From Bdellovibrio bacteriovorus HD100 (GTDB lineage: Bacteria > Bdellovibrionota > Bdellovibrionia > Bdellovibrionales > Bdellovibrionaceae): DNA of 64,000 nucleotides. The position numbers and the translations under genes are program-made. The stretch is from the NCBI RefSeq assembly GCF_000196175.1, contig NC_005363.1, positions 1,054,001 to 1,118,000 on the forward strand, written 5' to 3'. A model generated the notes under the pieces. That model was given only the letters and a program-made list of their open reading frames with translations, did no database searches and was not told the DNA's origin. Shown piece after piece: positions 1 to 64,000 of this stretch (position 1 is its first letter; each line of letters begins with the position of its first letter).

Positions 1-805
1 CTTGCGGATTTGTCGCTACAAGTTTCCAGTAGTGACGGCCGAAGGGCAGTGAAGCCATAAGTTGATTTGTATTTGGAGCGGCCTTCAGCAGCGGTTTCAG
101 CTGTTTTCGGCTGGGGCCGACCCACAACGTGACGTTGGAGTTGGCCGGGAACCCCTGCCATTGGAATGGCACCGATTCCGGGTTTTCAGCATCCATGGCC
201 ACCGGCTTTTGTGGCAGTGGAGTCAGGATTTTAACTTCTTCACGGGTGGTCAGGTCTTTGCTTTGACCGTCAGAACCTTTGATGGACGCTTTACCTTCCA
301 GAACCTGAACGTCGACAGAATCTCCGCGGCCTTTGGAAAGACTTGCGGAAGCCTGGGACAGATCGACTTTACCGTTGGCAGAGTTCAGCACCAGTCCCGG
401 GGCATCGCCTTCGGCGGTGCCGGTTTTGGCGTTAACGAACAAACTACCTTCCATCAAATCCAGGGCGATTTCGCCTTCGGACTTTTTGATCACAATCAGT
501 GATTCCGGCTCCAGATCCAGATAGCGATCCGAACCCACAAACTGGATGCGCACTTCGCCTCGCTCACTGGTACGGATGGCTTCACCGTTGTACAAAGGCT
601 CACCAGTGTTGACGAGCTGCCATAATAGACGGGATGCCGGGCGGCGCTGAATGTCTTCAACGACTTTTCCGACGTAGGCCAGCGGTTTTTCATTGGAATT
701 GGAGGAATGTGTGTCAGCTGTGGACTGATACCAGAACCACGTCGCAGCAAAAACGGATGACGAGCTTAATGCGGCGATAAGCAGACGTTTCCACTGTTTT
801 TTCAT
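1..805 (-). CDS. FecR-domain envelope protein, C-terminus cut by the window edge
   Basis: The open frame starts at the ATG at 805, behind a good AGGAGG ribosome site at about 811-818, and runs off the left edge after 268 codons. The N-terminus is basic followed by a single hydrophobic stretch (about residues 7-22), a signal anchor or uncleaved signal peptide. Residues of roughly 40-150 have the FecR look: a threshold-like 'NGEAIRT..RGEVRIQF' segment, then short beta-strand repeats ending in an EV-rich strand, as in FecR proteins that sense or display in the periplasm. No sigma factor or TonB receptor is visible here, so this is unlikely to be a classic iron-transport FecR. The family call is inference from pattern; the exact role is unknown. 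Confidence 0.6.
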   Translation of the reverse strand, partial: MKKQWKRLLIAALSSSSVFAATWFWYQSTADTHSSNSNEKPLAYVGKVVEDIQRRPASRLLWQLVNTGEPLYNGEAIRTSERGEVRIQFVGSDRYLDLEPESLIVIKKSEGEIALDLMEGSLFVNAKTGTAEGDAPGLVLNSANGKVDLSQASASLSKGRGDSVDVQVLEGKASIKGSDGQSKDLTTREEVKILTPLPQKPVAMDAENPESVPFQWQGFPANSNVTLWVGPSRKQLKPLLKAAPNTNQLMASLPFGRHYWKLVATNPQ

Positions 806-951
806 CGATTCCTCCTCATGCTTTTTTCGGAGTAAATGTCTCACTATTAAAGGGAGCTAAAGTCTAGGTCCGCCGTTTGGGCGATGGAATTATGGAATCA
901 AAATCAAATTCCCGTTGGACCGGTCTGGAAGATGGTCTAGAGTCTTGCGGT

Positions 952-1428
952 ATGGATAACAATAAGAACTACATCACCCCCGAAGGTCTGGCTAAGTTGA
1001 AGGCGGAATATCACGCGTTGATGCACGTGGAGCGGCCTAAATTGGTAGAGGTTGTGGCGTGGGCGGCCAGCAACGGGGATCGTTCAGAAAACGCGGATTA
1101 TCAGTATGGCAAACGTCGTTTGCGTGAAATCGACCGTCGTGTGCATTTTTTGACCAAACGAATCGAAGATGCTGAGCTCGTGGATCCAAAACAAATGAAA
1201 GGCACGACCGTGCTTTTCAGTGCCACAGTCACACTGGTTAATGAAGACGGTGATGAAGTGGTGTATCAGATCGTCGGCGAAGATGAGTTTGATCCGAAAG
1301 CGGGCAAGATTTCCTGGAAGTCTCCTGTGGCGCGTGCGCTTCTTGGAAAAAAGTTGGGAGATGAGGTGCGAATCATCAAACCTGCAGGCGAAGAGTTCGT
1401 TACTATCGAGAACGTAGAGTTTAAGTAA
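952..1428 (+). CDS. greB: Transcription elongation factor GreB
   Basis: GreB binds in the secondary channel of RNA polymerase and stimulates cleavage of backtracked RNA. The sequence has the two-part Gre layout: an N-terminal coiled-coil hairpin with the acidic tip SNGDRSENADYQYGK, followed by REIDRRVHFLTKRI, which is near identical to the enterobacterial GreB segment, and a C-terminal FKBP-like domain with SPVARALLGKKLGDEV. Starting at 952 gives 158 residues, the usual GreB length. In-frame ATGs at 877 and 892 would add up to 25 residues with no family resemblance; no start has a convincing Shine-Dalgarno site, so the start is chosen on length. It is a single gene between a divergent FecR-like gene and the DUF3465 gene. 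Confidence 0.93.
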   Translation: MDNNKNYITPEGLAKLKAEYHALMHVERPKLVEVVAWAASNGDRSENADYQYGKRRLREIDRRVHFLTKRIEDAELVDPKQMKGTTVLFSATVTLVNEDGDEVVYQIVGEDEFDPKAGKISWKSPVARALLGKKLGDEVRIIKPAGEEFVTIENVEFK

Positions 1429-1488
1429 ATTTTACAGTTGTCTTTGTCTGTACATTTTTGCACACTCCTGCGCATAGCAGGGGGAGCT

Positions 1489-1998
1489 ATGAAGTTCATC
1501 ACTAAAGTCAGTATTTATCTTTTCGCCTTCGTCGTTGTTTTCGCTCACGTTGAAACAGTTGAAGCCAAACGCCGCAACAATCATGAGGAATCCTGGGAAA
1601 AAAATCGCCAGAGTGAAGACTCTAGTTACGAGTCGGGCGCATTTTTGGATGAATCTGCCAGTGATTCCGATCTGGTACGGGCGGTGAATGAGCGCCGTCG
1701 TGAGGACTTTGTGGAGGGGGGCCGTCTGACAGTTGTAAAAATCCTGCCGGACGACAACAGTGGACTGGAGCATCAAAAGTGGGTGGTTCGTCTTTCCAAT
1801 GGCGAGCTTATGCAGGCTGTGTATAATCTGGATATGTGCCCACGTGTTCCTTTGAATGTTGGCGACGTAATCGCCATGGGTGGGCAGTTTATTTGGACCA
1901 ACAAAGGTGGACTGCTGCACTGGCTTCACCACGATCCCCGCGGCAGACGCCCGGATGGATATGTGTACGTGAACGGGCAGTACTACTGTAAGGAGTAG
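1489..1998 (+). CDS. Secreted DUF3465-family protein
   Basis: The ATG at 1489 follows GGGGAG. The 169-residue product has a signal peptide (residues 1-26, cut after VEA), an acidic/basic low-complexity stretch, then a globular domain of about 95 residues. That domain carries the DUF3465 signature: HQKWVVRLSNG, an NLD..PRVP segment, a GD....GQF strand and the end motif GGLLHWLHHDPRGRRPDGY. DUF3465 proteins are small exported proteins with an OB-like fold; their biochemical role is not established. The stop is 3 nt before the TTG start of the next gene, whose ribosome site lies inside this gene's last codons, so the two are probably translated from one message. Confidence 0.75.
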   Translation: MKFITKVSIYLFAFVVVFAHVETVEAKRRNNHEESWEKNRQSEDSSYESGAFLDESASDSDLVRAVNERRREDFVEGGRLTVVKILPDDNSGLEHQKWVVRLSNGELMQAVYNLDMCPRVPLNVGDVIAMGGQFIWTNKGGLLHWLHHDPRGRRPDGYVYVNGQYYCKE

Positions 1999-2000
1999 AC

Positions 2001-3005
2001 TTGCAACGACTGAACCTGATTCCATGTGCAGCGCCTTTTTGGGCCGACAGTGGTCACGGTCAGACATTGTGGGCTCACTTCCTGAAGTCCGCAGAGCTTT
2101 CACATTTCGGCAAAAAATTTGAAGTCGATCTTCCTGACGGGGATCGACTTTTTTGTTCCTGGCTCGAGGGCCACACCAATCTGGTGGTCAGTCTGTTTCA
2201 CGGTCTTTCCGGGGATGTCACCTCGGACTATATGCAAAGAACCGCGCTGATCTGTCAGCAATTGGGGCATTCTGTTGTGCTGGTCAATCACCGTGGAGCT
2301 GGTGAGGGCGCGCCCTTTGCAAAACGTCCGTATCATTCCGGCAGTGCCGAGGATGTGTCCGTGGTGCTGGGACAGCTTCGTCAGATGTTCCCGAATAAAA
2401 AGCACATCTCGGTCGGATATTCGTTGAGTGGCAATATCATGCTGTGCCTGCTGGGCGGGTATGGTGGAAAGCACAAACCTGACGGTGCGATCACCGTCAA
2501 TGCGCCCTTAAATCTGCAATCAGGCTCATTGCTTTTAAAATCGGGCTTTAACCGTGTGTATGACATGCGTTTTGTTCTGCGCCTGCGCAAGCTGGTGGAA
2601 GAAAAGCACCGCCTGGGGCTGATCACGGAAAAATATGAAATTCCGAAGTGGGCCACGGTGTGGGATATGGATCAGATTTACACAGCGCCGGCGTCCGGCT
2701 TTGCCAGTCGCGAGGACTACTATCAGCGTTGTTCTTCGATTCAGTACGTTTCCGGTATTGATGTGCCGACTTACACCCTGACTTCGGCGGATGATCCGTT
2801 TGTAGATGTCAGTGACTATCTGCGGGCACCATTCTCCAAGCACGTCCAACTGCATATTGAAAAGCGCGGCGGGCACATGGGCTATCTGCACCGCCAGTCT
2901 TTGCCTGTGGGGGGAACGCGCTGGCTGGATTATTATTTGTATGAAGCCTTAAGAGGTCTTGAAGGCACACTCAATGAAAAGGTTCCAGCGCTGTCTCCAA
3001 AGTGA
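2001..3005 (+). CDS. Alpha/beta hydrolase, YheT family
   Basis: This is a cytoplasmic esterase-like hydrolase of the YheT/ABHD1 type (334 residues). The opening 'FWADSGHGQTLWAHF' is typical of YheT proteins, where a hydrophilic lead precedes the hydrolase core. The nucleophile elbow is GYSLSGN (Ser about residue 137), the acid is in SADDPF and the histidine in KRGGHMGYL. HGLSGD supplies the oxyanion loop. The start is TTG at 2001 with AAGGAG at 1989-1994; no ATG fits. It follows the DUF3465 gene without a gap, and its 3' end overlaps the convergent glycosyltransferase-like gene by 57 nt. The substrate cannot be told from the sequence. Confidence 0.85.
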   Translation: MQRLNLIPCAAPFWADSGHGQTLWAHFLKSAELSHFGKKFEVDLPDGDRLFCSWLEGHTNLVVSLFHGLSGDVTSDYMQRTALICQQLGHSVVLVNHRGAGEGAPFAKRPYHSGSAEDVSVVLGQLRQMFPNKKHISVGYSLSGNIMLCLLGGYGGKHKPDGAITVNAPLNLQSGSLLLKSGFNRVYDMRFVLRLRKLVEEKHRLGLITEKYEIPKWATVWDMDQIYTAPASGFASREDYYQRCSSIQYVSGIDVPTYTLTSADDPFVDVSDYLRAPFSKHVQLHIEKRGGHMGYLHRQSLPVGGTRWLDYYLYEALRGLEGTLNEKVPALSPK

Positions 3006-3650
3006 GAAGCCTGGCAATGTCTGTCCTGATTCAAACACCGGAATTTCCAAAACGCGAAGCTGCTGACGGCGAAGGCCCCCCAGCAGTTGGGGTCCCAGAT
3101 ACCAGCCGGTGAATTTGCCGGGATGGTCGGCGGCCAGCTTTTCAATCGCGGCTTTTTTAAACAGCAGAATCTCGCTTAAAGGGTCGTGGGGGCATCGCGG
3201 GAATTTGTCGCGCAAAATGCGGTTGAAGCTGTCTTCCATCTGCTGACGCGGATGCGGGCCTTTCAGGAAGGGGCTGTCTTTTTTCTTGTAGCGATCGCCC
3301 CAGCAGATTTCATAACCTTCTTCGGTCATCAGGTTTTGCAGTAATTTGAAGTAATCCCCCAGAGGCGTATTCATGTCCACGGATGTGATGGCTGAAAACG
3401 GGGCCTGGCTGTTTTTCAAGCCCAGCCACAAACTGGCCGCACGGCCGAGCTTTTTTGAATTCTGCAAAATGCGCACGGGGCCTTCGGTCGGGGGCACCAC
3501 GCAGCCTTTTTCTGCCACAACGATAACTTCATAGTTTAGCGGGAACTTGGCAAAAAAACCGCGCAGATCGCGCAGGTACGCCGGAAGCATTTCAGGCTGT
3601 TCCAAATAAACAATCAGTGAGCAGTGCGGGGTTGACACGGAAGATTCCAT
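2949..3650 (-). CDS. Glycosyltransferase family 2-like protein
   Basis: The 233-residue protein has the start of a GT-A fold: SLIVYLEQPEMLPAYLRDL, EVIVVAEKG, then NSKKLGRAASLWLGL (the GxGRAxxxG-like strand-helix of dolichol-phosphate-mannose synthase relatives) and a TSVDMNTP strand where the metal-binding DxD would sit, here reduced to DMN. No membrane segment is seen. The ATG at 3650 is preferred over an upstream TTG at 3668, which would overlap the divergent neighbour. The next gene, encoding an Agl23-like polytopic protein, starts 17 nt away on the other strand, so the two may share a control region and both act on lipid-linked sugars. The sugar donor is unknown, and the altered DxD leaves activity open. 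Confidence 0.6.
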   Translation of the reverse strand: MESSVSTPHCSLIVYLEQPEMLPAYLRDLRGFFAKFPLNYEVIVVAEKGCVVPPTEGPVRILQNSKKLGRAASLWLGLKNSQAPFSAITSVDMNTPLGDYFKLLQNLMTEEGYEICWGDRYKKKDSPFLKGPHPRQQMEDSFNRILRDKFPRCPHDPLSEILLFKKAAIEKLAADHPGKFTGWYLGPQLLGGLRRQQLRVLEIPVFESGQTLPGFSLWRQRWNLFIECAFKTS

Positions 3651-3667
3651 CTTTACGATAGTTAACA

Positions 3668-5188
3668 ATGAAATCTCTCAAGGTCACGAACTTCTCTCAT
3701 GCGGCTTTCTGGGCGGGGCTTTTCCTGCTGGCATTGATCAGTCGTTTTGCTCTTTTGACCAACAAACCCATTCATTTTGACGAAAGCATCAACGGCTGGT
3801 TCGTGATGCAGATGTCTAAGCTGGGTTATTACAAGTACGATCCCAACAACTATCACGGTCCGATGTACTTTTATATGCTGCAGGGGTTTGAGTCCCTGTG
3901 GGGCCGAAGTCTGGAAACTCTGCGAGCAGTGCCCGCGGTATTCAGCGTGCTCAGTGTGGTTGTTCTGGCCTGGGGGGCGCTTCGTCCCAAGGCTGTGAAC
4001 ATGGTGATGGCAGTACTGGTGCTGCTCAGTCCGGCCTTTGTCTTTTTTGGCCGTTCGGGAATTCATGAAATGCCTTTTGTGTTTTTCCAACTGGTGGCGG
4101 GTATGGGAATCTTGCGCTGGATCGGACGTCAGGATGAAAAAGCGCTGGGGCTTTTCCTGATCGGGCTGTGGGGCATGATGGCGCTGAAGGAAACATTCGT
4201 GATCACGATGTTTGCCTGGGTGGTGGCCTTTTTGACTCTGGGGTGGAATCAATTGCGCACGATGTTTTCCCCGGAAACAATTCGCTTGGCGTGGAGTGGT
4301 CGTCTGACTGTTTTGACGGTGTTGCTGCTTTTGATCTTCCTGCAGTTGTTCACGGGCTTTTATCAGAATCTTTCAGGCATCATCGATTTCTTTAAAGCGG
4401 TACTGCCATGGTTGAAAACCGGGGTGCATGGTCATGGTCACGAAAAAAGCGTGTGGTACTGGCTGCAGGTCCTTTACACGGCTGAGCCATTGGTGCTTTT
4501 GGGCGGCTTGCTGGCGGTCGTGGGTATCTTCTCCAAACGCAGGGAACTGCGTGCTGTCAGTGTGTTTTCATTGGTGCAGCTTTTGGTGTATTCCCTGATC
4601 CCGTACAAGACGGTGTGGTGTGTGCTTTCGCTGGTGTGGGGTTTTTACTTTGTTCTGGCGATGTCGCTGGTCAATGCCTTTGAATCCCGCTTTGTGGGCC
4701 GCCATGTGCTGGCGGGTGTGGCAGTGTTGTTGGCGGCCGTGGGCCTTCGTAGTGCGTGGATCTCAGTGTATCAAAGACCTATTGATTTGACGCATCCTTA
4801 TGTTTACGTCAATTCCACCTACGAGCTGGTGCAGGTTTCTGACCTTATCACCAAAAATATTCTGGAAAAACCTTCGTTGGCCCAACAAAGAATGCAAGTC
4901 GGCATGAAAGAACAGTGGCCATGGCCGTGGCTTTTGCGCTATGCAAATAATTTGTCCTATGAGCTTTGCAGCAAACGCGTTCAGGAAAATGCCGCTGTGT
5001 ATTTCTGTGACTACGGGGTCGCCGATCCTCTGGAGTTGTTGTTGAACGAGCCGTATTGGAAGCTGGAAGTGGTCTTCCGCCAGTCGCGAGAACCAAGTCT
5101 GATATATCTGCGCAAAGCTGATTTTGACATGAGTGATTACAAGGGGCGCCTGCAAAGCGTGGGGCCAGAGTTGGAGGAGTCTCCGTGA
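3668..5188 (+). CDS. Polytopic membrane protein, Agl23/TIGR03663-like (GT-C type)
   Basis: The 506-residue protein has about ten hydrophobic segments. The N-terminal block, with the first membrane helix, then PIHFDES, then NYHGPMYFYML, is the signature of TIGR03663 proteins and of GT-C glycosyltransferases: the acidic residues after the first helix sit in the first outer loop and bind the lipid-linked donor. The family is named after archaeal Agl23, associated with flippase or glycosylation activity; no function has been shown for the bacterial members that I know of. The gene is divergent from a GT2-like gene and overlaps the GTG start of the following transglycosylase by 4 nt, implying translational coupling with peptidoglycan metabolism. 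Confidence 0.7.
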   Translation: MKSLKVTNFSHAAFWAGLFLLALISRFALLTNKPIHFDESINGWFVMQMSKLGYYKYDPNNYHGPMYFYMLQGFESLWGRSLETLRAVPAVFSVLSVVVLAWGALRPKAVNMVMAVLVLLSPAFVFFGRSGIHEMPFVFFQLVAGMGILRWIGRQDEKALGLFLIGLWGMMALKETFVITMFAWVVAFLTLGWNQLRTMFSPETIRLAWSGRLTVLTVLLLLIFLQLFTGFYQNLSGIIDFFKAVLPWLKTGVHGHGHEKSVWYWLQVLYTAEPLVLLGGLLAVVGIFSKRRELRAVSVFSLVQLLVYSLIPYKTVWCVLSLVWGFYFVLAMSLVNAFESRFVGRHVLAGVAVLLAAVGLRSAWISVYQRPIDLTHPYVYVNSTYELVQVSDLITKNILEKPSLAQQRMQVGMKEQWPWPWLLRYANNLSYELCSKRVQENAAVYFCDYGVADPLELLLNEPYWKLEVVFRQSREPSLIYLRKADFDMSDYKGRLQSVGPELEESP

Positions 5189-7413
5189 AAAAAAGGATCA
5201 TGGCCAGCGGCCTTCTGTTGGGAAGTGTCGCTTTCGCCCAAGTGCAAAAAGTGGACGTGAAAAAAGAGCTGCCGAAAGCTGCGGTGGTGGATCTTTATAA
5301 AATTTCAGATGCGAAAAAAACGACCAAACTTTCACCGCTGTCGCAGTTGAAAGACTATGAAATTCATCTGAAATGGGCCGAGTGTGCACGACTGGCGCCA
5401 CAAGTGTTCACCGCTAACAAAGACCTTCGTGGCTGGATTGGTGTGAGCTGGCTGCACTGTCTGGATGAAGCCCAGAAGAAAGCCAAAGACCGTGCAGCGG
5501 TGGATCGTGCGCTGACCACGATGGAAGCCCACAAAGATCTTTTCCGCAACGGTCCGTGGTCGGTAAGTCTTGAAAAGTACTATCTGGATTTCAAGATGGT
5601 GCAGTTGGAAGATCAAGTGACCCGTAAAAACAAAAAGGCCGCCGCCAGCATTGATGCTTTGTTATCCAGTGCTGCATCCCTGAGTCGTGAACAGAAATCC
5701 AAGGCTTATCAGCTGCTGGGCGATCTGGCGATGCTTGATAACAACTACAACGAAGCGCAGTTCTTTTTTGAGCAGGCCCAGGACCAGAAAGACTCCAAAT
5801 ACCTTCAGGAAAAGCTGGATTTCATCGCCAAGACCAAAACAACAGTGACGCCACCGGCAAAAGCGGCCACCACGTCATCTGAGGTGGCAGGAGATGAAGC
5901 CAAGATTGAAGAACGCATCCGTCTGGCGCAAAAGCAGAACGATCCTGTCGCCGCACTCAAAGACAGTGTGCAGATTCTGAATGAATACCCGGGCAGCCGC
6001 GCTGCGCGCCGTCTGAAAGACAGGCCGCTGGAAATTTACAATTCCCTGAGTGAAAAGCTGGCCAAAGTCAAAGCTCTGAATGAAATGGAAGAAGCTGACA
6101 CCGCGCGATTGATGGAGTGGGCACACAGCATGCATCGCCGTGCGGATTACTCCGGCTCGTTGTCTTTGGCCACCAAGGCTTTGGACAAAAACCCGCATGC
6201 CCCATCCACGACGTCGGCTTTGTGGATCGCCAGCCGCTCGGCGCATTTCATGGGTCAGTACGACAAAGCGCTGGAGCTTTATAAAAAGCTGTACACTTAT
6301 CATCTGGGTTCGGATGAAGCGGCAGAAGCTTTGTTCCGGGCCAGTCTGATTTATTTCCGCAAGCAGGACTACACAAGTTCTTCGGCCTTGCTGGAGCGCC
6401 TGTTGCAGCAGGGGCGTGATCGCTATGATCTGAACGGACAGTACTGGCTTGTGCGCTCTTTACAGGAAAGCAAATCCGAGCGTGCGGCGCAGGCTGCAGC
6501 TGATTTGATCGAACGTTATCCGTTTTCTTACTATGGCCTTCGTCTGCGGGCCGAGTCACAAAAAGGCAAATTGTCCTGGCCCGAGAATAAAGACAAGGCT
6601 CCTGCTTTGGGATCTGAGTTCTTTGTCGTGGGGGCGCAAAAAGGTGCATGGCGCAGATTCAAAGTCCTGTCCGAAGCGGGTTGGGTCAGTGAAGCTCAGG
6701 AAGAGCTTTCCTCTGTGCCGTTCCTGAAGGATGCGACTTTGAAAGTTCAATTGGCGGAAAAACTAGTGGAACGACATCAGTATGTTACTGCCATTCGTTG
6801 GATCAATGAAGCCATGGAGGCGGATCCGCGTCTGCGCCGCGAGCAGTTTGTGAAGATCGGATACCCGGAAGCCTTTGCCAGTCTGTATCAGGCTGAGGCG
6901 GAACGTTATGGCATCGACGCGGTTTTGTTTAAAAGCCTGACTCGTCAGGAAAGTGCCTTCAATCTGAAGGCAGTTTCAACCTCGAATGCTCTGGGTCTGA
7001 TGCAGATGATTCCACCAACGGCCCAGGAAGTGTCCAAGAAACTGGGCATGAAGGTGGAGCTTCCGGATGACATGTTCCGTCCTGAAGTGAACATTCCGAT
7101 GGGCTCTTACTATGTCTCCCAGATGTTAGACCAGTTCCAGGGAAGCGTTCCTTTCGCTCTGGCGGCTTATAACGCAGGACCCTATCGCGTGAAGCTGTGG
7201 ATCGACGCAAGAGCTGAGGTCAGCGAATTACTTGCCAAGCCCAGCTCCGCCCCTGTGGATGAGCTGTGGTTTGATGAGCTGCCATGGACGGAAACAAGCT
7301 TCTATGTGAAGGCCATTCTTCGCAACGTCCTGCTGTATCGGCTGTCAGAGAAGGGCAATTACGAGGTAAATCCCGTCTTATGGCAGGATTTGCTTAACAA
7401 AAAGGCAAAATAA
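5185..7413 (+). CDS. slt: Soluble lytic murein transglycosylase, Slt70-like
   Basis: This enzyme cleaves the MurNAc-GlcNAc bond of peptidoglycan with formation of 1,6-anhydro ends, in the periplasm. The start is GTG at 5185 behind TTGGAGGAG. Residues 1-19 form a signal peptide ending VAFAQ. About 550 residues of helical, TPR-like repeats follow (for example DEAAEALFRASLIYFRKQDY), matching the doughnut-shaped U domain of Slt70. The catalytic domain lies near residues 570-690: RQESAFNLKAVS holds the catalytic Glu, then ALGLMQMIPPTA and FALAAYNAGP. At 742 residues it is somewhat longer than Escherichia coli Slt. It overlaps the upstream membrane protein gene by 4 nt. A second transglycosylase, MltD-like, lies 63 nt downstream. 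Confidence 0.92.
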   Translation: MKKRIMASGLLLGSVAFAQVQKVDVKKELPKAAVVDLYKISDAKKTTKLSPLSQLKDYEIHLKWAECARLAPQVFTANKDLRGWIGVSWLHCLDEAQKKAKDRAAVDRALTTMEAHKDLFRNGPWSVSLEKYYLDFKMVQLEDQVTRKNKKAAASIDALLSSAASLSREQKSKAYQLLGDLAMLDNNYNEAQFFFEQAQDQKDSKYLQEKLDFIAKTKTTVTPPAKAATTSSEVAGDEAKIEERIRLAQKQNDPVAALKDSVQILNEYPGSRAARRLKDRPLEIYNSLSEKLAKVKALNEMEEADTARLMEWAHSMHRRADYSGSLSLATKALDKNPHAPSTTSALWIASRSAHFMGQYDKALELYKKLYTYHLGSDEAAEALFRASLIYFRKQDYTSSSALLERLLQQGRDRYDLNGQYWLVRSLQESKSERAAQAAADLIERYPFSYYGLRLRAESQKGKLSWPENKDKAPALGSEFFVVGAQKGAWRRFKVLSEAGWVSEAQEELSSVPFLKDATLKVQLAEKLVERHQYVTAIRWINEAMEADPRLRREQFVKIGYPEAFASLYQAEAERYGIDAVLFKSLTRQESAFNLKAVSTSNALGLMQMIPPTAQEVSKKLGMKVELPDDMFRPEVNIPMGSYYVSQMLDQFQGSVPFALAAYNAGPYRVKLWIDARAEVSELLAKPSSAPVDELWFDELPWTETSFYVKAILRNVLLYRLSEKGNYEVNPVLWQDLLNKKAK

Positions 7414-7439
7414 GGGCGATGTTTTATTGAAAAATCCCT

Positions 7440-7465
7440 CTGAGTTTTGTAGCCTGAAAACTCAG
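7440..7465 (+). promoter_or_regulatory. Perfect 9-bp hairpin just before the mltD ribosome site
   Basis: CTGAGTTTT (7440-7448) and AAAACTCAG (7457-7465) form a perfect inverted repeat with an 8-nt loop. There is no U-run after it, so it is a poor terminator. It ends 2 nt before the CGGAGG-type ribosome site of mltD. It may be a leader hairpin, an mRNA processing or attenuation element between slt and mltD, or a protein operator. Confidence 0.45.
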
Positions 7466-7476
7466 TCGGAGGACTC

Positions 7477-9057
7477 ATGAGGAGACTTTTAACATTGAGT
7501 TTGGTCCTGGCCTTTGTGTCAGGGTGTGCTCATAAGGATTTGGGCACAAAAGCTGGCAGACCAGCTACCAACAGTGAAGGGGATTTGAAGGACATCGGTT
7601 CGTTCCGTTTGTCTGACCCCGAAGGCCCCAAGGTGGTGGATCAGGAATTGGAATCCATCCCTACTGAAGTTAACCCCCTAGTTGAAAAATGGATTGCCTA
7701 CTTCCAGGGTCGCGGTCGCCCGCACATGGAACGTTACCTGGCCCGTTCCACTCGTTACGAAAAACTGATGAAGAAGGTTTTGCGTGACAATGGACTTCCT
7801 GAAGATCTGTTTTACATCGCTTTGATCGAATCCGGATTCAGCTCGCGCGCGACCTCTCACGCTTCAGCGGTGGGGTACTGGCAGTTCATCCGTGGTACGG
7901 GCAAACGTTATGGTCTGGACATCAATGCCTTCGTGGATGAGCGTCGTGACCCGGTCTTTGCAACTCAGGCTGCGGCCGAGTACTTCAAAGGTCTTTATAG
8001 CGTGTTTGGTTCCTGGTATCTGGCGATGGCTTCCTACAACGTGGGTGAAAATCGCGTGAAGCGTGAAGTGATGAATCACTACACCCGTGACTTCTGGGAG
8101 CTGGCTCGTAAAAAACGTCTGCCAGCTGAAACCATCAACTACGTGCCAAAATTCATCGCGGCTAAAATGATCGGTAAGGATCCGGCGAAGTACGGGTTTG
8201 ACGACATCGATTATCTTCCGCCGATTGAGTTCGATCACATCACCGTTTCCCAGCCAGTGAACTTGCGTCAGATGGCCGAGAAAATGAACCTGAACTATGA
8301 GGACTTCAAAGCTTTGAATCCCAAGTTCAAGGGTGAAGTGGCGATCCTGAAGGGCAGTGACCTGATTCTGCGTATTCCTCCGGGCACGACAGAGCAATCC
8401 AAAGTGGCTGCGGCAGAAAGTTTTGTTTCCCGTGTTCAGTTTGTGGCTGACACTGGTGACACGCAGACCTACCGCATACGTCATGGTGACACTTTGAGCA
8501 CGGTGGCTCGTCGTTATCGCACGACGGTGGCATTCCTGCGTGACCTGAATGATCTGCCTCGTCGCAAGCCCTTGAAAGTGGGCATGCGCATCCAGGTTCC
8601 GGATCGTACGCCGCTGAAGGACCGTTCACAAACTCGTTCTATGGTGGCAAAGAAATCCGATGCTCCTAAGAACACAGTGACAATCAGCAGTGATGGTCGT
8701 TACTACATCGTTCAGTCCGGGGACTCTTTGTTCACGATTGCGCGCAAATATGCCACCAGCGTTTCTGAGCTTCAGCGTATGAACAACATCAAACGTGGTC
8801 GCACATTGAAAGTGGGCATGAAACTGAAAGTCCCAACTCCAGGCAGCTCGTCTGCACGTGAAGTGGCTACTGAAGTTGCTCAAAGCAAAAAAGCGAAATC
8901 CAAAGTTCACGTGGTTCGCAGAGGTGAAAACCTTTCTGTGATCGCGGCGAAATACAATGTGGCAGTTTCTGATATCAAAGAAAGAAACAAGATCCGCAAC
9001 CCGGCTTCTCTGGTTGTGGGGGCACGCATCGTGATCCCATCGGAAGTGAAGCAATAA
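7477..9057 (+). CDS. mltD: Membrane-bound lytic transglycosylase MltD with three LysM domains
   Basis: This is a 526-residue lipoprotein peptidoglycan hydrolase. The signal ends in the lipobox VSGC (Cys17), so it should be anchored to the envelope. The catalytic domain spans roughly residues 85-230, with catalytic Glu118 in ALIESGFSS, then SAVGYWQFIRGTGKRYGL and ASYNVGENRV, the MltD family 1D motifs. Three LysM peptidoglycan-binding modules follow at about 327-375, 405-455 and 476-523, each beginning YxxxxGDxL or the like and ending GxxxxVP. Escherichia coli MltD has two LysM copies. The linkers are Lys/Ser rich. The start ATG has GGAGGACTC upstream. A strong terminator follows, so slt-mltD probably closes the operon begun at 3668. 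Confidence 0.95.
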   Translation: MRRLLTLSLVLAFVSGCAHKDLGTKAGRPATNSEGDLKDIGSFRLSDPEGPKVVDQELESIPTEVNPLVEKWIAYFQGRGRPHMERYLARSTRYEKLMKKVLRDNGLPEDLFYIALIESGFSSRATSHASAVGYWQFIRGTGKRYGLDINAFVDERRDPVFATQAAAEYFKGLYSVFGSWYLAMASYNVGENRVKREVMNHYTRDFWELARKKRLPAETINYVPKFIAAKMIGKDPAKYGFDDIDYLPPIEFDHITVSQPVNLRQMAEKMNLNYEDFKALNPKFKGEVAILKGSDLILRIPPGTTEQSKVAAAESFVSRVQFVADTGDTQTYRIRHGDTLSTVARRYRTTVAFLRDLNDLPRRKPLKVGMRIQVPDRTPLKDRSQTRSMVAKKSDAPKNTVTISSDGRYYIVQSGDSLFTIARKYATSVSELQRMNNIKRGRTLKVGMKLKVPTPGSSSAREVATEVAQSKKAKSKVHVVRRGENLSVIAAKYNVAVSDIKERNKIRNPASLVVGARIVIPSEVKQ

Positions 9058-9083
9058 GACTTTTCTCGCAATTGTCTTAACTC

Positions 9084-9140
9084 GACCCCAAAATCACGAC
9101 GGGAAGTAAAGCCGGTCTCAGATTTTGGGGTCTTTTTTTA
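9084..9140 (+). terminator. Rho-independent terminator after mltD
   Basis: GACCCCAAAATC (9084-9095) pairs perfectly with GATTTTGGGGTC (9121-9132), followed by a run of T. The 25-nt loop is long, but the 12-bp stem and U-tract are clear. Confidence 0.85.
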
Positions 9141-9200
9141 TCTTCTCTCAGGTTCTATTGTGACATCCTGTCGCCTTCCTTGAACCTTGTCTTAGTGTAA

Positions 9201-9228
9201 TGAAGTTTCCTGGTTTGTGGGCCGAAGA
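9201..9228 (+). promoter_or_regulatory. Sigma-28 (FliA)-like promoter before the chemoreceptor gene
   Basis: TGAAGTTT (9201-9208) differs from the FliA -35 consensus TAAAGTTT by one base. After 12 nt comes GCCGAAGA (9221-9228), which matches GCCGATAA at six of eight positions. Consensus spacing is 11, so it is off by one. The site is 28 nt before the chemoreceptor ATG, which suits control of a motility gene by the flagellar sigma factor. Confidence 0.5.
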
Positions 9229-9256
9229 ACGCTGCACTTATATTAAGGGAGCGTTC

Positions 9257-10696
9257 ATGAAACAACTGAGTCTAAGTCAGAAAATGAGTCTTATCGTTGC
9301 CATCCTCTGTGCGGGTATCGTGGGTGTGGCCGGCGTCGGACTGTACAATTTAAAGCGTGTCGGAGACGTGGTTTCCAATGTCACCGATGTCCAGTTTAAG
9401 AGCGTTGTTGAAGCCCTGAACCTGAAGGATGCCTTTCACGGGCAGATGATCTATGAAAGAAACTATGTGCTTTTCTATGATAATCTGGAAAAACGTGCCA
9501 ACAACTCGGCCCAGATTAAAAAACTCGACAGCGGGATTCGCACCATTGTTGCCGATCGTATGCAGGTCGCCGATGCGACGGAAAAAAGCAGTCTGGAAAA
9601 GTTTCTGACCACGTACAATCGTTGGTCGGACAACGATCTGGAAATTCAAAAAATCATGGCCGATGCTGATGGCCACCAAAAAGCATTGGGTCTGATTTCT
9701 TCCGTGGGCCGTGATACACGTCTGGAAGGCGACAAGGCCCTGGATGAAATCCTGACTCATCATCAGGCCCAGTTGGAAGAGCAAAAGAAAAAATCGGCAG
9801 ATGCCATCTCCAGTACCTTCCAGATTCTGATCTGGACCGGCAGTGCGGTGATTTTACTGGGCGTGCTGTTGGCGGCAATGACCCTGCGAAAGATGTCAGC
9901 GGCGATCAGCAGCGTTCTTAGAAACCTGGGTGAAAATGCCTTTCAGGTGAATCACACGGCAACACAGATTGCGACCGCATCCCAGGGGCTTTCACAAAGT
10001 GCCACCGAGCAGGCTTCTTCTCTGGAGGAGACGGTGGCAACCATCGAAGAGCTGACCGCCATGGTGCGTATCAATGCTGAAAATGCGGCCTCGGCCACGG
10101 ATCTGGCAGAAGGCACCCGACGAAGTGCTGAAGACGGTGAACGGAAAATTCAAGGCCTGCTTGAGGCGATGAAAGTCATTGATCAGGATTCCAAAAAAAT
10201 CCAGGAAATCACCAGCGTCGTTGATGATCTGGCCTTCCAGACAAATTTGCTGGCGCTCAATGCCGCCGTGGAAGCCGCCCGTGCCGGCGAGCAGGGAAAA
10301 GGATTTGCAGTGGTCGCCGAAGCCGTGCGCACGCTGGCGCTGAAAAGCAGTGACGCAGCCAAGGACATCTCCAATCTGATCAACTCCAGTGTGGAGCGCA
10401 TTCAGGCCGGATTTGAGCGGGCCAATGAAAGTGTCGATTCTTTGACTGAAATTGTGGGCTCGGTGAAAAAGGTTTCTAGCTTAAACTCTGAAATCGCCAG
10501 CGCCACCAGCGAGCAGTCCAATGGCATCACGCAAATCGGCAAGGCGATGAATCAGCTCGACACGGTCACTCAGGAAAATGCGGCGGCTTCCGAACAAGCG
10601 GCGGCGTCTTCGCAGGAGCTGGCGGGGCAGGCGACAGTTCTGAACAAAGTCGTGGAAGAACTTCGTGTGGCTATCAAGGGCAGTGCTTCGGCTTAG
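9257..10696 (+). CDS. Methyl-accepting chemotaxis protein
   Basis: The 479-residue chemoreceptor sits in the inner membrane. TM1 is at about residues 8-30, a periplasmic four-helix-bundle-type sensor (rich in Lys/Asp/Glu, about 31-185) follows, TM2 is near 188-210, and a long cytoplasmic signalling hairpin fills the rest. The hairpin tip carries the conserved core [36 protein letters not shown] that contacts CheA and CheW. No C-terminal CheR-tethering pentapeptide is present; the protein ends AIKGSASA. The ATG at 9257 with AAGGGAG upstream is preferred to an in-frame start at 9200. The ligand is unknown. The gene stands alone behind a sigma-28-like promoter and overlaps the convergent LysR gene by 4 nt. 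Confidence 0.95.
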
Positions 10697-11556
10697 AAAC
10701 CCTGCTGTACCAGAGATTTAACAAAGACCCGGGCGGGTTTGGCCAATTGGTGCTCGCCCAGGTGAATCAGATATATCTTATAGCGGATCTTGCCAGCCCA
10801 GATGTTTTGTTCTTCAGCGGCTTTGAGGCCGCTTTGATTTTCAGCGATAAAGTCCGGGACAAAGCCGACGCCCATACCCAGCAGACTCATCTGACTGATG
10901 ACCTCCCAGTTTTCGACCGTCAGAGCGGCGCGGGCGTCGGTCCCCGTATGGCGACGCCAGGCCTTTTGCAGCTCAGACCAACCGGGACTTTCCTGTGTTG
11001 CCAGGAACCGGGGGGCCGCCGGCCATTGTGCTCCGGTGCGAATCACACATGTGAAGCCACCCTCGCCCAGCAGTCGGTTTTCAAATCCGGGCAGGCGGTT
11101 TTCTTCGATAATGATCCCAAAGTCGGCTTTGCCGCCGCGAACCAGCTCGGCAATTTCCGGTACTGTGCCGAAGTGAATTTCGGGCTGAACTTCCACATGG
11201 GCTTTCATGAAGTCCTTCAGGCGGGGAGGCAGTAGATAGTGGGCTACGGCGCTGGAGGTCGCAATACTCAAAGAGCCTGTAACAATTTCAGAGCGGCCCT
11301 TCAGTTCAGCTTTTAGATCTTCCAGCTGGCTCAGAATCCCGCGGGATCTTTCCAGCAGCAGGCGGCCTTCTTCGGTCAGTTTGAAGCGGTTTTTGGTGTG
11401 CAGCAGAAGCTCGCAGCCCAGAGTGTCCTCCAGCTTGCGTATAGCCTGGCTGATGGCCGGCTGACTGACATTCAGGGCCTTGGCGGCAGCGGCCAGGCTT
11501 TGCAGTTCGGCGGCTTTTGAAAAATACTTCAAATGATAAATATTCGGCTCTGACAT
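10693..11556 (-). CDS. LysR-family transcriptional regulator
   Basis: The 287-residue regulator has the LysR winged helix-turn-helix at about residues 5-64: [43 protein letters not shown] is typical, with the linker helix following. The C-terminal two-lobed effector domain begins near [18 protein letters not shown]. The ATG at 11556 has no ribosome site; a 21-bp perfect palindrome covers the start codon and the bases just upstream (see separate entry). The divergent neighbour is a small secreted protein gene beginning 88 nt away, a natural target. The effector cannot be read from the sequence. Its 3' end overlaps the chemoreceptor stop. Confidence 0.93.
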
Positions 11557-11575
11557 AATAAGAATATCTTATTAT
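11555..11575. promoter_or_regulatory. 21-bp perfect palindrome over the LysR start codon
   Basis: ATAATAAGA (11555-11563), ATA, TCTTATTAT (11567-11575) is a perfect 9-3-9 inverted repeat. It takes the place of the ribosome site of the LysR gene and faces the divergent gene at 11644. LysR regulators commonly bind interrupted AT-rich palindromes near their own promoter, so this is a candidate operator for autoregulation; it could equally form an RNA hairpin that limits translation. Confidence 0.5.
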
Positions 11576-11643
11576 TAAATTCATAATTATTCAATTTCGA
11601 TTGTAAAGCTTGTGCGTTATAAGGGCCGACAAAGAGGTTTACT

Positions 11644-11964
11644 ATGACAAAAGCTATCGTGTCCCTGTTTGTGATCCTGTCTTCTTCTGCGTCCTTCGCG
11701 GCTCCAGTCTGCGTGCTTGAAACCAAGAACACCCTGCGCTCTGAAGAGCTGGTTTTGGAAGTGAAAGAAAACACGGATCTGGCGGCTTATGTTCTGCGCA
11801 CTCAAGAAAGTGGTTTTAATGTGTCCGTGGTTTTGGTGGACGGCCGCTATATCGGAAACGTTTCCAAAGGTGACAGCTCGGCCAGCACGGTTGTTGAGGG
11901 TGATCTGGATCTTTCTTTGAAAAATAGCAGTGACCGTCTGACGGTGTCTTGCCCGGCTTACTAG
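11644..11964 (+). CDS. Small secreted protein of unknown function
   Basis: The ATG at 11644 follows AAAGAGGTTT. The 106-residue product has a clear signal peptide (residues 1-20, cut after SFA) and a mature part of about 86 residues with predicted beta strands and two cysteines (near the new N-terminus, in PVCVLE, and near the C-terminus, in VSCPAY), likely joined by a disulphide. I recognise no family. It is transcribed away from the LysR regulator gene, so it may be that regulator's target. Its stop overlaps the stop of the convergent 605-residue gene by 4 nt. Confidence 0.7.
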   Translation: MTKAIVSLFVILSSSASFAAPVCVLETKNTLRSEELVLEVKENTDLAAYVLRTQESGFNVSVVLVDGRYIGNVSKGDSSASTVVEGDLDLSLKNSSDRLTVSCPAY

Positions 11965-13778
11965 TTGTTTTGAATTGTCATCAGCAAGACGGCCTGTTTG
12001 ATCTTTTTGATTGAGGCATTCTTGTCTGGTGTTGCAGTGGCGTCGCGGATTTCCCAGCGGCGTCCCTGATAAAGGTAATACAGATAGTCCTGCAGGTTTT
12101 CTTCAATAATGTCCGGGTGCTGCCAGGCCACGTTGCGCAGGTCTTTTAGCAGATCCGCACTGAAAGCCAGGGTCGCGATGGCTGCGGACTTCGGGTCCTT
12201 CAAGTCGCTTTTTTCCATTTTGTATTTTTCAATTATCACCTGCGGGATGCGTTTGATCTGAGTTGGTCCGCGGCTGTTTTCATCGGTATCCAGACCGTTG
12301 CCTTTAAGCAGGGCAATGGCCACCGGAGCCAGCTCTTTCAGTCGGTATTTCCAGTTTTTACCAAAGTTGGTTTCAGGGGACATCACACCGAAGGCGAATT
12401 CTGCCAGCATGTTGTATTCATCGTCCTCGATATTCAAAAGACCCATCAAAGTCGTTTTTTCGTCCTGCAGGGCCTGCGCATAAATTTTTGCAAAGTTGTC
12501 GTCGATGTCGACCTTGATCTTTACGGTTTTAAATTCACGGTTCATCGGGCTGTAGTTATAGGCCAGACGGTTGCGGAAAACCTTGGCCGCTCCAAACGTC
12601 AGGCGGTGATTGCGGATGCGGAAGCGGTGGTCGGCCGTTTCCGGCAGGACGTACACGATCATATCGCGGGAAAGGGAGGCATTGGTTTTAAAGGCCGCCC
12701 GGATCTGCAGGTCGCGTTCAGCTTGCAGGAAGACGAATCCATCCTGTTGCGAGGTGAAGTGATAGATGCCAGCCCCACCGGAGTTCAGTTCATCGCCCGG
12801 ATAGGTTTCAATAGCGTTGCGGGACAATTCCTGACCGTCGACGCGGAAGAACTGAATCAGCTTTGCCTTTTTATTTACGACGGCAAACGGGGCATCTCCG
12901 TAATGGGTGTGGAAGAAACGGATGACTTCCAGATTGTCCCTGCGGTTGATGTCATGTCTTTTGTTGATGTAGGTGCGGAAGTCTTCGTTAGTGTAAGTTT
13001 TCAAAGTGACGGGGCGGGGTTCGCCCAGACGCAGTTTCTGATCAGGCAGGCGCAAAGCGGGAATGTCCGCCAGGACATCCTGATTCAGGAACACTTTGGT
13101 TCCAACGGCCCGAGTGGCCTGTTTGTTTCTAAGAGTCAGCCAGAAATCCTCCCGCAGTTTCTTTTGCAGGGTTTCTTGAGTGATGTTGGCACAGTCTTTA
13201 CCCAAAGCGCGAAGGCTGACGGTGTATTCGGCTACGGTCAGGTGACGGCGTTTATCCAAAGCTCCCGACAATTGCGCCAGTTGACGGGTTAGAGACTGGC
13301 CCTCTTGTGCAGGCCAGTTCTGGCTTATCCACAGGGCTTCGATCTCGGCTGTGTTCAGGTGAATTTCACCCATATGGCGGGCTAATGCGGCTACCAGGGC
13401 CACGTAGGCATTAGGCAGTCGCAAAGAAGACTTCCAGTAGTCAGCTTTTTTGATGATTTGAAGGAAGGCTTCGTAAGTCTCTGCCTGGGCAAAGCGAGTG
13501 TATTCGGCTTTGAAGCTTTCAGTTTGTTCCTTGGTCAGGCGCAAAGACAGGGTGTGAGCATAGGACTCAACCGTATTCAAGTTCTCAAGGCTAAGGCGCT
13601 GAGCCAGCTTCAGGAAGGCTCTTTGATAGAGCGTGCCAGTCAGTTGGGGATGAAGAATTTCTTCATCTTGAATGTCTCGAATTGAGACAATCGGTTTTGC
13701 GCAGACGTCGGCCACGGCCAAACCTGAGGCCGGAGATATCATGAGCAAGCCAAATAAAAAGACAAAACAGCGACGCAT
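11961..13778 (-). CDS. Secreted protein with a cryptic SLT/lysozyme-like C-terminal domain
   Basis: The 605-residue protein has a signal peptide (residues 1-23) and a helical N-terminal half. A beta-rich middle (about 295-395) includes KKAKLIQFFRVDG and GGAGIYHFTSQQDGF, vaguely like L,D-transpeptidase strands but without the Cys motif. The part after about residue 450 resembles a goose-lysozyme/SLT fold: FGVMSPETNFGKNW (Glu in the catalytic place), then ENSRGPTQIKRIPQ where SLT enzymes have GLMQI, then DLKDPKSAAIATLAFSADLL like the helix after the active site. The function as a peptidoglycan cleaving or binding protein is inference. The start at 13778 lacks a ribosome site; no better start was found. 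It is convergent with the 106-residue protein gene and downstream of the fibre gene. Confidence 0.6.
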   Translation of the reverse strand: MRRCFVFLFGLLMISPASGLAVADVCAKPIVSIRDIQDEEILHPQLTGTLYQRAFLKLAQRLSLENLNTVESYAHTLSLRLTKEQTESFKAEYTRFAQAETYEAFLQIIKKADYWKSSLRLPNAYVALVAALARHMGEIHLNTAEIEALWISQNWPAQEGQSLTRQLAQLSGALDKRRHLTVAEYTVSLRALGKDCANITQETLQKKLREDFWLTLRNKQATRAVGTKVFLNQDVLADIPALRLPDQKLRLGEPRPVTLKTYTNEDFRTYINKRHDINRRDNLEVIRFFHTHYGDAPFAVVNKKAKLIQFFRVDGQELSRNAIETYPGDELNSGGAGIYHFTSQQDGFVFLQAERDLQIRAAFKTNASLSRDMIVYVLPETADHRFRIRNHRLTFGAAKVFRNRLAYNYSPMNREFKTVKIKVDIDDNFAKIYAQALQDEKTTLMGLLNIEDDEYNMLAEFAFGVMSPETNFGKNWKYRLKELAPVAIALLKGNGLDTDENSRGPTQIKRIPQVIIEKYKMEKSDLKDPKSAAIATLAFSADLLKDLRNVAWQHPDIIEENLQDYLYYLYQGRRWEIRDATATPDKNASIKKIKQAVLLMTIQNN

Positions 13779-13860
13779 GACTTTTTACGAAGCAAAACAG
13801 TGGCCACGTCGGGATCCATTCAAATGCGGATGGACGAAAGGGGGCTGTCGAAATGGTTAA
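13741..13860 (+). CDS. Possible 39-residue basic protein (weak)
   Basis: An ATG at 13741 preceded by CCGGAGA opens a 39-codon frame on the strand opposite to the start of the 605-residue gene. The product is strongly basic (KPNKKTKQRR at the N-terminus) with two Cys in KCGWTKGGC. It fills the space between that gene and the fibre gene. Overlap with the start of the 605-residue gene is 38 nt. No family is recognised and it may be chance. Confidence 0.2.
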   Translation: MSKPNKKTKQRRMTFYEAKQWPRRDPFKCGWTKGGCRNG

Positions 13861-13943
13861 CAGAGGACTTGGGGCGGCACTGAAATCGCGAGACTTGAAT
13901 GTATTTTTGACTTTGTCCGCCATCGTAGCGAGGGCGGATGGCG

Positions 13944-16900
13944 TCATTTGCGGCAGACTTTGGCTTTCGGATTCACTTCGCAGATGGCGTCTTTCAAGGC
14001 CTGGTTCTGCTGTTCCAAAGACTGAACCTTGTGAACCAGAACGGCGTTGTTTTCTTTGAGCGAGGCAATCTCACGATCCTGCTTTTTGTTTTCAGAAATC
14101 ACGATCTGATAAAGTTCTTTGATGGAATTGATCAGTGGTGCCACCAGTTTTTGATAGGCCACGGATTTGGATCCGTCTTTGTCAGTACGAACCGCTTCAG
14201 GGAATACTTTTTCCACTTCCTGCGCGATCAAACCAATTTGTTTTTCTTTGTTTTCCGGATTTTTCCAGTAGTAGCTGTAACCGTTTAGACCGAGCACCTT
14301 ATTCAAACTGTCTGGCAGGATTTGGATGTCGGTTTTCAGACGGGCATCAGACGCTTCCGTCAAATTGCCGGCGATCCACATGTTCCCATTGGTATCAAGA
14401 TAGAATTTCTGGGAACACACTCCGCCTGGACAGTAATAGAACTGCGCGATGTTTGCGGCATTATTGGTCTGGTGAATCGTGAAGCCACGTTTTGTCGCGT
14501 GGTTATTATTTACATTCAGTGCTGAATCTGCGCGGGAAAGCAGCTCCAGATAAGAAGATCCGTCGTGGATATAGCCCGTACCACTGACATGCAATGGATA
14601 GCCTGGATTGTTGGTGCCGATTCCCACATTTCCGTTGTTCGCAATACGCATGCGTTCGGACACGGTGACGGCGCTTGCCGCAGTGACGGTTTGCACGTCG
14701 GAACTGTAGAAGCGAATACCGTCAGTACCACCGACATTGATCGCCGCGCGAGCCAAACCAGCTGAGCTCGACGAAGAGAGGAAGCTTCCGGGGGATCCAG
14801 CAGGATAAACACCATAACCAATTGATGGGGCGCCACTGGAGTATTCCGTACCGATGTTGGTTATGTTGCCATTAGAGTAGTTGTCTACGAGCAGTAAACT
14901 GCCGGAAACGGAGGAGGCCGTACCAGCACGAATGGCGCCGCCGGAAAGATCCAGTTTCTGCGCGGGATTGGTCACACCAATACCGATGTTACCAACGTTG
15001 TTGATGCGCATGCGTTCCGTGCGCGTGCTTCCTGTGGCAAAGATGATAGTGCTGTTTCCAACAGACATACCCATGCCGTTGGCAGGGATACCGTTGACAG
15101 TAGCTCCGGAGAAGTTCACACCGAGCCACAGACCACCGAAGCTTGAGTTCAAAAGATCCAGGGAAGTTACAGAAGAACCGCTGACGGCAATTCCGTTTGT
15201 GGCGTCAGAGTTGTTACCCACATGCAGCTTGTAGCTTGGGCTGGTCTGTCCAATGCCCACATTCCCATTGGAGTGAAGACGCATGCGTTCTGAACGGGAA
15301 GCTGCGCCGTTGATGGTGGTTTCAAAGATCATGTAAGAGCCACGAGTTGAGGTCGTGTGGTTTTGACCGGCACTGACTTCGATGGCCGAGTTCGTGGTGC
15401 CCGTGCTGGTGCCATCATGGGCGCGGAAATAGAAGCCACCCAATGTATCGCCGGAAGTCACTGCGCTGTTGGAAGCCAGGGTGCCACGCGTGCGGGTCAT
15501 CATCATCGCAGAGCCATCGTACTGACCATCGGAAGAATGCCACAGGCGAGCCTGGAAGGCGTCAGCGCTTTGAATGTCCAGATTGAAGCTTGGGGATGTT
15601 GTTCCAATCCCGACAGCACCACCATTGGAAATGGTCATGCGAGGGGTGCCGTTGGTTTCAAAGTTCAAGCCATAGTTGTCGTTGGTTCCCAAGGTCGCCG
15701 CGGCACCAAAGCTGTTTCCGCCGTTGGCGAACAGAGATGTCGCTGAATAGCTTGTACAACCCATCACCCCTGAAGCATTAAAGGTGATGGTCTGACCCAC
15801 GGCACAGGTGAAGGGGATCACAGCTGTGCCGGTGCCGTTAGAAACCAACAGTCGGTCGGCTGTGATGGAAGTGGCACCGGTACCACCTTTAGTGACAGGA
15901 ACCGCAGAAGGGAAGTTCGCCGGATCCGCACTGATTGTGCCTGAAGAAACCGCGATACCAGAACCCACTTGAACAACCCCACGAGCGCCGGTTGTTGCCG
16001 GATCCACAGAGATGACAGGTGTCGTTGTGCCCGTTGCAACTTGAACCGGAGCCGTGCCCGTGACACTGGTCACAGTACCCACAGTCGGAGTAGCCCATCT
16101 CAAACCCGAAGCTTGAGCCGAGTCCGCCGTCAGCACCTGACCGTTCGTACCTGCAGGCAGGCGAACGTCGTTGGTGCCGTCATTGGCAAGAACATCCCCT
16201 TTGGTTGTTAGCGGGGAAAGACCATTGAAGGCCGCAATCGCTGTTGTTGCTCCGGTACCACCATTTGCAATTGGCAAAGTTCCAGTCACATCAGAAGCCA
16301 GATTGATCGCCGCACCACTGGATGCCGCCGTCAGACGACCTTGAGCATCCACAGTGATGGAAGCGCGAGTGTAAGAACCCGCTGTTACAGCGGTATTAGC
16401 TAAAGCAATAGTGCCTGTCGAAGTTATCGGACCACCAGTCAAACCAGTGCCGGTTGCGATGTTCGTCACTGTACCGCCGGAAGACGTGTCGGTATCCGTA
16501 TCGTTCGCACATTCCCAACGACTGTTAGCAGCAACCCATTTCAACACCTGCCCGTCAGTACAAGCGGTGTTGTTCGGACGATAAGTCAGATATTTGCCAG
16601 CGCCGCTGGTGATGTCGGCGGCATCTAGTACCACAGCACCAGTTCTGCCAGCCACGGTCGTGACTGGGAAGGCAATCGCTGCATTTGAAGCCGCCGTCAG
16701 ACGGCCCTGAGCATCGACAGTGAAAGTGCCCACTGAAGTCGTGGAGCCATATCCGCCGGGCGTTACCGCCGTATTAGCCAAAGAAATCGTACCAGTTGCC
16801 GTGATCGGGCCTCCGGAAAGTCCCGTGCCTGTCGCGATGTTGGTGACGGTACCACCGGAGGAAGTGTCAGTATCAGTACCGCACTCCCAACGATTGTTTG

Positions 16901-18422
16901 CCGCAACCCATTTCAACACCTGCCCGTCAGTACAAGCGGTGTTGTTCGGACGATAAGTCAGATATTTGCCAGCGCCGCTGGTGATGTCGGCGGCATCTAG
17001 TACCACAGCACCAGTTCTGCCAGCCACGGTCGTGACTGGGAAGGCAATCGCCGCGTTCGAAGCCGCGGTCAGACGCCCTTGAGCATCCACAGTGAAGGTG
17101 CCCACGGAAGTAGTGGAGCCATAAGCTGCCGGAGTCACCGCTGTGTTTGCCAAAGAAATAGTTCCGGTGGAAGTGATCGGACCACCAGACAAACCGGTGC
17201 CCGTCGCAATATTCGTAACAGTCCCTCCAGAGTTGGCGTCATTGTCCGCTGCCGGAGCCCACTTGGTGCCGTCGTACTTCAAAATCTGACCAGCCACCAG
17301 ACCCGTTGTATCCACCGTCACACCTTTGATTTTATTGACAGAAGAGGCGCCGATCGTGCCACCAACGTCTCCGGCCAGGGACACATTGATCGCCTGGCAA
17401 GAAAAGCCGGCCACGGCATTCCAGTACATGGTTTCGTGAGCCGCACAGCCCGCGTTGACCACGGCGGCGCTGAACTCCGCATCCGTCATATAAGAATTTA
17501 AAGTGGCCGAAAGGCCGGTCACATCACTTTGTGCGATGGCCGATGGAGTCCACGCTGTCCCATTGTATTTCAGGAAGTTGCCATTGGCCGGAGCCGCATT
17601 GGAAACCGCTGTGCCCTGGATTTTTGCTACGGATGGATTCGGATAAGTGCCGTCCAGATCACCCGCCGCGGCTCCTGATGGAACACGCGCATCAGAGAAG
17701 CGGGCGTCGTTACCGGCAGCCACCGTGCCTGCGGTTGTGCCCACGTTCAGAGTCAGCGCCGGAGTCGAAGTGCCGTTGGCAATCGTAATATAAGCATTGG
17801 AAGAAGTGACATCAGTCACAGTGCCGCCGTTAGCGCCACTGATCCCTGCACACGTCAAAGCTGTTCCATTCCACGTCAGGAAGGTGCCGCCCGCGCACGT
17901 TGGCAGACCGGCTTTTAGCAGGAAGTCGTCGACGATTTTATCGCCCAGGGACTCTGCAGACAGAGCGTAGGCGGAAAAAGGAACCGAGCGAATTTCATTG
18001 GACGGGGAGATGACCTTCCAGCCATTGCCGTCGTGGAATTGCACTTTCAAAAGACGGGTGTCGCCGGATGCGGCTGTGTAGGTCGAACCTCCCGAACAGT
18101 TGTGTGCCAATGAGTTCTTAAATGCATCCAGCATTTTAAAAGTCGGGGAAGCTGGGAACAGTTTTGTGCCTGAACCGATCGGCACATCAAACACTCCCTT
18201 GGAGTTCAGCATGTTCACATCGTCTACTTGTTCGCGGTAGATGACACAAGTTCCGGTCGGGTTTGTGATTTCAAACAGGAAGCTGACATGAGCATATTCG
18301 AGAGCGGCCCCATCGGACTTGATAATCCGTCCCTGATAGGTCAAAGAATTGGGGGCGCCATGGCTGACAGCAGCCATAAAAAGGAGTGCTAAGAATGACA
18401 CAAGCGACGTTCCGTTTCTCAT
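13944..18422 (-). CDS. Mosaic adhesive trimer-type fibre with C-terminal peptidase S74 chaperone
   Basis: The 1492-residue exported fibre has a signal peptide (residues 1-22, cut after SHG), an N-terminal beta domain of about 150 residues shared by such proteins (SLTYQGRI onward), and then a long shaft of Gly/Thr/Ala repeats such as GGTVTNIATGTGLSGGPI and FTVDAQGRLTAASNAAI, typical of phage tail fibres. Several receptor-tip-like segments each end in RMRI.N.GNVGIG. The last 135 residues start with SDARLKTDI, the S74 intramolecular chaperone of endosialidase, including GLIAQEVEKVFPEAV and a terminal coiled coil. S74 domains trimerise the fibre and are cleaved off at the Ser of SD. B. bacteriovorus carries a set of mosaic adhesive trimer proteins on the vesicle-like surface used for prey contact; this gene fits that group. 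The start has only AAGAAAG upstream. Confidence 0.88.
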   Translation of the reverse strand: MRNGTSLVSFLALLFMAAVSHGAPNSLTYQGRIIKSDGAALEYAHVSFLFEITNPTGTCVIYREQVDDVNMLNSKGVFDVPIGSGTKLFPASPTFKMLDAFKNSLAHNCSGGSTYTAASGDTRLLKVQFHDGNGWKVISPSNEIRSVPFSAYALSAESLGDKIVDDFLLKAGLPTCAGGTFLTWNGTALTCAGISGANGGTVTDVTSSNAYITIANGTSTPALTLNVGTTAGTVAAGNDARFSDARVPSGAAAGDLDGTYPNPSVAKIQGTAVSNAAPANGNFLKYNGTAWTPSAIAQSDVTGLSATLNSYMTDAEFSAAVVNAGCAAHETMYWNAVAGFSCQAINVSLAGDVGGTIGASSVNKIKGVTVDTTGLVAGQILKYDGTKWAPAADNDANSGGTVTNIATGTGLSGGPITSTGTISLANTAVTPAAYGSTTSVGTFTVDAQGRLTAASNAAIAFPVTTVAGRTGAVVLDAADITSGAGKYLTYRPNNTACTDGQVLKWVAANNRWECGTDTDTSSGGTVTNIATGTGLSGGPITATGTISLANTAVTPGGYGSTTSVGTFTVDAQGRLTAASNAAIAFPVTTVAGRTGAVVLDAADITSGAGKYLTYRPNNTACTDGQVLKWVAANSRWECANDTDTDTSSGGTVTNIATGTGLTGGPITSTGTIALANTAVTAGSYTRASITVDAQGRLTAASSGAAINLASDVTGTLPIANGGTGATTAIAAFNGLSPLTTKGDVLANDGTNDVRLPAGTNGQVLTADSAQASGLRWATPTVGTVTSVTGTAPVQVATGTTTPVISVDPATTGARGVVQVGSGIAVSSGTISADPANFPSAVPVTKGGTGATSITADRLLVSNGTGTAVIPFTCAVGQTITFNASGVMGCTSYSATSLFANGGNSFGAAATLGTNDNYGLNFETNGTPRMTISNGGAVGIGTTSPSFNLDIQSADAFQARLWHSSDGQYDGSAMMMTRTRGTLASNSAVTSGDTLGGFYFRAHDGTSTGTTNSAIEVSAGQNHTTSTRGSYMIFETTINGAASRSERMRLHSNGNVGIGQTSPSYKLHVGNNSDATNGIAVSGSSVTSLDLLNSSFGGLWLGVNFSGATVNGIPANGMGMSVGNSTIIFATGSTRTERMRINNVGNIGIGVTNPAQKLDLSGGAIRAGTASSVSGSLLLVDNYSNGNITNIGTEYSSGAPSIGYGVYPAGSPGSFLSSSSSAGLARAAINVGGTDGIRFYSSDVQTVTAASAVTVSERMRIANNGNVGIGTNNPGYPLHVSGTGYIHDGSSYLELLSRADSALNVNNNHATKRGFTIHQTNNAANIAQFYYCPGGVCSQKFYLDTNGNMWIAGNLTEASDARLKTDIQILPDSLNKVLGLNGYSYYWKNPENKEKQIGLIAQEVEKVFPEAVRTDKDGSKSVAYQKLVAPLINSIKELYQIVISENKKQDREIASLKENNAVLVHKVQSLEQQNQALKDAICEVNPKAKVCRK
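16531..17052. repeat. 150-bp identical direct repeat inside the fibre gene
   Basis: Bases 16531-16680 and 16903-17052 are identical over 150 bp and offset by 372 bp (124 codons, in frame). They lie in a longer tandem repeat of the shaft; a third, more diverged copy of the flanking part lies at about 16280-16470. Exact identity over 150 bp suggests recent duplication or gene conversion, and allows length change by recombination. Confidence 0.9.
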
Positions 18423-18429
18423 GTCTTTC

Positions 18430-18437
18430 TTATCGGT
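18430..18437 (-). promoter_or_regulatory. Sigma-28-like -10 element before the fibre gene
   Basis: On the minus strand ACCGATAA matches the FliA -10 box GCCGATAA at seven of eight positions, and TCGTTTTT lies 11 nt upstream at the -35 place with only a partial match. The box ends 7 nt before the annotated ATG, so the transcript would be nearly leaderless. Weak evidence on its own. Confidence 0.25.
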
Positions 18438-18641
18438 TTTTTGACCGAAAAAACGAGTTTTTCACGATGAAGAATCCTTAATATGTGAGTCTCTTTCTTA
18501 GGTGATTCCGCGAGTGTTCTTTAATGAGACAAGTCAGCCTCAGATTGCAGGGCGTTAGCCGAGGCCGGGGACTGCCTGTCAAAATGTAAAAAAGGCCAAT
18601 GGATGTTTGACCATTCCGACCATGTTCGATAGGTCCTTTCT

Positions 18642-19709
18642 ATGACCACAATTACGAAGAATCTAACCAACACTCCGAAAGCCCTTCCACCCTCTGATCA
18701 GCTTGGATTCGGGCAGCATTTTTCTGACCACATGTTTGTGGCTAAATACACTGAAGGCAAGGGCTGGTCTGAAGCCAGCGTCGTCCCTTATGGGCCGCTT
18801 TCTTTGGATCCCGGGGCTTCGGTGTTTCATTATGGTCAGGCTTTGTTTGAAGGCATGAAGGCCTTCCGCAAAGAAAGCGGCGAAGTGGTCTTCTTCCGTC
18901 CTGAGTTCAATTATCACCGTTTGGCTGAAGGCGCTGCTCGTTTGTGCCTGGAAGCTCCGCCAATGGACCTTTTCATGGAAGGTCTGCACCAGGTGGTGGC
19001 GGCTGATGAGCGCTGGATTCCAAAAGGGCCGAACACGTCTTTGTATATCCGTCCGACCTTGATTGGGTCTGAGCCGTTCCTGGGGGTTCGTCCTTCCCGT
19101 GAAACGTTGTTCTTTATTCTGTTGTCTCCGGTGGGTTCTTATTATTCTGAAGGCACAAAACCAATCAAGATTTGGACCGAGGAAAAGTACCTCCGTGCAG
19201 CTCCAGGGGGCCTGGGTGCGGTGAAGGCCGGGGCGAACTATGCCTCGAGTTTAAAGGCGGCCTTGGAAGCCAAGAAGAAGGGCTATGCCCAAGTTCTGTG
19301 GCTGGATGTCGAGCACCAGGGTATTGAGGAGGTCGGCACAATGAACGTGTTCTTCGTCTTCGATAATGAAATCGTCACGCCGGCATTGAATGGCAGCATT
19401 CTTTCTGGTGGCACCCGCGATGCGATTCTGCAGTTGTTGCGCTCTAAAAATCTGCCAGTGGTGGAAAGACGTATCACGATCACGGAAGTGGTGGATCGTC
19501 TGGCAAAAGGTGAATTGAAAGAAGCTTTCGGCACGGGTACGGCGGCGGTGATTTCCCCAGTGGGTGTTTTGCACTATCAGGGGAAAGACTGGACAATCAA
19601 CAACAACGAAAACGGACCTCTGAGCACACAGTTGTACAACGAGATAACGGCGATCCAGCGTGGCGCTCAAGCCGATACCTTGAACTGGCTTGTTCCTTTG
19701 AAGAAGTAA
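18642..19709 (+). CDS. ilvE: Branched-chain amino acid aminotransferase (fold-type IV PLP)
   Basis: The enzyme transfers amino groups between glutamate and the 2-oxo acids of leucine, isoleucine and valine. The 355-residue length and sequence match the long BCAT type (ilvE class II, like eukaryotic and actinobacterial enzymes): SLDPGASVFHYGQALFEGMKAF near residue 60, RPTLIGSEPFLGVRPS, GAVKAGANYASSL with the PLP lysine, IEEVGTMNVFFVF, and the SGGTRDAI phosphate-cup region. Residue GTGTAAVISPVG closes the active site. The ATG at 18642 follows GATAGGTCC, a moderate ribosome site. It is a lone gene divergent from the fibre gene. Since Bdellovibrio takes amino acids from prey, degradation or balancing is as likely as synthesis. 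Confidence 0.93.
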   Translation: MTTITKNLTNTPKALPPSDQLGFGQHFSDHMFVAKYTEGKGWSEASVVPYGPLSLDPGASVFHYGQALFEGMKAFRKESGEVVFFRPEFNYHRLAEGAARLCLEAPPMDLFMEGLHQVVAADERWIPKGPNTSLYIRPTLIGSEPFLGVRPSRETLFFILLSPVGSYYSEGTKPIKIWTEEKYLRAAPGGLGAVKAGANYASSLKAALEAKKKGYAQVLWLDVEHQGIEEVGTMNVFFVFDNEIVTPALNGSILSGGTRDAILQLLRSKNLPVVERRITITEVVDRLAKGELKEAFGTGTAAVISPVGVLHYQGKDWTINNNENGPLSTQLYNEITAIQRGAQADTLNWLVPLKK

Positions 19710-19743
19710 TTTTTCAGGGATTTTGTCTTAAGAAATTCGTTCG

Positions 19744-19788
19744 CCAAAAAAAGTGCTAGCGAGGAATCGTCAGTGATAACTCGCTAGC
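19744..19788 (-). terminator. Terminator of the riboswitch RNA
   Basis: Read on the minus strand, GCTAGCGAG (19788-19780) pairs with CTCGCTAGC (19763-19755) in a 9-bp stem, followed by a run of seven T. It lies about 80 nt downstream of the riboswitch and before any gene on that strand, so the RNA is stand-alone. On the plus strand no U-run follows. Confidence 0.8.
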
Positions 19789-19865
19789 TAAGGGGAATGA
19801 AACCAATCCTTGTATGTATTTGTTCCTTCCATATGCACACCTCTGATTCCTCAGGTGACTCATGA

Positions 19866-19953
19866 CCTTTGGCAGCTGGCTGGCGTGGCTTTGCACCGAC
19901 ACCCCTTTAGCTTTGCGTCCCGCCGTTTCCGACGGTTTGCCTTGAGGCAAAGG
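19866..19953 (-). ncRNA. c-di-GMP-I riboswitch aptamer (GEMM-I)
   Basis: On the minus strand the order is CCTTTG, AGGCAAACC, a hairpin GTCGGAAACGGC closed by a GAAA-type loop, GGGACGCAAAGC, then the second arm ending AGCCAGCTGCC, and CAAAGG. The segments GGCAAACC, GGAAAC and GGGACGCAAAGC are the diagnostic conserved bases of GEMM-I (as in the Vibrio Vc2 aptamer), the tetraloop faces the receptor in the second arm, and CCTTTG/CAAAGG closes P1 exactly. No coding gene lies in reach downstream; a terminator follows after about 80 nt. Confidence 0.9.
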
Positions 19954-20082
19954 AAGGATCTATATCCTAACGAGTATAACCCTAGGAACCTCCTTATGAG
20001 TTATTCATCAGATCCAACCAGTCCATTCTTCTTTAGAGAGGCATGAACCCAACCTCTTTGTAGTAATCCTGGTGACGCATCT

Positions 20083-20121
20083 TCACTTCAGTTCGTCATC
20101 GTGATGTTCATGTGTTCTCAT
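20083..20121 (-). CDS. Micro-ORF 1 of three upstream of the riboswitch
   Basis: ATG at 20121 follows AAGGAGG with a 6-nt spacer, the best ribosome site in this region. The frame encodes 12 residues, MRTHEHHDDELK, His and Asp rich, and ends TGA. Two further micro-ORFs follow: 20080-20033 (15 residues, 2 nt after this stop) and 20026-19994 (10 residues, 6 nt after the second stop). They may be a translated leader or small peptides; nothing is known of them. Confidence 0.35.
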   Translation of the reverse strand: MRTHEHHDDELK

Positions 20122-20201
20122 CCGTGTCCTCCTTCGCTTGGCCCTACTAGCGTTCACTTACCCGAGGTAAGTCTCCCGAGCCTTGTGGTTTCAACAAAAT
20201 C

Positions 20202-20231
20202 AGGATAGCTCGACCAAAGTTTTATTTTCAA
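20202..20231 (-). promoter_or_regulatory. Candidate sigma-70-type promoter for the riboswitch RNA
   Basis: On the minus strand TTGAAA (20231-20226) and TATCCT (20207-20202) are separated by 18 nt. It is the best vegetative-type match upstream of the aptamer; a start nearer the aptamer (TTATACT around 19981-19975) is an alternative. Confidence 0.35.
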
Positions 20232-20316
20232 GGGGACCACGTGCGATTCTCAAATTACGTCAGATTTGCGTATCAGCGTGGGAAAACAGACGGATATTTG
20301 TTCAGACTTGAAACAG

Positions 20317-20343
20317 AAAAAGCCCCTCGATGAGGGGCTTTTT
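20317..20343 (-). terminator. Second terminator downstream of mrp (symmetrical)
   Basis: AAAAAGCCCCTC, loop GAT, GAGGGGCTTTTT is a perfect 12-bp hairpin with A and T tracts on both sides, so it can act in both directions. Confidence 0.85.
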
Positions 20344-20369
20344 GAAATTGAAAATTAGAAATTGGATGA

Positions 20370-20398
20370 AAAAAGAAACCTGTTACAGGTTTCTTTTT
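20370..20398 (-). terminator. First terminator, overlapping the mrp stop codon
   Basis: AAAAAGAAACCTG, loop TTA, CAGGTTTCTTTTT forms a perfect 13-bp stem. It begins in the stop codon of the Mrp-like gene, so termination is immediate; a second hairpin lies about 30 nt further on. Confidence 0.75.
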
Positions 20399-21197
20399 AA
20401 ACCGGCAGCAGTTCGCGGATTTCATCCGCAATTTTCATGAAGGCTTGCGCTTCGGCGCCGTTGCTGTTGGCTTCTACGATTGGAATGCCGGCTTCGCACG
20501 CCAGACCGACAGACGGGTTGAAGGGGATCTCACCCAGTTTGTTGATGCCTTTGGATTGGGCGTAGGAGTCGATTTCGCCCTTCGGGAACAACTGCATTTT
20601 TTCGCCGTTGGCCGGGTTGATCATGTAGGCCATGTTTTCAACCATGCCCAACAAAGGCACGTTCACACGGGCAAACATGTCGACGGCTTTTTTCACGTCC
20701 ACCAACGCCACGTTTTGCGGAGTGGAAACCATCACCGCACCAGACACTGGAACTTTCTGCGCCAGGGTCAGCTGGATGTCACCTGTGCCCGGAGGCAGGT
20801 CCACAACCAGATAATCCAACTCGCCCCAGTTTACGTCGCGCAGGAATTGATCCATCGCTTTGAACAGCATAGGTCCACGCCAAACCACGGCCGCACCTTC
20901 CTCGACCAGGAAGCCGATGCTCATCAGTTTGATGCCGTAACGGACCACCGGTTCCAGTTGGTTGGTGTCCGGGTTGATCTGAGGTTTTTGCGCCAGGGAA
21001 CCCAACATACGAGGAATGCTGGGACCATAGATATCCGCATCCAGAAGGCCGACTTTGCCGCCTTTTCTGCCCAAAGCCATGGCAAGATTCGTTGCCACAG
21101 TACTTTTACCCACGCCACCTTTGCCCGAACTGACGGCAATAATGTGTTTCACTCCGGGAATCGCGGTCTGCTTTTCAAAAGGATTTGGGGCTGCCAT
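20397..21197 (-). CDS. apbC: Mrp/ApbC-type P-loop ATPase lacking the CxxC motif
   Basis: Mrp/NBP35/ApbC ATPases carry and transfer iron-sulphur clusters in the cytoplasm. The 266-residue protein has the deviant Walker A motif SSGKGGVGKS (residues about 23-32), the Mrp signatures LLDADIYGPSIPRML, DYLVVDLPPGTGD and GAVMVSTPQNVALVDVKKAV. The N-terminal MIP18 domain of long Mrp proteins is absent. Unusually, the segment VENMAYMINPANGEKMQLF replaces the normal VENMSYFVCPHCG, so the two cluster-bridging cysteines are missing; one Cys remains, in LACEAG. Loss of cluster binding, or a new role, is inference. The ATG follows AAGGAGTCCC. Two terminators close the gene. Confidence 0.85.
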   Translation of the reverse strand: MAAPNPFEKQTAIPGVKHIIAVSSGKGGVGKSTVATNLAMALGRKGGKVGLLDADIYGPSIPRMLGSLAQKPQINPDTNQLEPVVRYGIKLMSIGFLVEEGAAVVWRGPMLFKAMDQFLRDVNWGELDYLVVDLPPGTGDIQLTLAQKVPVSGAVMVSTPQNVALVDVKKAVDMFARVNVPLLGMVENMAYMINPANGEKMQLFPKGEIDSYAQSKGINKLGEIPFNPSVGLACEAGIPIVEANSNGAEAQAFMKIADEIRELLPV

Positions 21198-21247
21198 GAA
21201 TGGGACTCCTTGCTAATTTTGTCCACCCAACCAATAATAGAACTTGG

Positions 21248-21667
21248 ATGAATAGCCAAGACTTTTTGACATTGAACCTAGTGGGAGCGGGGGCTTTCAT
21301 TGCCTGGTATCTTCTTTCTCGAGGAGGCAGCCGTCGGCCGACGCAGCTGAACCTGAATGCGAAGGACAGCGCTCCCCCTTTGATGGAGGCGGCTCCCCCT
21401 GAAAAGGCGGGTCTTGAGCCTTTGCGTCGTCAGGCCTCAACCCCTCAGGTGCATCCTGATCTATCTGGAGTAAAAACCAAGTGTCTGAATGTGATGTTTA
21501 ATTACAACGGCCACAGCTGGGACGCCTATGAGGTTTTGGGCGTGCCGGCCGGAGCGTCGCTGAAGCTGGTTACTGAAGCCTATCAGACTGCAATTCGCCG
21601 CAGCGACAAAGAATCCCTGGAGTTTCTGGAAACGGCTTACAAAGCCATCCTGAATAAAACAGCCTAG
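21248..21667 (+). CDS. Membrane-anchored protein with a degenerate J-like domain
   Basis: The 139-residue product has one N-terminal membrane helix (about residues 8-23, LVGAGAFIAWYLL), a Pro/Ala-rich linker, and a C-terminal helical domain resembling a J-domain: DAYEVLGVPAGASLKLVTEAYQTAI, then a final EFLETAYKAIL helix. The HPD tripeptide needed to stimulate Hsp70 is missing; the loop reads RRSDKES. The domain is therefore J-like and may only mediate binding. The ATG at 21248 is chosen because an earlier ATG at 21200 lies in the ribosome site of the divergent mrp gene; neither has a good Shine-Dalgarno site. Its stop is 2 nt from the end of the convergent giant lipoprotein gene. Confidence 0.6.
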   Translation: MNSQDFLTLNLVGAGAFIAWYLLSRGGSRRPTQLNLNAKDSAPPLMEAAPPEKAGLEPLRRQASTPQVHPDLSGVKTKCLNVMFNYNGHSWDAYEVLGVPAGASLKLVTEAYQTAIRRSDKESLEFLETAYKAILNKTA

Positions 21668-21669
21668 GC

Positions 21670-24600
21670 TTACTGTCGTCGGTACGGCATATAGCGTGGA
21701 GTTGAGACAAAATTCCCATCCCATCTGTTTTTCGAGCACCACAGATGCCCCGACGCATTCATCGCGCAGTACGTATTGCCCTCGCCGTGACCTTTGATGC
21801 TGGTGAAGTTTTGGCTTGAAGCGATCGCCAGCGGCGCTTGGTCGAAGCGAGCCGAAGGCCAATAGTGCAATTTTCCGCCGGTGGTGAGTCCCAGAGCCGA
21901 GTTGCTGCCCACCTGAATATCCAGATAGGTTTCACTGCCATTGACCACTGTCGGGGAGGTGACCGTCATGTTACCGGTGTAATCACCCCAGTAGCCCCAG
22001 CACTTCAAAACCTGTCCGCTGGTGATGGCGCAAACTGCGTTAGTCCCCACACTCAGCTTCGTGAAGTTTTCTGTTGAGTCGACGGTGTAAGGGACGCTGG
22101 TATTGGTGGTCGTGCCATTTCCGACCTTACCCTGGTTGTTGGCTCCCCAGCATTTCAGCTTATCCGCAGAAGTCAGTCCGCAGATATGCGCATAAGAGAC
22201 AGCGATCGATTTATAAAGAGTCCCACCATCCAGAACAGTTGGCGTGGTGCGCGAGACCCCGCCCAGATGACCTTTGCCGTCGTCATAGCCGTAGCACTTG
22301 ATCTGATCACCTGTCGTGATGGCGCAGGCCAGACTGCTGGCAACAACCAAAGAGTCAGTTCTGTAGGAGGTGCCCGCATCCACCATTGTCGGAGTTCGAC
22401 TTGGGCAGTTTGACTCTGCACCCCAGGCATACAGCTTTCCGGCGGTGGAAAGACCGTAACCGCAATAGAAAGTTTCTCGGGCCGTCATGGCAAAGCTCAC
22501 AGAAGGAGCGACCATCGACATGTATTGAACGGAAGAGTCCATGGATTCGTTCCCCACCGCACCGAAGCCATTGGCACCAGCACACATCATGCGCCCGCTG
22601 CCATTGATGACACAGCTGCCGTTGTTGGAAGGGGAGGCCTTTCCGCCAGTAAAGTCGGAGCCATTATCCACAACGGCTGGTGTGGAAACTGTGTACCCGG
22701 AGCCCGCATAGCTTCCCACACACACGGCCTGGCCATTGCTTTTGATGGCACAGGCTCCGGCAGAGCCCACACCATAGTGGGCAATCGTGGTATTGGGATC
22801 CAGAGTTGCCATATCAAAGAGCGGCAGAGGCTCGAACCAGTTGTTGTAGTTGTCTCCCATGCAGACAATTTGTCCGTCAGTGGAAATTCCGCATGCGCCG
22901 TACGATGCGGCGGCTATTTGCGAGTACTTTATACCATCGTTGACGAGCGTCGGCGTGTTCAGAATGGTGGTTTGTTCCGAGCTGACGGTGCCACGCACTT
23001 CCCCCCAGCATTTCAAATCATTGGCGGCAGTGATCGCACAGCGATAGCCGCTTTCATCCGAGACAGAAAGATAGTCCGTGGCGGCATCGATGGTGGTGCG
23101 TGTGACGACGGGATTGGTACCCGTCATGGCGCCGACGACTGAGTTGCCATTCCAGCCCCAGCACTTCAGCTTCTGGCCAGTCGTCACACCGCAAAGGGTA
23201 GCGCCGCCGGCAACTGAAAGATAGCTTGTGCCGGCGTCCACAACTGTCGGTGAGAGCACGTTGGTTGTGCTGCCGGGAATGATTTGCTGTTGATTGTTTC
23301 CGCCCCAGCATTTCAGCTCCTGGGTGTCCGTGATACCACAGGTGGTGGAGGATTTTCTGTGAATGCTTGTATAGTTGACGGTCCCATCGATCAGGACCGG
23401 GGAATACCGGTCTGTGGTTGTGCCATCTCCGACATTGCCGGAGTTGTTGCGGCCCCAGCATTTCACTTTACCCAGCTCGGTCAATGCACAGGCTCCCTGG
23501 GCGCCTGTGGAAATTTTGACATAATTTTCACCACTGTCGACGTCCACCGGGCTGGTCTGTTCGGTGGTGTTGCCATTACCAAGCTGGCCATAATAGTTGT
23601 AGCCCCAGCATTTGATTTTTTTTGCCGTGGTGACAGCGCAGGCATATTGGTCTGTGATTGAAACATCCAGGACGGTGAAGCCAGCAAGAGGTTCGACTTT
23701 GGTGCCGACGCGGTTTTTGTGGCCGACGCCCAGCTGACCGTTGTAGTTGTCGCCCCAGCAGAACATGCGGCCGTCAGAATAAATGGCGCATTGGTTGTAG
23801 CGTGCAGAGACAATCTTTGTGGCCGTCGTAAAGACAGCATCGTCGTCCTTGATTAGATGATAGACCAGGCTGGAGGTTCCGATGCGGACCGCCGCTTGGT
23901 CGGTGTGACTGATAAAGACTCTGAGATTGCGATCATTTTCGGTCAGACCATTGTCGAAAGTGTCATAAGAAATGGATGCTGACAGCGAGCCTGCCGGGAT
24001 GGTGACAAAGCCGGGGGCAAGGTTGTGGTCGACCATATAGATCTGATCACCGAAATAGTTATAGTAAACTTTCACGTCATAAGTTTTGGTTCCGGATAGT
24101 GTGAAGGTCACGGCGTTGTTGGTGGTTCCTTCGTTGATGGAAATATTTTTGGAAGTGATCGAAGCCACAACCTCGGAATCCTTCGTCCAGCTGACACTGG
24201 TGGCAGCGGCAAAATCCTGCCACAGTCCGTTGACACTGCTTTTACCGATAGCGCAGACGGTGATGTCGCCATTGCTAGCTCCGGAAAGATCCAGGGTTCG
24301 GCTGGCGGGCGCAGCCGCTTCCGCAGTGTAGCCGCTCAAGGACGAGCAATCGACAGAGTTTCCGACTTTGTAGCGGAAGGCACTGACTGTGGCGCCGCCG
24401 AAATTCACACTGACCGAGTTCAGGACACTGACGCCCGACGGGGCTCCGGTGATCTGAATCGTGGGTGGTGTCGTGGACAGCGTGTAGCTGGCGGTTTTGG
24501 TTTCTTGAACGATCGCATTTTGCATCAACTGGGCGGTGAAGGTGATGGCAGCTCCGTCGGCGCCAGGCACGCTGATGGCTGAAGACCATGTTCCACCGCT

Positions 24601-26547
24601 GCACGTGGTTGAGGTTGTCACCGGGCTGGTGATGTTGATGGTGGCTCCGTTCACGTTGCAAGAACCGCTGAATTGTGTGCTGGGCCCGATGATGGCACCG
24701 TTGGCCGGAGATTGAATCGACAGGGTGCGGGTGATTGTGAAGGTCTTGCTGTCGCTGGCCAGAGTGATGTCATTGTCTTTCAGTGTGGCAGTGACATTCA
24801 CTGTAGAGCTGTTGGCAAGATTGGAAGTGTCTAGAGTGTAGTACCACTCCTGATCCACGGTGCAGGTGGTTGTCGCACTCAGCGTTCCGCTGAGTTGAAC
24901 CTGCTTGTTCGGGACAGAACAATAGCCCCCCAGCTCCAGCGAGTTGCCAATCTGGTCAGAGGTGGCAGGATAGTCGATGAAGATTTCAGGAACTTCCAGC
25001 GTGACTGTCGCAACAGAGCAGAAAGTTTCGCTGTTAAAGGCATCGCGGAATTTCACATAAAGTTCTTTGGGCCCAGAGGTGGCGTCAGAGAATGTCCAGT
25101 TTGTCGTGGCGGAAAAGGACGCCCACGCTCCCCCGGCAGAACAGCTGGGGTCTTCGGTCAGATATGTCTGACTCATAGGTGATGGGGCACTGAGTGCTAC
25201 ACTGACGGTGGCACTGACTGCGATGGGATCGCCGCCATTCAGGGTCATTATGGGGGCTGGGGCCGGGTCTGCCCCGGTGGCTTCCCAGCGAATATCAAAG
25301 CCATTGTCCGTCACGCTGCCATCGGATTCAAACTCAACACGAACTGTGCTGGAGGTCGTGTTCACTAGCATAGGTGTAACCACGCCGGATTCGCTGAAGA
25401 CCTCGGTGCCGTTGTCATAGATTCTTACAAAGTCATAGCCGTTTTCTGTATCAAGCAGATCGATGTAAAACTTGGCGGGACCGGTCAGTGTCAGATCCAG
25501 GGTGCAGAGTTCGTCATTCTGGTATACTCCTGCCAAGCCGCCGGAGTCGACAATACGGCCGCGGGAAAGACTGGAAGTGGTGTTGGTGCACATGGTGTGG
25601 GTGGTGTATGTCGGCCATTGAATAGAGTCGTGGTAACACGGGGATTCATCCAGTGTGGCCGTTCGGAATTTGACGCTGACGTAGGCTGTGCCACCTTGGG
25701 CGCCCGCATCCAGATTCCAGTTGTCAATAAAGGTCGCTGTACTGACCCATGAAGGGGTACCAGTGCAAGTTTGATTGTTGAACAGGGCCATCTCTGGTAA
25801 TGAGGCCGGTGCCAGGATGTTCAGATCCTCCACGCCATTTAAAGTTGTGGATTTGATCAGTGTGCCAATGAAAATCTGGGGAGTGCCGACATAAATCTGA
25901 ACTTGCTGGGGAGCAGATAGGTTTTGGGCCTTGTCAGCGGCTTGAACGTAAAGATAGCGAATGCCCGGGGTGGCTAGTGTTGTATTGTTTGTTGCTGTAA
26001 AATTCTCTGTGATAAAAACGAATGCCGGGGACGTACTGTCCAGATAGCGGAACTGACACAGATCTGCAGGATCCAGACAGCTCCACGCCGCCGACTGGGG
26101 TTCAGCCGGAATGATGATATTGTTGAGATTGCTCAATTGGGGCAAAACCGTGTCCTTTAGAATCGTGGCTGATTCGGTGCGGGTTTCGCCGGTGGTCAAG
26201 GTTTCTTGAACTTCTAAAATCAGGGCGCTAGAGTCCGGCACCGCGGAGAAATCGTAGGTCACTGACCACTGGTTGTTGTCGCAGGTTGTGGATGCCACAA
26301 CTGTGGAATCAAGTTTGATTTGAAGCGAGGTTTCGTTATTGCCGCAGGTCCCGGAAATGAGTTTGGCCGAGACATTGCCGGCGTTGACGATGATATAGGG
26401 ATCTATATCAGAAATCTTGAGTTCAGCTTGCACTGGCTCTGATGACAATAGATCCTGAAGTTTTGCCGAGATGTTACAGCCCGTCAAAATAAGAGACAGC
26501 AATAGCAATAAGGTGCCAGTTGATCCGAGACGTCCCGAGTAGTTCAT
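21670..26547 (-). CDS. Giant lipoprotein with CUB, Calx-beta-like and RCC1 repeat domains
   Basis: The 1625-residue protein starts with a lipoprotein signal (LSLILTGC, Cys about 24). Ig-like domains occupy residues 40-310. A CUB-like domain lies at about 318-420, with GGLAGVYQNDELCTLDLTL, DFVRIYDNGTEVF and the end strand FDIRW. More Ig-like beta domains follow, then a Calx-beta-like unit (about 795-905, SINEGTTNNAVTFTLSG and a closing DDD). From about 905 to the end are some thirteen RCC1 repeats, each with a core such as CAITSGQVLKCWGYN and GQLGNGTT, giving one or two seven-bladed propellers. Such surface lipoproteins probably bind proteins or glycans; the role in prey interaction is inference. 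It has no ribosome site of note and no partner gene. Confidence 0.82.
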   Translation of the reverse strand: MNYSGRLGSTGTLLLLLSLILTGCNISAKLQDLLSSEPVQAELKISDIDPYIIVNAGNVSAKLISGTCGNNETSLQIKLDSTVVASTTCDNNQWSVTYDFSAVPDSSALILEVQETLTTGETRTESATILKDTVLPQLSNLNNIIIPAEPQSAAWSCLDPADLCQFRYLDSTSPAFVFITENFTATNNTTLATPGIRYLYVQAADKAQNLSAPQQVQIYVGTPQIFIGTLIKSTTLNGVEDLNILAPASLPEMALFNNQTCTGTPSWVSTATFIDNWNLDAGAQGGTAYVSVKFRTATLDESPCYHDSIQWPTYTTHTMCTNTTSSLSRGRIVDSGGLAGVYQNDELCTLDLTLTGPAKFYIDLLDTENGYDFVRIYDNGTEVFSESGVVTPMLVNTTSSTVRVEFESDGSVTDNGFDIRWEATGADPAPAPIMTLNGGDPIAVSATVSVALSAPSPMSQTYLTEDPSCSAGGAWASFSATTNWTFSDATSGPKELYVKFRDAFNSETFCSVATVTLEVPEIFIDYPATSDQIGNSLELGGYCSVPNKQVQLSGTLSATTTCTVDQEWYYTLDTSNLANSSTVNVTATLKDNDITLASDSKTFTITRTLSIQSPANGAIIGPSTQFSGSCNVNGATINITSPVTTSTTCSGGTWSSAISVPGADGAAITFTAQLMQNAIVQETKTASYTLSTTPPTIQITGAPSGVSVLNSVSVNFGGATVSAFRYKVGNSVDCSSLSGYTAEAAAPASRTLDLSGASNGDITVCAIGKSSVNGLWQDFAAATSVSWTKDSEVVASITSKNISINEGTTNNAVTFTLSGTKTYDVKVYYNYFGDQIYMVDHNLAPGFVTIPAGSLSASISYDTFDNGLTENDRNLRVFISHTDQAAVRIGTSSLVYHLIKDDDAVFTTATKIVSARYNQCAIYSDGRMFCWGDNYNGQLGVGHKNRVGTKVEPLAGFTVLDVSITDQYACAVTTAKKIKCWGYNYYGQLGNGNTTEQTSPVDVDSGENYVKISTGAQGACALTELGKVKCWGRNNSGNVGDGTTTDRYSPVLIDGTVNYTSIHRKSSTTCGITDTQELKCWGGNNQQQIIPGSTTNVLSPTVVDAGTSYLSVAGGATLCGVTTGQKLKCWGWNGNSVVGAMTGTNPVVTRTTIDAATDYLSVSDESGYRCAITAANDLKCWGEVRGTVSSEQTTILNTPTLVNDGIKYSQIAAASYGACGISTDGQIVCMGDNYNNWFEPLPLFDMATLDPNTTIAHYGVGSAGACAIKSNGQAVCVGSYAGSGYTVSTPAVVDNGSDFTGGKASPSNNGSCVINGSGRMMCAGANGFGAVGNESMDSSVQYMSMVAPSVSFAMTARETFYCGYGLSTAGKLYAWGAESNCPSRTPTMVDAGTSYRTDSLVVASSLACAITTGDQIKCYGYDDGKGHLGGVSRTTPTVLDGGTLYKSIAVSYAHICGLTSADKLKCWGANNQGKVGNGTTTNTSVPYTVDSTENFTKLSVGTNAVCAITSGQVLKCWGYWGDYTGNMTVTSPTVVNGSETYLDIQVGSNSALGLTTGGKLHYWPSARFDQAPLAIASSQNFTSIKGHGEGNTYCAMNASGHLWCSKNRWDGNFVSTPRYMPYRRQ

Positions 26548-26599
26548 GAACTATTTATCGGATTAAAACCTCACGTTATTTAGGAACCCTAAAATTTTA

Positions 26600-27046
26600 T
26601 CAGAATGATACGAAGTGAACCTGGTCCTCGGCGACTTTTTTATCATTCACCCAAACCGAGTAATAAATCGGGCAGGCTTTTGAAAGCATCGCCGCTGTCC
26701 CGCTATATTGGTGGGTCGAGCGCTTTGCCGCTTCCACAGCCTGAGTGGCATCCACCGACGAGCCTTTCAAATGATAGCTCAAATCAATGCGGGAAAAGAC
26801 TTTAGGGTGCTTGTCCGTCAGGGGGGCTTTGGCTTCCAGTTCAAAAGAATCGTACTGAACCTGAAACTTCGCCATTAGATCAATGACATCCGTGCCGGTG
26901 CAGCAGCATAACGCCGCCAGCAGCATTTCCTTCGGAGTCGGCCCTTGGGGAGCTTGATCAGGAGCTGTGACGTCGATGTCACCTTCCATGCCACGAACAT
27001 TGAATTTAAAGTGGTGACCATCGATTCGTTTAACCTGAGCGCGCAT
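26600..27046 (-). CDS. OsmC/Ohr-family protein
   Basis: The 148-residue protein has the OsmC fold order: an N-terminal strand pair, GPTPKEMLLAALCCCTGTDVIDL with the first redox Cys in the central helix, and YSGTAAMLSKACPIYYSV with the second Cys near the end. Members reduce organic or fatty-acid hydroperoxides with thiols as dimers in the cytoplasm. The subgroup is of the YhfA/OsmC-like kind rather than Ohr, judging by the GxxPTPKE motif. The extra CCC run at the first site is unusual. It is a single gene between the giant lipoprotein gene and a small secreted protein gene; no peroxide-sensing regulator is next to it. Confidence 0.85.
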   Translation of the reverse strand: MRAQVKRIDGHHFKFNVRGMEGDIDVTAPDQAPQGPTPKEMLLAALCCCTGTDVIDLMAKFQVQYDSFELEAKAPLTDKHPKVFSRIDLSYHLKGSSVDATQAVEAAKRSTHQYSGTAAMLSKACPIYYSVWVNDKKVAEDQVHFVSF

Positions 27047-27112
27047 GAATCCATCCTTTGAAAGGTGCCGAAGATGGATCTGATTTTAGAGCAGGGATTT
27101 GCGATGACAAGA

Positions 27113-27553
27113 CTATTTTGAATAAAGACAGCTAAACCCACGACCGTTGCGGCTGTGCTCCCAGAGGAATTTATCAGGCCCGTCCTGAATGACGGTGTCT
27201 TCCTGCATCAGACTCAGTGAATTGTCTTTATCGATGTAGATGGTGGTTTCCTGTTTGCGCACATAGTTGTCGCGACTGACAACTTCGCTCAAGATTTTTT
27301 GTCCGGGTTTTTGCTGAACCTTGAAGCCTTTGTTGATCTGGCAAAAGCGCACACTTTCGTGGGCCACACCATCGGACGATGGATGCAGGGCAAAGCCGTC
27401 GCAGTCTTCGCTGCGCTCAATTTCAAACGGGCAGTTGTCGGTGCCACTGTTTAAGCGGTAAAGTCCATCGGATGAAGCCGGGCGTGATTGCTGCGCAAAA
27501 GCAGAACCCGAAACCAGCAGTCCCAAAATGAGAATCAGATAAGACCAGTGCAT
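27113..27553 (-). CDS. Small secreted protein of unknown function
   Basis: The ATG at 27553 lies 6 nt after AAGGAG and is preferred to a GTG at 27559 that overlaps this ribosome site. The 146-residue product has a signal peptide (cut after AFA, about residue 20). The mature part has four Cys spaced as two pairs (CPFEIERSEDC near the front, FCQ in the middle and SCLYS at the end), so disulphides are likely. Predicted mainly beta. I recognise no family. It stands alone between OsmC and the beta-helix gene, all on the minus strand. Confidence 0.65.
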   Translation of the reverse strand: MHWSYLILILGLLVSGSAFAQQSRPASSDGLYRLNSGTDNCPFEIERSEDCDGFALHPSSDGVAHESVRFCQINKGFKVQQKPGQKILSEVVSRDNYVRKQETTIYIDKDNSLSLMQEDTVIQDGPDKFLWEHSRNGRGFSCLYSK

Positions 27554-27660
27554 CCACACTCCTTCATTCTTTTATGAAGGAGCAAGCTTTGTGCGCAGCT
27601 TAGAACTAACTCAAAGGGTGTAGAGAGCGGCATTCTCACTCTGGAATGTCGATGTGCCGA

Positions 27661-29283
27661 TTACTGGCACAACACCTGCCCGATGACGTGGCAGTCGCCG
27701 CCGTTTTTGTCGTATTCGCGGCAGGAATAATTCAGATAGGTCGAACCGACGGAAGCTCTCACCGAGGCGCTGCCAGAGCTTATCGCAACGTTATCTATTT
27801 GGCAGCGGCCGTCCTTGACTTTATCAGAGGCTCTTTGTACCGACGCCACATTCAGGCCGACGCCGTTGATGTAAGAGGCGGGCACTCGGCCGTTTTCAAG
27901 GTTGCAGGCCGCTCGAACTCCAATGATTCTTTGCCCTGAATCGCAGCGCACAGTGCCTCCGCAACCCGAGTTGTTGCCAGAAGCCTGACAGTCAAACGGT
28001 TTGGTTTTGACGCTGACCCCTTGGCAGGTGGCCTTGGCAGTGGAAAGCACACCGTCAGTACAGGTGTATTTTGTTTCCTTGCAGACCACGGCCCCGCTGA
28101 TTAGGAATTGCTGGGTTGATAGTCCGTGCCCCAGCAGTTCAGACGGAAAGGCCGCTTTCAGGTAACAGCCCGAAGCACGTTTTTTATCGGCAGAAACAGT
28201 TTCGTTCGCCAGCAGATAGTTGGGAGAGTCGCTGACGCGCACGATTTTTTCCGGCTGGAACTTATAGAACTGATTTTGAGCAATCACGTTATTGCGGGCC
28301 AGATCGTTGTTGTTGGTGCTGCTTCCGAAGGCATAGCCGTTGTCGGCATTGCAGTAGTTACGGTTGCCATTGCGGGACGCCACCCAGATGGCCGGATTCT
28401 TGCCGTCGTATTTGTTGTAATAAAAGATATTGTTGATGATGTGATTTCCGCTCGGGGTTTGATGACGAACGGTGCCGCCTTCGCCGCAGTTGCGGTAAAG
28501 ATAGATACCGCCGTTATCGAGCGCAGAAAGACGATTGCCGATGATGCGGTTGTTGGCAGAGCCATCAATGGCGATCAGCTCACGTTTTTCAGTATCCGTA
28601 TGAATGGAGTTGTTCTGAATCAGGTTGTGCCCGGATTCAGCATCCAGATAGACCGCCACACTGGTGGAAGAGCCACTGATATTGGAATTTATCAGTTTCA
28701 CATAGGTCACACCCGGAGAAATATAGAGCGGAATGCGTGAGCTTGCCTGAATTTTCATCTTGTCCAAAACGATGCGGGTCGGGGCGGCAGCCTGGGCCCG
28801 CTCGGTGTGACCTTCGGAAATGGAAGAAGCGCGCAAGTCAGCCCCTTCCCCGTTGGTGTTCATTCCATAGATACGCACAGCCCCCAGCACTGTGCAGTTT
28901 TTGATGGTCACGTCACTGGGGCGTTCCCACAGCGTTTCACCGTTTTTCTGCACCTTGCGGGAAAAAACCTGAATCATGTCTTTACCGGCATTAATCCCGG
29001 CTTCGTTCAGGATGCTGCCATTACAATCAAAGGTGACACCCGAGGCTTGGGGGCCTCGGAACTGAAGTCTTTTGGATATGGATTTTCCTTTTGGCAGCTG
29101 GGCGGAGCAGTCCACCACAGCTGCACTGGATTCGGCCGTGGCGGGAGCCAGAATTTCATTTATTTTGGATTCACTGCAGACGCGTGAATTCAAATTGCTG
29201 GGAGTGAAGTTCTGAAAGGCAAACAATAGAACTGAGCCACCACAGATTGCTGCCAGTTTGTGCAAGTACCTGAAATTGAGCAT
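27661..29283 (-). CDS. Secreted right-handed beta-helix protein (pectate-lyase-like fold)
   Basis: The ATG at 29283 follows GGGGGATC; an upstream TTG or other start would add six residues. The 540-residue protein has an N-terminal hydrophobic signal (residues 9-22), then beta-helix coils with the usual N- and V-rich rungs: VTIKNCTVLGAVRI, TYVKLINSNISGSS, HNLIQNNSIH, NNRIIGNRLSALDNGGIYLY, NHIINNIFYYNK. This is the parallel beta-helix/NosD-like repeat. The last 150 residues are a Cys-rich beta domain (KYTCTDGVLS, FDCQASGNNSGCGG, SCREYDKN). Members of the fold are polysaccharide lyases, hydrolases or adhesins; no catalytic residue set was recognised. It may act on prey surface glycans, which is inference. 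Confidence 0.7.
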   Translation of the reverse strand: MLNFRYLHKLAAICGGSVLLFAFQNFTPSNLNSRVCSESKINEILAPATAESSAAVVDCSAQLPKGKSISKRLQFRGPQASGVTFDCNGSILNEAGINAGKDMIQVFSRKVQKNGETLWERPSDVTIKNCTVLGAVRIYGMNTNGEGADLRASSISEGHTERAQAAAPTRIVLDKMKIQASSRIPLYISPGVTYVKLINSNISGSSTSVAVYLDAESGHNLIQNNSIHTDTEKRELIAIDGSANNRIIGNRLSALDNGGIYLYRNCGEGGTVRHQTPSGNHIINNIFYYNKYDGKNPAIWVASRNGNRNYCNADNGYAFGSSTNNNDLARNNVIAQNQFYKFQPEKIVRVSDSPNYLLANETVSADKKRASGCYLKAAFPSELLGHGLSTQQFLISGAVVCKETKYTCTDGVLSTAKATCQGVSVKTKPFDCQASGNNSGCGGTVRCDSGQRIIGVRAACNLENGRVPASYINGVGLNVASVQRASDKVKDGRCQIDNVAISSGSASVRASVGSTYLNYSCREYDKNGGDCHVIGQVLCQ

Positions 29284-29386
29284 TCTGATCCCCCTGGACA
29301 AGACTCTTCGGCGGGTTGCTGCTATGAGAACAGGGGGGTGCCTGTAATCTTGAAAAAAAATTAAGGAGCTTTTTTGGCTGTAAAAC

Positions 29387-29800
29387 TTATGAACGTGTAC
29401 CCATCTGAGACCGGCTGGATTTGGCCTGCGAAGGCCTTGTCCAGATGAAAATCAGAACGCAACTGCACACGACTGCCGCGGATATTTTGGCGTAGATGGG
29501 AACATTACCAAAGAACAATGACGCGGAAACAAGAGGCACCATCAGTCCGGTGGCCATCAGTTTGGCGCGAGTGCGGATCACACCATGTTTTTGCCAGTCT
29601 AAAATCAACGGCCCCATGTGGGGTTGCGCTAAAAGCCACTTGTGCCAGCGGATAGAACTTCGGGCGAAACAGTAAGCGGTCAAAAGCAGAAACGGGGTTG
29701 TCGGAAGCAGCGGCAGAAAGATGCCGACAAATCCCAACCCCAGAAAGATCCAGCCTGCTACAAAGTAGGCGGTTCTTCTTGTCTGCTTAATCAGCTTCAC
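29387..29800 (-). CDS. DUF454 (YbaN-like) inner membrane protein
   Basis: The 137-residue protein matches the DUF454 family: GWIFLGLGFVGIFLPLLPTTPFLLLTAYCFARSS, where PLLPTTPF is the hallmark, followed by HKWLL and a G..I.DW...GVI segment and two more membrane helices. The function of the family is not known. The start ATG overlaps the RND pump stop by 4 nt (ATGA), so both are translated from one message and the pump comes first. The last 12 residues are polar and Ser/Arg rich. Confidence 0.9.
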   Translation of the reverse strand: MKLIKQTRRTAYFVAGWIFLGLGFVGIFLPLLPTTPFLLLTAYCFARSSIRWHKWLLAQPHMGPLILDWQKHGVIRTRAKLMATGLMVPLVSASLFFGNVPIYAKISAAVVCSCVLIFIWTRPSQAKSSRSQMGTRS

Positions 29801-32800
29801 AGATCGACCTCTTTCTTTTTGCTTTCAAGTGGTGACAGCATCAAATACAAAGCCGGAACCACGAACAAAGTCAACAGTGTCGAAACGATTGTTCCGCCAA
29901 TGATGGACAGACCCATCGGCACCCGGGTTTCCGAACCGATGCCATGTCCGATCACCAGTGGCATGGCTGCCGCCACGGTCGCCACCGATGTCATCAGAAT
30001 CGGGCGCAGGCGGATCGGGCAGGCCTGAAGCAAGGCTTTGGAAATATCCTTTTCGCCGTGATAGCGCACTTGGTTGGTGAATTCGACCAGCAAGATCGAG
30101 TTCTTTTTTGCAATACCCATCAAAACAATCAAGCCGATGAAACTGAACAGGTTCAGTGACACATCAAACATCCACAAAGCCACCAGGGCGCCGGTCACAC
30201 TGAAGGGCAGGGCGACCAGAACTGACACCGGATGGATGAAAGAGTTAAACTGAATTGCCAAAATCAGATACGCCACCAGAATCCCCACCAGCATGGCGGA
30301 ATAAAGACTTTTGAATGAATCCGCAAATCCGGCCGAGGCGCCTTCCAGGGCGAAGGAATACCCTGTCGGCAGAATTTCTTTGGCAATGGCGCTGGTGCGG
30401 TCCAGAACCTTTGCCTGCGACTGTCCCGGTGCCAGATTGCCGAAGACGGAAATCGCACGCTGACGGTTCACGCGGCTGATGCCCTGAATGGCGGATTGTT
30501 CTTCGATTTTCACCAACTGGGACAGCGGGATCAGGTTTCCGAAGTTGTTGCGCACATACAGTTTTTTGAAATCCTCCGGCTTCTGGATCTGATCTTCCAG
30601 GAATTTAAAGCGGATGTCATAGCGACGGCCATCGGCGGTGTAGCGGCCTTCCCGCAAGCCTCCGACGCCGGCTGAAAGAATGCGGCCCACGTCTTCGACA
30701 GAGACTCCCCGGGCGGCCATGGCTTTGCGGTCCGGGGTCAGAACCAGCTCCGGGATCCCTTTACGGAAATCCGAATCCAGATCCACCGCCAGATTTTCTT
30801 TTTCCAGGCGCTCCATCAGCTGCTGGGATTTTTCAAATAGAACATTCAAGTCCGGTCCACGCAAATTGATCGCTACCGGATTCTGACGGCCTGAAGAAAG
30901 ATTTCGCGCCGAAATATCACGCATGGAAACACGCATGTCCTTCAGCTTGCGAAACTCGGCACGCCATTTGTTCATGATTTCAAGGTGACCTTGCTGCCGA
31001 TCCGCACGGGGTTTCAGGGCCACGGGCAGAAAGACCTGATTGACGTTGGAACCCCCACCGCCGCCACCGACAGAAACGACAAAGCCTTCAACGGATGCAT
31101 CCTGCTTCAGGATGGCTTCGATTTTTTCAGCTTCGCGGCTGGTTTTTTCAAGCGAAGTGCCCGGAGGCATCTGCGCATTGATGATGATAAAGTCCTGGTC
31201 TTGCGCCGGTACGAATTCCTGACGGACTTTGGCCACCAGGAACAGGGACACAACGAAGAACACCAAAGAGCCGATCACCACCACATATTTGAATCGCAAA
31301 GTGCCGTGCAGAATTTTTTGATAGGAGTGCGCGAACTTTTCAAACAGTTCGTCCAGCCAGTGCTCCAGTTTGGAAACTTTGGGCTCACTGGACAACAGGG
31401 CGGCAGCACGCATCGGGGTGATCGTAACCGCTTCAAGCAGCGACAGCGACACCGCCGCACTCATCGTGACACCGAATTGGAAGAAGAACTTCCCGATAAT
31501 GCCATCCATAAAGACCACCGGCAGAAACACGGCGATGACCGCCAATGTCGCCGCGATGGCGGCCGGCAGAACCTCTTTGGAGCCATCCGAGGCGGCTTTG
31601 GCCGATGGTTTTCCCATGCGATAGTGGCGCACGATATTTTCAAGCAGCATGATGGCATCATCCACGACGATGGAAATCGACAATGTCAGTGCCAGCAGGG
31701 TGAACAAATTCAGGGTGAACCCTGAGAAGTACAGGATGACAAATGTTCCCACAATCGACGTCGGGATGGAAAACAGAATGTTGACGGCAGCCGAGATGCT
31801 TCCCAGGAACAGGAAGCAGACCAGAATGGTGATCAATGCCGCCACCCACAGTTTTTCAATGGTCAGATTCACGGTCGCATCGGTCGGACGGGTGAAGTCG
31901 ACATTCACGCGGAAGTTGAAGCCTTTAGGAAAGTTGTCCTTGATGCTGGTCAGTTTTTCACGAACCTCGTTGGCGACGGTGACCTCATTTGTGCCCCGCT
32001 GCTTTCGCACGATGATGGAAACGGCCTGACGGCCATCCACCCGGGCAACACGGCGGATATCTGAAAGCCCGTCCTCAACCCGGGCGACATCCCGGATAAA
32101 GATATTGCGGTCGTGGATGCGCTGGCCGCCCCGTCGCAGAATCTGGATGTTGGCGACATCTTCTACATTGGTGGCTTCCCCCAACCAGCGCACACGCAGT
32201 TCGCGTTCGCCTTCGGTGAATTGGCCTGCGGCACTTTCCAGATGCTGGGAGCTGATGGCATCCACAACATCAGTCAGGGTCAGATACAAGGCTGAAAGTT
32301 TTTTCGGATCCACCCAGATGCGCAGATTGCGCTGACTGAATCCACCGATGCTGACCTCGCCCACGCCCTCCAGGAAGCGGACTTGGTCGAGCAGATAGTT
32401 TTCGGTCCAGTTGATCATCTCTTTGAGCGGAGCCTCGCCATAGACGGAAAGAATGATGATCGGGTCTTCTTCAGGATTTTGTTTGCGGATGGTGGCAGGG
32501 TCCACACCCGGAGGCCAGCGCATGCGGCTGAGGGCGGTTTGCACTTCCTGCAAGACCACGTCGACATTGCGGTTGATATCAAATTCCAGCGTGACAGAGC
32601 CGGACCCCTGACGGGCCGAAGAGCGCATTTCCTTGATGCCCTCGATGGCAAGCAGTCTTTCCTCGATAGGATCCAGCAGCTCGGCTTCGACGACTTCAGG
32701 GGCAGCGCCCTCATAGTCCACAGAAACGCTGACAATCGGGAAGTCCACATCGGGAAGCTGCGAGATACCCATGCGGTTCATGCAAATGGCGCCAAAAACA

Positions 32801-32865
32801 ATTAATGCAAACATGAGAACCCATGCAAACACCGGGCGTCGAATCGAGAGGTCAATCAGGTTCAT
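29797..32865 (-). CDS. RND-family efflux pump, HAE1/AcrB type
   Basis: The 1022-residue inner membrane transporter exports hydrophobic compounds using the proton gradient. The N-terminus MNLIDLSIRRPVFAWVLMF, the first porter segment QLPDVDFPIVSV, the proton-relay SISIVVDDAIMLLENI with the paired Asp in TM4, GIAKKNSILLVEF near TM11, and two large periplasmic loops are all of the AcrB/MdtB family. The ATG at 32865 follows AAAGGACC; an upstream ATG-like start at 32898 adds 11 residues. No membrane fusion protein or outer membrane channel lies next to it, so its partners must be encoded elsewhere. A DUF454 protein is co-translated downstream. Confidence 0.93.
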   Translation of the reverse strand: MNLIDLSIRRPVFAWVLMFALIVFGAICMNRMGISQLPDVDFPIVSVSVDYEGAAPEVVEAELLDPIEERLLAIEGIKEMRSSARQGSGSVTLEFDINRNVDVVLQEVQTALSRMRWPPGVDPATIRKQNPEEDPIIILSVYGEAPLKEMINWTENYLLDQVRFLEGVGEVSIGGFSQRNLRIWVDPKKLSALYLTLTDVVDAISSQHLESAAGQFTEGERELRVRWLGEATNVEDVANIQILRRGGQRIHDRNIFIRDVARVEDGLSDIRRVARVDGRQAVSIIVRKQRGTNEVTVANEVREKLTSIKDNFPKGFNFRVNVDFTRPTDATVNLTIEKLWVAALITILVCFLFLGSISAAVNILFSIPTSIVGTFVILYFSGFTLNLFTLLALTLSISIVVDDAIMLLENIVRHYRMGKPSAKAASDGSKEVLPAAIAATLAVIAVFLPVVFMDGIIGKFFFQFGVTMSAAVSLSLLEAVTITPMRAAALLSSEPKVSKLEHWLDELFEKFAHSYQKILHGTLRFKYVVVIGSLVFFVVSLFLVAKVRQEFVPAQDQDFIIINAQMPPGTSLEKTSREAEKIEAILKQDASVEGFVVSVGGGGGGSNVNQVFLPVALKPRADRQQGHLEIMNKWRAEFRKLKDMRVSMRDISARNLSSGRQNPVAINLRGPDLNVLFEKSQQLMERLEKENLAVDLDSDFRKGIPELVLTPDRKAMAARGVSVEDVGRILSAGVGGLREGRYTADGRRYDIRFKFLEDQIQKPEDFKKLYVRNNFGNLIPLSQLVKIEEQSAIQGISRVNRQRAISVFGNLAPGQSQAKVLDRTSAIAKEILPTGYSFALEGASAGFADSFKSLYSAMLVGILVAYLILAIQFNSFIHPVSVLVALPFSVTGALVALWMFDVSLNLFSFIGLIVLMGIAKKNSILLVEFTNQVRYHGEKDISKALLQACPIRLRPILMTSVATVAAAMPLVIGHGIGSETRVPMGLSIIGGTIVSTLLTLFVVPALYLMLSPLESKKKEVDL

Positions 32866-33005
32866 AGTGGTCCTTTCGCACAATACATTTTTCCCCAATT
32901 GGCGTCGGAGTCAATGCGGGGACATTAAGGCATGTCAGTTTAGACGAAAAGAAGGGGGGTGAGGTTCACACCCAAGGGAACTTTTTTGTGAAATTACGGG
33001 ACTTC

Positions 33006-33359
33006 TTAGAAAGCCTTCGCGTTAGCGGGTTCTTTGTAGTCGGGCATCAGTTTGCCGCGATGACACATGTAGCAGGTGGCTTTAGCGCTCTTCTTTCCAT
33101 CCATGCCGTTTTCTCGAAGCATCTGAGTCAATTTCATATGCTCTTTGCCGACCTTGAAAGCCTTTTTATCATCAGCCTTGAAGTTCTGAACATTGTGGCA
33201 GGCATTGCAGGTCACACCCAGTTCGCGGGAGATCACGATCATCTCTTCGCGGATTTTTTCTTCTTTTGTCACAAATTTGGACACAGACTCGGAGTGAGCC
33301 TGTGGAATCAGAAGGACCAGCAAGAAGGGAAGGAAGAACCATTTTCGGATGCGCTGCAT
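33006..33359 (-). CDS. Dihaem c-type cytochrome, reaction-centre cytochrome-like
   Basis: The 117-residue protein has a signal peptide (residues 1-23, cut after AHS) and two haem-binding CxxCH sites, CNACH (about 51-55) and CYMCH (about 96-100). The layout ELGVTCNACH..., then HMKLTQMLRENG, then KATCYMCHRGKLMP, resembles the dihaem repeat of the photosynthetic reaction-centre cytochrome c subunit family found in many non-phototrophs. The Met in HMKLT may serve as a distal ligand. It is a soluble periplasmic electron carrier; its partner oxidase is not in the window. The gene is divergent from glyQS. Confidence 0.8.
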   Translation of the reverse strand: MQRIRKWFFLPFLLVLLIPQAHSESVSKFVTKEEKIREEMIVISRELGVTCNACHNVQNFKADDKKAFKVGKEHMKLTQMLRENGMDGKKSAKATCYMCHRGKLMPDYKEPANAKAF

Positions 33360-33484
33360 AGGAATAGCTTGTCCGAGGACCCGCCCTCAGGCAAGGCAAG
33401 ACCCTGATTTCTTGACTGGTTCTGGACCCAAGTGTAACGATAAGCACCGGGACTTTGTCCCTTTTTCAAAACTTGGAGCCCTGC

Positions 33485-34825
33485 ATGAAAATTAAGCATC
33501 TTGAGGACCTAAACACTCTTGTGAGCCTCAGCAAACGTCGTGGTTTTGTATTCCAATCCAGTGAGATCTATGGCGGTCTTGGAAGTTGCTGGGATTACGG
33601 TCCTCTGGGCTCTTTGATGAAATTGAATGTGAAGCGTGCTTGGTGGAATGCCATGACCCGCAGACCTGATATCGTGGGTCTGGATGCCGCGATCCTGATG
33701 CACCCGATGGTGTGGAAAGCCTCCGGTCACGTGGATGGTTTCTCCGATCCATTGGTGGACTGTAAGGAGTGTAAAACACGCTTCCGTGCGGATAACACGG
33801 ATTCCTATATCAACGAAAAGAAATGCCCGAACTGCGGCAGCAAGAATCTTTCTGAAGAAAGATCCTTCAACCTGATGTTCAAAACTCACATGGGTCCTTT
33901 GGAAGATTCCGGCAGCGTGGTGTATCTGCGTCCGGAAACTGCTCAAGGTCACTTCGTGAACTTCCAGAACTGTCAGCAGGCATCCCGTTATAAAATTCCA
34001 TTCGGTATCGCGGCGATTGGTAAATCCTTCCGTAACGAAATCACACCAGGAAACTTCATCTTCCGTACCCGTGAATTCGAACAGATGGAAATGCAATATT
34101 TCGTAGAGCCAGGCACGGACGAACAGTTCTTCAAAGAATGGAAAGAGCGTCGCTGGAATTTCTATATCAAGTTCGGTATCAAACCAGAGAATTTGAAATT
34201 CAAAGATCACGACAAGCTGGCGCACTATGCGAAAGCGGCTGTGGACGTGGAATTCAAGTTCCCAATGGGCTTCTCTGAATTGGAAGGTATCCACAATCGT
34301 TCGGACTTCGATTTGTCCCAGCACATGAAATTCTCCGGTAAAAACCTGGAGTACTTCGACGAACCGAACAAAAAGAAATACATCCCTTATGTGATTGAAA
34401 CAGCCGTGGGTTGTGATCGCCTGTTCCTGGCGTTCCTGTGTGATGCTTACCGTGAGGAAGTGACGACAGACGAAGCGGGTAAAGAAGACGTTCGCGTGGT
34501 GATGGGTCTGCACCCGGAAATCGCTCCGTTCAAAGTGGCAGTTCTGCCTCTGTCCAAAAAAGAGGAGCTAAGCTCTATCTCTGAAAAACTGCGTGACCAA
34601 TTGGCTGAAGACTTCGACGTGAACTATGACGAATCCCAGTCCATCGGTAAACGTTACCGTCGTCAGGACGAGATCGGCACACCGTTCTGCGTGACTGTGG
34701 ACTTTGACACCATCAATGATCAGGCGGTGACCGTTCGTCACCGTGACAAGATGACTCAAGAGCGCGTGGCGATCACTCAGTTGAACGCATACATCGCAGC
34801 CAAGTTGAAGACCTTTAATCAGTAG
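33485..34825 (+). CDS. glyQS: Glycyl-tRNA synthetase, alpha2 class II type
   Basis: This enzyme charges tRNA-Gly. The 446-residue single-chain form is the alpha2 type of eukaryotes, archaea and some bacteria, not the (alpha-beta)2 type of Escherichia coli. Class II motif 1 is in the [10 protein letters not shown] region, motif 2 in [25 protein letters not shown], and motif 3 in ...[21 protein letters not shown] zinc-ribbon-like insert has CKECKTRF and CPNCGSKNL. The C-terminal anticodon-binding domain starts at [10 protein letters not shown] and contains [17 protein letters not shown]. The ATG at 33485 with TTGGAG upstream is preferred to an earlier start at 33455. A symmetrical terminator follows at 34861. 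Confidence 0.96.
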
Positions 34826-34860
34826 CCCGACAGGGGCAGAGCTGAAGCTGCTTTAAATTA

Positions 34861-34890
34861 AAAAGGGAGTGCATCGCACTCCCTTTTTTT
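34861..34890. terminator. Bidirectional terminator between glyQS and a convergent gene
   Basis: AAAAGGGAGTGC, loop ATC, GCACTCCCTTTTTTT. A and T tracts on both sides let it serve glyQS and the minus-strand gene at 34920. Confidence 0.85.
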
Positions 34891-34919
34891 ATTTCCATGA
34901 TATCACAAGCTCGGTGAGC

Positions 34920-35423
34920 TTATTTGTCCAGTTCCCAGCAGCTGTAAGAACCGTTGTTGGTCAGAAGCACGATGCTGCCGTCACCATTGTGAGCCACGGG
35001 CTTCAAAGTTTTGTTATCAAAGATCAATCCATAAGGATTGTCGCCCGGATAGGTTTTCACGTGAGTGTAAACGCGGCCGGTGGTTTTGGATTTGAAAGTG
35101 ATGACGTACAGATCGTTGTAGGCCTGGTCGCCACCAGGACCGAACAAAGCTTTGAGCTCTGCAAAAGTCAGGGCATTGGCTGTGTACTCATGATCCACCA
35201 GGTGAGCGTTCACCATCGCCAGATCTTTGTCGCTGATGGATTGAACTTCCTTGATGTCAAACTCGCTAACGTCCGCGAAGGCTTTTTCAAAAGCGAATTC
35301 ATCTTCGTTGCCAGCGTCCATTGCGCAAAGCTCTTTCAAAGCAGGCAGGGAATAGGATTGAGGTGCCGCAAAGGCAGTTGCGGAAGTCAAAGTCAGGGCC
35401 AAAGCCAGGATCTGGTGTTTCAT
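34920..35423 (-). CDS. Periplasmic protein of unknown function
   Basis: The ATG at 35423 follows AAGGAGAGAC. The 167-residue product has a signal peptide (residues 1-19, cut after AFA) and a mixed alpha/beta mature part, acidic, with two Cys (LCAMD near the front and SCWEL near the end). The middle has a VYTHVKTYPGDNPYGLIF strand region. I recognise no family. It is a single gene with its own terminator, shared with glyQS. Confidence 0.7.
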   Translation of the reverse strand: MKHQILALALTLTSATAFAAPQSYSLPALKELCAMDAGNEDEFAFEKAFADVSEFDIKEVQSISDKDLAMVNAHLVDHEYTANALTFAELKALFGPGGDQAYNDLYVITFKSKTTGRVYTHVKTYPGDNPYGLIFDNKTLKPVAHNGDGSIVLLTNNGSYSCWELDK

Positions 35424-35580
35424 AGTCTCTCCTTGAGTGTTTCGATTTCGAGGGTATTCCTATCAAGCTGATTCGTTTGTGTGAAGTGCATAGAATCAAA
35501 GTTAATATGCTTTTTAGGAATACCTGCTGCTTCAGCTTGCGGGGGCTGCCGCCCCTTCTGCTCTGCCCGGCGGGGCCGGA

Positions 35581-35889
35581 TTAGTACAGATAGATGTTGG
35601 AGTCGTTTTTGCCGTTGTCGCGATAGAAGATGCCGTCGATGCGGCCTTCATGCACGCGATTGCAATTGATGATCACGCCGGAAACCAGAACTTCATCCAG
35701 GGAAAGCGGGCAGTTGTAAGCCGGACTGAACATCTTTACGCCGTTGATTTTGGCGCGGCACTGAGTTTCGTTCAAGACTTCAACGGAAGAAACCAGAGCG
35801 ATGCCTTGAGCCTCTTCAAGAGTGCAGTCTTGAGCGAAAGAGCTGCTTACGGACATCAAAACAGACAGGGCAAGAACGGCCTTTTTCAT
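35581..35889 (-). CDS. Small secreted protein of unknown function
   Basis: The ATG at 35889 follows AAGGAGAAATTC. The 102-residue product has a signal peptide (residues 1-19, cut after SFA) and a mature part of about 83 residues with four Cys (DCTLEEA, TQCRAK, NCPLS, INCNR), probably two disulphides. Predicted beta-rich. It resembles the many small secreted Bdellovibrio proteins of which the 34920 neighbour is another; no domain is recognised. The space upstream to ppdK (35890-36179) shows no gene. Confidence 0.65.
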   Translation of the reverse strand: MKKAVLALSVLMSVSSSFAQDCTLEEAQGIALVSSVEVLNETQCRAKINGVKMFSPAYNCPLSLDEVLVSGVIINCNRVHEGRIDGIFYRDNGKNDSNIYLY

Positions 35890-36179
35890 GAATTTCTCCT
35901 TGGGTTTTTGGGATGCGCGATTTTCTAGCACAGGCACTGCCGAAAGACCCGTTAGGATTTGGTCGGGAAGGGCTTCCTGTAAAAACTCCTAAGTGCTCGA
36001 TAAACGTGTGGTTTTTTAAGGGAAGCAGAAGTCCCCGGAACACCCTTCCTGGGGTGGAATGGAAGCTCTATAACTCAGAGCATACTGGGCCCCAAAATTT
36101 CATTGATATTAAGGGCTTAGGGATGTTCTATGTCTACTAGATAGGACAACTAATTTTACTTTTCCGGTGGGGGAGACTA

Positions 36180-38891
36180 ATGCACCAGAATGTAAACTCT
36201 GACAAACAAGCATCCAAAACAGCCGTTCCACAGAAGTTCGTCTACTTCTTTGCTGCCGGGGATTCCGAAGGCAATGCAGGCATGAAGAACATCCTGGGTG
36301 GTAAAGGCGCCAACCTGGCCGAGATGACCTCTTTGGGCATTCCGGTTCCTCCGGGCTTCACGATCTCCACTGAGATCTGCGCTCACTTCTATGAAGCCGG
36401 TGGCAAGCTGCCTGACTGGGTTCGCCCGGCGGTGCAGGAGTCCATGAACAAAGTGGAATCCAAGATTGGCAAAAAATTCGGCGATGTGAACAACCCACTT
36501 TTGGTTTCTGTTCGTTCCGGGGCTCGCGCTTCCATGCCAGGCATGATGGATACGATCCTGAATCTGGGCTTGAATGATCAGACTGTGGAAGGCTTGGCGA
36601 AGTCCTCTAACAATCCGCGCTTTGCGTGGGACTCTTACCGTCGTTTCATTCAGATGTATTCTGATGTGGTGATGGGGATGAACTCTTCACTTCTGGAAGT
36701 GACTCTGGAAGACATGAAAGAGGAAAAACACTACAAACTTGACACCGAAATGACGGTCGATGACCTGAAGCTTCTGGTGAAAAAATTCAAAGACCTGGTT
36801 CATCAGATGACCGGTCAGTCCTTCCCGGCAGATCCTTGGGAGCAGCTGTGGGGCGCGATTTCCGCGGTCTTCCATTCCTGGAACACGCCGCGTGCGATCA
36901 CTTACCGTGAATTGCATTCGATCCCGGCAGCCTGGGGTACAGCGGTGAACGTTCAGTCCATGGTCTTTGGGAACATGGGGGATGACTCTGCAACGGGTGT
37001 GGCGTTCACGCGCAATCCATCCACAGGTGAAAAAGCCTTCTACGGCGAATTCCTGATCAATGCTCAGGGCGAGGACGTGGTGGCGGGCATCCGCACCCCG
37101 CAACCGATCACCAAGATTGCCGCAGCCGCGGCGGGTGTCATGTCTTTGGAAGAAGCTCTTCCTCAGGCCTACGGTCAGTTGGTTGAAATCTATAAAAAGC
37201 TGGAAGGTCACTACCGCGACATGCAGGACATCGAGTTCACGATCGAACGCGGTGTTTTGTGGATGCTGCAAACCCGTAACGGCAAAAGAACCGCAGCGGC
37301 GGCTTTGAAAATCGCCTGTGACATGATCGATGAAAAGTTGATCACGCAGGACGAAGCGATTCTGCGTCTGGATCCTTCCTCATTGGATCAGCTTCTGCAT
37401 CCGACTTTGGATCCAAAAGCGGCAAAGACCACTTTGGCCAAAGGTTTGCCTGCGTCTCCGGGCGGGGTGAACGGCCAGATCGTCTTCACTTCTGAAGAAG
37501 CGGTCGAGTGGAGAGAGCAAGGCAAGAAAGTCATCCTGGTGCGCATTGAAACCTCTCCGGAAGACATTGCCGGCATGGTGGCAGCACAAGGTATCCTGAC
37601 AACTCGTGGTGGTATGACATCACACGCGGCCGTTGTGGCGCGTGGTATGGGTAAATGCTGTGTGGCGGGTTGTGGTGACATCGAAGTCGACTACCGCAAT
37701 GAAACCATGAAAGTGAAAGGGTACGTTCTGAAAAAGGGCGACGTGATCACTTTGGACGGCTCCACGGGTGAAGTTTATCTGGGCGAAGTTAAAACCATCG
37801 AACCGAAACTGGATGGCAACTTCGAGCGCATCATGAAAATCGCTGATGGCATTCGCAGACTGAAAGTTCGCACCAATGCCGACACGCCAAAAGACGCGCA
37901 AACGGCGCGCAACTTCGGTGCAGAAGGCATCGGCCTTTGCCGTACTGAGCACATGTTCTTCGGCGCAGACCGCATCGATGCGGTTCGTGAGATGATCATT
38001 GCTGACAACAAAATGGACCGTGAAAAAGCATTGGCGAAACTTTTGCCAATGCAGCGTGAAGACTTCTATCAGCTGTTCAAAATCATGGACGGCCTGCCAG
38101 TGACGATCCGTTTGTTGGATCCACCTCTGCATGAATTCGTTCCGCACACGGATGAAGAAACCAAGGAATTGGCAAAACGTCTGAACACGGACTATGAGCG
38201 CCTGCGCTCTAAAGTAAAATCCCTGCATGAATTCAATCCGATGCTGGGTCACCGTGGCTGTCGTCTGGCGATCACTTATCCTGAAATTTACCAGATGCAG
38301 GTTCGTGCAATCGCGGAAGCTGCGGCTCAGTTGATGGCTGAAGGCAAAACCTTGGCGCCGGAAATCATGATTCCGCTGGTGGCGACAGACAAGGAACTGG
38401 ACACTTTGCGCGGTCAGGCCGTGGCGGAAGTGAACAAGGTTCAATCTGAAAAGAACGTGAAGTTTGAATACACAGTGGGCACGATGATTGAGCTTCCAAG
38501 AGCTGCGATCACGGCGGACGCCATTGCAGAACACGCGGACTTCTTCAGTTTCGGTACGAACGATTTGACTCAGACGACTTTGGGCTTGTCCCGTGATGAC
38601 TCCGGTCGCTTCCTGGGCACTTACGTGTCTCATGGAATTCTGCCGAAAGATCCGTTCATGTCCATCGATCAGGTGGGTGTGGGTTCTTTGGTGAAAATGG
38701 GTGTGGACCTGGGCCGTCGCACGAAGCCTGACCTGAAAGTCGGCGTGTGCGGTGAGCACGGTGGGGACCCTGAATCCATCGAGTTCTTCCACAAGGTGGG
38801 GCTGGATTACGTGTCCTGCTCTCCGTTCCGTGTGCCTATCGCCAGACTGGCGGCAGCCCGCGCAGCCCTGATCGGTAAGAAAATCCACTAA
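36180..38891 (+). CDS. ppdK: Pyruvate, phosphate dikinase
   Basis: This enzyme interconverts pyruvate, ATP and phosphate with PEP, AMP and pyrophosphate. The 903-residue protein has the three PPDK domains: the N-terminal ATP-grasp part (GGKGANLAEMTSLGIPVPPGF, then SVRSGARASMPGMMDTILNLGLN), the swivelling phosphohistidine domain with GGMTSHAAVVARGMGK (catalytic His near residue 483), and the C-terminal PEP/pyruvate barrel with GIGLCRTEHMFF, ITYPEIYQMQVRAI and GVCGEHGGDP. The N-terminal 15 residues before KFVYFF are extra and Gln/Lys rich. The ATG at 36180 follows GGGGGAGA. It stands alone with a strong terminator. It can serve glycolysis or gluconeogenesis from prey-derived carbon. Confidence 0.96.
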   Translation: MHQNVNSDKQASKTAVPQKFVYFFAAGDSEGNAGMKNILGGKGANLAEMTSLGIPVPPGFTISTEICAHFYEAGGKLPDWVRPAVQESMNKVESKIGKKFGDVNNPLLVSVRSGARASMPGMMDTILNLGLNDQTVEGLAKSSNNPRFAWDSYRRFIQMYSDVVMGMNSSLLEVTLEDMKEEKHYKLDTEMTVDDLKLLVKKFKDLVHQMTGQSFPADPWEQLWGAISAVFHSWNTPRAITYRELHSIPAAWGTAVNVQSMVFGNMGDDSATGVAFTRNPSTGEKAFYGEFLINAQGEDVVAGIRTPQPITKIAAAAAGVMSLEEALPQAYGQLVEIYKKLEGHYRDMQDIEFTIERGVLWMLQTRNGKRTAAAALKIACDMIDEKLITQDEAILRLDPSSLDQLLHPTLDPKAAKTTLAKGLPASPGGVNGQIVFTSEEAVEWREQGKKVILVRIETSPEDIAGMVAAQGILTTRGGMTSHAAVVARGMGKCCVAGCGDIEVDYRNETMKVKGYVLKKGDVITLDGSTGEVYLGEVKTIEPKLDGNFERIMKIADGIRRLKVRTNADTPKDAQTARNFGAEGIGLCRTEHMFFGADRIDAVREMIIADNKMDREKALAKLLPMQREDFYQLFKIMDGLPVTIRLLDPPLHEFVPHTDEETKELAKRLNTDYERLRSKVKSLHEFNPMLGHRGCRLAITYPEIYQMQVRAIAEAAAQLMAEGKTLAPEIMIPLVATDKELDTLRGQAVAEVNKVQSEKNVKFEYTVGTMIELPRAAITADAIAEHADFFSFGTNDLTQTTLGLSRDDSGRFLGTYVSHGILPKDPFMSIDQVGVGSLVKMGVDLGRRTKPDLKVGVCGEHGGDPESIEFFHKVGLDYVSCSPFRVPIARLAAARAALIGKKIH

Positions 38892-38901
38892 GCAAAAAAC
38901 G

Positions 38902-38932
38902 AAAAAGCCCTCTGATGAAGAGGGCTTTTTTT
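38902..38932 (+). terminator. Terminator after ppdK
   Basis: AAAAAGCCCTCT, a 5-nt loop, AGAGGGCTTTTTTT. It is 10 nt past the ppdK stop and also close to the end of the minus-strand micro-gene at 38944. Confidence 0.88.
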
Positions 38933-38943
38933 GTTTCACCGGT

Positions 38944-39063
38944 TCACTTTGTAAAATAGGTGACCAGAATTCCTAACACCATGGTGGTGAAAAGAATGCG
39001 AAAAGCAATCTCACCATTGGTGGCGGATGCTTTGTATCCGACCTCTGTATTTTTGTATTGCAT
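38944..39063 (-). CDS. 39-residue single-pass membrane protein
   Basis: ATG at 39063 follows a perfect AAGGAGG with a 4-nt spacer, and the frame of 40 codons ends TGA. The product starts MQYKNTEVGYKASATNGE, polar, then one strong membrane helix AFRILFTTMVLGILVTYF, and ends TK. It is too short for usual gene callers. It lies 86 nt downstream of the PqiB-like gene on the same strand and could be a small partner of that complex, or a separate gene: a promoter might lie in the AT-rich gap. The coding evidence is the ribosome site, the clean hydrophobic segment and the absence of any other use of the space. Confidence 0.6.
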   Translation of the reverse strand: MQYKNTEVGYKASATNGEIAFRILFTTMVLGILVTYFTK

Positions 39064-39149
39064 AGGTCCTCCTTGGTAAAGACATTCTAGCGTCTTTAAT
39101 CTCAAGGATTTCTTAAATCCTGTGTGGACCAGATAAAGATTTTATAAAA

Positions 39150-40001
39150 CTACCTTTCTAATGAAGGATTCCACTTCTGCCAGTCTTTCGGGGCTGAGCC
39201 CTGCAAAGGGAACCGCGCATTGAATTTGGCGATGTCGCCAGGCGGGTCGGGTGTGAAGAACTCAATCCCGCCGTGAAGCAGAGTTTCCAGTGAATTGATT
39301 TTTAGTTCTGATTTGAACAGACCCAGTTTGGCCTGCACGCCGACCTTGCGCCAGAACTGGGTGTTGGTGCGCACCAGGCGGGCGTACTTGCTTTGCAGAT
39401 TGATCTGCACATACAGGGATTGGGCGGTCTTGCTTAAGGACACCTTCGTGACGGTGCCGACATTCATGCCACGAAAGCTGACGTTGTCTCCGGGGTTGAT
39501 GGACTCGGCGTTGTTGGTCTCAAGCCGGTAAGTGACCGTGTCTTCCAAAGGATCCTGCGTGGCGCTTTCCTGTTTGCCTTCGAACTCTTTCGTCTCGGAG
39601 CCTTCTCCTGGTTGGGCCGCTATGTAAGGGCCTCCGATTAAAGTTTCAAGGCCGGTGATGCCCTGGATGCTGACTTTGGGGGTGACGATCCAGAACTTGG
39701 CACCTTCCTGGGCGAAGCTTTTTGCGCTTTTATCCAGGCGGGCGTGCACCAGAACCTTCTTTTGGTCTTCAGACAGGGCCACTTCTGTGACTTTGCCGAC
39801 GGTCACACCGCGATAGCTCAGACGCGTTTTTTCCGCTTCGATGCTGCTGCCTTCATCAAAGGAAATGATGATCTCTGGCCCCAGCGACGTCAGATACTGT
39901 ACCAGCAGCCAGGCGGAAATCGCCACGGCAAAAGCCGGGAACAACCAGACATACCAGTGAGAACCGATCTTTTTAGCCCTCTGTTTCAGATCTTTTTCCA
40001 T
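39150..40001 (-). CDS. PqiB-like MCE protein with two MCE domains
   Basis: MCE proteins form hexameric rings or tubes that carry lipids across the periplasm. The 283-residue protein has an N-terminal membrane anchor (about residues 17-37), then two MCE domains: IIISFDEGSSIEAEKTRLSYRGVTVGKVTEVAL and YRLETNNAESINPGDNVSFRGMNVGTVTKVSL. Escherichia coli PqiB has three MCE domains and about 546 residues, so this is a short form, without the long C-terminal needle helix. The C-terminus ends in a GGIEFFTPDP motif. The ATG at 40001 follows AAAAGGACCG. It overlaps the PqiA-like gene by 29 nt. No PqiC lipoprotein gene is next to it. Confidence 0.85.
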   Translation of the reverse strand: MEKDLKQRAKKIGSHWYVWLFPAFAVAISAWLLVQYLTSLGPEIIISFDEGSSIEAEKTRLSYRGVTVGKVTEVALSEDQKKVLVHARLDKSAKSFAQEGAKFWIVTPKVSIQGITGLETLIGGPYIAAQPGEGSETKEFEGKQESATQDPLEDTVTYRLETNNAESINPGDNVSFRGMNVGTVTKVSLSKTAQSLYVQINLQSKYARLVRTNTQFWRKVGVQAKLGLFKSELKINSLETLLHGGIEFFTPDPPGDIAKFNARFPLQGSAPKDWQKWNPSLER

Positions 40002-40482
40002 CACGGTCCTTTTCGTTAAAAGCACTGCGGTCGAAGTAAGCCGAAGCCAGCATTGTAAATATCACCACCAGAGCAAATAACAGCGCTCCGGGTTTGGGTT
40101 CCACCGTGGCCCATTTTCCAAGTTTTAGAATTGCGATCATGATCGACAGCAGGAAGATGTCCAGCATGGACCAGCGGCCAATAGCCTCCACGATTCGGTA
40201 CAGATTGTCTTTCAGCCGGGGCTGACGGTCCGAGGAATCCAGTGACAGATAGAAAAGAATAATGAGTTTCAGCAGCGGGATCAGAATACTGGCCAGGAAC
40301 ACGATAATGGCGATGGGCCATGAACCCGCTTTCGCCAGCGAGACAATTCCATCCCAGATGGTCGCTGTGTTTCTGCGTCCATAAAGTTCGATGCTCATAA
40401 ATGGGAACAGGTTCGCCGGTATGTAAAGCACCAGTGCGGTAATAGAAAACGCCAGGGTCAGAGGCTGAGCTTGTGTATTCAT
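39973..40482 (-). CDS. PqiA-like membrane protein, single PqiA domain
   Basis: The 169-residue protein has four membrane helices and the PqiA domain marks: LVLYIPANLFPFMSIELYG, a GSWPIAIIVFLASILIPLLKLIILFYL block, and IGRWSMLDIFLLSIMIAILKLG. Escherichia coli PqiA and YebS have two such domains and a zinc-binding N-terminus; here only one half is present and no zinc ribbon. It should sit in the inner membrane as partner of the MCE protein encoded 29 nt inside its end. The start ATG at 40482 has a weak ribosome site. The pair is divergent from katA. Confidence 0.85.
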   Translation of the reverse strand: MNTQAQPLTLAFSITALVLYIPANLFPFMSIELYGRRNTATIWDGIVSLAKAGSWPIAIIVFLASILIPLLKLIILFYLSLDSSDRQPRLKDNLYRIVEAIGRWSMLDIFLLSIMIAILKLGKWATVEPKPGALLFALVVIFTMLASAYFDRSAFNEKDRDGKRSETEG

Positions 40483-40645
40483 TTCGTCATCTTACCCCCT
40501 TGATGCAGGCAGGATATTTGTATTTCCACAGCCAGGGAGGACCCGCAGATTTCGTCTGACATAGCTGAAAAATACAACTCACGGCGGAATATTCTTTGTC
40601 CTTATGCTTAAGGGGTCGTTCAAAATTCAAGAAAGGATGCATGAT

Positions 40646-42133
40646 ATGGCTCAATCAAAGAAGGGTTTGACCACCAGTGCTGGTGCGCCGGTTTCAGACA
40701 ATCAGAATTCGTTGACGGTGGGGCCTCGTGGGCCGTTGGTACTTCAGGATGTGGCGCTGATTGAAAAGCTCGCGCACCAAAACCGCGAGCGGGTGCCGGA
40801 AAGAACAGTGCATGCCAAGGGCTCCGGCGCTTTTGGCACGCTGACGATCAACGGAGATATTTCCAAATACACCCGCGCAAAGTTCCTTCAGCCGGGAACA
40901 AAAACAGATCTGCTGATTCGTTTTTCAACGGTTGCCGGCGAAAGGGGCGCTGCAGATGCTGAACGCGACGTGCGGGGATTTGCGCTGAAGTTTTACACCG
41001 AAGAAGGCAACTTTGATTTGGTCGGCAACAACACGCCGGTTTTTTTCGTGCGTGATCCTTATAAATTTCCCGACTTCATTCACACACAAAAACGCGATCC
41101 GCGCACCAACTTACGAAGCCCCACGGCAATGTGGGACTTCTGGTCACTAAGTCCCGAGTCCTGCCACCAGGTGACAATTCTATTCTCTGACCGTGGTTTA
41201 CCGGCGTCATATCGGCACATGCACGGATTTGGTTCGCACACCTATTCCCTGATCAATAGCAAGGAGGACCGTCACTGGGTGAAGTTCCACTTCAAAACCC
41301 AGCAAGGGATCAAAAATCTGACCAATGATGAAGGGGCAGAGCTTGTGGGGCGCACGCGCGAAAGCCATCAGGAGGATCTGTACAATTCGATCGAAGAAAA
41401 AAGCTTTCCGAAATGGCGCATGTACGTGCAGATCATGAGCGAAGAGCAGGCCAAGAAAACCTGGTACAATCCCTTTGATCTTACCAAAGTGTGGCCGCAC
41501 GGAGAGTTCCCGATGATTGAGGTGGGCACCATGGAGCTCAACCGCAATCCGACAAACTATTTTGCTGAAATAGAGCAGGCGGCTTTCAACCCGAACAACA
41601 TGGTACCGGGTGTTTCCTGGTCGCCGGACAAGATGCTGCAGTCGCGCACTTTTGCGTATGCTGATGCCCATCGCTATCGCATCGGCACTCACTACGAAAT
41701 GCTTCCTGTGAACAAACCCAAAGTGGAAGTGAACCACTATCATCTGGACGGGGCCATGCGCCTGGATGTTCCTGAATACAATCATGCCTATTATGAACCG
41801 AACTCTTTCGGGGGACCTGCTCAGCAGGAACAGTACCGGGAACCGCCATTGAAGCTGGATGATGCCACCATGGACCGGTTTGATCATCATCAGGGCAATG
41901 ATGATTACCGTCAGGCAGGGGATTTGTTCCGGTTGATGGACGCCGATAAAAAAAGGCAGCTGCTGGATAATATCGCCGAACACATGAAGCGCGGAAATGT
42001 GCCTGAAGAAATCGTACGCCGTCAGATCGAGGTCTTTATGAGGTGCGATCCTGCTTACGGTAGCGGCTTGGCCGAGCGCATGGGTGTAAAGGTTTATTCA
42101 GACAAATATGAAAGTGGCAGTGCCCATCATTAG
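40646..42133 (+). CDS. katA: Monofunctional haem catalase, small-subunit type
   Basis: Catalase disproportionates hydrogen peroxide. The 495-residue protein has the distal His in [16 protein letters not shown] (about residue 54), Asn in [18 protein letters not shown], and the proximal haem Tyr in [14 protein letters not shown]. Its size and the [19 protein letters not shown] segment fit clade 3. The ATG at 40646 lies 8 nt after GAAAGGA; the longer starts at 40604 and 40637 overlap the ribosome site or lack one. There is no signal peptide. An ankyrin gene follows after 12 nt, as in the katB-ankB pair of Pseudomonas aeruginosa, where the ankyrin protein supports catalase activity. Confidence 0.95.
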
Positions 42134-42145
42134 GGCGGAGGATGT

Positions 42146-42628
42146 ATGGCGACCTGGGAAGAATATAAAAAGACAATGGTGGTGGAACCGCTGATTTTTG
42201 AAGAGGCCCGCAACGGCAACTGCGAGGCCTTGAAGCAGTATCTGGATTTTGGCGGAGGTTTGGAAATTCGTAATTTCAAAGGGCACACGCTGTTGATGCT
42301 GGCTGCGTATAACAATCAGGAGGACGCCGCCGAGTTTCTGATCGAACGCGGGGCGGATGTGAACTCCACCGATGATATGGGGAACTCGGTTTTGATGGGG
42401 GTTTGTTTTAAGGGACATGCCCGTCTTGCGGAGTTGTTGCTCAGTAACGGCGCTCGCTTGGAGGACCGCAACCCCCACGGCATGACGGCTTTGGATCTGG
42501 CCAAGGTTTTCGGGCGCAAGGAAGTGGTGTCTTTATTAAGTGACCGGCCGGCTTCCTGGGCGGACCCGATGGAAGTCGCCTGCCGGCTGATTGCGCGCAA
42601 GCTGTCGCGGCCAACACCGGAAGCTTGA
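42146..42628 (+). CDS. Ankyrin-repeat protein linked to catalase
   Basis: The 160-residue cytoplasmic protein has three to four ankyrin repeats in residues 12-130: FKGHTLLMLAAYNNQEDAAEFLIERGADVN, MGNSVLMGVCFKGHARLAELLLSNGARLE and HGMTALDLAKVFGRKEVVSLL. The catalase gene ends 12 nt before, so the two are co-transcribed. It is the counterpart of AnkB in Pseudomonas aeruginosa, which there helps catalase KatB, though that one is periplasmic and this one has no signal peptide. The exact function is inferred from context. An 8-bp inverted repeat with a 19-nt loop lies behind it at 42644-42678. Confidence 0.85.
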   Translation: MATWEEYKKTMVVEPLIFEEARNGNCEALKQYLDFGGGLEIRNFKGHTLLMLAAYNNQEDAAEFLIERGADVNSTDDMGNSVLMGVCFKGHARLAELLLSNGARLEDRNPHGMTALDLAKVFGRKEVVSLLSDRPASWADPMEVACRLIARKLSRPTPEA

Positions 42629-42643
42629 TATCATATATAGAGA

Positions 42644-42678
42644 AAGCACTGCCAGATTGTGTAAACACTGTGCAGTGC
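42644..42678 (+). other. Inverted repeat after the katA-ankyrin operon
   Basis: AGCACTGC (42644-42651) and GCAGTGCT (42671-42678) can form an 8-bp stem with a 19-nt loop. There is no U-run, so it is a weak terminator at best. The rest of the gap to 42893 shows only a Cys-rich open frame at 42782-42973 that overlaps the next gene and was not accepted. Confidence 0.4.
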
Positions 42679-42893
42679 TAAGTGCCTTGTTTCATTGTGG
42701 TACGTGATGGTTTTGTAGAGACGCTTTTCAGAAAGCCAATTGTCGTCACTGTCTAACCTAAAGACAGCCTGAACTTATTCCATGATCCTTCCTGAATGCT
42801 CTAAGTGTTCGAAATTCGTTGGTGAAACGCGTGCCAGGGGTTTTTGGCCGCTGAATTGCTTTAAGGATTGGCATAGAGAAGGAAACAAATTTT

Positions 42894-43409
42894 ATGAAAT
42901 TCAAAAACTATGTTCTGACGATCTTGAAAGCCCTTGTACTGACTGCCATGACTGTAGGTTTGGCGAACTGTAGCAAGGATGACAATAACAGCGGCACCAG
43001 CAATATCTATTACTGGGGTGCTAACAACATCTGTTATCAGAATGTAAACGGGCAGGCGGTTCAAGTGAACCAGACTTACTGCTCTACGAATTCGACTTAC
43101 TCTTACAATGCTAACGGCCAGTGCATCATCACATCCACGGGTCAGCAAGTGGCGCAGTCTTACTGCACAACCAGCACGACAACCGGTCAATACGTGATGA
43201 GCGGCAACCAGTGCTACCAAGTCAGCGGCACTCAGTACATCCCAGTAAATTACACTTACTGCATGAACAACACAGGTGGTGCGACGACGTCCCAGACTTG
43301 TTCCGGTGTGTACTACTACAACAATCAACAGTACAACTGCGGTGTGACTCACAACTGTTCTGGTGTGATCATGCAAAACCAGTACGGCCAATCCGTACGC
43401 TGCCTGTAA
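42894..43409 (+). CDS. Cys-repeat lipoprotein of unknown function
   Basis: The ATG at 42894 follows GAAGGAAAC. The 171-residue product has a lipoprotein signal ending LANC (Cys26). The mature part is very rich in Asn, Gln, Tyr, Ser and Thr with no membrane part, and is built of four loose repeats of about 30 residues, each with two Cys: NICYQNVNGQAVQVNQTYC, GQCIITSTGQQVAQSYC, NQCYQVSGTQYIPVNYTYC and TCSGVYYYNNQQYNC. The spacing suggests one disulphide per repeat, giving a rigid extended stalk or a sticky surface. Such proteins look specific to Bdellovibrio and relatives; no function is known. Confidence 0.7.
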   Translation: MKFKNYVLTILKALVLTAMTVGLANCSKDDNNSGTSNIYYWGANNICYQNVNGQAVQVNQTYCSTNSTYSYNANGQCIITSTGQQVAQSYCTTSTTTGQYVMSGNQCYQVSGTQYIPVNYTYCMNNTGGATTSQTCSGVYYYNNQQYNCGVTHNCSGVIMQNQYGQSVRCL

Positions 43410-43719
43410 GATCCGCGCGAAAAATTCCTTCTTAATATCGCCATTCACGGCGCTCCGCTTACCCGGTGCGCCGTTTTGCATTTGGTGCCTGGTTGTTTTT
43501 TTCTGGCTACGGCGCATCATGCGATGGAAACTATCTAGGCAACTTTTCATGATGCAGCAGGTAAATCAGTTGTAAGTCTGCTTAAGTTTTCAGCGTTAGG
43601 CCCTCTTTTAAGAGCCTATGGTTGACATGCTTCCCAACACTCGCGAAATTCTAATGGTCTTTGGTCTAGCTAGACCAAGGGCTTGTATTTGAGGGGAAGT
43701 ACTCAAGAGGGGATATACC
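43410..43719. other. 310-bp gap before smc: weak hairpin and a perfect 18-bp palindrome
   Basis: No gene is seen. An imperfect GC-rich hairpin (GGCGCTCCGC...GGTGCGCC, about 43449-43475) followed by TTTTG could end the lipoprotein gene. TTGGTCTAGCTAGACCAA at 43661-43678 is a perfect palindrome 42 nt before the smc start, a possible operator. A TTGACA at 43622-43627 has no well-spaced -10 partner. Confidence 0.5.
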
Positions 43720-46700
43720 TTGAGAATTAAGAAGATTGAACTCATTGGTTTTAAATCGTTCAAAGACCGCACCGTCATTCACTTTGATGCCGGTATCACT
43801 GGTATCGTCGGACCGAATGGTTGCGGTAAATCCAACATCGTGGATGCCTTGATGTGGGTTATGGGTGACCAGTCCGCGAAGGACTTGCGTGCATCCCAAA
43901 TGACTGACGTCATCTTCGGTGGAGCGGAAGGTTATGCTCCACTGGGTATGTGTGAAGTGTCCCTGACACTTGAAAATGACGGTGGTCCGTTCCCGGCAAA
44001 ATATATTAAACATTCTGAAATCATGGTGACCCGCCGTTTGCACAGAAACGGTGAAGGTGAGTACTTCATCAATAAAGAGCCTGCTCGTTTGAAAGACCTG
44101 CAGGAGATCTTCATGGACACGGGTGCCGGTTCCAAAGGTTTCTCCATCATCGCTCAGGGTATGATCGGTAAGATCATCACTGCGAAACCTGAAGACCGCC
44201 GCATGCTTATCGAAGAAGCTGCCGGTATCACCAAGTTCAAAGCCCGTAAAAAAGAATCCCAGCGCAAACTGGTTGCGACCGATCAGAATCTGGTGCGTTT
44301 GCAGGACATCATCGGCGAGTTGAAACGCCAGATCGATTCTTTGCAAAGACAGGCTCAGCGTGCAGAACGCTATCGCAATATCAAAAATCAGATTGAAGAT
44401 CTGGACCTGTGGCTTTCCACTGCCCAGTACGTTGAATTGAAACGTGCTGCGGACGAAGCTCAGGCGATCTTCAACGAAGCGCAAAGCATGGAAGTGGAAG
44501 GCGAAACGAACCTTTCCACTTTGCAGGGCCAGCTGGAAGTTCTGAAATTGCAGATCCTGGAAAAGGAAAAGGCAGTTGAAGAACAACAGACTGAATACTT
44601 CACCAAACAATCCACTGTTCAAAAGAAAGAGATGGAGATCCAGGAGCTTCGCTTCGAGATCGAACAGGCTCGCCGCAATGAACAGATGACCGGCACCATC
44701 CTGCAGGAGCAGCAAGCCCGTAAAGAGCTTCTTGCCCGCGACAAAGCCGCATTGGATGAACAGGTGACCGAGCTGAAAGAAGAGTCCGAGTCTCTGTCGG
44801 CCGCTTTCGCTGAGAAAAATGAAATCTTCCAGAACTTCAATTCCCGCATCGGCACTGTGGACGAGGACCTGACGACGAAACGTCGTGAGTTGTTCGCCGT
44901 CGGTCAGACCGAATCCTCTTTGGATGCGCGTGTGAATTCCCTGTCCTCTCAGATCGCGGACCTGACAGACCGTCAGGACAACGAGCAGCAGGTGTTGAAC
45001 GAACTTCGTGAAAAACAAGTTGAGTTCGAAAACCGCCGTAAAAAAGTGATCACCGAGCTGGATAAAGAGCGTCAGATGCAGCTGGATCTTGCCAGCGATG
45101 TGGACTCTTTCGAAGCCAACAAAAAAATCCTTCAGGATTCCGTGGCGACTAAAAAAGCCGAAGTGGATTCCTTCAAGGATTCTTTGAACGAAGTGGCGTC
45201 CCGCCTTTACGGTCTGGAAAACCTGCAAAATAACTTTGAAGGTTTCCAGGAGGGTGTGAAGCAGGTCATGCTATGGCAGAAAACCCGCACTCAGGAAATG
45301 ATGGCGGATGGTTCTGTTGTATCTCACTTCCAGCCGGTTTCTGAGGTTGTTGAAGTTCCGGCTGAATACGAAGTGGCGATGGAAGCGGCTTTGGGTTCTC
45401 GCTTGCAGATGTTGTTGTCCTCTGATGCCAATATCGCTGTGGACGCTGTTTCCCACTTGAAAGAAAATAAATCCGGTCGTTCCAGCTTTATGGCTGCTGA
45501 CGGTCAGGGGCTTACTTTCAACCGTGCTGAAGCACCAATGGGTCAGGACGGCGTTCAAGCCATCCTGAAAGACGTGGTTCAGGCGGCTGACAAATTCAAA
45601 AATACAGTGACCTACATGCTTGATGGCGTGGCGATTGTGGATTCTATCCGCACCGCTTTGAACTTGCGCCCAAGATATGAAGGCTGGACATTCGTGACTC
45701 TTGACGGTGACACGCTGACAGCTGACGGTGTTTTGACAGGGGGCTCTTCCGAGTCTGCTGATTCTGGCATGCTGAAGCGTCGTCGTGAAATCAAAGAATT
45801 GTCCGAGAAAAAAGACGAATTCGCAGGAAAACTGCAGCTGGCTCAGATGGCTCTTAAAAAGACCGAAGAACAGCTGGCCAACGTATTGAATGACTTCGAA
45901 GGCGCGCAAAAACGCAAGATCGATCAGGAGATCAAAGTTGCCGAATTGAGAAAAGACGCTGAGCGCGCTGAAAATGAAGTTCAGAACGCTTTGGCGGCAG
46001 TTGAGCGCCAGGAACGCGAAGTCAAAAAACTGACAGAGCAACTGGAAGTTCAAGAGCAGAAACTTGAAGAACTGAACGAGGCTCTGATCGAGGCTCGTGA
46101 AAGAAAAGTTCTGCTTGAGACTGAAGTGGAGACTTTGAACTCTGAGATGAACTCTGTTCGTCTGGGCTTTGACGGTCTTCAGGCGGAAGTGACGGATCTT
46201 CAGGTGAAGTCCGCTTCCAAAACCCAGGAATACACTGGTGTTTTGAGACAGCTTGAAATGGTGACCAAATCCCTGACGGATCTGGAAGCTCAGTTGGCAC
46301 GTATGAGTGAAGAGGCTGAAGGGTACAACTCCCAGATGACCGACACTCAGGTGACTCTGGAAGAAAAGAAAATTGAATTTGAACGTCTTTTGGACGAAGT
46401 CGAGACCCTGAAGCTTCAGGCGGCTCGCGCGAAAGACGAATACGAAGTGATGTCTGAATCAATCCGTGCGATCGAAGATGAAGCTTCCGCTTCTCAGCGT
46501 GCACGCAATGAAAGACAGCACAAAATGAACGACTCCCAGTTGAAACTGGAGCAGGCGAAGATGAAAGAGCAGTACCTGATTGATCAGGTGCGCGAGCGCT
46601 ACATGCTGAACCTGCCTGACGTTGTTGAGAAATACGTGAACCGCGAAGGCGACTTCCTGGAAGCGGATGCTCAACTGAAAGACCTGCGTGAGAAACTGGC

Positions 46701-47307
46701 GAAGATCGGTGAAGTGAACCTGTCTGCGATTGAAGAGTACGAAGAGACCGCTCAACGTTACGAATTCCTGACCAAACAGCACGCGGACCTGACCGAGGCC
46801 AAAGATCAGTTGCGCAAGGTTATCGAGCGTATTAACAAAATCTGCTCCAAGCGTTTCAAAGAAACCTTCGAGCTGGTTAACGACCGTTTCACCCGCGTAT
46901 TCCCGGTCTTGTTCGGTGGCGGTGAGGCTTGGTTGGAGCTTGTTGAAGAAACTGAAAAGAACGAAGCGGGTATCGAGATCATCGCACGTCCTCCAGGCAA
47001 AAAGACTCAGAACGTGTCTTTGATGTCGGGTGGTGAGAAAGCTTTGACTGCGGTGGCGCTGGTGTTCTCTATCTTCCTGGTGAAACCATCTCCATGGTGT
47101 TTGCTGGATGAGGTTGACGCTCCACTTGATGACGCCAACGTATTCCGTTTCAACGACCTGGTTCGTGAGATGGCCAAACGTTCTCAGATCATCGTTGTTA
47201 CCCACAACAAGCACACCATGGAAGTGGCGGGCAAGTTGTATGGCGTGACGATGCAGGAGCGCGGTGTTTCCACGATGGTTTCTGTTTCCATCCAGGACAT
47301 CAAATAG
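43720..47307 (+). CDS. smc: Chromosome segregation protein SMC
   Basis: The SMC dimer with ScpA and ScpB compacts and resolves the chromosome. The 1195-residue protein has Walker A GPNGCGKSNIVDAL (residues 29-42), a Q-loop in DVIFGG, two long coiled-coil arms (about 170-500 and 690-1010), the hinge (about 520-670, with AALGSRLQMLLSS and a Gly-rich DGVLTGGSS end), and the C-terminal head with signature LMSGGEKALTAVAL and Walker B WCLLDEVDAPLDD. The start is TTG at 43720 behind AAGAGGGGA. A terminator follows. No scpAB genes are near. It is a lone gene. Confidence 0.97.
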   Translation: MRIKKIELIGFKSFKDRTVIHFDAGITGIVGPNGCGKSNIVDALMWVMGDQSAKDLRASQMTDVIFGGAEGYAPLGMCEVSLTLENDGGPFPAKYIKHSEIMVTRRLHRNGEGEYFINKEPARLKDLQEIFMDTGAGSKGFSIIAQGMIGKIITAKPEDRRMLIEEAAGITKFKARKKESQRKLVATDQNLVRLQDIIGELKRQIDSLQRQAQRAERYRNIKNQIEDLDLWLSTAQYVELKRAADEAQAIFNEAQSMEVEGETNLSTLQGQLEVLKLQILEKEKAVEEQQTEYFTKQSTVQKKEMEIQELRFEIEQARRNEQMTGTILQEQQARKELLARDKAALDEQVTELKEESESLSAAFAEKNEIFQNFNSRIGTVDEDLTTKRRELFAVGQTESSLDARVNSLSSQIADLTDRQDNEQQVLNELREKQVEFENRRKKVITELDKERQMQLDLASDVDSFEANKKILQDSVATKKAEVDSFKDSLNEVASRLYGLENLQNNFEGFQEGVKQVMLWQKTRTQEMMADGSVVSHFQPVSEVVEVPAEYEVAMEAALGSRLQMLLSSDANIAVDAVSHLKENKSGRSSFMAADGQGLTFNRAEAPMGQDGVQAILKDVVQAADKFKNTVTYMLDGVAIVDSIRTALNLRPRYEGWTFVTLDGDTLTADGVLTGGSSESADSGMLKRRREIKELSEKKDEFAGKLQLAQMALKKTEEQLANVLNDFEGAQKRKIDQEIKVAELRKDAERAENEVQNALAAVERQEREVKKLTEQLEVQEQKLEELNEALIEARERKVLLETEVETLNSEMNSVRLGFDGLQAEVTDLQVKSASKTQEYTGVLRQLEMVTKSLTDLEAQLARMSEEAEGYNSQMTDTQVTLEEKKIEFERLLDEVETLKLQAARAKDEYEVMSESIRAIEDEASASQRARNERQHKMNDSQLKLEQAKMKEQYLIDQVRERYMLNLPDVVEKYVNREGDFLEADAQLKDLREKLAKIGEVNLSAIEEYEETAQRYEFLTKQHADLTEAKDQLRKVIERINKICSKRFKETFELVNDRFTRVFPVLFGGGEAWLELVEETEKNEAGIEIIARPPGKKTQNVSLMSGGEKALTAVALVFSIFLVKPSPWCLLDEVDAPLDDANVFRFNDLVREMAKRSQIIVVTHNKHTMEVAGKLYGVTMQERGVSTMVSVSIQDIK

Positions 47308-47331
47308 TCTGAAGAAAACAAAACGAATGCC

Positions 47332-47365
47332 AAAAACCCCGTTGAGGAACTCAACGGGGTTTTTC
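47332..47365 (+). terminator. Terminator after smc
   Basis: AAAAACCCCGTTGAG, loop GAA, CTCAACGGGGTTTTT forms a 10-bp GC-rich stem extended by A-T pairs. Confidence 0.9.
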
Positions 47366-47392
47366 TTTTTCCGGGTTGTAGCAAAGTGAGAC

Positions 47393-47518
47393 GTTCCGCG
47401 AAAGTGTTTCTTTCGTGTTCCGGAATCTTCAGTCTAAACAGCAAAGGAACGCCCCATTGTGAGAACTACAGTCGCGTTCCCGACAAAAGCTCCGATAAGA
47501 TAAGGGAACTAACGGAAC
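47393..47518 (+). promoter_or_regulatory. Six GTTCC/GGAAC boxes before the CxxCH operon
   Basis: GTTCC or its complement GGAAC occurs at 47393, 47417, 47446, 47476, 47505 and 47514, spaced by 24, 29, 30, 29 and 9 bases. Three-turn spacing on a fixed face of the helix would suit a regulator binding several sites upstream of the operon at 47531. By chance about one such site per 500 bases is expected on either strand. Confidence 0.35.
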
Positions 47519-47530
47519 TTCTTTGGGGGA

Positions 47531-49078
47531 ATGACCGTGACCAAGTTAATCTTTGCATTCACGTTGCTGATGGCACCGTTTGCTTCTGCTCAAGTTTTGA
47601 GTGAAGCAGGCTTGTTCAATCGTTGCTACTCCCATTTGACCGGGAAACCGGTGCCTTTGGGGCACGCAACGATGGCGCAGATCCGTGCCGGTAAAATCAA
47701 GGCGCTGGACGCCTGTAATTCTTTGTTGGACAAGGCCGAACTGGATGCTTCCGGTCCGTTGGTCAATCGTTCTGACAAAGAAGCCCGCGCCGTTCTAAAC
47801 ACCTTCTATAATTTCCACCGCACCTGGTTCACCGCCAACACGGTTGAACAAATCCAGGAATACAATGAAGAGATGTCCCGCGGGACGATGGATATTTATG
47901 ACTCGACAGAGCCTGGTCTGGCGCTGACACGTGCGATGTTTGCCCGCAATGCCCAGTACCGTGATGTTCTGACTCTGGGGCAGGGGGTGCGTGCCCAGCG
48001 TGAAGAGGACATGGCCGTGCGCAATCGCATCGGCTTTAATGTGACTTTCCCGGGCCGTCGTATTTCCGGTAACAACGCAGGCTTGGACCTGAATCTTTTC
48101 AACTTCCGTGCACTCTCTGGCGGGTTCAATGGCAATTCGGACACAACCCAAGCGATGTTTGTGACATTGCCAAAAATTGAAGTGGGGGAGCTGGTCGGTG
48201 TGCGCATCGCCACAGATAATGCGACCATTCCGAATCTGTCATTGCAGCCTTTGGGGGCTGATAAGCGCGGCAGCGACCAGCCGGGTTTGAATTTCAGTTT
48301 CAATCTTTTCCAGACTCAAGGTGGCGGTGTGCTGGGTACACCTATTTATCTGATGCTGAACTATGGTCATGGCCGTGGTCTTGAGGCCAATGGAACCACC
48401 AAGGTTCCGCGCCGCTGGTCTCAGACCAACATGGAATCTTTCTTGTGTGCAGAGCTTCCGGCTTTGCGTGAAAACGACATTCGTCAGTATGTGGTGGGGA
48501 ATTCTTCTGCGCCATTTAGAAACTCCAGCAGCTGCGTGATGTGCCATGCGACTTTGGATCCGATGGCTTACACCGCCCGTAACGTGGTGGTCGGAAATTC
48601 TGACTATGCGGCGTTGAGTGCTGGCAGCAGAACTCACTCTAAAACGGCATTGCATTTGGCGACCTATCGCCCGGATTTTCCTTCTGTGGCCGGCTGGCCT
48701 TCGGAGCCGGTGGCAAACTTCCATCGTCAGGTGCCTTCAGGTCGTCTGTTCTTCCGCTCAATGACCGGAGCTTTGATTGATCGTCCGGTGACGGGCATTG
48801 CCCAGTTGGGTGCGGCGATGGCTGAAACCAAGGATTACTATTACTGCGCGGCTAAAAGATACTTTGAATATTTCACCGGAATCACAGTGGCTCTTTATGA
48901 CCGCTCCAATCCGGCAAATGAAGAATTAAATAAGAAACTATCCACTGAAAGCTATGAAGACCGTAAGTTCGTTGAGGCTCTTGGGGAAGAGCTTCAGCGC
49001 AACCAGTCTGTGCGCCATATGGTGAAGCAGATCATGTCTTCAAAATACTATCGTGACGTGAACTATCGGGAAAAATAA
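47531..49078 (+). CDS. Exported CxxCH protein, DUF1588/DUF1585-like
   Basis: The 515-residue protein has a signal peptide (cut after ASA, about residue 20) and an overall layout seen in planctomycete-type cytochromes: an N-terminal helical domain, a beta-rich middle, and near residues 335-345 SSSCVMCHATLDPMAYTARN, the motif of DUF1588, with a c-type haem CxxCH. C-terminal AAKRYFEYFTGI...LDR-type segment resembles DUF1585. The ATG at 47531 overlaps the GGGGGA ribosome site, so the GTG at 47537 may be the true start. It heads an operon with a Tat-exported protein and a lipoprotein; the three likely form one periplasmic or surface complex. Substrate unknown. Confidence 0.65.
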   Translation: MTVTKLIFAFTLLMAPFASAQVLSEAGLFNRCYSHLTGKPVPLGHATMAQIRAGKIKALDACNSLLDKAELDASGPLVNRSDKEARAVLNTFYNFHRTWFTANTVEQIQEYNEEMSRGTMDIYDSTEPGLALTRAMFARNAQYRDVLTLGQGVRAQREEDMAVRNRIGFNVTFPGRRISGNNAGLDLNLFNFRALSGGFNGNSDTTQAMFVTLPKIEVGELVGVRIATDNATIPNLSLQPLGADKRGSDQPGLNFSFNLFQTQGGGVLGTPIYLMLNYGHGRGLEANGTTKVPRRWSQTNMESFLCAELPALRENDIRQYVVGNSSAPFRNSSSCVMCHATLDPMAYTARNVVVGNSDYAALSAGSRTHSKTALHLATYRPDFPSVAGWPSEPVANFHRQVPSGRLFFRSMTGALIDRPVTGIAQLGAAMAETKDYYYCAAKRYFEYFTGITVALYDRSNPANEELNKKLSTESYEDRKFVEALGEELQRNQSVRHMVKQIMSSKYYRDVNYREK

Positions 49079-49090
49079 TCCGGGGGCATT

Positions 49091-50776
49091 ATGGGGGACG
49101 GAAAAAATCTGACTCGCAGGGGCTTTATCGCAGGTGGTGCGGTGGCCGGGGCAGCGGCCCTGGTGGCAACACCATATGAAAGACTTCTGAATGCTCTTAG
49201 CACAGGCTTTATTCATCAAGCCCAGGCTGAAGCAACCGGAAATCTGGGAGCTCGCAACTATATCAATATTCTGATTGCCGGTGGGCCGATGCGCTACACG
49301 TTTGATGCGTGGATGCGTACGAATCCTTCAGATGCGCCTTTGGAATACAATCCCATGGTGGCAACGAAACTGGTTCGTTCAGGCAACAACATTGTCGGCA
49401 CTGAATACGCGACGTTCAACTATAACGGCGTGATGGTGCCACACATGTTTTCACAATCTGTGACGACATCTGCGGGTGCCAAAGCTTTGACGGAGCTTCT
49501 GAATAATATGCTGGTGATCCGTGGCTTCGGCTCCGGTTTTGACGGTCATCCTTTCAATGCGACAATTCAACAGGCTCCGGTGGGCGGTGTGTCCTCGGTG
49601 ATGGGTTTGGCTGCCGACTATTCCAAGAAAACCTTTGAGGCGGTGGAGTGGCCCGATCGTGGAGCTTACGGCAACTATGCTTCCATGAGTGGCAAAGCAC
49701 TGAATATTCTGACGGGCAATCCACTGAATTCTTTGTTGGAGGGGTTTGGCGGTCCAGCCGCAGACCGTGCCAAGGGGCGCAGCCTGAAAGACCGCAACCG
49801 TGAGGCTTTTGATCTGGCTCAGGCACGCTTGCGTGCCTATTCGCAGTCTGAATTTGCGGGTTCGACAATTCTTTCCAAAAATCTTTCCAATGCCTCAGAT
49901 CTGATGAAAAAAGGCATTGGGAATATCGGTTCTTACTGGGACGGGGCCGTGGCCCGTTATCGGTCCGTGATTGAGGCCAGCATGCGCCAGCAGGGGCTTG
50001 TGGGCATTAATGACGTGGCGATGATTTCTGACCAGGGGAACTTCTGGCGGGTTCACGTCGCTGCGGGCAACCGCGGTCTGGTGGTCAGTCGTGATTCGGA
50101 TCTGCGTGATTCCATCAAAACTATGACGGCTCCCGGTTCATTGGCAGAAGGTTTGGCATTGGCTGAATACGTTCTGAAAGAAGGCCTGGTCAGCACGATG
50201 AATCTGCAAATGGGTGATCCGGCAGGTTTGATGATTAAGGATGCCGCAGATGGTGTGGTTGGAAATCACGTGGCTATCAAAGACATGCACGAAACCGGTG
50301 CGATTCCGGGCGTGCTGATCACGACGGCATACTATCGAGGCCTGTGTGCGGGAATGATGGAGCTGATCGAACAATTGAAAAAAACCAAAGTCAACGGTGT
50401 GGACCTGTGGTCTGAAACCGTGATTCAGGTGATCTCTGAATTCAACCGCACGGCAAGAACCAACGGTACAGGCAGTGACCATGGTTTCAATCAGATGGTG
50501 ACCAGTGTGTTCTCGGGCGCAATCCAGCGCGGTCCATTTGTTGTGGGTAACATCTATCGTGCTGGTCACGGTGGCGGTTACGTCGGCACTCAGGGACGTG
50601 CGGCACCGATAGATGGTTACAATCAAAAAGGCATGCCGTCCCCGACGATGGCAGCATCCACAGTGACAGCACTTTTGCGAGTTCCAAAAAATCCATACGA
50701 GAATCTGGCTGAACCACTGATTCGCCTGAATGGCGATCAGCTGCAGATTCTTAAAGCGGCGAAGCTGGTGGGGTAA
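49091..50776 (+). CDS. Tat-exported protein, DUF1501/DUF1552-like
   Basis: The 561-residue protein begins with a twin-arginine signal (NLTRRGFIAGGAVAGAAALVATP, residues 7-29), so it is folded, perhaps with a cofactor, before export. The body has alpha/beta segments such as NYINILIAGGPMRYTFDAW and ETVIQVISEFNRTARTNGTGSDHGFNQMV, which look like the alkaline-phosphatase/sulfatase-type DUF1501 family: EFNRTAR..GTGSDHG is the family's end motif. DUF1501 proteins pair with DUF1588/1592 cytochromes in many bacteria. The ATG lies 12 nt after the CxxCH gene. Function is not known. Confidence 0.7.
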   Translation: MGDGKNLTRRGFIAGGAVAGAAALVATPYERLLNALSTGFIHQAQAEATGNLGARNYINILIAGGPMRYTFDAWMRTNPSDAPLEYNPMVATKLVRSGNNIVGTEYATFNYNGVMVPHMFSQSVTTSAGAKALTELLNNMLVIRGFGSGFDGHPFNATIQQAPVGGVSSVMGLAADYSKKTFEAVEWPDRGAYGNYASMSGKALNILTGNPLNSLLEGFGGPAADRAKGRSLKDRNREAFDLAQARLRAYSQSEFAGSTILSKNLSNASDLMKKGIGNIGSYWDGAVARYRSVIEASMRQQGLVGINDVAMISDQGNFWRVHVAAGNRGLVVSRDSDLRDSIKTMTAPGSLAEGLALAEYVLKEGLVSTMNLQMGDPAGLMIKDAADGVVGNHVAIKDMHETGAIPGVLITTAYYRGLCAGMMELIEQLKKTKVNGVDLWSETVIQVISEFNRTARTNGTGSDHGFNQMVTSVFSGAIQRGPFVVGNIYRAGHGGGYVGTQGRAAPIDGYNQKGMPSPTMAASTVTALLRVPKNPYENLAEPLIRLNGDQLQILKAAKLVG

Positions 50777-50781
50777 GAACA

Positions 50782-51483
50782 ATGATCACAGCCAAGAATA
50801 AATTTTTTATGTTGCTGTTATCCGGAGCTGTTCTGACTCAGATGTACCAAAACTGTGGTCAGATGGGCGAGTTCGCTGTTCTGGATCAGGCGTCATTGAA
50901 TCTGGATATGGGTTCCTCCGGGGACACGGATCAGAGTCATCCCAGTCAAAAAGATGTGACACTGCCGACCCAGAAAGTTCAAGTGGTGAACCGCGAATAC
51001 GTGGCTTCCCTGATGCGCGAGGTTTTCACCCGTTCTTCCGGTCCGGTCCCGAATCTTGAGAGTCTGCTGGAGCAGTGGATTATCCGGCGCGGGGCGCAGT
51101 ATGGTTTGGGCTGCAATCCTTACAGCACCTACAGCGGCCGCGATTGTGGGGGCGACATTTCAAATGCGAATCTGCCAATTAAAACCGATGACAACACTGT
51201 GCGCGAATCCTTCCGTGTCCAGTTCTGTGAAAACGTGCTGGGGATGGATGAAGGTGTGAACGCGATCTTGGAAAAGATCTCGAATCGTCCGGCAGCGCCA
51301 ACTGCGGATGCCGTTCGCCAGGTGTACGGATTGTTCTATCGCGGTGACGGAGCGTCGGACATTATCGTGGCAAGCTTGCTTGACTATGACAAAGCTTTGG
51401 CGCTGAAAGGGGAGCCGGCGATGGAAAGATGGCGGGCTCTGGCTCTGCAAGTTTGCGAATCACCCGGTTGGCAGCTGCAATAG
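50782..51483 (+). CDS. Lipoprotein, third gene of the CxxCH operon
   Basis: The 233-residue protein has an N-terminal hydrophobic segment with a Cys at MYQNCGQ (about residue 25), fitting a lipoprotein signal, though the -3 and -1 positions are Tyr and Asn, unlike the usual box. A Ser/Asp-rich linker follows, then a helical domain with paired Cys (LGCNPYSTYSGRDCGG, VQFCENVLG, LQVCESPGW). No family is recognised. It starts 5 nt after the Tat protein gene and ends the operon just before a strong terminator. It probably anchors or assists the other two. Confidence 0.65.
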   Translation: MITAKNKFFMLLLSGAVLTQMYQNCGQMGEFAVLDQASLNLDMGSSGDTDQSHPSQKDVTLPTQKVQVVNREYVASLMREVFTRSSGPVPNLESLLEQWIIRRGAQYGLGCNPYSTYSGRDCGGDISNANLPIKTDDNTVRESFRVQFCENVLGMDEGVNAILEKISNRPAAPTADAVRQVYGLFYRGDGASDIIVASLLDYDKALALKGEPAMERWRALALQVCESPGWQLQ

Positions 51484-51506
51484 AATCTTAAAATCTAAAA
51501 AAGACG

Positions 51507-51543
51507 ATCCCCGGGATTCCAAAGAACCCCGGGGATTTTTTTT
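51507..51543 (+). terminator. Terminator after the CxxCH operon
   Basis: ATCCCCGGG (51507-51515) pairs with CCCGGGGAT (51528-51536), followed by a run of eight T. Confidence 0.9.
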
Positions 51544-51593
51544 AAGACAGCCTTTGAAGGGATCACAACAAAGGCACCTTGGAGAAGGAACCT

Positions 51594-51661
51594 CCGCTGC
51601 CGATGGAGACCTGCAAGGGAAAATCTGGGGAGACTCTTTGCAGGTCCGCCGAGAGCAGCGG
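51594..51661. other. Long compound hairpin between convergent genes
   Basis: CCGCTGC (51594-51600) pairs with GCAGCGG (51655-51661), and inside it GACCTGCAA (51608-51616) pairs with TTGCAGGTC (51638-51646), giving two stacked perfect stems around a 21-nt loop. It lies 11 nt past the nitroreductase stop on the minus strand and 51 nt past the terminator on the plus strand. No U-run follows on either strand. It may be a 3'-UTR structure or a small RNA. Confidence 0.55.
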
Positions 51662-51672
51662 AAAATCCGGAA

Positions 51673-52314
51673 TTACTTGATGTATTGGATCAGGTCGTCT
51701 TCAGTGAAGCGAACCTTCTTTTGATTTTGTAAAGCATCTTCCTGGTGGCGGTACCCCAAAGCCACAGTGGCCACGGTTTTCCAGCCGGAGCCTTCAAGGC
51801 CCAGGATTTTGTCGTAAGCCACCGGATCGAAGCCCTCCATCGGAGTGGCGTCAATTTTCAGCAGCGCTGCCGTCTGCAGCAGGAAACCCATGGCTATGTA
51901 AGTCTGGCGCTGGGACCAGACGCGGATTTTTTCTTCCTGCGCTTTTACCAGGTTTTCAACCAGCATATTTTTGTATCCGTCCAAAGCTTCCAGAGGGGCG
52001 CTGCGGACTTCAGCCACACGGTTTATGAACTTTTGTACGAAGTCTGCATCCATCTTTTCCTTGTAAAGGAAAACCACATAGTGGCTGGCGTCAGTCACTT
52101 GGGTTTGATTCCAGGACACCGGTTTCAGCTGTTTACGGACGTCGGGATTTTCGATGACCAGGAATTTCCACGGCTGCACGCCGTAAGAGGACGGCGCCAA
52201 AGTCAGGGAATTTCGCAGGGTTGTCCAGTCGGCATCCGAGATCTTTTTGGTCGCATCGTACTTTTTAGTGGCGTAGCGCCACTCCAGGGCATCTTGAATC
52301 GTTTTATGGGTCAT
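51673..52314 (-). CDS. NAD(P)H nitroreductase, NfsB-like flavoprotein
   Basis: The 212-residue protein belongs to the FMN-dependent nitroreductase family. The opening EWRYATKKYDATKKI is the FMN phosphate site, SLTLAPSSYGVQPWKFLVI holds the PSSxxxQPW motif, and the end, IDATPMEGFDPVAYDKILGL and VATVALGYR, matches NfsB-like proteins. The ATG at 52314 lies behind AAAGGAGCCC; an upstream ATG at 52350 adds 12 residues and overlaps the shared promoter region. It is divergent from an Rrf2 regulator, which is a likely controller. Substrates are quinones, nitro compounds or other electrophiles. Confidence 0.92.
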   Translation of the reverse strand: MTHKTIQDALEWRYATKKYDATKKISDADWTTLRNSLTLAPSSYGVQPWKFLVIENPDVRKQLKPVSWNQTQVTDASHYVVFLYKEKMDADFVQKFINRVAEVRSAPLEALDGYKNMLVENLVKAQEEKIRVWSQRQTYIAMGFLLQTAALLKIDATPMEGFDPVAYDKILGLEGSGWKTVATVALGYRHQEDALQNQKKVRFTEDDLIQYIK

Positions 52315-52369
52315 GGGAAGGGCTCCTTTAATTGTGTCAAATACAGGCACAGTATGCCGTGGTTGGAAT

Positions 52370-52398
52370 TTAAATGCAACAGTAAAAGATACATTTAA
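52370..52398. promoter_or_regulatory. Inverted repeat between nitroreductase and Rrf2 genes
   Basis: TTAAATG (52370-52376) and CATTTAA (52392-52398) are separated by 15 bp in the 156-bp divergent space. A half of it reads AAAAGATACATTTAA. It is a candidate operator for the Rrf2 protein. A shorter GTCC-TTAG-GGAC repeat lies at 52410-52421. Confidence 0.35.
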
Positions 52399-52470
52399 GG
52401 AAGCCTCGGGTCCTTAGGGACTTAATTCCTTGATATTGTTTATTTTTGAGGCTTAAGGTAAGATCTAGAC

Positions 52471-52884
52471 ATGGTTGATCAAAGGTTTTCTGTCTCAGTT
52501 CATATTATGACTGCCCTGGCTTACCACAAGGGCGATCTGATGACGTCTGAAGAATTGGGCGCGAGCATTCGCACCAATCCGACGGTGATCCGCCGTTTGA
52601 TCTCCAAACTTGTTGATGCCGGACTATTGACGTCCTTCAAAGGCAAGGCGGGCGGTGTGAAGCTGGCCAAAGCCCCGAAGGAAATTTCCCTTCGTGATGT
52701 CTATGTGGCGATCACCGACAAGAAGCTGATTGCGACTCCGGATAAAGAGCCCTTCAAAAACTGCGTTGTCAGCTGTTCAATGAAAAAGCTGATGTGCGAG
52801 CTGGTGGATGGCATTGAGAACAACTCTATGGATTATCTGGGCGGGATCCGTTTGTCTGATCTGACGTCCAAAATCGCCAAATGA
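52471..52884 (+). CDS. Rrf2-family transcriptional regulator
   Basis: The 137-residue regulator has the Rrf2 winged helix-turn-helix: FSVSVHIMTALAYHKGDLMTSEELGASIRTNPTVIRRLISKLVDAGLLTSFKGKAGGVKLAKAPKEISLRDVYVAI. A Cys group lies at CVVSCSMKKLMC (about residues 92-103) in the sensory region, with spacing CX3CX6C, unlike the CX5CX5C of IscR; it may sense electrophiles or hold no cluster. The ATG at 52471 has weak upstream AAGGTAAGAT. It shares 4 nt with the acetyltransferase gene, and is divergent from the nitroreductase, which suggests a small detoxification circuit. Confidence 0.9.
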   Translation: MVDQRFSVSVHIMTALAYHKGDLMTSEELGASIRTNPTVIRRLISKLVDAGLLTSFKGKAGGVKLAKAPKEISLRDVYVAITDKKLIATPDKEPFKNCVVSCSMKKLMCELVDGIENNSMDYLGGIRLSDLTSKIAK

Positions 52885-53435
52885 AGTCCGTCTATCCTGC
52901 CGAAGAAATTCGCGCCGAACGAATCACTCTGAAAAAACACAAAATTGAAATGGCTGAAACCATGTTTCAGTATGTCGACCAGGACCGCGAACGCCTGGGG
53001 CGCTTTCTGCCATGGGTGCCATTAATCGGTGGAGTTCACGATGAACGTGATTACATCGAAATGACTCAAGCGCAGTGGCAGGATTTCAAAATGTTCGACT
53101 ATGGCATGTACCTGAACGAAGGTGACATCTATATGGGGAACGTCGGCGTGCACACGATCAGCTGGGACAATGACCGCTGTGAACTGGGCTACTGGATCCT
53201 TGGGAAATTCGAGGGACAAGGTTATGTGCGCGAGGCGGTGCTGGCTTTGGAAAAGGTCCTGTTTGAGCTTGGATTTTATCGAATTGAGATTCATTGTTCA
53301 GGTCTTAACAGCCGCAGCAGCTCTGTAGCTGAAAATTGTCATTACAAATTCGAGGCCCGTTTACGACATCACGCCGTTGAAAACGGCCAAAGACGAGACA
53401 CTCTGGTGTTCGCCAAACTTCGTGATGAACGATAA
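52881..53435 (+). CDS. GNAT acetyltransferase, RimJ/RimL-like
   Basis: The 184-residue protein matches RimJ/RimL-type N-acetyltransferases: IRAERITLKKHKIEMAETMFQYVDQDRERLGRFLPWV at the N-terminus, then GNVGVHTISWDNDRCELGYWILGKFEGQGYVREAVLALEKVLFELGFYRIEIHCSGLNSRSSSVAENCHYKFEARLR, in which GxGYxxEA binds acetyl-CoA. N-terminal amines of ribosomal proteins or small amines are typical substrates. It is co-translated with the Rrf2 gene (4-nt overlap) and overlaps the DUF5522 gene by 11 nt. Confidence 0.9.
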   Translation: MKSVYPAEEIRAERITLKKHKIEMAETMFQYVDQDRERLGRFLPWVPLIGGVHDERDYIEMTQAQWQDFKMFDYGMYLNEGDIYMGNVGVHTISWDNDRCELGYWILGKFEGQGYVREAVLALEKVLFELGFYRIEIHCSGLNSRSSSVAENCHYKFEARLRHHAVENGQRRDTLVFAKLRDER

Positions 53436-53634
53436 AAATCGCGAAATCGAAGAACTTCATCGCAATGCTTGCGAGTCCGGAAAGGACTCCTATGTCGATC
53501 CTGCGACAGGATACACTGTTTTTACTGAGTATTTTCACTTGAAGCGCGGTCACTGCTGCGGTTCAGGCTGCAGACATTGCCCATGGAAAAAGAATAGTCA
53601 GAAAAATCCAAAAGAACCCACCGACCGGACGTAA
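53425..53634 (+). CDS. DUF5522-family Cys-rich small protein
   Basis: The 69-residue protein carries the DUF5522 signature GYTVFTEYFHLKRGHCCGSGCRHCPW, with CCGSGCRHC forming a metal or cluster site. The family is small, widely spread and of unknown function. The ATG at 53425 is chosen from two possible starts; it overlaps the end of the GNAT gene by 11 nt, so it belongs to that operon. The tail is Lys/Asn/Pro rich. A 110-nt gap then leads to the motor-like module. Confidence 0.8.
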   Translation: MNDKNREIEELHRNACESGKDSYVDPATGYTVFTEYFHLKRGHCCGSGCRHCPWKKNSQKNPKEPTDRT

Positions 53635-53744
53635 GTGTTGAAACCTTCGGCATTTTCTCCGAAAGAAAAACACTCAATTCTGTTTTTGAGCCACCGAAAA
53701 GAAGATCGTCACTGTTATGATTTGTGCAGGTGGGGTGCGTTGGT

Positions 53745-55313
53745 ATGTCGTTTAATTATCAAAAAAACAAAGAACATTCGAGCGACAGTTTTTGGACGTC
53801 GTATTCGGATTTATTCTTGGGTTTAAGCACGATCTTCCTTCTTTTGTATGTCACATCCAGTTTGCGCACAGGCACCGATGCTTTGCGTGGCCAGGTGGAA
53901 AACCAGAAGCTTTCCATGAAGGTGGAAGAACTGGAAAACCAGTTGAAGATGTACGAGAACGTGAAGAACGAATATCTGGCCAGTCAGGCACCTAAAGACG
54001 AGGTGCAGGAGTATGAAGAGCTTATGGACAAGCTGACATTGCTTCAGGAGGACGCCAAAACTGAAAAAGAGCGTCTGATCCAGGAAGCCCGTGAAAACGG
54101 GGAAAAGGTCAAAGCTCTGAACAAGTACCAGCAGATGGTGCGCAATGTTCTTAATGCCAACAAGATGGCCAAGTCCAAGCTGATCAATCGTGATGATTTG
54201 ATTAAAGAGCAGGACGTGGAAATCGAAACCCAGGAAACCGAAATTGCTGATCTGAATAAAGACATTCAGAACAAAAAGCAGTTGATCGCCCAGGGTGAAC
54301 AGAAGATCGCGGTCACACAGGCTCAGTTGCAAAAACGTCTGACCGAGCTGCGTGTGGCCTACAAGAACAACAAGCTGTCCAAACAGTTGTTTGAACAGAA
54401 AATGGCGCAAGCCCGCGCTGAGGGAAATCAAAAGGTGGCCCAGCTGAATCAGGTCAATGCCCAATATCAAATGCAACTGAACCAGGCCAATGTGCAATTG
54501 GGTCAGGTGCAGGGCGAACTTTCCAAAACTCAGGGGTTGCTGGCGCAGAAGGAAGACGAAGCAACTCATCTGGCGGGCGCGTTGTCCCGCACCAAGGCTG
54601 AGGCCGGTGCGAAAATCGCAGGATTGCAACAGGGCTTTGCGGAAGAAAAAGCGGCTTTGGCGGCAGGCTTTGGCAAGGAAAAGGCAAAGTTGCAGGGTGC
54701 TTTGAGCGACACGCAAGGGCAGTTGGCGAAAGCACGTGCTGAAATTGAAGCGCGTAAATCCGTGGCGGGTGAGATTCAAAAAGGTTTCGCCAAGGCAGGG
54801 ATCAAAGCTGACATTGATATGCAGACGGGCGACGTGGTTCTGGATTTCGGACAGGCTTACTTTGACAGTGACTCCGACCGCCTGAAACACGAGATGAAAG
54901 GTGTCCTTGAAAAAGCGATGCCGATTTATTCGCGCTCTTTGTTCGGCAACCCAAAGGTGTCGGATAAAATTTCCGCGGTGGAGATCATCGGTTTTGCGTC
55001 ACCAACATATCAGGGCCGTTTCGTCGATCCGCACAGTTCCAAGCCGGCGGACAAAGCCGCTTTGAAGTACAACATGGATCTAAGCTATCGCCGTGCGAAT
55101 TCCATCTTCAGTTACATGCTGGATGAAGGAAACATGAGATTTGAACATCAACGCGAACTATTGGCCCTTATGAAGGTTTCCGGACGAAGCTTCCTGGAAG
55201 TCATGAAGGTGCAAAATCGCAACGTCGCCACAGCAGCCGAATTCTGCAAGCAGAACGACTGTAAGAAGGCGCAGCGGGTAATCATCCGCTTTAACATGGA
55301 TCCGAAGAAATAA
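53745..55313 (+). CDS. MotB/ZorB-like protein with a long periplasmic coiled coil and OmpA-like end
   Basis: The 522-residue protein has one N-terminal membrane helix carrying the stator Asp: W17TSYSDLFLGLSTIFLLLYVT, with Asp22 in the place of the proton-relay Asp of MotB and TolR; SDLFLGLSTIFL is close to the ZorB/MotB pattern. Residues about 50-355 are Glu/Gln/Lys/Ala heptads, a coiled coil of some 300 residues, far longer than in MotB. The end (about 370-522) is OmpA-like: VVLDFGQAYFDSDSDRLK, EIIGFASP and YNMDLSYRRANSI, which bind peptidoglycan. The ATG at 53745 is preferred to a GTG at 53724. It is followed after 12 nt by a MotA-like gene. Confidence 0.82.
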   Translation: MSFNYQKNKEHSSDSFWTSYSDLFLGLSTIFLLLYVTSSLRTGTDALRGQVENQKLSMKVEELENQLKMYENVKNEYLASQAPKDEVQEYEELMDKLTLLQEDAKTEKERLIQEARENGEKVKALNKYQQMVRNVLNANKMAKSKLINRDDLIKEQDVEIETQETEIADLNKDIQNKKQLIAQGEQKIAVTQAQLQKRLTELRVAYKNNKLSKQLFEQKMAQARAEGNQKVAQLNQVNAQYQMQLNQANVQLGQVQGELSKTQGLLAQKEDEATHLAGALSRTKAEAGAKIAGLQQGFAEEKAALAAGFGKEKAKLQGALSDTQGQLAKARAEIEARKSVAGEIQKGFAKAGIKADIDMQTGDVVLDFGQAYFDSDSDRLKHEMKGVLEKAMPIYSRSLFGNPKVSDKISAVEIIGFASPTYQGRFVDPHSSKPADKAALKYNMDLSYRRANSIFSYMLDEGNMRFEHQRELLALMKVSGRSFLEVMKVQNRNVATAAEFCKQNDCKKAQRVIIRFNMDPKK

Positions 55314-55325
55314 AAGGGGTGGGTT

Positions 55326-56231
55326 GTGACAACGAAGGCATTTGCTGAATATTTTATTATAAGTCTGCCGTATGTGATGGGCGCCGTCTTTCTGGTCGGT
55401 TTGTTCTTCCGCGCGGTAATCTATTACACGGTCCGCCGCCATGAATCCTTCGCGCGTGAATTTGAAAAACGTGTGAATCGTTTCATCGAAGCTGAAGTTC
55501 CCGGCAAAGTCGAGAACGTGTCTTTCTATGTGCTGACCAAAAAGCTTTTGGAAAGAACCTATTACGAAGTATTTGAAATCCGCGACCGCATGAAACGCAG
55601 AAAGCCCGACAATGTCATGTCCGCCAGTGACCGTGTGTTCCTGGTTCGTCAGGGCTGTGCCTGGCTGGTGAAAGACATCCTGAAACAGGTGAAGTTCCTG
55701 CGCTGGACGGATGACAATCCGAAGCTGTTAAATATCACCAAGGCGACTTTGCAACATAATCCTTGTTTCAACAAGGTGTTTGGCGTGATCCCGATGGTGG
55801 GTATGAACGACTTGATCTCTATTTTGCCAGGTCTGTTTGTCGTGGCGGGGATCCTAGGTACCTTCATCGGTATCGCGGGTGGTTTGCAGGAACTGGGCAC
55901 GATGAATCTGCAGGATCTGGAAAACACCAAAAACATCATGGATCGTTTCCTTCACGAGATCTCTTTCGCGATGAAAACATCCATTGCGGGGATCATCTTC
56001 TCGTTGATGGCCCATGTGGCGAACGTGATTCTTTCCCCGGAAAGAGCTTATGTGTCCATGATCGACCGTTTCGAGAGCTCTTTGGATTTGTTGTGGTATC
56101 GCGCGGACAACAATAATTTCCCAGCTCATGAGCGCCCATTTGATGAACATCGTGATGCCGTTGAAGCTTTGGCCGAAGATGCCCTGAACAAGGAAATCGG
56201 AAAAACTGCGGCGGTGGTCAGAGGAGCTTAA
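55326..56231 (+). CDS. MotA/TolQ/ZorA-like stator membrane protein
   Basis: The 301-residue protein has three membrane helices: about 7-30, 155-178 and 208-232. The second reads ILPGLFVVAGILGTFIGIAGGLQEL, the G-rich TolQ/ExbB/ZorA motif (GxLGTxxG), the third MKTSIAGIIFSLMAHVANVIL is the partner helix. It should form the ring around the paired B-type helices and pass protons. The long C-terminal tail of Zorya ZorA is absent; there are only about 50 residues after the last helix. GTG at 55326 lies after AGGGGTGGG. It is followed directly (0 nt) by the FHA gene. Confidence 0.82.
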   Translation: MTTKAFAEYFIISLPYVMGAVFLVGLFFRAVIYYTVRRHESFAREFEKRVNRFIEAEVPGKVENVSFYVLTKKLLERTYYEVFEIRDRMKRRKPDNVMSASDRVFLVRQGCAWLVKDILKQVKFLRWTDDNPKLLNITKATLQHNPCFNKVFGVIPMVGMNDLISILPGLFVVAGILGTFIGIAGGLQELGTMNLQDLENTKNIMDRFLHEISFAMKTSIAGIIFSLMAHVANVILSPERAYVSMIDRFESSLDLLWYRADNNNFPAHERPFDEHRDAVEALAEDALNKEIGKTAAVVRGA

Positions 56232-58616
56232 TTGAACAAGTTTATAGTCACAATCCACAGGAAGGATCAGGTGCTAAGCCGTGAGGTGAACAAGGACTCG
56301 TTCACCATGGGCCGCTCTTTGGACTGTGACTTGTCCTTGAACGACAACAACATCAGCCGGGTTCATCTGGTTGTGAGCCGTCGTTGGAATCAGATCTGGA
56401 TTGAGGATAAAAACTCCTCCAACGGGACCTTCATCAACGGCACTCGTATAGTGCAAGGGACCCCGGTGAACGTGGTTCCTTCAGATCGCATTCAGTTGGG
56501 CCGTTCAGAATACATCCTGAACCTGGATCTTTTCGTCGAAGAGCCCGCACCGGAACCAGAACCCGAGCCGTCGATTTCTCAATCCGCGGCAACCGTGCCG
56601 GAAGAAGAAGACGCCCCACTGGAAGCCACGGTGGCCATGCCGGCACCAAACATGGCGCCTTTCCAGGCGGAAAAAATCCTGCACGAAGCCAAGCGCAAAG
56701 CGGCGCAAATCATCATGGAAGGCGAAACCCAGGCTGAACGCCGGGTGCAGGTCATCTATCAGAAAGCCCGCGAAGCTCAGGCTCAGGCTGAGCTGTTCTA
56801 TCAGACCCGCATGGCAGAAGCGCACAAGGAAGCGGATGCCATCTTGGCGGACTTCCAAAAGCAGGGGCAAAGCCTGCTGCATGAGGCGCGCAATATGTCC
56901 CAGGAACTGCGTGAAGAAGTCGATTCTTACGTTCAGAGCCTGCGCCAGAAGGCTCGCAAAGACACTGAAGACATCATTTCGGAAGCCACACTTGCGGCCG
57001 AGAAAATGAAAGACGAAGCCATTGCCCACGGTCGTGAGCTGGCCCGTCAGGAAAGCGAAGCGCTGCTTAAAACCAGCCGCGAGGAAGCGGACCGTATTCT
57101 GGATTTCTCGAAACTTCAGATCGAGGAAACTCAAGCCCGTATTCGCACGGATCTGGAAAATGCCCAGGAACTGAATCAGCGCACTTTGCAGGAGGCCCAG
57201 GCTGAAGCCGAAAGACTGCTGAATGAATCCCGCATGCAGATTCGCGATGCGGAGGCGCGCTTGCGCGAAGAATCTGAACAAGCCCGCAATGACAATGCTT
57301 CTTTGATTGCCACAGCCAAGGAAACCGCCGACCAGCTTTTGCAGAAGGCCAAGGCCGACTGTGAACAGCAGATTCAAATGGCGAACGAAAAAGTTCAGGA
57401 AATCACGGCTGTCAGCAATGAAAAGCAGACCGTTTTAAACGAACTTATGAATAACGTTGCGGCCCGCACGGCGGAACTGCAAAAAGCCACTGAAGAGTTG
57501 AGCAAAACCCGTACTGATAATTCCGATCTGCTGTCGCAGGTGGAAAAAGGCCAGGCTTTGCTGAAAGAGCTTCAGACTTCCCATACGGAGCTGGAAAAAC
57601 AAAAAGCCGCATTGGAAGCTTCTTTGAAAGGTCTGCAGGAAAAGCAGGCCCATCTGACAATGGACGTGCATGACATCGAATCCAAAAAGGCTCATTTGTT
57701 TAAGGAATACGATGCGCAAAAGATCTTCCTGAACGAAAAGCTGGAAAAAGAAAAGACCCAGATGGCGAAGTCCGAAGAGGAGCGTCTGGAAGAAATGCGT
57801 CTGGATATGTCCAAACGCCTGCAGAAAATGGAGCGCGATCTGCTGGATGATGTGATCCGCAAGAAGAACTCCATGGTGAAGGACATCCACTCGGCTATTG
57901 AAAAAGAGATCGTGATGCTGATGGAGCCTGAAAAATGGCGCAACGTCAGCCAGTCCGTGGAAAATCATATTGCTGAAGCCATCGACGGTAAAGTGGCGTC
58001 CCTGTCCCAGTCGTCAATGAGTGAAAAACCGGTCGATCTGATGAAAAAACGCAAAAGCGAAAAACTTCGCTGGGTCACCATGGGTCTTGCCATGGGGGCC
58101 GTGGGTTATTTCGTCAGTCAGATTGTCGTGGACCGTGTCGTGAAAGACCAGAGTCCCATGCAGACCATGGTCAGCAACGAAGCGAAGAAACGTCAGGACG
58201 ATCTGGAAAAACGCAAATTCAATCCTCCGCAGGCGGAGGAGATCAAAGACTCTTATACAGATGCAGTTATTTACACGCGTAACTATATGGATATCTATAC
58301 CGATGCCCAGTTCCAGCAGAAGCTTTACAAGGCGGCTTCCCAGTATCTGCTGAAAACCTGGCGTGTGGATGAAGACAAGTCCATTCAGGTCATTTCATCC
58401 GCCAATGCCTTGGTGAAGGAACTGGCCGACAAGAAATCAAAAATCCATCCGGACTTTATCAAAGAAGGTATCGAAAAGATGCGCGAGCTGGAAAACCAGA
58501 CTTTGGCGCGCATGAAAGATGTCCTGGGTACCGAAGTCCGCCTGGAATCCTATCGCCGTTTCGAGCGCAATTTCTATAAAGAAGAAGTCCAACGCCGCCG
58601 CATGGCCAACTATTGA
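56232..58616 (+). CDS. FHA-domain, coiled-coil membrane protein of the motor module
   Basis: The 794-residue protein begins with an FHA domain (about 5-90): SFTMGRSLDCDLSLNDNNISRVHLVV and NSSNGTFINGTRI are the phosphothreonine-binding loops. A Glu/Pro-rich linker and about 450 residues of coiled coil follow (150-600), Ala/Glu/Gln rich like a DivIVA or ZorA-type tail. One membrane helix lies at about 610-635 (RWVTMGLAMGAVGYFVSQIVV), and a helical domain of about 150 residues follows, outside the membrane. The N-terminal and coiled part should be cytoplasmic and the end periplasmic. TTG start at 56232 follows GAGGAGC. It couples the motor to phosphosignals by inference. The end overlaps the next convergent gene by 7 nt. 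Confidence 0.85.
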   Translation: MNKFIVTIHRKDQVLSREVNKDSFTMGRSLDCDLSLNDNNISRVHLVVSRRWNQIWIEDKNSSNGTFINGTRIVQGTPVNVVPSDRIQLGRSEYILNLDLFVEEPAPEPEPEPSISQSAATVPEEEDAPLEATVAMPAPNMAPFQAEKILHEAKRKAAQIIMEGETQAERRVQVIYQKAREAQAQAELFYQTRMAEAHKEADAILADFQKQGQSLLHEARNMSQELREEVDSYVQSLRQKARKDTEDIISEATLAAEKMKDEAIAHGRELARQESEALLKTSREEADRILDFSKLQIEETQARIRTDLENAQELNQRTLQEAQAEAERLLNESRMQIRDAEARLREESEQARNDNASLIATAKETADQLLQKAKADCEQQIQMANEKVQEITAVSNEKQTVLNELMNNVAARTAELQKATEELSKTRTDNSDLLSQVEKGQALLKELQTSHTELEKQKAALEASLKGLQEKQAHLTMDVHDIESKKAHLFKEYDAQKIFLNEKLEKEKTQMAKSEEERLEEMRLDMSKRLQKMERDLLDDVIRKKNSMVKDIHSAIEKEIVMLMEPEKWRNVSQSVENHIAEAIDGKVASLSQSSMSEKPVDLMKKRKSEKLRWVTMGLAMGAVGYFVSQIVVDRVVKDQSPMQTMVSNEAKKRQDDLEKRKFNPPQAEEIKDSYTDAVIYTRNYMDIYTDAQFQQKLYKAASQYLLKTWRVDEDKSIQVISSANALVKELADKKSKIHPDFIKEGIEKMRELENQTLARMKDVLGTEVRLESYRRFERNFYKEEVQRRRMANY

Positions 58617-59230
58617 TATAACGGCACTTTCATTTGTCGGATGATCTTCCAGTACTCGGCAGGTTTGTCTTTCTGGGCATTTTCACTGAAAAGATATGCA
58701 TTCAGCTGGCGGGCCTTGATGGAGTCATCCTCGCCCAGCTTATAGAAATGTTCATAGATGATCTCATGCAGAATCAAGCCGGCTTTGCCGCGCTCGGATA
58801 GTTTGTTCCACAGATCCTGATCTACCAGGAACCGCTTGGAGGCGGCGGACGCCTCTTTTTTGCGGATCGCAATCTGCTGAACTTTGCAGGCTTCATCTCT
58901 GGGCTGGAACAGATGTCGGGAGTCTTTGATGTCCGCCAAGGTGACTTCTGATTTGAAATCACTTTCATCGATAAACTGGCTCAGACGACGGACATAGTTT
59001 CGCGATTGAGTCGGGCTGAAGCGGGACAGATTCTTCAGAACCTGTTCTGCAATATGCCGGTAGCCTGCAGTGCTTTCAAAGTCGTGCAGGATTAAAGAGG
59101 ACTCGTAAAAGTCCAGCAGCTCTGTTTTTTCGGGACAGGAGACAACGTCGCCGCCGTTGCCGACGCGGTTACCACTTGCAAAAGCTGATAACGAAGCTGT
59201 TAGAATCAGGAAGAAGAAGATTGTTTTCAT
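58610..59230 (-). CDS. Secreted GNGGD-type protein with an HExxxEH motif
   Basis: The 206-residue protein has a signal peptide (residues 1-18, cut after AFA), directly followed by GNRVGNGGDVVSCPE, the start shared by a family of exported Bdellovibrio proteins. The mature helical domain contains GLILHEIIYEHFYKLGEDDS (about residues 150-170), in which HEIIYEH could be a zinc-binding HExxxEH motif, but no third ligand is obvious. The function is unknown. It lies downstream of, and on the same strand as, a TIGR02147 regulator and a lipoprotein gene, as is common in this genus. Its end overlaps the FHA gene by 7 nt. Confidence 0.65.
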   Translation of the reverse strand: MKTIFFFLILTASLSAFASGNRVGNGGDVVSCPEKTELLDFYESSLILHDFESTAGYRHIAEQVLKNLSRFSPTQSRNYVRRLSQFIDESDFKSEVTLADIKDSRHLFQPRDEACKVQQIAIRKKEASAASKRFLVDQDLWNKLSERGKAGLILHEIIYEHFYKLGEDDSIKARQLNAYLFSENAQKDKPAEYWKIIRQMKVPLYQ

Positions 59231-59233
59231 AAA

Positions 59234-59914
59234 TCACTTCACCAGAGTAAGTTTGTAATCCAGGGTCTGGCCTTCGATGGTCTTCAGCTTCAGATGAGCC
59301 TGTCGACTGATGCGACCACTCGGTACATTGATCAGAACCCAGCGTTTGGCCAGACTCATGGAGGGGACGCTGAAAGGTGAGTACAGATGAGTTTCGGGAA
59401 CGCGCGCAACGCCTTGAGCATTGGCTTTTGCGCCTTGAACGCCATCTACAACGGAATAGACTGCGGCACCGGTGTAGGCGGCAGTGCCCACCGCGGTCAA
59501 GGCATCACTATTTGAAATAACACCCGCAACAATAAGGGCGCCCCCGGTTAGTGCCGTCAAACCGACGCCGACACTTTTATTGTGCAGACCCATGCGACGT
59601 TCTTCAGCTTTGGCTTCTGCCCAGGTCACCAGGTCCTTGCCGACTATAATATTGAAGGGTTCGTTGTCAGCATTGGACAGATCCAGCTCGGCATTGTCCA
59701 CTCGCAGCCATTTGCCATCTTTGCTGACAAAATTGATTTGCAAAAGCAGATTATAGTCATCGGAAAATTCACGAATGATATCGGCAGACACTTCCACATT
59801 ATAAGGATTGGCCTGATCGACCGCATCTGCCGTGGCCATTTTTTCGCCCTTGATGGCAAGTTCCTTACTGGCGCAAGAAGCCAGCAGAAGGCAAAGAAGA
59901 ATGTACTTTTTCAT
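59234..59914 (-). CDS. Lipoprotein of unknown function
   Basis: The 226-residue protein has a lipoprotein signal with lipobox LLLASC (Cys14). The mature part has a beta-rich N-terminal half, a central Gly/Ala stretch (GLTALTGGALIVAGVISN, about 118-140), possibly membrane-interacting, and a C-terminal beta domain. The gene overlaps the TIGR02147 regulator gene by 4 nt (translational coupling) and ends 3 nt before the GNGGD protein gene. I recognise no family. The three genes should be one operon. Confidence 0.7.
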   Translation of the reverse strand: MKKYILLCLLLASCASKELAIKGEKMATADAVDQANPYNVEVSADIIREFSDDYNLLLQINFVSKDGKWLRVDNAELDLSNADNEPFNIIVGKDLVTWAEAKAEERRMGLHNKSVGVGLTALTGGALIVAGVISNSDALTAVGTAAYTGAAVYSVVDGVQGAKANAQGVARVPETHLYSPFSVPSMSLAKRWVLINVPSGRISRQAHLKLKTIEGQTLDYKLTLVK

Positions 59915-60684
59915 GATTGAGTCCTTTCAAGTGAGAAAAGCTGACATGCGATAATAAAAATCTCTTTTGAATTCGGGGTCTGCAGAAACTCAGCCAACTG
60001 ATCCTGAAATTCTTCAACCATTTTACGGGCCTGAGGAATTTTGGCGGGATCGGCCGCGAAGGTCATTGCCGAAAAATCTCTTTTGTCTAAAGGGGTCTGA
60101 GGCATTTTGGTCAGGGCCAGCTCCAGAACACTTTGGTGATAGCTTTGAATCGCGCGAGACGGGACTTCGCTAACCACATTCAACGGTGCAGATTTTTGTT
60201 TCAGAGCTTTGCCGTCTTCGATGATATCCATTCGGCGCAGACGCTCCAAGGCTGCGCGGGCGTCACTGACTGAAATCCCCAGGCGATCGGAAATCCAGTG
60301 AGGATCTGCCTTGGCTCCGCGAATTTTTCCCAGGCTGAGAATCGCGAAGTGATACCATTCCGAAATCAAACGGAACTCATCTTCCTGCAACTGTCTTTTG
60401 GCGCGTTCTTGGGGAGGCGTCTGCGCTTTTTCCAAAAGTGTCCGGGTGAGTAGCGAACGCTCTTCTTCGGGGGACAGGTGCAGGCCGCGGGAAATCGTGC
60501 CCAGCACCTCAGTCGTGAAGTTACGTTTGCCGGAAAGAAGCTGCGAAAGCTGCGCTGGGCTGATGCTTAAGCTCTGAGCAAAAGCCCGCAGCGAATAGTT
60601 GCTGTTGCGCTCTTTGCGGCGAGCCAGTTCATCTTTCAGAAGCGTGATCGCATCGTTTGTGTGTTTGTTGGATTGTGTTTCCAT
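59911..60684 (-). CDS. TIGR02147-family regulator
   Basis: The 257-residue protein has an N-terminal helix-turn-helix of XRE type (SLRAFAQSLSISPAQLSQLLSGKRNFTTEVLGTISRGL, about 28-65), and a C-terminal domain of TIGR02147/DUF4423 with DEFRLISEWYHFAILSLGK, WISDRLGISVSDARAALERLRRMDII and a last part ending ACQLFSL. This family is expanded in Bdellovibrio and Fibrobacter and its target genes lie next to it. It starts an operon with a lipoprotein (4-nt overlap) and a secreted protein. The ligand is not known. The 164-bp gap upstream to ftsY holds the divergent promoters. Confidence 0.85.
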   Translation of the reverse strand: METQSNKHTNDAITLLKDELARRKERNSNYSLRAFAQSLSISPAQLSQLLSGKRNFTTEVLGTISRGLHLSPEEERSLLTRTLLEKAQTPPQERAKRQLQEDEFRLISEWYHFAILSLGKIRGAKADPHWISDRLGISVSDARAALERLRRMDIIEDGKALKQKSAPLNVVSEVPSRAIQSYHQSVLELALTKMPQTPLDKRDFSAMTFAADPAKIPQARKMVEEFQDQLAEFLQTPNSKEIFIIACQLFSLERTQS

Positions 60685-60848
60685 AGACCCAACCTATTTT
60701 AGGGCAGTTCCGGCGGTCAACGACATGTTGTAAACAGTGTTTCAGACTTTGAAACGCTGGGAAAATGCTCTGGTCTCGGCTTCTAAAATGCGGTACATAG
60801 GTTGTGTTTTCTTATCTTAATGACGCACATTGTTGCGGAGGTTCATTT

Positions 60849-62057
60849 ATGATGTCACCTGGGCATGCTCAGCAGATGGAAATTTTGGTGGGGGCTATCG
60901 TTCTTATTTTCGCGGTGATTGTCGGTGCTCTGATCTTGGGCATGATGAAAAATGCGAAAAAACGTGAACAGCTGCGCGCACAGGAGCTTTCTCACGAAGC
61001 CAAACGCGAGATGCCGACAACTTCTGAACAGTCAGAAGAACTTGCGCTGGCGCACATAGATTCCACGGGCAATGTGGTTTCTGATTTGTCCGTGCCGGAT
61101 CTGCATGATGCGGCGGTGGTGATTGAAGAAAAGGCCGTGGACCTGGCCGTGGCACTGAAGAAAACCGAAGAAAATCTTTTCGGCCGTATTCGCAACCTGT
61201 TCAAATCTGAAACCAGCAACAAACATCTGGAAGAGATCGAAGAGATCCTTTACACCAGCGATCTGGGCCCGGCGACAGTACAGCGTCTGATGGGTGCAAT
61301 TGAAGACAAGCTTTCCAAAAAAGAGCGTGCGGATTACGACACCGTTCGTGAAGCGCTGAAAGAAGAAATCAAAAACATCTTCCAGGGTTCTCATTCCACT
61401 TCGGTGGGGACAGGCATCCTTTCCAAGATTCAGTTCGCGGCGGAAGGCCCGACAGTTCTGATGATTGTTGGTGTGAATGGGGCCGGTAAAACCACCTCTA
61501 TCGGTAAAATTTCAGCGCAACTGGCCGCTGAAGGCAAAAAGGTTCTGGTGGCGGCAGGGGATACATTCCGTGCAGCGGCGGGTGGGCAGTTGAAGGTTTG
61601 GACCGATCGTGCTCAGGTCGAGATTTTTTCTCCGGAAGGCGTGACCGATCCTAGTGCCGTGGCATTTGATGCCGTAGCCAAAGGTAAAGCCCAGGGCTAT
61701 GACGTGGTGATCGTGGATACAGCGGGTCGCTTGCACACTCAAGCCAACTTGATGGAAGAAATCAAAAAGATGAAACGTGTGATGTCCAAGGTGATCCCGG
61801 AAGCTCCACACGAGACTCTGATCGTTTTGGATGCGAACTCGGGCCAGAATGCCTTGATGCAGGCTAAAGAATTCCATAATGCCCTGACTTTGACCGGAGC
61901 AGTTCTGACTAAAATGGATGGCACCGCCAAGGGGGGCGTGGCTGTGGGCCTTGCGCAAGAACTTCATATCCCAATCAAGTTGATCGGTGTGGGAGAGCGC
62001 ATTCAGGACCTGCGCACGTTTTCTTCTCAAGAGTTCGTTAACTCTCTGTTTCAATAG
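60849..62057 (+). CDS. ftsY: Signal recognition particle receptor FtsY
   Basis: The 402-residue GTPase receives SRP-nascent chain complexes at the inner membrane. It begins with a membrane helix (about 13-33, GAIVLIFAVIVGALILGMM), unlike the amphipathic A-domain of the Escherichia coli protein, then a 90-residue acidic linker and the NG domain. The GTPase motifs are GVNGAGKTTSIGKISAQLAAEGKKVLVAAGDTFRAAA (G1), VDTAGRLHTQANLM (G3), and TKMDGTAKGG (G4), plus the end LIGVGERIQDLRTFSSQEFV. The ATG at 60849 with CGGAGG 7 nt upstream is chosen; a longer frame starts at 60804 without a ribosome site. It is a lone gene. Confidence 0.96.
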   Translation: MMSPGHAQQMEILVGAIVLIFAVIVGALILGMMKNAKKREQLRAQELSHEAKREMPTTSEQSEELALAHIDSTGNVVSDLSVPDLHDAAVVIEEKAVDLAVALKKTEENLFGRIRNLFKSETSNKHLEEIEEILYTSDLGPATVQRLMGAIEDKLSKKERADYDTVREALKEEIKNIFQGSHSTSVGTGILSKIQFAAEGPTVLMIVGVNGAGKTTSIGKISAQLAAEGKKVLVAAGDTFRAAAGGQLKVWTDRAQVEIFSPEGVTDPSAVAFDAVAKGKAQGYDVVIVDTAGRLHTQANLMEEIKKMKRVMSKVIPEAPHETLIVLDANSGQNALMQAKEFHNALTLTGAVLTKMDGTAKGGVAVGLAQELHIPIKLIGVGERIQDLRTFSSQEFVNSLFQ

Positions 62058-62158
62058 TGTGGCTCGGGGGATTGCCCCCGGGATCTGACCAATTCCTGAC
62101 GGAATTCCCGGAACAATTCGGTTATAAGAAGGGCCTCAAAACCTAAAAGGGGGCTCTT

Positions 62159-62599
62159 ATGAAATCCGTCGTTCTTGCTTTTGTTCTTTTGGCGCTGCCA
62201 GCTTTTTCCCAGGCTCAAACCTGCTTCCGTGCCACCGCGGCTTTGCCTGACGGTGTTGCCTCTGTTCTATGCGTTGATAAAGTGCTGTTGACGTCTGATG
62301 AAAAGCAACTGGAGTTGGTGGGTCAGGATTATTCTGTACCGGCATTCCTGGATGTGATTCATACCAGCCGTCACAATGAAGACAAATTGAATTTCAAAGC
62401 TCAAGGTGCCTTGGTTGATATCTGGCAGAGCGGTTGTGGTGATGGATTGTCAGCAAAACTGATGGTGAGTGGTCGCACTGAATATGGTGAAATCTATCCT
62501 CAGTCTTTGAGCGTGTCTGTTGAAGTGGCAGAGACCAATGACACCTGCCACTCTGAACCTTCGAAACACACAGTTCCCTATGCACTGATCACCGAATAG
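62159..62599 (+). CDS. Small secreted protein of unknown function
   Basis: The ATG at 62159 follows AGGGGGCTCTT. The 146-residue product has a signal peptide (residues 1-19, cut after SQA). The mature part has four Cys (TCFRAT, VLCVDK, SGCGDG and DTCHSE), probably two disulphides, and predicted beta strands throughout. I recognise no family. The stop is 10 nt from the end of the convergent Rossmann-fold gene. Confidence 0.65.
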   Translation: MKSVVLAFVLLALPAFSQAQTCFRATAALPDGVASVLCVDKVLLTSDEKQLELVGQDYSVPAFLDVIHTSRHNEDKLNFKAQGALVDIWQSGCGDGLSAKLMVSGRTEYGEIYPQSLSVSVEVAETNDTCHSEPSKHTVPYALITE

Positions 62600-62609
62600 T
62601 CTTTTGCGA

Positions 62610-63293
62610 TTACTTCTGATCGGCGATGCGCTGGATGTGATCTGATTTATAAACATGAAAGCCCGGGTGGAAGTTCAAGGTGGCAATAGCCATAGCCCGG
62701 GCAATGTCGTTGGCCTTTATCGCACGGTACTTCTTCAAGGGCCCCACCATCAGCTTGTTCAGGACGGGGCTGAGCTTCTGGGCGATGTCTTCGCCTGGTC
62801 GCGATTCTTTGCGCTCACCCAAAATCAATGAAGGGCGGAAAACTTCGATCTGCGGGATCTTCAGTTTGCGCAGTTCATTTTCCATTTCGCCTTTGACCCG
62901 ATTGTAGAAGATCTTGGATTCGGCGTCCGCGCCCATGGCTGAAATCACCAGAAGTTTTTGTGCGCCACAGGCTTCGGCGACTTTGGCAAAGTTCACGACA
63001 TAGCTATAGTCCACCTTGCGGAAGGCTTCTTGAGAGCCGGCCTTTTTAATAGTGGTTCCCAGGCAACAGATGAAGACCCCGGCCTTCAGCACATCTTGGC
63101 GCTGCTCAAGGCTGTCAAAATCCAGAATGATATTTTCAACGTGGGGAGGAATGCGGCCCATCGGGCTGCGCGAGACCGCTTTGATAGAGCGGACTTCATC
63201 AAGGTGGGCTAAAAGCAAAAGGAGCTCGTGTCCCACGAGCCCCGTTGCGCCTGCAATGCAGATATCAGTTGGATAAGTCATTGATGTGGTCAT
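62610..63293 (-). CDS. NAD(P)-binding Rossmann protein, HTATIP2/YbjT-like
   Basis: The 227-residue cytoplasmic protein starts with a beta strand and dinucleotide site CIAGATGLVGHELLLLLA (about 12-29), then KAVSRSPMGRIPPHVENIILDFD, and VFICCLGTTIKKAGSQEAFRKVDYSYVVNFAKVAEACGAQKLLVISAMGAD, which is typical of HTATIP2/Bcl-2-like NAD(P)-binding proteins (SDR-like extended family). The YxxxK catalytic pair is represented by YNRVKGEME. Function is unknown. The ATG at 63293 has a GGAG with too short a spacer and the ATG at 63281 has it with a long one; the first is kept. Confidence 0.8.
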   Translation of the reverse strand: MTTSMTYPTDICIAGATGLVGHELLLLLAHLDEVRSIKAVSRSPMGRIPPHVENIILDFDSLEQRQDVLKAGVFICCLGTTIKKAGSQEAFRKVDYSYVVNFAKVAEACGAQKLLVISAMGADAESKIFYNRVKGEMENELRKLKIPQIEVFRPSLILGERKESRPGEDIAQKLSPVLNKLMVGPLKKYRAIKANDIARAMAIATLNFHPGFHVYKSDHIQRIADQK

Positions 63294-63316
63294 TCTCCTG
63301 ACTTCGCAGAAGAGGC

Positions 63317-64000
63317 CTAGTTGTTGCCGCCTCTTCTTGTCGTGTCGTTTTCGTTTTCAGTTCTGTAAACGATCTTCGGAGGATTGTGTTTGCCTGAAGT
63401 TGTCAGGAATTCAGGTACAGAATCTCTGAAGTCGGCCAGACCGCTGACGCGGATCACGCCTTTAGTGCGTGTTCTGTCCGGATGTTTGTAATCGATGAAA
63501 CGACCTTCGTCCACCAGGAAGTAACCGGTGAAGTTTGTTTTCGCCGCATCTTTTTCCCAGCCAGAGTCGATTCTGTAACGGTCGCCGGAATTGCCGGAAG
63601 CCGCGGATCTGCCATAATTCAACTCGTTGGCGTTCGGGTACTGGTCCACGTCATATGTACCTTGTTCGATCAGATTTTGACCAGCAATAACCGGGATCGC
63701 CTTATCGATGATGTTTTTCGCGTCAGCTGACAAACCACCGCTTCTTTGTGCGCCGTCAGTCAACAGGATGTAGTTCCAAACCATCGGCTTTTCAAAGTTG
63801 TGCGCATAACGTGGCAATGGAGTTGTCTTCTTTTTGAAGATACCAGTGATCACTTCCGCTTCACGAGTGGATTCACGAGCGTAGACACGGTAGATGTCTG
63901 TGCCCGGAGTCAGGATGGATCGCAGGTAGGCAATCGCACGGTTTTCCAGACGAGTACAACCCGCAGAGCCTGGATTGGAGAACATGTTCATGAAGAACCC
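63317..64000 (-). CDS. L,D-transpeptidase, N-terminal part beyond the window
   Basis: The frame is open to the right edge. Its first visible residues GFFMNMFSNPGSAGCTRLENRAIAYLR match the YkuD-type catalytic loop, SxGC(T/I)R(L/M), in which the Cys attacks the peptidoglycan stem peptide and forms 3-3 crosslinks or attaches proteins. The upstream His of the HxxxxxxxSxGC motif must lie outside the window. About 190 residues follow the catalytic Cys, longer than the usual C-terminus of YkuD domains, with a polar, likely beta-rich end. Periplasmic action is assumed. Bdellovibrio uses L,D-transpeptidases to modify prey and its own wall during invasion. Confidence 0.82.
   Translation of the reverse strand, partial: GFFMNMFSNPGSAGCTRLENRAIAYLRSILTPGTDIYRVYARESTREAEVITGIFKKKTTPLPRYAHNFEKPMVWNYILLTDGAQRSGGLSADAKNIIDKAIPVIAGQNLIEQGTYDVDQYPNANELNYGRSAASGNSGDRYRIDSGWEKDAAKTNFTGYFLVDEGRFIDYKHPDRTRTKGVIRVSGLADFRDSVPEFLTTSGKHNPPKIVYRTENENDTTRRGGNN

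Follow-up and report, generated by a model that had tools for sequence, protein, structure and literature searches.

The merRNA locus

The window analysed comprises 64,000 nucleotides (1,054,001-1,118,000) of the Bdellovibrio bacteriovorus HD100 genome, a single contig of 3,782,950 bp. A minus-strand transcript of 445 nt occupies positions 19741..20185, with mrp, encoding a ParA/Mrp ATPase, as the upstream same-strand neighbour (20397..21197, minus strand) and ilvE as the convergent neighbour (18642..19709, plus strand), both lying outside the transcript. Window positions 20185-19741 match exactly the merRNA in Table 2 of Karunker et al. 2013 (PMC3627812), which was placed by RNA-seq and 5'-end coordinates at 1,073,741-1,074,185 on the minus strand, with a length of 445 nt, an orphan c-di-GMP-I aptamer and massive attack-phase expression. 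The feature is merRNA, as an earlier note on this DNA had proposed, with coordinates, strand and genome all in exact agreement. The interval given in that note, 19744-19953, correctly holds the aptamer through the terminator; since the published start at 20185 lies 234 nt 5' of the aptamer, it leaves out the 5' 234 nt of the RNA. Elsewhere on the minus strand, the window encodes a 1492-aa repetitive secreted protein at 13944-18422, whose N-terminal part is similar to a fibre/anchor-like gene (L187), and a 1625-aa ORF at 21670-26547, predicted to be lipoprotein-like, with RCC1-like repeats of the CWGxNxxGQLG type in its C-terminal half. No tRNA or tmRNA was found within the window.

In the published RNA-seq data, merRNA reached an RPKM of 2,038,479 in attack phase versus 407 in growth phase, about twice the abundance of tmRNA and also above that of SRP RNA (PMC3627812). 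The same study found no conserved ORF 3' of the riboswitch and no conservation beyond the Bdellovibrio lineage, treated merRNA as non-coding, and proposed a role as a c-di-GMP reservoir or sink that was marked as speculation. Host-independent stator mutants with altered c-di-GMP flux were later reported to down-regulate merRNA (2024, PMC11323537), and our literature search on merRNA returned nothing further beyond these two papers. The object and the sink idea for HD100 are already known; new here are the class-wide conservation, a micro-ORF, an outer helix termed P0 and a start-less AGGAGG.

A sigma70-like promoter, TTGAAA-18-TATCCT, is located at 20202..20231 on the minus strand and is conserved across most of the genus. 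The -10-like TATCCT stands 17 nt before the published 5' end, a spacing longer than usual; transcription may begin near 20195, or processing may have produced the end at 20185. The stretch GUUGAAACC, conserved between TATCCT and the published 5' end (window 20202-20185), suggests an earlier true start. Reading of the minus strand in the gap between mrp and merRNA revealed two hairpin-plus-U stretches, at about 20400-20373 and 20347-20318. Based on these stretches and the promoter-like site at 20231-20202, merRNA is taken to be independent of mrp. RNAalifold on 20 genus members predicted a 5' stem GGCUC/GGGCC around a hairpin (20140..20182, minus strand), the hairpin being marked by several compensatory pairs. 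Folded by itself, the 5' half is thermodynamically no better than shuffles (z 0.64), and its matches to other Rfam families are at chance level only. A helix closing the 5' and 3' ends, GUUGAAACC/GGUUUC, was rejected, as it fits most of genus g1 and elsewhere the 3' element is retained without the 5' partner.

The aptamer and the outer helix P0

The covariance search against RF01051 identified a full-length c-di-GMP-I (GEMM-I) aptamer at 19868..19951 on the minus strand (model 1-87), with 60.8 bits (gathering score 35) and an E value of 2e-9. The minus-strand aptamer recognized in the earlier note is thereby borne out, as is its closed P1, in which CCUUUG at 19953-19948 pairs with CAAAGG at 19871-19866 in 6 of 6 positions. 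No other Rfam match was found in the 64-kb window, nor a further c-di-GMP-I copy in the HD100 genome. A G directly precedes GCAAA in HD100, as in c-di-GMP-type aptamers. The position that discriminates c-di-GMP from cGAMP carries a G in 87 of 91 loci by an automatic rule, and the remaining four read GG there too. From the fold match together with the G at the recognition position, the aptamer is predicted to be of the c-di-GMP type.

Folding of a 226-nt segment gave a structure more stable than shuffles (z -2.5). The strand immediately 5' of the aptamer, UCCUUCC (19952..19958, minus strand), pairs with GGAAGGA (19824..19830, minus strand), an element located about 20-70 nt 3' of the aptamer across the loci, to form P0. 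At least 6 contiguous pairs of P0 can be formed in 82 of 88 loci versus 31.8 in shuffles. The helix shows compensatory changes, its pair types including UCCUUCC/GGAAGGA, UACUUCC/GGAAGUA, UUCUUCC/GGAAGAA, AACCUUCC/GGAAGGUU and CCUCUC/GAGAGG. A UUUGCC/GGCAAA hairpin was considered as an alternative to P1 and discarded; it is kept in family f1, but is largely a consequence of the aptamer's own sequence. Compared with the Vc2-type c-di-GMP-I riboswitches of RF01051, merRNA has the aptamer sequence, the fold and the recognition G in common, whereas it differs in having no downstream gene or expression platform, an extra outer helix and an unconditional terminator.

The terminator and the lack of a downstream gene

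An intrinsic terminator lies at 19746..19788 on the minus strand, about 80 nt past the aptamer. Folding revealed a stem of 9 bp (19788-19780 with 19763-19755) and seven U behind it; the long loop of this hairpin kept it from being seen in a simple scan. Beyond it the minus strand is antisense to ilvE, so that the short run from aptamer to strong terminator to ilvE antisense described earlier is confirmed throughout. The published RNA ends at the terminator (19741) with no run-on into a gene.

The same pattern was found across the class. Of 88 loci, 86 have a terminator no more than 230 nt away, versus 11.4 in shuffles. The next ORF of at least 120 aa is convergent in 64 of 85 class loci, and where the next gene is on the same strand, a terminator precedes it in 20 of 21 cases. 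The gene ilvE itself adjoins the RNA in only 4 loci. Control of a downstream same-strand gene, which would define a cis-riboswitch, was found neither in HD100 nor in the class, in line with the earlier proposal that the aptamer controls no gene. Because convergent neighbours and terminators recur in this way, the missing downstream target is a conserved property.

Distribution across the class

A DNA search detected homologues in 40 of 60 relatives. With the Rfam model, 91 of 144 class genomes proved to contain a GEMM-I, always as a single copy. Three genomes of the same genus as HD100 (G003, G007 and G009) gave no GEMM-I; their assemblies are fragmented (230-550 contigs), and either loss or an assembly gap may be the reason. 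A link to the presence of c-di-GMP enzymes was dropped as uninformative, GGDEF genes being present in 141 of 143 genomes. The gene mrp is found on the same strand no more than 3.5 kb upstream of the RNA in 59 of 91 loci. This neighbourhood occurs in six families (f1, f3, f4, f6, f10 and f11), which points to a single ancestral locus, and by this comparison merRNA is an ancient single-locus RNA of the class.

A selected micro-ORF in the 5' half

The 5' half of merRNA contains a micro-ORF of 12 codons, MRTHEHHDDELK-stop (20083..20121, minus strand), supported by homologous ORFs and codon-level selection and preceded by a Shine-Dalgarno (SD) sequence AAGGAGG (20128..20134, minus strand) that is kept in the genus. 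The genus alignment revealed a strong SD, an ATG at constant spacing and an in-frame stop. Most species of the genus encode MKxRIHDHHDEPPK-stop; the HD100 ORF is exactly two codons shorter, and the peptide of the HD100 clade is without the proline end (DDELK-stop). Peptides of further lineages read MRRRxFDHRDKSPK-stop and VKRRIFxHNDKSPK-stop, and those of families f2, f3, f4 and f10 end with LDPPP, then K or E, then the stop. Counted by eye with variants included, a homologous ORF of about 13-19 residues is present in about 64 of 91 loci. The strict rule, requiring a start, an SD and the end P-x-K/E, retrieved 41 of 90 loci; dinucleotide shuffles gave 0.36 on average and at most 3, and the opposite strand gave 1. 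A recognisable ORF is missing from some lineages (g5, g6 and f6). One locus (L077, genome G045) carries two tandem micro-ORFs with the end LDPPPE-stop before one orphan aptamer, ending 277 and 188 nt upstream of it, and a third tiny ORF ending in PPPI-stop.

Within the genus, 319 synonymous versus 125 non-synonymous differences were counted in frame, compared with 35/446 and 40/442 in the other frames. Adding the HD100 clade and leaving out the PPK end lowered the ratio to 358/199, a value still reached by only 1 of 1000 permutations. The LDPPP group has unconstrained third codon positions. In codons -6 to -3, which were not fixed outright by the rule used for searching, there are 404 synonymous versus 12 non-synonymous single-base differences (up to 97%), matched by 0 of 3000 column permutations. 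The whole end gives 474/11, though the LDPPP rows were gathered by their last residues, which biases the last two codons and makes the genus test the cleaner one. The codon-level pattern shows that the micro-ORF is under purifying selection. A micro-ORF under such selection is most likely translated, and merRNA is probably not purely non-coding. Given this selection, the lack of a conserved ORF that a non-coding RNA would display does not hold here. The earlier view of the RNA as aptamer plus terminator overlooked this 5' half, and unlike the non-coding, Bdellovibrio-only RNA of the published account (PMC3627812), the RNA described here is class-wide and carries a selected 5' micro-ORF.

The end of the peptide varies, with a PPP or PP end of the arrest type in many lineages and ELK-stop in the HD100 clade. 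Leader peptides of the TnaC and SpeFL type are encoded by tiny ORFs with a strong SD and C-terminal proline(s) by the stop, located 5' of a regulatory RNA structure, and arrest the ribosome near the stop codon. The merRNA loci resemble them in the tiny ORF, the strong SD, the proline(s) before the stop and the regulatory RNA structure downstream, with arrest being putative here; they differ in that the proline end is gone in the HD100 clade and no structural gene lies behind merRNA. The proline end suggests ribosome arrest in many relatives. As HD100 is without it, arrest cannot account for the abundance of merRNA in HD100.

The start-less AGGAGG and the 3' element

A second AAGGAGG with no start codon behind it, conserved across loci, is located at 19989..19995 on the minus strand. 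Of 90 loci, 73 have AGGAGG (5.3 expected), for the most part 30-55 nt ahead of the aptamer. This motif was rejected as the ribosome-binding site (RBS) of another ORF, since start codons behind it are rarer than chance (13 versus 32.8). In 72 of 88 loci, versus 23 in shuffles, AGGAGG can instead pair with the P0/P1 5' strand; this alternative pairing has no covariation support because AGGAGG is invariant. Before the terminator lies a conserved 3' element, GGAUUGGUUUCAUUCCCCUUAG (19788..19809, minus strand), whose core GGUUUCAUUCCCC is near-invariant in most f1 loci. In part of the loci this element can cover the SD and start codon of the micro-ORF. Six loci of genus g6 (L071, L079, L083, L088, L090 and L116) retain both AGGAGG and the 3' element, the micro-ORF being unrecognisable there.

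Proposed function and alternatives

We propose, with an even balance of confidence, that merRNA acts as a stand-alone c-di-GMP receptor or buffer RNA that also serves as the mRNA of a micropeptide. P0 and P1 would lock the aptamer in a stable domain, and the terminator would be unconditional; with such a terminator and nothing behind it, ligand binding could have no effect on a gene further downstream. With a level about twice that of tmRNA, merRNA would bind a meaningful share of the cellular c-di-GMP in attack phase as a buffer or sink, and the bound c-di-GMP would be released as merRNA drops about 5000-fold at growth-phase entry. Translation of the micro-ORF would probably either tune merRNA stability or be the regulated output itself. 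Among the readings that make use of the published abundance, a stand-alone buffer is the simplest, and the decrease of merRNA in stator mutants with altered c-di-GMP flux is counted in its favour (PMC11323537). A pure sink would need neither the conserved micro-ORF, nor the start-less AGGAGG, nor the near-invariant 3' element, which points to more than storage. The class-wide range, the fixed single copy and the selected micro-ORF suggest that merRNA, until now an unexplained non-coding RNA of one lineage (PMC3627812), may be a general part of the c-di-GMP physiology of these bacteria.

More tentatively, and with confidence well below even, merRNA could stand as type member for a dual-function RNA found throughout the class, combining an abundant c-di-GMP receptor with a translated 5' message of 12-19 codons. 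Binding of c-di-GMP would here be coupled to translation, or to arrest at the PPP-K/E-stop, via a switch made up of P0, AGGAGG and the 3' element. Should this coupling hold, the riboswitch would lie downstream of the ORF under its control, a new riboswitch layout and a rare case of one RNA as receptor, buffer and messenger.

A rather unlikely alternative is an inverted riboswitch, in which the upstream micro-ORF is under the aptamer's control. Binding of c-di-GMP, with P0/P1 formed, would determine which strand, the 3' element GGUUUCAUUCCCCUUAG or CCUUCC, masks the SD and start of the micro-ORF, the output being the peptide or the passage of the ribosome. Pairing of the 3' element with both the SD and AUG-AAR is possible in several loci, for example in G006, G018-G020, G024, G067, G076, G078 and G079, and for 10 of 35 leader RBSs it is better than for 95% of control RBSs. 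The possible pairing of AGGAGG with the P0/P1 5' strand fits as well. The signal against control RBSs is moderate, however, with a median rank of only 0.21; AGGAGG and the 3' element hardly vary and so offer no covariation, and g6 retains the 3' element with no recognisable ORF.

It is unlikely that merRNA serves to park ribosomes, with Pro-Pro-Pro-Lys/Glu-stop stalling them and the start-less AGGAGG helping to retain ribosomes or 30S subunits while attack-phase cells do not grow, under the control of c-di-GMP. The DPPP[K/E]-stop end with free third positions in f2, f3, f4 and f10, the second AGGAGG with its scarcity of start codons, and a published abundance above SRP RNA and tmRNA would agree with such a role, but HD100 and its nearest relatives end in ELK-stop, with no proline, despite the massive RNA there.

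Very improbable is a trans-acting antisense sRNA whose 3' element pairs with the RBSs of target mRNAs, the aptamer gating its exposure. The element is anti-RBS-like and near-invariant in f1, and HD100 contains a 13-nt perfect complement placed precisely at the start codon of a gene for a tail-fibre-like surface protein (L187, genome 2,661,725-2,661,737). This single match is absent from the close relative G023, although its merRNA region is 98% identical, and most genus genomes are without any site except merRNA itself; a conserved trans target via the 3' element was rejected on this ground. A role as a CsrA sponge was also rejected. Similar to CsrB/RsmZ, merRNA is abundant and has several GGA motifs, with csrA in the genome, whereas its motif excess is weak: the mean z is 0.5 for GGA and 1.2 for ANGGA (4.7 versus 2.9), strong only in g6. 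The six g6 loci have 7-10 ANGGA versus about 3.

An ordinary cis-riboswitch acting on a downstream gene by terminator read-through is largely refuted, since the next gene in the class is mostly convergent and differs among genera, the terminator does not overlap the aptamer and the published RNA stops at it, the point in its favour being GEMM-I loci of families f22 and f26 in other classes. These loci (L165-L181) have one GEMM-I per genome, with a terminator behind it and then a gene of about 225 aa on the same strand, and GEMM-I may have a cis role there. No DPPPK ORF was seen in them. They show a conserved GAAGAGG 5' of the aptamer and CCUCUUC 3' of it, together with a hairpin GGGGGGUCCC...GGACCCCC.
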